Source: a bacterium HR19
Lineage (GTDB): Bacteria > Calescibacteriota > Calescibacteriia > Calescibacteriales > Calescibacteriaceae
NCBI GenBank assembly: GCA_002898315.1
Contig: BEHV01000020.1
Span: 1-15,122 of the forward strand
Length of the DNA stretch: 15,122 bases
Reading direction: 5' to 3'
Each line of letters starts with the position of its first letter. Positions within the stretch are counted from its first letter, which is position 1. The position numbers were made by a program, and so were the translations under genes. The notes under the pieces are model-generated. The model was not told where the DNA came from. It made no database searches and was given only the letters and a program-made list of their open reading frames with translations. Positions 1 to 15,122 of this stretch are shown here, piece after piece.

Positions 1-1
1 G

Positions 2-364
2 AGAGAGAAGGAGGTGGAAAGAGAGATGGTAGGAGAGGGAGGAGAGATAAACCTGCTTGAGATAGAGTTTTTCAGAAAAGCATACGAAAAAGTGCTTCAA
101 CAGGGCAAAGAAGAAGGTTTAAAGGAAGGAATCCAAAAAGGCTTAAGAGAGGGATTAAAAGAGGGATTAAAAGAAGGTTTAAAAGAAGGTTTAAAAGAAG
201 CGATAGAGTTAGTTTTACTATCAAAGTTTGGAGATAAGGCGAAGGGAGTTATAAAGAAAGTAAAGCAGATAGACGACCTCAAAAAGCTAAAAGAACTGAA
301 AAAGCAAGTTCTGAAAGTAAAAAGCTTAAAGGACTTTGAAAGAAAGTTGAATTCTAAAAGATAA
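2..364 (+). CDS. C-terminal part of an Rpn/PD-(D/E)XK-type nuclease-transposase family protein (5' end outside window or lost)
   Basis: The reading frame is open from base 2 to the stop at 362-364, so the gene probably begins before the window. GTG at 14 and ATG at 26, the latter behind AAGGAGG at 8-14, are possible internal starts. Counting from GTG 14, the visible 116 residues have a short helical lead (LLEIEFFRKAY), then eight tetrapeptides of the G-[LIK]-x-[EK] type at residues 31-62, then a Lys-rich helical tail (ELVLLSKFGDKAKG onward). This tail plan is known from the C-termini of Rpn-family recombination-promoting nucleases, where it follows an N-terminal PD-(D/E)XK domain. That catalytic domain is not visible here, so activity cannot be judged. 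The next gene is a broken toxin, so this end of the window looks like accessory DNA. The family assignment rests on the tail alone and is moderate. Confidence 0.55.
   Translation, partial: REKEVEREMVGEGGEINLLEIEFFRKAYEKVLQQGKEEGLKEGIQKGLREGLKEGLKEGLKEGLKEAIELVLLSKFGDKAKGVIKKVKQIDDLKKLKELKKQVLKVKSLKDFERKLNSKR
104..199 (+). repeat. Eight in-frame 12-bp tandem repeats
   Basis: Eight consecutive 12-bp units with the pattern GGnnnAAAAGAA run through the Rpn-like gene. The last two units are identical (GGTTTAAAAGAA) and earlier units have drifted. Each unit encodes one tetrapeptide such as GLKE. The near-identity of the 3' units suggests recent expansion by slippage or unequal exchange, while the 5' units look older. 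Confidence 0.85.
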
Positions 365-433
365 TCTCATTAATATCTGCTGAACAACGGAAGCATTTCT
401 CAGTGAAAATTGTTAGCTGAACCGAAAAAATAA

Positions 434-781
434 AAAAAGAAAGAGAGACTGCAAAAGGCTATTTTGATGGGGGCAAAGATTCTGATAAATGCTATAAGTT
501 ACTATGAGGTAAAGCGCGAGCTTTTAGCAGTTTCTGCAACCCGTAAGTTAGAGAAATTTGAAAATTTCTGTGAGAATTTTAGTTTAGCATTGCTGGACAG
601 CAAAGATATTTTTGATAAGTCAGCTCAAATCTACGCAGATTTGAAGAAAAAAGGAAAACTCATCAAAGATGCAGATATTTTGATTGCTTCTACAGTTATC
701 TCTAAAAATTCCATTCTTGTCTCAAACGATACTGATTTCAGTAAAATCTGAGAGTTTAAAATTGAAAACTTGTTTCAAATG
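434..781 (+). pseudogene. VapC-like PIN-domain ribonuclease toxin, 5'-truncated and interrupted by a stop
   Basis: The frame matches the middle and end of VapC/FitB-type PIN toxins: an ISYYEVKRELL segment, IYADLKKKGKLIKDADILIA, then a SNDTDF segment. VapC toxins cleave RNA with an acidic-residue metal site. The N-terminal strand carrying the first conserved Asp (usually LLDTN near residue 5) is missing, because an in-frame TAA at 431-433 closes the frame upstream. The TTG (464) and ATG (467) starts lie inside the fold. At 749-751 a TGA replaces what is normally a Gly codon before the last strand, and the frame continues as EFKIENLF, which resembles the usual VapC ending. Two independent lesions make this a dead gene. 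No VapB antitoxin is recognisable in 365-463. Confidence 0.7.
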
Positions 782-898
782 ATAACCTACGTTGTGAACT
801 TCTCTAAAATCTTTCCTTCAATTTAAAAATTTCAAAAGTTTTTCCTGATTTTTTCTACACTTTGCATAAACCTTTTTGGAGCGAGAAACTTTCTCATT

Positions 899-1939
899 AT
901 GAAAGCATGGGTTCTTGAAAAATTCGGCTATGATGGTATATCTTTTCGGGATTTTGATTTGGGTGAGCTTTCAGATGGCGAGGTTCTTGTGAGAGTTCTT
1001 GCCTGTGGTGTCTGCTACCGCGACATAATAGATATAGAAGGGGGATTCAAATACACCATTTTGCCAACTGTGCCGGGACACGAAATATGTGGAGTTGTTG
1101 AGAGTTTTAAAGATGATGGGCAGGTTCCTTTCTCAAAGGGTGATTTAGTTATATCACGGCATGGACCATTTTGCGGGAGATGCGAGCTCTGTCTTTCAGG
1201 GAGAGATAATCTCTGTCAGAGAGCAGGAAGATTCGTCCAGACCATGCCGGGAGGATATGCGGAGTATGTCAAAGCTCATTGGTCTGCTTTCGTCAAAGTT
1301 CCTGACTCTCTTGCGAAGAAATTTTCTCCATCTCATTTATCTATTGTTTTCTGCGCGGTTGGGACCGCTTTTCGTGCGATCTTCACTCAGGGAAATGTGA
1401 GACCTGGCGACTTTGTTCTTATCACGGGTGCCAGCGGGGGAGTTGGGATTCACGCAATCCAAATATGTAAATCTGCCTCCGCATATGTGATAGCTGTGAC
1501 TTCATCTGAAAGCAAAGCAAAAATTCTTGAAGATTTCGGAGCAGACTATGTTATCGTCTCAAAAGATATGAGATTTAACGAACAGGCTATGGCGATAACA
1601 AACGGAAGAGGTGTTGATGTCGTTATTGAAAATACCGGATCAGTGGGACTTGAAGGAGCTATAAGAAGCCTGAAATTAGGAGGAACGCTCGTTCTTATAG
1701 GAAATATAAAAGTAGATAGGTACTCACTCAATCCAGGAATGGTTATAGTAAGAGAGCTTAACTTAAAGGGGTCTGTTGGTATAAATAACAACGAGCTCCA
1801 AAAACTCTTTTCATTTATAGAGCAGGGGAAAGTAAAACCTATAATATCTGATGAGTTCCCACTTGCCAAAGCCCTTGAATCACACAAAGCACTGAAAGAA
1901 AAAAAGAGTATAGGAAGATTTGTCATAAGAGTGTCTTGA
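899..1939 (+). CDS. Zinc-dependent medium-chain dehydrogenase/reductase, acryloyl-CoA reductase-like
   Basis: This is a 346-residue alcohol dehydrogenase-type (MDR) enzyme using NAD(P)H. The N-terminal GroES-like domain has probable catalytic zinc ligands Cys39 (ACGVCYRD), His61 (PGHE) and Cys152. A structural zinc lobe is formed by Cys92, Cys95, Cys98 and Cys106. The Rossmann motif GASGGVG lies at 177-183. The CYRD variant of the usual CHTD motif and the GASGGVGIHAIQ stretch resemble the acryloyl-CoA reductases known from thermoacidophilic archaea, but the substrate cannot be read from sequence. Other MDR reductases (crotonyl-CoA or quinone type) are possible. The ATG follows only a weak GGAG at 878-881, about 17 bases away. 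It lies upstream of a hydrolase gene with its own strong ribosome site and probable promoter, so it may be monocistronic. Confidence 0.85.
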   Translation: MKAWVLEKFGYDGISFRDFDLGELSDGEVLVRVLACGVCYRDIIDIEGGFKYTILPTVPGHEICGVVESFKDDGQVPFSKGDLVISRHGPFCGRCELCLSGRDNLCQRAGRFVQTMPGGYAEYVKAHWSAFVKVPDSLAKKFSPSHLSIVFCAVGTAFRAIFTQGNVRPGDFVLITGASGGVGIHAIQICKSASAYVIAVTSSESKAKILEDFGADYVIVSKDMRFNEQAMAITNGRGVDVVIENTGSVGLEGAIRSLKLGGTLVLIGNIKVDRYSLNPGMVIVRELNLKGSVGINNNELQKLFSFIEQGKVKPIISDEFPLAKALESHKALKEKKSIGRFVIRVS

Positions 1940-2007
1940 TTTTGGAGAAAATTTTAGCGTAAATTTTGCGGAAGTTTTAAAACTCCTTAAATTAAGAAAA
2001 TATAGTT

Positions 2008-2037
2008 TTGACATTTTTTGCTTTTGAACGGTACTGT
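2008..2037 (+). promoter_or_regulatory. Candidate sigma-70-type promoter for the dienelactone hydrolase gene
   Basis: TTGACA at 2008-2013 is a perfect -35 element. TACTGT at 2032-2037, 18 bases downstream, is a mediocre -10. The start site would fall near 2044, some 37 bases before the ATG. This is a consensus match only. Confidence 0.4.
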
Positions 2038-2080
2038 TAATTTTTTAGTTTTCAGAAAATCAGAAAGGAGGTGATGAGGT

Positions 2081-2770
2081 ATGGGAAAGGAAATAAAGTT
2101 TGAGAAGGAGGGAGTTGAGGTCACAGGGTACTTTGCGTCTCCTCGTAAAAAAGCTCCGTGTGTGATTGTTTTGCATGAGTGGTGGGGTTTGAATGACCAG
2201 ATAAAGGGTGTGGTAGATAAACTTGCGAAAGAGGGTTTTGCTGCCTTCGCTCCTGATTTTTACAAAGGTAAAGTTGCTACAACTCCTGACGAAGCCGGAA
2301 AACTTATGACAGATATGTTTCAGAACAGATTAAAAGAAACTGAAAACTTGTTCAGAGCTTCTATCTCTTATATGAAAGCGTTTGAGAAGATTGAACCGAA
2401 GAAAATCGGGGTTATAGGGTTCTGCTGTGGTGGTTCCCTTACTATGTACTTCGCTTCGGTTTTTTCAGACGCTATAAATGTTGCTGTGCCTTACTATGGT
2501 ATTCCTCAGCTTGCCCCAGTAAAGCCCGAAAACATAAAAGTTCCTATTTTATTTATCCTTGCTGAAAAAGATGAGTTTGTGAATAACGATGATGTCATAG
2601 AGCTTGCAAAAAAGGTCTGGAAAAATGGAGTTGAGGTTCAGCTGAAGATTTATCCGGGTGTTTCACACGCTTTTGCGAACGAAAAGAGACCAGAAGTTTA
2701 TAATGGGTCCGCAGCGAAGGATGCATGGTCTCTTACAATATCATTCCTTAAAAAATACCTTTCCGCATAA
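2081..2770 (+). CDS. Dienelactone hydrolase family alpha/beta-hydrolase
   Basis: This 229-residue protein spans a full-length cytoplasmic DLH domain. The cysteine nucleophile motif is GFCCGG with Cys115. The catalytic Asp is probably Asp164 in AEKDEF and the His is His197 in SHAF. Glu33 in HEWWGL corresponds to the Glu that gates the cysteine in characterised dienelactone hydrolases. Characterised members hydrolyse cyclic lactone esters such as dienelactone, and many homologues act on unknown esters. No chlorocatechol pathway genes are nearby, so the substrate is unknown. The start is well supported by AAAGGAGGTGAT at 2064-2075, a nearly full-length Shine-Dalgarno match and the strongest in the window. 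The next gene starts 26 bases after the stop and is probably co-transcribed. Confidence 0.9.
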   Translation: MGKEIKFEKEGVEVTGYFASPRKKAPCVIVLHEWWGLNDQIKGVVDKLAKEGFAAFAPDFYKGKVATTPDEAGKLMTDMFQNRLKETENLFRASISYMKAFEKIEPKKIGVIGFCCGGSLTMYFASVFSDAINVAVPYYGIPQLAPVKPENIKVPILFILAEKDEFVNNDDVIELAKKVWKNGVEVQLKIYPGVSHAFANEKRPEVYNGSAAKDAWSLTISFLKKYLSA

Positions 2771-2796
2771 AATACGAACTTTCGGAAGATTTTCAG

Positions 2797-4029
2797 ATGA
2801 TATATGATTTTTCAAAGCGTTTCCGAGAACTGATAAAAGATGACGGAGGAAAAATAGTTCTATGTGTTCTTGATGGACTTGGGGGAATTCCATATAAAGA
2901 TGGAAGAAGCGAGCTTGAAGTAGCCAATACTCCTAACCTTGACTCTCTTGCGAAGGATTCATCAAAAGGTTTGCATATCCCCGTTGAGTTCGGAATAACT
3001 CCCGGCTCAGGTCCTTCTCACCTTGCTCTTTTCGGTTATGACCCGGTTGAGAACATAATCAAAAGAGGTATATTAGAAGCTCTCGGAATAGGGCTGGTTC
3101 CTAAACAAAACGAGATTTTTGCCAGGGGAAACTTTGCAAAGTGTGTTCAAGATGGGGATAAAATCAAAGTTCTTGATAGAAGAGCAGGCAGAATATCAAC
3201 AGAAGATAACAGGAAACTCGTTCAAATCCTTTCGGAGAAGATAAAAAAGATAGAAGATGTTGAGGTGAGTTTCTATACTGTTAAAGAACACAGGGTCTGT
3301 ATATCTTTCAGGGGAGAGAACTTATCTGATGATATAGGAGATACAGACCCACAGAAAGAAGGCGATTTTATCAGGTATCCTGCGGTAGTTGGAGAGGCGA
3401 CTTTTGAAAAAGAGAAGATGGCAAAAATAGCATATCAGCTCTCGCTCAAAATCTTTGAAGTTCTACATGATGAGGGCTTATGTATTCTTATGAGAGGTTT
3501 TTCAAAGGTTCCAGAAATAGAGAGTTTTCAGGAAAAGTGGAAGCTAAAAGCTCTCGCCATAGCAAGCTATCCTATGTACAGGGGTCTTGCTAAAATTCTG
3601 GGTATGGATGTTGCTGAAATTCCTTCTGGAACTCTGGAAGAGCAGATTGAGGTCATGAAAAAAAGTTTTAGTTCTTATGAATTTTTTTATTTCCACTTCA
3701 AGATGACCGATTCTGCCGGAGAAGATGGAAACTTTGACGAGAAGGTCAGGGCGATAGAGAGATTTGATTCTGTCCTTCCAAGCATTCTGGAGTTAAAGCC
3801 AGATGTCTTGGCTATAACTGGTGACCATTCAACACCTTCTAAAATTGCTGGGCACTCCTTCCATCCTGTTCCTCTTCTTATATATTCTGAAAAGAGAGCT
3901 TTCAGAGATGGTTTTGGGAGATTTACAGAGAGAGATTGTATGAAGGGGAGTTTGGGAACAATTTACGCTGTTCATCTTATGCCTCTTTTGCTTGCTCACG
4001 CGGGGCGACTTGAAAAATTCGGAGCGTAA
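2797..4029 (+). CDS. apgM: 2,3-bisphosphoglycerate-independent phosphoglycerate mutase, archaeal type
   Basis: This cytoplasmic enzyme interconverts 3- and 2-phosphoglycerate in glycolysis and gluconeogenesis. The 410 residues fit the ApgM subgroup of the alkaline-phosphatase superfamily, shorter than the roughly 510-residue GpmI. Visible motifs are VLDGLGG with metal-binding Asp26, TPGSGPSHLALFGYDP (68-83) holding the nucleophilic serine (Ser71 or Ser74), AGRISTED (130-137), the metal-site segment MTDSAGED with Asp305 and Asp310, TGDHSTPS with Asp343 and His344, and GHSFHPVP with His353 and His356. All expected metal-site motifs are present, so the enzyme should be active. The form was first described in archaea but also occurs in Aquificota and other bacteria. 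The ribosome site is weak, and the gene probably depends on read-through from the hydrolase gene upstream. Confidence 0.92.
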   Translation: MIYDFSKRFRELIKDDGGKIVLCVLDGLGGIPYKDGRSELEVANTPNLDSLAKDSSKGLHIPVEFGITPGSGPSHLALFGYDPVENIIKRGILEALGIGLVPKQNEIFARGNFAKCVQDGDKIKVLDRRAGRISTEDNRKLVQILSEKIKKIEDVEVSFYTVKEHRVCISFRGENLSDDIGDTDPQKEGDFIRYPAVVGEATFEKEKMAKIAYQLSLKIFEVLHDEGLCILMRGFSKVPEIESFQEKWKLKALAIASYPMYRGLAKILGMDVAEIPSGTLEEQIEVMKKSFSSYEFFYFHFKMTDSAGEDGNFDEKVRAIERFDSVLPSILELKPDVLAITGDHSTPSKIAGHSFHPVPLLIYSEKRAFRDGFGRFTERDCMKGSLGTIYAVHLMPLLLAHAGRLEKFGA

Positions 4030-4067
4030 AAGCATAAGGAAGAAACTATATAAATCTTCTGCTTGGC

Positions 4068-4085
4068 TTGGAATACTTTTTGCAC
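4068..4085 (+). promoter_or_regulatory. Sigma-54 (-24/-12) promoter for the doxX gene
   Basis: The sequence TTGGAATACTTTTTGCAC has GG at 4070-4071 and GC at 4082-4083, exactly 12 bases apart, as in the sigma-54 consensus TGGCAC-N5-TTGCA. Transcription should begin near 4095. That leaves a leader of about 30 bases containing AAAGGAGGT (4108-4116) before the ATG at 4125. The sequence TTTTTGCA is shared with the second candidate promoter at 4705-4720. Confidence 0.65.
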
Positions 4086-4124
4086 ATATCAATATGAACA
4101 TATGAACAAAGGAGGTAGAAGGTT

Positions 4125-4538
4125 ATGGATAAGATAAAAAAGTTAGGTTTTTTGATCGGGAGATTGATTGTAGGTTTGCTCTACATATTCTTTGGGTTAA
4201 GACTTTTTATTAACTTCAAAACGATGGTTCAATTAACTGCTCAAAAGCTCAGTATCTTTCCGGAGTTTGGCGTGTTCATAGCTGGAGTTCTTCTTATTGT
4301 TGGCGGCTTTACCATTCTTACAGGTTTTATGCCATGGTTGGGAGTTTTCTCTTTGGCTGTTTTTTATATTCCTGTAACTTTTATCATGCATGATTTTTGG
4401 AATTATCATGACCCTCAGATGAAAACCCAGGAGATAATTCACTTTCTGTTGAATATGACTCTTATGGGTTCTTCTCTTATGTTTCTTGCTATTCCAGAGC
4501 CATGGACTTTTTCACTGTCAAGAAGGAGCCGAAAATAA
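4125..4538 (+). CDS. DoxX-family four-helix membrane protein
   Basis: This is a 137-residue hydrophobic protein with about four membrane helices, near residues 8-28, 47-66, 70-88 and 104-123. The loop-helix signature VTFIMHDFWN (84-93), then TQEIIHFLLNMTLMG, is typical of bacterial DoxX-family proteins, and the tail is basic (SRRSRK). The name comes from the DoxD/DoxA thiosulfate:quinone oxidoreductase of Acidianus. Most bacterial DoxX proteins have no proven reaction and are linked to redox or stress functions. A strong ribosome site (AAAGGAGGT at 4108-4116) sits eight bases before the ATG. It lies between two candidate sigma-54 promoters and next to a nitrite-reductase operon, so shared control with that operon is likely, though a direct role in nitrite or NO metabolism is only an inference. 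Confidence 0.8.
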   Translation: MDKIKKLGFLIGRLIVGLLYIFFGLRLFINFKTMVQLTAQKLSIFPEFGVFIAGVLLIVGGFTILTGFMPWLGVFSLAVFYIPVTFIMHDFWNYHDPQMKTQEIIHFLLNMTLMGSSLMFLAIPEPWTFSLSRRSRK

Positions 4539-4543
4539 ACTCT

Positions 4544-4600
4544 TCTCATTTTTGGGATAGTTCGTCTCATTTTTGAGACAATCTATTTCACTTTTGAGAT
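4544..4600 (+). promoter_or_regulatory. Three phased inverted-repeat sites: probable upstream activator (enhancer) sequence
   Basis: Three 15-bp copies lie at 4544 (TCTCATTTTTGGGAT), 4565 (TCTCATTTTTGAGAC) and 4586 (TTTCACTTTTGAGAT), spaced exactly 21 bp apart, two helical turns. The central copy extends to a perfect 6-bp inverted repeat, GTCTCA-TTTT-TGAGAC. The set ends 106 bp before the -24 element of the porin promoter, in the usual range for an NtrC-type enhancer-binding activator. No T-tract follows, so a terminator is unlikely. The activator is not encoded in this window. Confidence 0.6.
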
Positions 4601-4642
4601 GAAGAGTTTCGGGGATGTATGGAGTACCTTTAAAATTCAATA

Positions 4643-4660
4643 TTTCATATAGATATGAAA
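4643..4660. promoter_or_regulatory. Palindrome between the enhancer sites and the porin promoter
   Basis: TTTCATATAGATATGAAA has perfect 8-bp arms around a 2-bp centre. Its core CATAT-NN-ATATG recurs at 4085-4096 as CATATCAATATG, overlapping the -12 and start region of the doxX promoter. It is a candidate operator for a dimeric regulator. No known consensus was recognised. Confidence 0.4.
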
Positions 4661-4704
4661 ATATGTGGAAATAAGAATTTAAAAACAAAGGGGGGTTTTA
4701 TGGG

Positions 4705-4720
4705 TGGAACACTTTTTGCA
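4705..4720 (+). promoter_or_regulatory. Sigma-54 (-24/-12) promoter for the porin-nir operon
   Basis: TGGAACACTTTTTGCA matches the sigma-54 consensus with one mismatch in the TGGCAC half (A for C). GG at 4706-4707 and GC at 4718-4719 have exactly ten bases between them. The predicted start is near 4731, immediately before the ATG at 4732, giving a leaderless mRNA. A competing reading exists: an AAAGGGGGG stretch at 4687-4695 precedes an ATG at 4700 that encodes a 7-residue peptide ending at 4723. Confidence 0.65.
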
Positions 4721-4731
4721 TAAATAATTGT

Positions 4732-6129
4732 ATGATGCGGTGGAGTATAAAAACAATCTTTCTTGGAGCTTTTGCGGTAATTTTACCTTCTCTTACTCAT
4801 CCTTTCATATCAAGAGCGTACCCCGACTCTGAATCTATATCATTTTCCGGAAGTTTCAGAACAAGAGGAGAGTTCAGAGATAATCTTGATATGAACTCAT
4901 CCCAAAATGACTCTTTTTCTTTTGTGAATATGCGTTTCAGATTCGGTCCAACTATAAAAATTGGAGAAAACTTAGAACTTAAAGGAACAATGCAGGACTC
5001 AAGAATTTTCGGAAGAGCTGCTTCTCTTATTTCGCAAGATTCACCATTAGAGGGAGTCAATTTTACAGCAACTAATTCTCGAAACCTTGAATCGTTAGAT
5101 ATAATAGAAGGTTTAGCTCTGCTGAAAAAATCATTTGAAAACTTTCAGATAAGCACTTCTATTGGGAGACAGAGATTGGCTTATGGAGAGCACCGAATTC
5201 TTGGAACTTTTGATTGGTCAAATGTTTCAAACTCTTTTGACGGTGTAAAAATATCGGGAATACACTCTGTTTTCAGAACAGATGTTCTGGGTTTTATCAT
5301 AAGAGAAAATTCTGTTGCAGAAGGAGCATCGGAAATCCCCCAGCCGAAAAGAAACAAAACCTCACTTCTCGGTATTTATAACTCTTTCAACCTTCCGGGA
5401 AAAAATAATTTAGATGTTTATCTTCTTTCTGTTATTGATGGAACAAAAGCAAATTACGCAGGCGTAGGTTTTGAAAATTACAAAAGAGAGGTTTCAAAAG
5501 ATGCTCTTATATTTGCTACTGGATTGAGATTTTCAGGAGAGAAACAAATAAGAGATTTCACTCCTTTTCTGGTTTTTGAGGGGGTATATGAGTTTGGCAG
5601 AGCTTGGGCAGATAAACTGAATTCTTTTGCTATATCAGGAAGAATTGGCACAAAAGTGAGTCCCTTGAAAGTTCGTGTGTTCGTTGAGTATGATTTAGCT
5701 CAGGGAACAACTGCAAAAGACAAGGAAAAAGGTATAAGAAGAACATTTTATAACTTTTTCCCAACGAATCACATTCACTATGGGTATGCCGATCTTTTTT
5801 CCTGGAAAAACATGCATGGTATCAGGTTAAATACAGGTTTTACTCCCTTTGAGAAAATTTCTCTGAGTTTTGACTTCTGGAAGTTCTGGCTATACACAAA
5901 TGAGGATTGGTGGTATAATGCTGGTCAGCTCGTCTTTTTGAGAGATAAGCTACCATATCCATCTCGTGATGCCGGCTCAGAACTTGACCTTACTCTTGAG
6001 GTTGAGCCGGTCAAGAATCTCAAAGTTGAATCAGGGTACTCCATCTTTTTCCCAGGAGAACTCCCAAGAAAACTTGGCAAAAACGACCCTATGCACTGGG
6101 TATTTTTGCAGTTTATGGTAAATTTCTGA
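4732..6129 (+). CDS. Alginate-export-type outer-membrane porin heading the nir operon
   Basis: This 465-residue protein has a Sec signal peptide (basic start, hydrophobic residues 8-20, likely cleavage near Ala29) followed by alternating beta-barrel strands. SGSFRTRGEFRDN (39-51), QDSRIFG and the GRQRLAYGEHRILGTFDWSN segment are hallmarks of the alginate_exp family. The C-terminal residue is Phe, in the FLQFMVNF ending expected for BAM-assembled barrels. The family includes AlgE, but many members head respiratory operons in bacteria that make no alginate. Here nirS follows 30 bases later, so passage of nitrite or another small anion is a reasonable inference. There is no ribosome site before ATG 4732 or ATG 4735 and no in-frame start upstream. 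Together with the promoter position, this suggests leaderless translation. Confidence 0.8.
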   Translation: MMRWSIKTIFLGAFAVILPSLTHPFISRAYPDSESISFSGSFRTRGEFRDNLDMNSSQNDSFSFVNMRFRFGPTIKIGENLELKGTMQDSRIFGRAASLISQDSPLEGVNFTATNSRNLESLDIIEGLALLKKSFENFQISTSIGRQRLAYGEHRILGTFDWSNVSNSFDGVKISGIHSVFRTDVLGFIIRENSVAEGASEIPQPKRNKTSLLGIYNSFNLPGKNNLDVYLLSVIDGTKANYAGVGFENYKREVSKDALIFATGLRFSGEKQIRDFTPFLVFEGVYEFGRAWADKLNSFAISGRIGTKVSPLKVRVFVEYDLAQGTTAKDKEKGIRRTFYNFFPTNHIHYGYADLFSWKNMHGIRLNTGFTPFEKISLSFDFWKFWLYTNEDWWYNAGQLVFLRDKLPYPSRDAGSELDLTLEVEPVKNLKVESGYSIFFPGELPRKLGKNDPMHWVFLQFMVNF

Positions 6130-6222
6130 AAAAAAAGAAAAGAAAGGAGGTTTGGAAAAATGAAATTAGAAGAAAGTAAAGAAAAAACGAAAACGGTGAA
6201 AGAAAATAAGGAGGTGTGTGAT

Positions 6223-7890
6223 ATGGATGGTAAGAAAATAGTTAAACTCAAGAAATCGCTTTTTATATCTTTTCTTTTTATTGTTTTCTTGTTCTTCAAA
6301 GGTTATGCGCAGGAAAATAAAGGTGGTGAGACCAAGCAACCTCCGCCTCTGACCCCTGAGGAGATGGAAATTGCGAAAAAAATATTTTTTGATAGATGCG
6401 CTGGCTGTCATGGTGTAACTCGTAGAGGAGCAACTGGTCCAGCTTTGCTTCCGGAGAACAGAACCCGTCTTCTCGGAACAGAAGGACTGAAGGTCTTTAT
6501 AACTTATGGAACTCCCAGAGGAATGCCTGACTGGGGAAGGCAGGGAATTCTCTCTGAAAAGGAAATAGATATACTTGCAAGATTCTTACAGCATGAACCA
6601 CCTCCCCCACCTGAACTATCTCTTGCAGAAATGAAAGAGACGTGGAAAGTTTATGTCCCACCTGAAAAGAGACCAAAAGAACCTCAACACAAAAGAAACT
6701 GGCAGAACTTTTTCGGAATAGTTCTTCGTGATGTTGGAAAGGTCGCCATAGTAGATGGAGATACAAAAGAACTTGTCAATATTGTCAATACCGGGTTTGC
6801 AGTCCATATTCTCAGAGCATCCGCAACGGGAAGGTATTTTTATTCAATCGGTAGAGACGGAAGGGTGACTTTGATAGACCTTTGGGCTAATCCACCCGAT
6901 AAAGTAGCGGAAGTGAAAGTTTGTAATGATGCAAGAAGTGTAGATGTCAGTAAATACGAGGGGAAAGGGGTTAATTTCAAAGATAAGTTATCCATCGTCG
7001 GATGTTATTGGCCTCCATCTTTTGTGATATTAGATGGACAAACACTTGAACCACTCAAAATTGTCTCTACTTCAAGCTATACATACGATACAAACGAGTT
7101 TTTGAGAGAGGCACGAGTTGCATCAATTGTTGCTTCTCACCATGACCCGCTTTGGGTTGTGAATGTTAAAGAAACAGGTCAGATCTGGCTCGTTGATTAC
7201 TCAGATATAAAAAATCTGAAAATAACTATGATAGAAGCTGAGAGGTTTTTACACGATGGAGGGTGGGACCTGTCAAAGAGATTTTTCATCGTTGCTGCGA
7301 ATATGAGAAATAAACTTGCAGTTGTTGATACGCTTACAAAAAAATTGGTCTCTCTTGTTGAGGTTGGCAATAAACCACATCCCGGAAGAGGAGCTAATAT
7401 AGACCATCCTAAGTTTGGTCCGATATTCTGCACGGGGCATCTTGGAGATAATACTGTTCAATGTATAGGAACAGACCCAAAGAAAAAGCCCGAATATGCA
7501 TGGAAGGTGGTTGTGAAAGTAGAACTACCCGGTGAAGGAGGTGGAAACCTCTTTATAAAAACTCATCCTAACTCTCCGCACCTGTGGGTAGATAGACCTT
7601 TGAACCCCGAGCTCAGCAATAAGATTTTCGTCCTTGACAAATTCAAATTTGAAGTTAAGAAAGAGATAGAAGTTCCAAAAGAGTATGCTGGAGCGAGGTT
7701 CGTTCACCTTGAGTATAACAAAAACGGAGATGAGGTCTGGGTGTCTGTTTGGGGTAGAAAAGATCAACCTACTGCGATTTTGGTTTTTGATGATAAGACG
7801 CTTCAACTCAAGCACGAGATAAAAGGTGATTGGGTTATAACTCCAACAGGACACTTCAATGTCTATAATACTATGAAAGATATATACTGA
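6223..7890 (+). CDS. nirS: Cytochrome cd1 nitrite reductase
   Basis: NirS is the periplasmic enzyme reducing nitrite to nitric oxide with hemes c and d1. In the 555-residue form the signal peptide (KLKKSLFISFLFIVFLFF) is cleaved near YAQ. The heme c site is CAGCH (Cys59-His63) with Met101 of GMPDWG as probable second ligand. Heme d1 residues line up with Pseudomonas aeruginosa NirS: His195 for axial His182, His344 (HDGGWD) for His327 and His386 (HPGRGAN) for His369, with nearly the same spacing. The end, TPTGHFNVYNT, is also conserved, so the enzyme looks intact. I chose ATG 6223 because AAGGAGGTG (6208-6216) precedes it and it gives a normal signal peptide. An in-frame ATG at 6160 with its own AAAGGAGG (6143-6150) would add 21 charged residues. 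Confidence 0.95.
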   Translation: MDGKKIVKLKKSLFISFLFIVFLFFKGYAQENKGGETKQPPPLTPEEMEIAKKIFFDRCAGCHGVTRRGATGPALLPENRTRLLGTEGLKVFITYGTPRGMPDWGRQGILSEKEIDILARFLQHEPPPPPELSLAEMKETWKVYVPPEKRPKEPQHKRNWQNFFGIVLRDVGKVAIVDGDTKELVNIVNTGFAVHILRASATGRYFYSIGRDGRVTLIDLWANPPDKVAEVKVCNDARSVDVSKYEGKGVNFKDKLSIVGCYWPPSFVILDGQTLEPLKIVSTSSYTYDTNEFLREARVASIVASHHDPLWVVNVKETGQIWLVDYSDIKNLKITMIEAERFLHDGGWDLSKRFFIVAANMRNKLAVVDTLTKKLVSLVEVGNKPHPGRGANIDHPKFGPIFCTGHLGDNTVQCIGTDPKKKPEYAWKVVVKVELPGEGGGNLFIKTHPNSPHLWVDRPLNPELSNKIFVLDKFKFEVKKEIEVPKEYAGARFVHLEYNKNGDEVWVSVWGRKDQPTAILVFDDKTLQLKHEIKGDWVITPTGHFNVYNTMKDIY

Positions 7891-7954
7891 TTTGTGCTAA
7901 ACAGATGAGCGATATGTTTGTATTTTGATAAAATGTTGATAGGTGATAGTAATA

Positions 7955-9451
7955 TTGAATTTCATGTTTTCAAGGTTTCTCATTCTGATATTTTTTCTTG
8001 CTTCTCATCAAGGGGCTGAGATATATAAGAGATATTGTGCTTCTTGCCATGGTGAGGAAAAATTAGGTGGAAACGCTTCACCGCTGATTTTCATTGATTC
8101 GCAGATTGTAAAAAAAATACTTCAAGATGGACTAATGCCTTTTATGCCGAGTTTTAATTTCTCTCAAAAAGAATTAGATGAACTTATAAAGTATATTCAA
8201 GAGATTCCTTCTTTTGAAGGCGAAAGTGATTATTTCAAAAAGGTAAATGTTAAAAGTGCTATCAAGATAAATCCAGAAGATGCTACTGTTCTTGTGCAGA
8301 AAGATGCGGGCATATATGTTCTGAAAGATAGTGATTTTTTTGATAGTGTGAGCATATCAAAGATTCACGGGGGAGTAAAATTCTCTGAACAAGGGGTTTT
8401 CGCCTTATCAAAAAGTGGTGATCTTGTTAAATATCCCTTCGGAGGAGGGGAGGTTCAGAAAATAAAATTGTGCTCCTGGGCAAGAAACCTTGTTATATCC
8501 CACAAAGAAAATCTTATTTATGTGCTATGCCTTTTACCACAAAAATTGGTTTTGCTTGATGAAAAAGACCTGAAAGTTGTTGATGAAATAAAGCTTGATA
8601 AAAGACCAGTTGGCATTTTTAGTTTTAAACAGAAGATTTTGGCTATAACAAGAAGTGGGGAGATATTTGACCCGAAAGAGAGAAATTCAGTTAATAAATT
8701 AGGTGTTTTCGTAAAATCTTTCTGTGTCTCTCCGTTCTCTGATATGCTCATAATCGGAAGCGATAAAAATATTTATTTTTACGACGGGAAAAGATTTGTC
8801 TTTTCATACAAACTTACAAACCCTTCAAATTTTCACTTTTTTTCGTGTGAGTTCTGGTATAACGGTGATTTTGTGTCTGCTGTTCCTTTATCAAACACGG
8901 TCATATTTTTCAAAATGTATGATTGGCAAGTACTGAAAGAAATAAGTTTTGATAAACCCGTTCTTTTTATAAGAACTCATCCTGAGACAAATTACCTGTG
9001 GATTTCAGATGGACAAAAAATATATCTGATAAACAAATTTACCTTTGAGAAGGGGAAGGTTTTTGATGGGATTCATGCTGGATTTTCTCCTTGTGGAGAT
9101 TTCGCTTTTGTATCGGGCAAAAATAATATTTCGGTTTTGAATCCGAAAACTTTTGAGACCTTAAAAATTTTACCCGTTGAGAAGCCACTTGGTAAATACA
9201 ATTTTTTTGAGGAAATTTTACAGAGCGGTTTGCTCGGATGGGATATTTACAGAGTCAAATGTTGGGGATGCCATCATCAGAGCAAGATGGCTTTTGGTCC
9301 GCCTTTGAACCTTACCAGTAGAGATAAATTGTTGAAACAGATTGAGCACCCAAATCTCATGCCAGATTTGAAGTTGAGCAAAAGTGAAATCTCTGCTCTT
9401 GCGGACTTTTTAGATGTACTCAAAAGATGCTCTGCCCGAAAAGATTTTTAA
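7955..9451 (+). CDS. NirN-like heme d1 protein with cytochrome c domains at both ends
   Basis: A probable signal peptide ends near HQG-AEIYKRYC. Domain order is cytochrome c (CASCH, Cys28-His32, probable ligand Met64), a d1-type beta-propeller (about 100-415), then a second cytochrome c (CWGCH, Cys436-His440, probable ligand Met469). Propeller homology to the NirS here is visible: IHGGVKF with His138 matches the d1-axial His195, FHFFSCEFW with His294 matches His344, LFIRTHPETNYLWI matches LFIKTHPNSPHLWV, and PLGKYNF matches PTGHFNV. About 60 residues holding HPGRGAN are absent, so nitrite reduction is unlikely. NirN oxidises dihydro-heme d1 to heme d1 and has one N-terminal heme c. The C-terminal heme c is extra and may replace a NirC-like carrier. 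I chose TTG 7955, seven bases after AGGTGAT (7941-7947). GTG 7943 and ATG 7964 are alternatives. Confidence 0.8.
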   Translation: MNFMFSRFLILIFFLASHQGAEIYKRYCASCHGEEKLGGNASPLIFIDSQIVKKILQDGLMPFMPSFNFSQKELDELIKYIQEIPSFEGESDYFKKVNVKSAIKINPEDATVLVQKDAGIYVLKDSDFFDSVSISKIHGGVKFSEQGVFALSKSGDLVKYPFGGGEVQKIKLCSWARNLVISHKENLIYVLCLLPQKLVLLDEKDLKVVDEIKLDKRPVGIFSFKQKILAITRSGEIFDPKERNSVNKLGVFVKSFCVSPFSDMLIIGSDKNIYFYDGKRFVFSYKLTNPSNFHFFSCEFWYNGDFVSAVPLSNTVIFFKMYDWQVLKEISFDKPVLFIRTHPETNYLWISDGQKIYLINKFTFEKGKVFDGIHAGFSPCGDFAFVSGKNNISVLNPKTFETLKILPVEKPLGKYNFFEEILQSGLLGWDIYRVKCWGCHHQSKMAFGPPLNLTSRDKLLKQIEHPNLMPDLKLSKSEISALADFLDVLKRCSARKDF

Positions 9452-9490
9452 GGTTTTGAGCTGAAAGAATTTTAAGGAGTTTTTTTTTGC

Positions 9491-10705
9491 ATGTTGAGGA
9501 TAACAAACTTGGTAAAGGCATCTTTGAGCAAAAAAGTTCTCAACCCATCAGAGAGAGGAGTTGTTGTCATACTCAACATAACTTTATCGTGTAATTTGAG
9601 ATGCAGTCATTGTTATATATCTGCTGGATTTGGCAAAGATTTCTCTATGGATATACCTACTATAAAGAAACTCGCAGATGAATTTGAAAAAATAGGAGTT
9701 ATTTCTGTCGTCATTTCAGGTGGGGAACCACTTATGCATCCCAAGATATTTGAAATCGCAGATATTTTCAAAGATAAGGGGCTCAGAGTGAATCTCTCAT
9801 CAAACGGAACTCTTATAAACTCAAAGAACTTCAAAAAACTTAAAGTATTTGATTACATAGGAATAAGTATTGATGGACCGGAGGAAATCCACGATGAGTT
9901 CAGAGGGGTTAAGGGAGCTTTTTCAAAATCTTTAAAGTCGCTCAGAATTTGTGTTGAGAACGGGTTTCCTGTTGGAGTAAGGTTATCTATCACTCATAAG
10001 ACGGCGGACTTCATTCCTTTTATTTTTGACCTCGCAGAAAAAATCGGTGTTCCGAAAGTATATTTTTCTCATCTTGTTGGTTCCGGCAGAGGTAGATACC
10101 TTGAGCAGACATTCAAAGATAAAGCAAAAAAAGCAGTAGAGCTTATCGTAGATAGAGCAATTTATTATGTCCTGAACAACATACAGATAGATGTTGTAAC
10201 CGGGAATAATGAGACAGATGCTGTCATTCTCTACGAAAAATTTTCAAGAGATTTTGAGGACTACAAAGATTATCTTCTTGGTAATCTGAGGGCTTGGGGT
10301 GGTAATCAGGCGGGAGTAAGGCTTATGAATATAGACCCTTTTGGATTTGTCAAGCCTGACCCTTTCTTCCCTATCAGCATCGGTAATATTCATCAGAAGA
10401 GTTTATACGATATATGGAATGATGAAAGGAATCAGATTCTGTCTTTTTTGAGGAAGAGACCAAGAGATATTGTGGGGGAGTGTAGGACTTGTAAATTTCT
10501 TCAAATATGCAACGGGAGTTCAAGAGCAAGAGCTTTGATTTTGACGGGCAAAATAAACTCTCCTGACCCTGCCTGCCATATAATTCAGAGCGGTCAAGAT
10601 TCTCAATCTCAAAAATATGAAGAGAAATTCGGTAGTGAGGAGAAATCTCATTTTGATTATTATTTCCCTGACTTTTTAGCGGAGGGAGGTTTTGAAAGAT
10701 GTTGA
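9491..10705 (+). CDS. nirJ: Radical SAM heme d1 biosynthesis protein
   Basis: NirJ is a cytoplasmic radical-SAM enzyme of heme d1 synthesis, acting on didecarboxysiroheme to replace propionate side chains with oxo groups. The 404-residue protein has the 4Fe-4S motif CNLRCSHC (Cys34, Cys38, Cys41), the SGGEPL segment (about 75-80), NLSSNGTL and ISIDG of the SAM barrel. Two segments typical of NirJ are VTGNNETDA and AWGGNQAGVR. The C-terminal SPASM-like region carries Cys residues (GECRTCKFLQICNG and a later Cys in PACHI) suited to a second cluster. These NirJ-specific motifs favour it over the related AhbC and AhbD. AAGGAG at 9474-9479 and an 11-base T-rich spacer precede the ATG. Its stop overlaps the nirF start, implying coupled translation. 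Confidence 0.92.
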   Translation: MLRITNLVKASLSKKVLNPSERGVVVILNITLSCNLRCSHCYISAGFGKDFSMDIPTIKKLADEFEKIGVISVVISGGEPLMHPKIFEIADIFKDKGLRVNLSSNGTLINSKNFKKLKVFDYIGISIDGPEEIHDEFRGVKGAFSKSLKSLRICVENGFPVGVRLSITHKTADFIPFIFDLAEKIGVPKVYFSHLVGSGRGRYLEQTFKDKAKKAVELIVDRAIYYVLNNIQIDVVTGNNETDAVILYEKFSRDFEDYKDYLLGNLRAWGGNQAGVRLMNIDPFGFVKPDPFFPISIGNIHQKSLYDIWNDERNQILSFLRKRPRDIVGECRTCKFLQICNGSSRARALILTGKINSPDPACHIIQSGQDSQSQKYEEKFGSEEKSHFDYYFPDFLAEGGFERC

Positions 10706-11745
10706 TATATTTTATTTTCGGTTTTATCTGGGTTGTGTCTCGTGAGACAACTTCTGTTTTTGTTATAGACCATAAGGAAGGTAAGATTATCTCACGGGTT
10801 AATGTTGGTCAAGACCTCAGGCATGCTGTGATAAAATTCAGAGGTAAAAATGCTTTCTTGCTCACAAGAGATGGATATATTATCTCAATATCTTCTGATT
10901 TTCTGGTTGCAGATAAAATAAAGGTTGGAGAAAGTTCAATAGGTTTTGATTTTATTTGTGATGATGTGATCGCTGTTGCGAACTATCAGCCCGGCGGTGT
11001 AGCTATACTGAACCTTAAAGATAAAAAAACCGATTTCATTGACACAAACTCAAGAGTTGTTGGAATAAAGGTTTTTGAAAAAAATGGGAAGACAAAACTT
11101 ATCTTTTCCCTGATGGATAGAGGAGAGATACATATATATGATGTTGAGAACTGCCTGCCGAAGGAATTGAAGAAATTAAGTGTTGGAGATGTCATCTTTG
11201 ATGCCTTTTTGTACTCTGAAAAATATATCTATGGCTTGTGGAAAAGGGGAGATATTGGAGTGTTGAATCTTCAAGATTTATCTTCTCATTTTATCAGTTA
11301 TGGTAGAGGGGAAGAACTTTTCAAGGTCCCACACTTTGGGAGTTGGGCGGAAATAGCAGGAAAAATTTTTATTCCTAACCTTGGCATACCATACATTATC
11401 CAGCTTGATGTCTCAAGCTTAAAGTATAAAAAGATAGAGGTTTGTTCATCTCCGGTTTTCGTGGTATCAAATGTGAAAAATCATTTAGCGGTGAATTACT
11501 CTGGAAAATGCGAAGATATAATTTCTCTTTTCAGATTCTCTGAAAGTCAAGGAAAAATTACAGGAAGGAAGGATTTTAAGTTGGGCAAAAGAATATTGCA
11601 TATGAGGTTTTTTGATAAAAATCCGAACCTTATAATTTTTTCTTCTTATTTTGAAGATAGGGTGAAGGTCTTTGATATAGAAGCAGAAAAAATTGTGAAA
11701 GAATACGAAATTCCGACTCCTTCTGGGATATTTTTGAGCGAATAA
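10699..11745 (+). CDS. nirF: Heme d1 biosynthesis protein, eight-bladed propeller type
   Basis: NirF binds heme d1 or its precursor and is required for producing the cofactor. The 348 residues match the family along the whole length: VSRETTSVFVIDH at the first strand, His42 in DLRHAVIKF where NirF and NirS place the d1-ligand His, VANYQPGGVAIL (93-104), SYGRGEELFKVPHFGSWA (200-217), ILHMRFF (299-305), DRVKVFD, and the ending PTPSGIF. NirF of Pseudomonas is a periplasmic lipoprotein. Here the N-terminus is only about 13 hydrophobic residues (MLIYFIFGFIWVV) with no lipobox Cys, and the first blade begins at once, so location is uncertain. It overlaps nirJ by seven bases, and its ribosome site (GGAGGGAGG, 10681-10689) lies inside nirJ. 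It ends the operon. Confidence 0.9.
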   Translation: MLIYFIFGFIWVVSRETTSVFVIDHKEGKIISRVNVGQDLRHAVIKFRGKNAFLLTRDGYIISISSDFLVADKIKVGESSIGFDFICDDVIAVANYQPGGVAILNLKDKKTDFIDTNSRVVGIKVFEKNGKTKLIFSLMDRGEIHIYDVENCLPKELKKLSVGDVIFDAFLYSEKYIYGLWKRGDIGVLNLQDLSSHFISYGRGEELFKVPHFGSWAEIAGKIFIPNLGIPYIIQLDVSSLKYKKIEVCSSPVFVVSNVKNHLAVNYSGKCEDIISLFRFSESQGKITGRKDFKLGKRILHMRFFDKNPNLIIFSSYFEDRVKVFDIEAEKIVKEYEIPTPSGIFLSE

Positions 11746-11788
11746 AAAAAGCAATGATAATTTCAGGGTTTTAGGTTTAAAAAATATC

Positions 11789-11815
11789 AACAGAATTTCT
11801 TTTTTCTGTTTTTTT
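11789..11815 (+). terminator. Candidate intrinsic terminator after nirF
   Basis: AACAGAA (11789-11795) pairs with TTCTGTT (11804-11810) around an eight-base loop, followed by five T residues. The stem is AT-rich and therefore modest, but it is correctly placed 43 bases after the nirF stop and before an unrelated gene. Confidence 0.5.
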
Positions 11816-11831
11816 GAGATAAATTTTTTGT

Positions 11832-12317
11832 ATGGCTATCAGAGATATAGCAGAGCTTAAATCTTTGAGGGGGGAAGAGCTTGACAAGATATTTGTAGAA
11901 GGTTCTTTGCCTTCTCATAGTGAGATTCAGGGATTCTGGAGAGGATTAGCTTTACCGCAAACTTCAAAAACTCCTGTGCCTTCATTCCTTGAAAAGGTCT
12001 TTATTCTCACAGGTGATATTTTGTGGAAGGGCAAGGTCTTTGTGAAGATTGATTCTGAGTTCAGAGGAGTAAATATTCTGACCCGTGCGAAGATTCCGGC
12101 TTTTCACTTCAAAGTTGTTGAAGATAGGTCAAGGTTTGATGGGAATCCATGTTTGGTTTTGAAATATTCTGTTTTTCCTAATCCATTCCTTGTGAGGACT
12201 ATAAGAGACGAGATAAGGAAGGTTGGGGATGGAGTTATTTTAGGGCTTATGTTCTTTTCTTTCTTTGACAGGTTGTTTATTCCTTCAATATATTTTGCGC
12301 TTCAGAAAGAGTTATAA
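11832..12317 (+). CDS. Protein of unknown function, 161 residues
   Basis: I do not recognise a named family with certainty. The sequence is soluble in character, with no signal peptide. It starts with LKSLRGEELDKIFVEG, has a GFWRG segment at 34-38, an ILWKGKVF strand (63-70), then SRFDGNPCLVLKYS (100-113) and a TIRDEIRKVGDGVILGLM segment (123-140), ending in YFALQKEL. The order ELD-x-[IL]F, G-x-x-RG, W-x-GKVF, FDG-x-[PE]C-[LI]VLDY, RDEIR, G-x-x-LG resembles a group of uncharacterised lipocalin-like bacterial proteins, possibly related to GXWXG-domain proteins. A role in binding a small ligand is conceivable but unproven. It follows the putative nirF terminator and has no clear ribosome site. 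The TM2 gene starts nine bases after its stop, so those two are probably co-transcribed. Confidence 0.7.
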   Translation: MAIRDIAELKSLRGEELDKIFVEGSLPSHSEIQGFWRGLALPQTSKTPVPSFLEKVFILTGDILWKGKVFVKIDSEFRGVNILTRAKIPAFHFKVVEDRSRFDGNPCLVLKYSVFPNPFLVRTIRDEIRKVGDGVILGLMFFSFFDRLFIPSIYFALQKEL

Positions 12318-12326
12318 GTTTTTCGT

Positions 12327-12701
12327 ATGGTATCGCCAGATAAGTTGAAGATTATTGAAGTTGAATTTTTGAGGCATAAGAAAGATACTCTGACCGCGTA
12401 TATATTTTTGGTTTTCTTCTGGTTTATCGGGCTTCACAAGTTTTATCTCGGCAGAAATACAGAAGGAGTTATTTTCCTTTCTCTACCTGTTTTGTCTTCT
12501 GTTTTTACTATCTTTGGATTTTTCATGATAAATGATTTTTTCTTTTATAGCGGTTTGGTTTTAGCGGGGATTTTTGCTCTTATGTTTGTTTTTGACCTTT
12601 TTACTCTCTGGAAACAGGTGGAAAAAGCTAATGAGAGAATATATAGAGATATTTTTGAGAAAATCACAGGGATACCTTACTCTTCTGTTTTTCCCACATA
12701 A
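12327..12701 (+). CDS. TM2-domain membrane protein
   Basis: This 124-residue protein begins with a short cytoplasmic lead (residues 1-20). KDTLTAYIFLVFFWFIGLHKFYLGR (20-43) then combines a first membrane helix with the signature G-x-H-[RK]-FY-x-G that defines TM2 domains. More hydrophobic segments lie at about 47-66 and 72-94, followed by DLFTLW (90-95) and a charged amphipathic tail with KQVEKANERIY. TM2 proteins are small, widespread and mostly of unknown function in bacteria. Three hydrophobic segments instead of two is a slight variation, and the middle stretch (FFMINDFFF) may be re-entrant. It starts nine bases after the upstream unknown gene and converges on hisIE. Confidence 0.75.
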   Translation: MVSPDKLKIIEVEFLRHKKDTLTAYIFLVFFWFIGLHKFYLGRNTEGVIFLSLPVLSSVFTIFGFFMINDFFFYSGLVLAGIFALMFVFDLFTLWKQVEKANERIYRDIFEKITGIPYSSVFPT

Positions 12702-12845
12702 TTTACCTGAACCAAAGATTTTGTTGATTTTTCATTGAGGTATATGAGTTTCTGGTTTTTATCGGGTCTGATTTTCTGGGTTGTGAAGCTGAACTTGATA
12801 TAGATATTTTTTTAAGTTTCAAGATTTTCCCGTGGGTGTATTCTT
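12702..12845. other. Convergent intergenic gap with no confident gene
   Basis: This 144-bp gap separates the ends of the TM2 gene and hisIE. It has no convincing hairpin with a T-tract. On the minus strand a stop-free frame down to a TAA at 12677-12679 encodes a plausible-looking segment (QKLIYLNEKS, VQVNYVGKTEE) but has no start codon. A seven-A run separates it from another open stretch. It may be a gene remnant or chance. Confidence 0.3.
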
Positions 12846-13517
12846 CTATTTTCTGCGTGAAAGGAGTTCTTTCATTATCTTTTCAATTGGTATATCAAGA
12901 GTCGATAAAAGCACTATAATGTGAAATATGAGGTCTGCGGATTCCCATATAACGGAGTTTTTCTCTCCCACTTCTCCCTTTTTTCCTTTGAGAGCTGATT
13001 CACATAGCTCTCCTGCTTCTTCCATTATTTTTGAGACGATTTTTGTTATCCCTCCGGAAATAAGTTCTGCGGTATAGCTTCCTTCTGGTTTTTTACCTTC
13101 CTTTAAAGCCGTTTTCCTCTGATTCACAACTTTTTCTATTTCGTAGAGTATTCCGTATGCGGGTTCGCTCTCGTCTTCAACTATGCTTCCATCGTCTTCT
13201 ATTCTATAAAAGAAACATGATTTTTTTTGAGTGTGGCATGCGGGACCTCTGGGTTCTACTACGAATATAAGAGAATCAAGGTCGCAATCAGAAATTATTT
13301 TATGAACCTTCATTGTGTTTCCACTCTCTTCTCCCTTCATCCATATCCTTTTTCTTTCTCGTGAGAAAAAGTGAGCGAGTTTTTTTTCAAGGGTCAGTTT
13401 TAAAGATTCTTCGGATGAGAAAGCAAGCATGAGTATTTTCCCTTCTGCTCTATCTACAACTACTGTTGGTATCAATCCCTTTGAGAAATCTATTTTTTTT
13501 TCTTCTCTATCACTCAT
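12846..13517 (-). CDS. hisIE: Bifunctional phosphoribosyl-AMP cyclohydrolase / phosphoribosyl-ATP pyrophosphatase
   Basis: This fused enzyme carries out the second and third steps of histidine synthesis in the cytoplasm. HisE removes pyrophosphate from phosphoribosyl-ATP and HisI opens the ring of phosphoribosyl-AMP. The 223 residues hold an N-terminal HisI domain (10-105) with MLAFSSEES, GEESGNT (62-68), metal-site residues in DCDLD (77-81), and GPACHT with Cys94 and a later Cys101. The C-terminal HisE domain (122-223) has the all-helical EEAGELCES (166-174) and WESADLIFH (191-199) motifs of the MazG-like fold. Both active sites appear complete and length is normal for the fusion. AAAGGAAGAG precedes the ATG and overlaps the end of leuD, so the two are probably coupled. 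No other his genes lie in the window. Confidence 0.93.
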   Translation of the reverse strand: MSDREEKKIDFSKGLIPTVVVDRAEGKILMLAFSSEESLKLTLEKKLAHFFSRERKRIWMKGEESGNTMKVHKIISDCDLDSLIFVVEPRGPACHTQKKSCFFYRIEDDGSIVEDESEPAYGILYEIEKVVNQRKTALKEGKKPEGSYTAELISGGITKIVSKIMEEAGELCESALKGKKGEVGEKNSVIWESADLIFHIIVLLSTLDIPIEKIMKELLSRRK

Positions 13518-13531
13518 TTTATACTCTTCCT

Positions 13532-14176
13532 TTAATCAATTTTCGTTCTTGGTTTTATCTCTCTGAAAGGGAAAAGTTTTCTTCTTTTTTCTTCGTATTC
13601 TTTTATTTTTTGTTCGTATTTTAGAGTGAGGTCTATTTCGTTAAGACCTTCCATTATACACATTTTTCTGAACGGGTCAATTTCAAACCTTCTTGAAAAT
13701 CCGAAATCATCATAAACTACCTGCTCCTCCACATCAACATTGAGGAAGTAATTTTCGTTTTTTTTCTCTTTTTCATAGGTTTTTTTGAACAGAATATCAA
13801 CATCTTCTTCTGGAAGTGTTATAAGAAGGAGTCCGTTTTTGAATGCGTTTGAGTAAAATATATCTGCAAATTTTGGTGATATTATAACTCTGAATCCGAA
13901 GTCATAAAGAGCCCAGACCGCGAGTTCCCTTGAGCTTCCTGTTCCAAAATTCCTTCTTGTGAGAAGTATTTTTGCATTCCTGTAAAGTTCTTTGTTCAGA
14001 ACAAAATCTGGGTTTAGCTCTCCGTTTTCTTTGTATCGCCAGTTATAAAAGAGAAATTGTCCGAAGCCGGTTCTCTCAATCCTTTTCAGAAACTGCTTTG
14101 GGATTATCTGATCTGTATCTACGTCAGATATATCAAGCGGAGCGACAGCACCTCTCAACTTTCTTATAGGTTCCAT
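13532..14176 (-). CDS. leuD: 3-isopropylmalate dehydratase small subunit
   Basis: LeuD pairs with LeuC to isomerise 2- to 3-isopropylmalate in leucine synthesis. The 214-residue length and motifs fit the longer LeuD type of Proteobacteria rather than the roughly 165-residue archaeal and thermophile type: DVDTDQIIPKQFLKR (18-32), FLFYNWRY (41-48), NFGTGSSRE (76-84), and FADIFYSNAFKNGLL (103-117). The usual SREHA motif reads SRELA (Leu85 for His), an unusual change at a substrate-proximal loop. The other substrate-loop residues are kept. The large subunit gene is not adjacent. It lies between kdsB (74-bp gap) and hisIE (14-bp gap) in a mixed housekeeping set on the minus strand. The ribosome site before ATG 14176 is weak. 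Confidence 0.92.
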   Translation of the reverse strand: MEPIRKLRGAVAPLDISDVDTDQIIPKQFLKRIERTGFGQFLFYNWRYKENGELNPDFVLNKELYRNAKILLTRRNFGTGSSRELAVWALYDFGFRVIISPKFADIFYSNAFKNGLLLITLPEEDVDILFKKTYEKEKKNENYFLNVDVEEQVVYDDFGFSRRFEIDPFRKMCIMEGLNEIDLTLKYEQKIKEYEEKRRKLFPFREIKPRTKID

Positions 14177-14250
14177 AAATTACTATTTTTCTCATATTTC
14201 CTTTTGTTTTTTATTATTCAAGAAGTTTGATTTTTTGCTGTGTTTATTTT

Positions 14251-15036
14251 TTATATTTTGTTTTTTCTGATGATTTTTTTTAATTTTTGGAGGTCTTGTG
14301 GGGTATCTATGGGTAGGAGTTTTTTCTTACCTATCACCATTTTTATTTTCATTCCATTATCAAGTGCGCGAAGCTGTTCAAGTTTTTCTGTTTTTTCGTT
14401 CTCTGTCGGCTTCAAATTTGCAAATCTTATAAGTGATTTTTCTCTGAAAGCGTATATTCCGGTATGGATTATGAATTTTTTTGCTCCATAAGGGATAGGG
14501 CTTCTTGAAAAGTACAGAGCATAATTCCCTTTTTCAGATACCGCTATTTTCACTCTGTTTGGATTTTCTATTTCATTTTTCTCTTGTGATATGAATCCAT
14601 ATGTTGCTATGTCTGCATTTTTATCTTCTGCGAGAGCGTGTGCCACTTTATTTATTATTTCAGGTGTTATAAGTGGCTCATCTCCCTGAACATTAACTAT
14701 TATTTCTGTTGATTTTGATTTGAGCTCTCTTTTTACAAGTTCTGCTACTCTGTCTGTGCCTGACTTTATTTTTCTTCCCTTTACTATTTTTATCTTTATC
14801 TTATCTTTAAGTTTTTTCGGTATTTTTGATTTTTGAAGTGATTTTTCAATTTCTTTTTTTATTTTTGGGGAGTCAGTGGCAACAAATACGTTTTTGGCTT
14901 TTGATTTTGCGCAAGCTAAAACAACATAGAAAATAACAGGGAATCGGTCAAGATACTTTATAAGTTTTGAAGGAAATCTCTTTGACTTTTCACGAGCTGG
15001 TATGACGCAGATAAAATTTTTTTTTGCTCTCTTCAA
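14251..15036 (-). CDS. kdsB: 3-deoxy-manno-octulosonate cytidylyltransferase (CMP-KDO synthetase)
   Basis: KdsB activates KDO as CMP-KDO in the cytoplasm for the inner core of lipopolysaccharide, which is why this organism is expected to have an LPS-bearing outer membrane. Nucleotidyltransferase motifs run in order: IPAREKSKRFPSK (12-24), SGTDRVAE (92-99), NVQGDEPLI (115-123), YFSRSPIPY (175-183), HTGIYAFR (191-198), LEQLRAL (219-225) and IDTPQDL (243-249). At 261 residues it is slightly longer than the usual 245-255, with a Lys-rich insertion around 66-90. The start is uncertain. TTG at 15036 has no good ribosome site, yet the frame is open further upstream through KAEKLSEIYQLSPITEKL without an ATG, so a rare start such as CTG or ATT is possible. 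Lysine content is higher than in its neighbours. Confidence 0.92.
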   Translation of the reverse strand: MKRAKKNFICVIPAREKSKRFPSKLIKYLDRFPVIFYVVLACAKSKAKNVFVATDSPKIKKEIEKSLQKSKIPKKLKDKIKIKIVKGRKIKSGTDRVAELVKRELKSKSTEIIVNVQGDEPLITPEIINKVAHALAEDKNADIATYGFISQEKNEIENPNRVKIAVSEKGNYALYFSRSPIPYGAKKFIIHTGIYAFREKSLIRFANLKPTENEKTEKLEQLRALDNGMKIKMVIGKKKLLPIDTPQDLQKLKKIIRKNKI

Positions 15037-15122
15037 TTTTTCGGTTATTGGACTCAGTTGATAAATTTCAGAAAGCTTTTCAGCTTTATCTTATTTTTTC
15101 GCTTTTATGTAATTTATCGCAT

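Follow-up and report, generated by a model that had tools for sequence, protein, structure and literature searches.

NirN is the dihydro-heme d1 dehydrogenase that completes the heme d1 cofactor for nitrite respiration. In its canonical form, known from P. aeruginosa (PDB 6rtd/6rte), it consists of an N-terminal class-I heme c domain and a d1 propeller with three conserved histidines and a GKYN motif, stops about 17 residues after the start of that motif, and is encoded in clusters with nirS, nirJ and nirF. In canonical clusters nirC stands directly before nirF, and its product (PDB 6tp9) is a small periplasmic class-I cytochrome with a His/Met motif. The role of NirC was disputed for decades and was assigned only in 2026, in vitro and together with NirF (PMC13168839): NirF and NirC, both of which are needed in vitro, convert the dilactone of the NirJ product to dihydro-heme d1, and NirN afterwards desaturates a propionate, so that NirC works with NirF in the step before NirN. 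Among the work cited within that paper, Paracoccus NirC exchanges electrons with NirN in vitro, as donor, and NirC is dispensable for d1 synthesis in P. aeruginosa (both as cited in PMC13168839). NirN, NirS and NirF of P. aeruginosa are known to interact transiently (PMC3694632). The nearest precedent for an extra cytochrome c fused to a d1-propeller protein is the C1-C2-NirS nitrite reductase of Chloroflexi (PMC8756737).

The stretch analysed here, 15,122 nucleotides long and called the window throughout, corresponds to contig C20 in a genome of 1.88 Mb and 82% completeness from the candidate phylum Calescibacteriota, whose closest named relative is Candidatus Calescibacterium nevadense; the NirS of the latter has already been noted (PMC4791363). 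Its plus strand carries, in this order, genes for a porin, NirS, a NirN-like protein, NirJ, NirF, a 161-aa unknown protein and a TM2 protein. The cluster lacks nirE and nirDL, and its gene content agrees with the statement of a first-pass annotation that it holds no nirC. The principal genes are as follows.

4732..6129, + strand: alginate_exp-type outer-membrane porin (PF13372), located 5' of nirS in 3/3 Calescibacterium genomes
6160..7890, + strand: nirS, cytochrome cd1 nitrite reductase (PF02239 at 424.8 bits, N-terminal CAGCH, within the NirS clade)
7964..9451, + strand: nirN-like gene encoding cytochrome c, d1 propeller and cytochrome c, 495 aa from ATG 7964
9491..10705, + strand: nirJ, radical SAM enzyme of heme d1 synthesis (top NCBIfam model TIGR04051 NirJ at 320.6 bits, below the cut-off of 515)
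10699..11745, + strand: nirF, single-domain d1 propeller (PF02239, within the NirF clade of the tree)

Directly before its start nirF has a strong Shine-Dalgarno sequence (GGAGGGAGG). The hydrophobic leader of the encoded protein is very short (MLIYFIFGFIW), as it is in the 86% identical congener, and the export signal appears truncated relative to that of C. nevadense NirF. The 161-aa protein (11832-12317) has no Pfam or NCBIfam match and adjoins nirF in two Calescibacterium genomes.

The nirN-like frame is free of stops from GTG 7943 to 9451, giving 502 aa from GTG 7943 and 498 aa from TTG 7955, the start chosen at first. ATG 7964 is the likelier start because the homologue of 86% identity begins with ATG at the equivalent position. 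Residue numbers given here are counted from GTG 7943, and the parts of the protein are the following.

8036..8050, + strand: first heme c site CASCH, residues 32-36 (invariant alignment columns; Pfam PF13442)
8144-8146, + strand: Met68, likely distal ligand of the first heme (invariant alignment columns)
8231..9202, + strand: d1-type beta-propeller spanning about residues 97-420 and closing with the NirN GKYN motif (PF02239; AlphaFold pLDDT mostly >85)
8366..8368, + strand: His142, which aligns to the axial d1 ligand in NirS (invariant in both canonical and extended NirN)
8834-8836, + strand: His298 (conserved in canonical and extended NirN)
9074-9076, + strand: His378 (conserved in canonical and extended NirN)
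9203..9448, + strand: extra C-terminal cytochrome c domain, residues 421-502 (beyond the NirN structural match; about 70 homologues; absent from canonical NirN)
9260..9274, + strand: second heme c site CWGCH at residues 440-444, with His445 next (invariant in a 32-homologue alignment)
9359..9361, + strand: Met473, likely distal ligand of the second heme (invariant in the 32-homologue alignment)

Several lines of evidence point to NirN as the identity of this protein. The top PDB matches of its AlphaFold model (overall pLDDT 83.7) in Foldseek are the NirN structures 6rtd/6rte, with an E value of 3e-27 compared to 3e-19 for NirS, and in VIA-align NirN (6rte/6rtd) likewise scores above NirS and NirF (Z 36.1, 32.2 and 29.9, respectively). 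In a maximum-likelihood tree of the propellers, obtained by a quick search and with the window row on a long branch, all NirN proteins group together, separate from NirS and NirF, with a support of 97, and the window protein falls inside that part of the NirN group whose members bear the additional domain. His142, His298 and His378 are conserved in it together with the NirN-typical Asn182 and Lys418; structures of NirS, NirN and NirF suggest that His142 would serve as a d1 ligand. By its closest solved fold, its place in the tree and its conserved histidines the window protein is thus NirN, with a predicted catalytic role. It differs from the canonical form at its end: instead of stopping soon after GKYN, as the two-domain layout does, it continues for 82 further residues that contain a second heme c site, and the structural match to NirN spans residues 22-426, leaving the C-terminal 75 residues outside.

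The presence of a heme c motif at each end of a NirN-like protein, which was the central claim of the first-pass annotation, is upheld by Pfam, the structure match, the tree and the conserved motifs. Pfam places the N-terminal cytochrome c domain (CASCH) at residues 22-85, and its match to the C-terminal one is weaker (24.1 bits for the isolated domain, below the cut-off of 27). Nevertheless the C-terminal CWGCH and its candidate Met are no chance occurrence, being invariant in 32 homologues and kept in 72/73 fused domains. The three-part protein is found in the equivalent operon of two congeners, at 86-87% and 37% identity, both of which retain the C-terminal CxxCH. It had been considered that a frameshift or an assembly join at 9230-9260 might have created the C-terminal cytochrome, to which we give practically no credence and which we reject: the identical junction occurs in the two independent congener assemblies and recurs at about 70 other loci.

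These loci came to light when proteins with the three-part layout were sought, as had been proposed. A scan of 84,980 species genomes using patterns derived from the three Calescibacterium proteins, and therefore biased by the CWGCHH pattern, returned 60 loci, of which 58 encode cytochrome, propeller and CWGCH within a single frame (one being truncated towards its N-terminus) and 2 are broken or cut. In all, about 70 fused copies were found, and the extended NirN occurs in at least seven phyla; besides Calescibacterium its bearers belong to Aquificota, Campylobacterota, Nitrospirota, Planctomycetota, Bdellovibrionota and some Gammaproteobacteria. Follow-up scans used a profile without the C-terminal domain, which removes the CWGCHH bias. 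With this profile NirN was detected in 9/150 Campylobacterota genomes, six with an intact fusion, one with the domain and an interrupted nirN, and two with the domain as a separate gene. Among Pseudomonadota NirN was present in 50/398 genomes, and the domain at none of the loci read except that of the Gammaproteobacterium serving as centre. A draw of 386 genomes across phyla gave eight NirN genomes besides Calescibacterium, five with the domain, two without it (G053 and G736) and one cut. In the genomes sampled the extended layout is therefore not rare and is the usual form of NirN outside Pseudomonadota. The literature searched, which mostly stopped short of subscription papers, yielded no account of a NirN carrying a cytochrome at its C-terminus, of its spread over at least seven phyla or of its exclusive relation to NirC; the extended NirN is a widespread variant made of known parts and apparently undescribed as such. 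In one Campylobacterota genome (G088) nirN (L198 7947-10727) is split by a transposase-like open frame.

The extra domain is a short class-I cytochrome c of about 80 residues, in which a Lys precedes CWGCHH, AFGPP/AFAPS comes after it and an MP stands late in the sequence. The alignment of 32 homologues shows no variation at G, KCWGCHH, AF, P, P and MP, and the CXXCH with the single invariant Met seen there would fit the His/Met pattern of ligation. C[WM]GCH[HN] is present in 73/73 fused domains; the one that lacks the later Met stops early in a broken frame. The nearest solved relatives of the domain are the c555/c552/c551 carriers and NorC. Folding the window domain alone was uninformative as to subfamily, with a middling pLDDT of 73.7 and weak PDB matches (E 0.9 or worse, a Rhodothermus cytochrome c first).

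The first-pass annotation had proposed that this domain is a fused NirC-like carrier, a reading that does not stand as far as descent is concerned. Two hallmarks define NirC: CXXCH is immediately preceded by an Asp, and the heme motif is followed by a GGLG loop (PMC7137109). The residue before CXXCH is Lys in 32/32 C-terminal domains compared to Asp in 8/8 NirC proteins, and AFGPP/AFAPS takes the place of the missing GGLG loop. NirC matches the profile of the C-terminal domain at only 3-4 bits (hhalign 31-32%), the lowest value among the nir cytochromes compared, while the NirC profile reaches 34-45 bits against the N-terminal domains of NirN and NirS, with which NirC groups in the matrix of nir cytochromes. 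The NirC structure 6tp9, the top match for NirC's own profile, is absent among the best 60 matches listed for the profile of the domain (E up to 5). Judged by these motifs and profiles, the C-terminal domain is not NirC by descent, and we reject a fused NirC by homology. Its profile is closer to NirM (about 20 bits, hhalign 96.9%). NirM and the cytochromes c551, c552 and c555 are likewise carriers, but they are stand-alone donors to NirS and oxidases outside the biosynthetic enzyme, whereas the domain is part of NirN. It differs also from the extra cytochrome of the Chloroflexi C1-C2-NirS, which is N-terminal, attached to NirS and confined to Chloroflexi, while the present domain is C-terminal, attached to NirN and widespread.

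The part of the proposal that concerns function, that the domain takes the place of NirC, does have comparative support. Clusters bearing the domain typically read nirS-nirN-nirJ-nirF-nirE-nirDL, without nirC. Among loci with both nirN and nirF, contig-edge cases excluded, 68 have the domain only, 34 have nirC only, none has both and none has neither; about two genomes (Calescibacterium) are counted twice, and the 68/34 count and the Fisher test on it overstate independence because the switch is largely one deep phylogenetic event, the propeller tree showing about three changes of state and mostly one deep split. Whole-genome searches gave no stand-alone NirC in any of 32 domain-bearing genomes (16 + 16; domain fused or detached), where the best matches are the cytochrome domains of NirS and NirN. 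The same search finds NirC in 10/10 canonical genomes (E 1e-23 to 1e-40), in four of which nirC lies outside the nirN locus examined. A separate nirC that might act with the protein from elsewhere was likewise found neither in the window genome, at its 82% completeness, nor in the congeners; the best small NirC candidate of the window genome, a protein of 119 aa (G000:C10), reaches an E value of only 0.03 and was rejected. NirC and the C-terminal domain are thus both small class-I cytochromes of the d1 cluster, each found where the other is missing, although one is a free protein and the other is fused to NirN and their profile similarity is near zero.

Genome G736 has neither the domain nor a true NirC, and has another small cytochrome between nirS and nirN; Brocadia has small cytochromes of that kind in addition to the domain. 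A NirC-like job may therefore not need the C-terminal domain. The small cytochromes between nirS and nirN (L245 8698-8952 in G736, L063 6967-7905 and L058 7154-7906) are without the NirC motifs and of a different cytochrome type, and Kuenenia kuste4137, called nirC, occupies the corresponding nirS-nirN position (PMC6423088). In G722, whose NirN is cut by the contig end, an extra small cytochrome of 123 aa (L249 5862-6233) lies between nirDL and nirE.

Two Campylobacterota (G083 and G171) carry the domain as an intact CWGCHH cytochrome gene of its own between nirN and nirJ, encoding 102 and 113 aa, respectively.

L196 10325-10633 and L197 7457-7798: CWGCHH cytochromes encoded on their own and bearing an apparent signal peptide, beside a NirN with a decayed C-terminal domain

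In these genomes NirN ends in what is left of the domain, decayed and heme-less (GKYNFINKNREFYPRLFGIDIFKQNC..., GKYNFICKNRRYYPALFGLDIYYQKC...), and the simplest story would be that the fused copy was duplicated and then decayed. That the domain has its own gene and signal peptide next to a NirN whose tail has decayed suggests an ability to work in trans, and the retention of the heme domain when detached favours a carrier role over a purely structural one.

What the domain does has to be considered in light of the biochemistry of NirC. As NirC is needed with NirF in vitro and has exchanged electrons with NirN, a pathway without NirC needs another carrier, and where NirC is missing the C-terminal domain presents itself as the obvious candidate for the acceptor. 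On balance we think that in the extended NirN this non-homologous class-I cytochrome c may well stand in for the missing NirC, accepting electrons from heme d1 maturation; the two share no special ancestry, so the equivalence is deduced from replacement alone. The propeller would bind dihydro-heme d1 via the conserved histidines and the N-terminal heme c would take electrons, just as it does in canonical NirN. For its part, the heme c at the C-terminus (His444/Met473) would act as a mobile or tethered acceptor, the part played elsewhere by NirC, drawing its electrons from the keto-forming step of NirF, from NirN's own oxidation or from both, and would pass them on to the periplasmic electron pool. 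Because the partner of NirC is NirF, one step ahead of NirN (PMC13168839), the domain could serve NirF or NirN, or the two together. A domain attached to NirN could reach NirF, given the contacts among NirN, NirF and NirS in P. aeruginosa (PMC3694632). A broader and more tentative possibility is that periplasmic heme d1 synthesis always needs one class-I cytochrome beyond NirN's own, a slot filled by unrelated cytochromes: free NirC in most Pseudomonadota, the NirN-fused domain in most other phyla, and a re-detached domain in two Campylobacterota. The fused form would then put the acceptor for the NirF keto-step on NirN and couple the last two steps in one NirF-NirN complex.

The covalent link to NirN in about 70 genomes could also mean that the domain serves its own NirN only, as the outlet for the two electrons released when dihydro-heme d1 is oxidised in a self-contained dehydrogenase, with NirF using some other carrier, and the electron exchange between NirC and NirN in vitro (as cited in PMC13168839) would be in keeping with this. 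We consider it rather unlikely, as canonical NirN functions without the domain, as the NirC that the domain replaces is now assigned to NirF (PMC13168839) and as the domain is detached from NirN in two genomes. The greater profile similarity to NirM than to NirC, the c555/c552/c551 carriers as best PDB kin and the transient interaction of NirN with NirS and NirF in P. aeruginosa (PMC3694632) could instead indicate a NirM/c551-like donor for NirS, or an aid to NirS reduction during the hand-over of heme d1 by NirN. The domain, however, tracks the loss of NirC and not that of NirM, which is missing from most canonical clusters as well, and a respiratory donor would be in short supply if it were fused to a biosynthetic enzyme; such a role seems improbable. 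That the window copy is shortened and modelled with moderate confidence (pLDDT 60-86 for the C-terminal domain within the protein, 73.7 alone) might hint at an appendage that is redox-inert or structural, serving for instance export, stability or docking, but the heme motif and Met persist in 72/73 of the fused copies, which span at least seven phyla, and also in the detached genes, which makes this very improbable indeed.

If the domain does stand in for NirC, the exchange, in nature, of NirC for an unrelated cytochrome, whether fused or free, provides an independent handle on NirC function: should the replacement domain rescue NirF or NirN, the role of NirC would be electron transfer rather than specific chemistry or docking. 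Furthermore, the use of nirC as a marker would score many denitrifiers among Aquificota, Campylobacterota and Nitrospirota as incomplete, and NirN models with a single heme c misfit them.

Other fusions were seen among nir proteins. The NirS of G829 and G693 (L243 4374-6743 and L244 2323-4692) is 789 aa long with two extra N-terminal CXXCH domains, and also matches the profile of the C-terminal domain at 46-47 bits. In four Pseudomonadota (L222 8962-11685, L224 7087-9822, L260 4860-7589 and L261 5494-8265) NirJ and NirN form a single open frame of 907-923 aa, in which NirJ, a cytoplasmic radical SAM enzyme, and the periplasmic NirN are linked by a hydrophobic stretch at the position of the NirN signal peptide. 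A membrane-spanning NirJ-NirN fusion, if that is what these frames encode, would bear on how the NirJ product is transported across the inner membrane.
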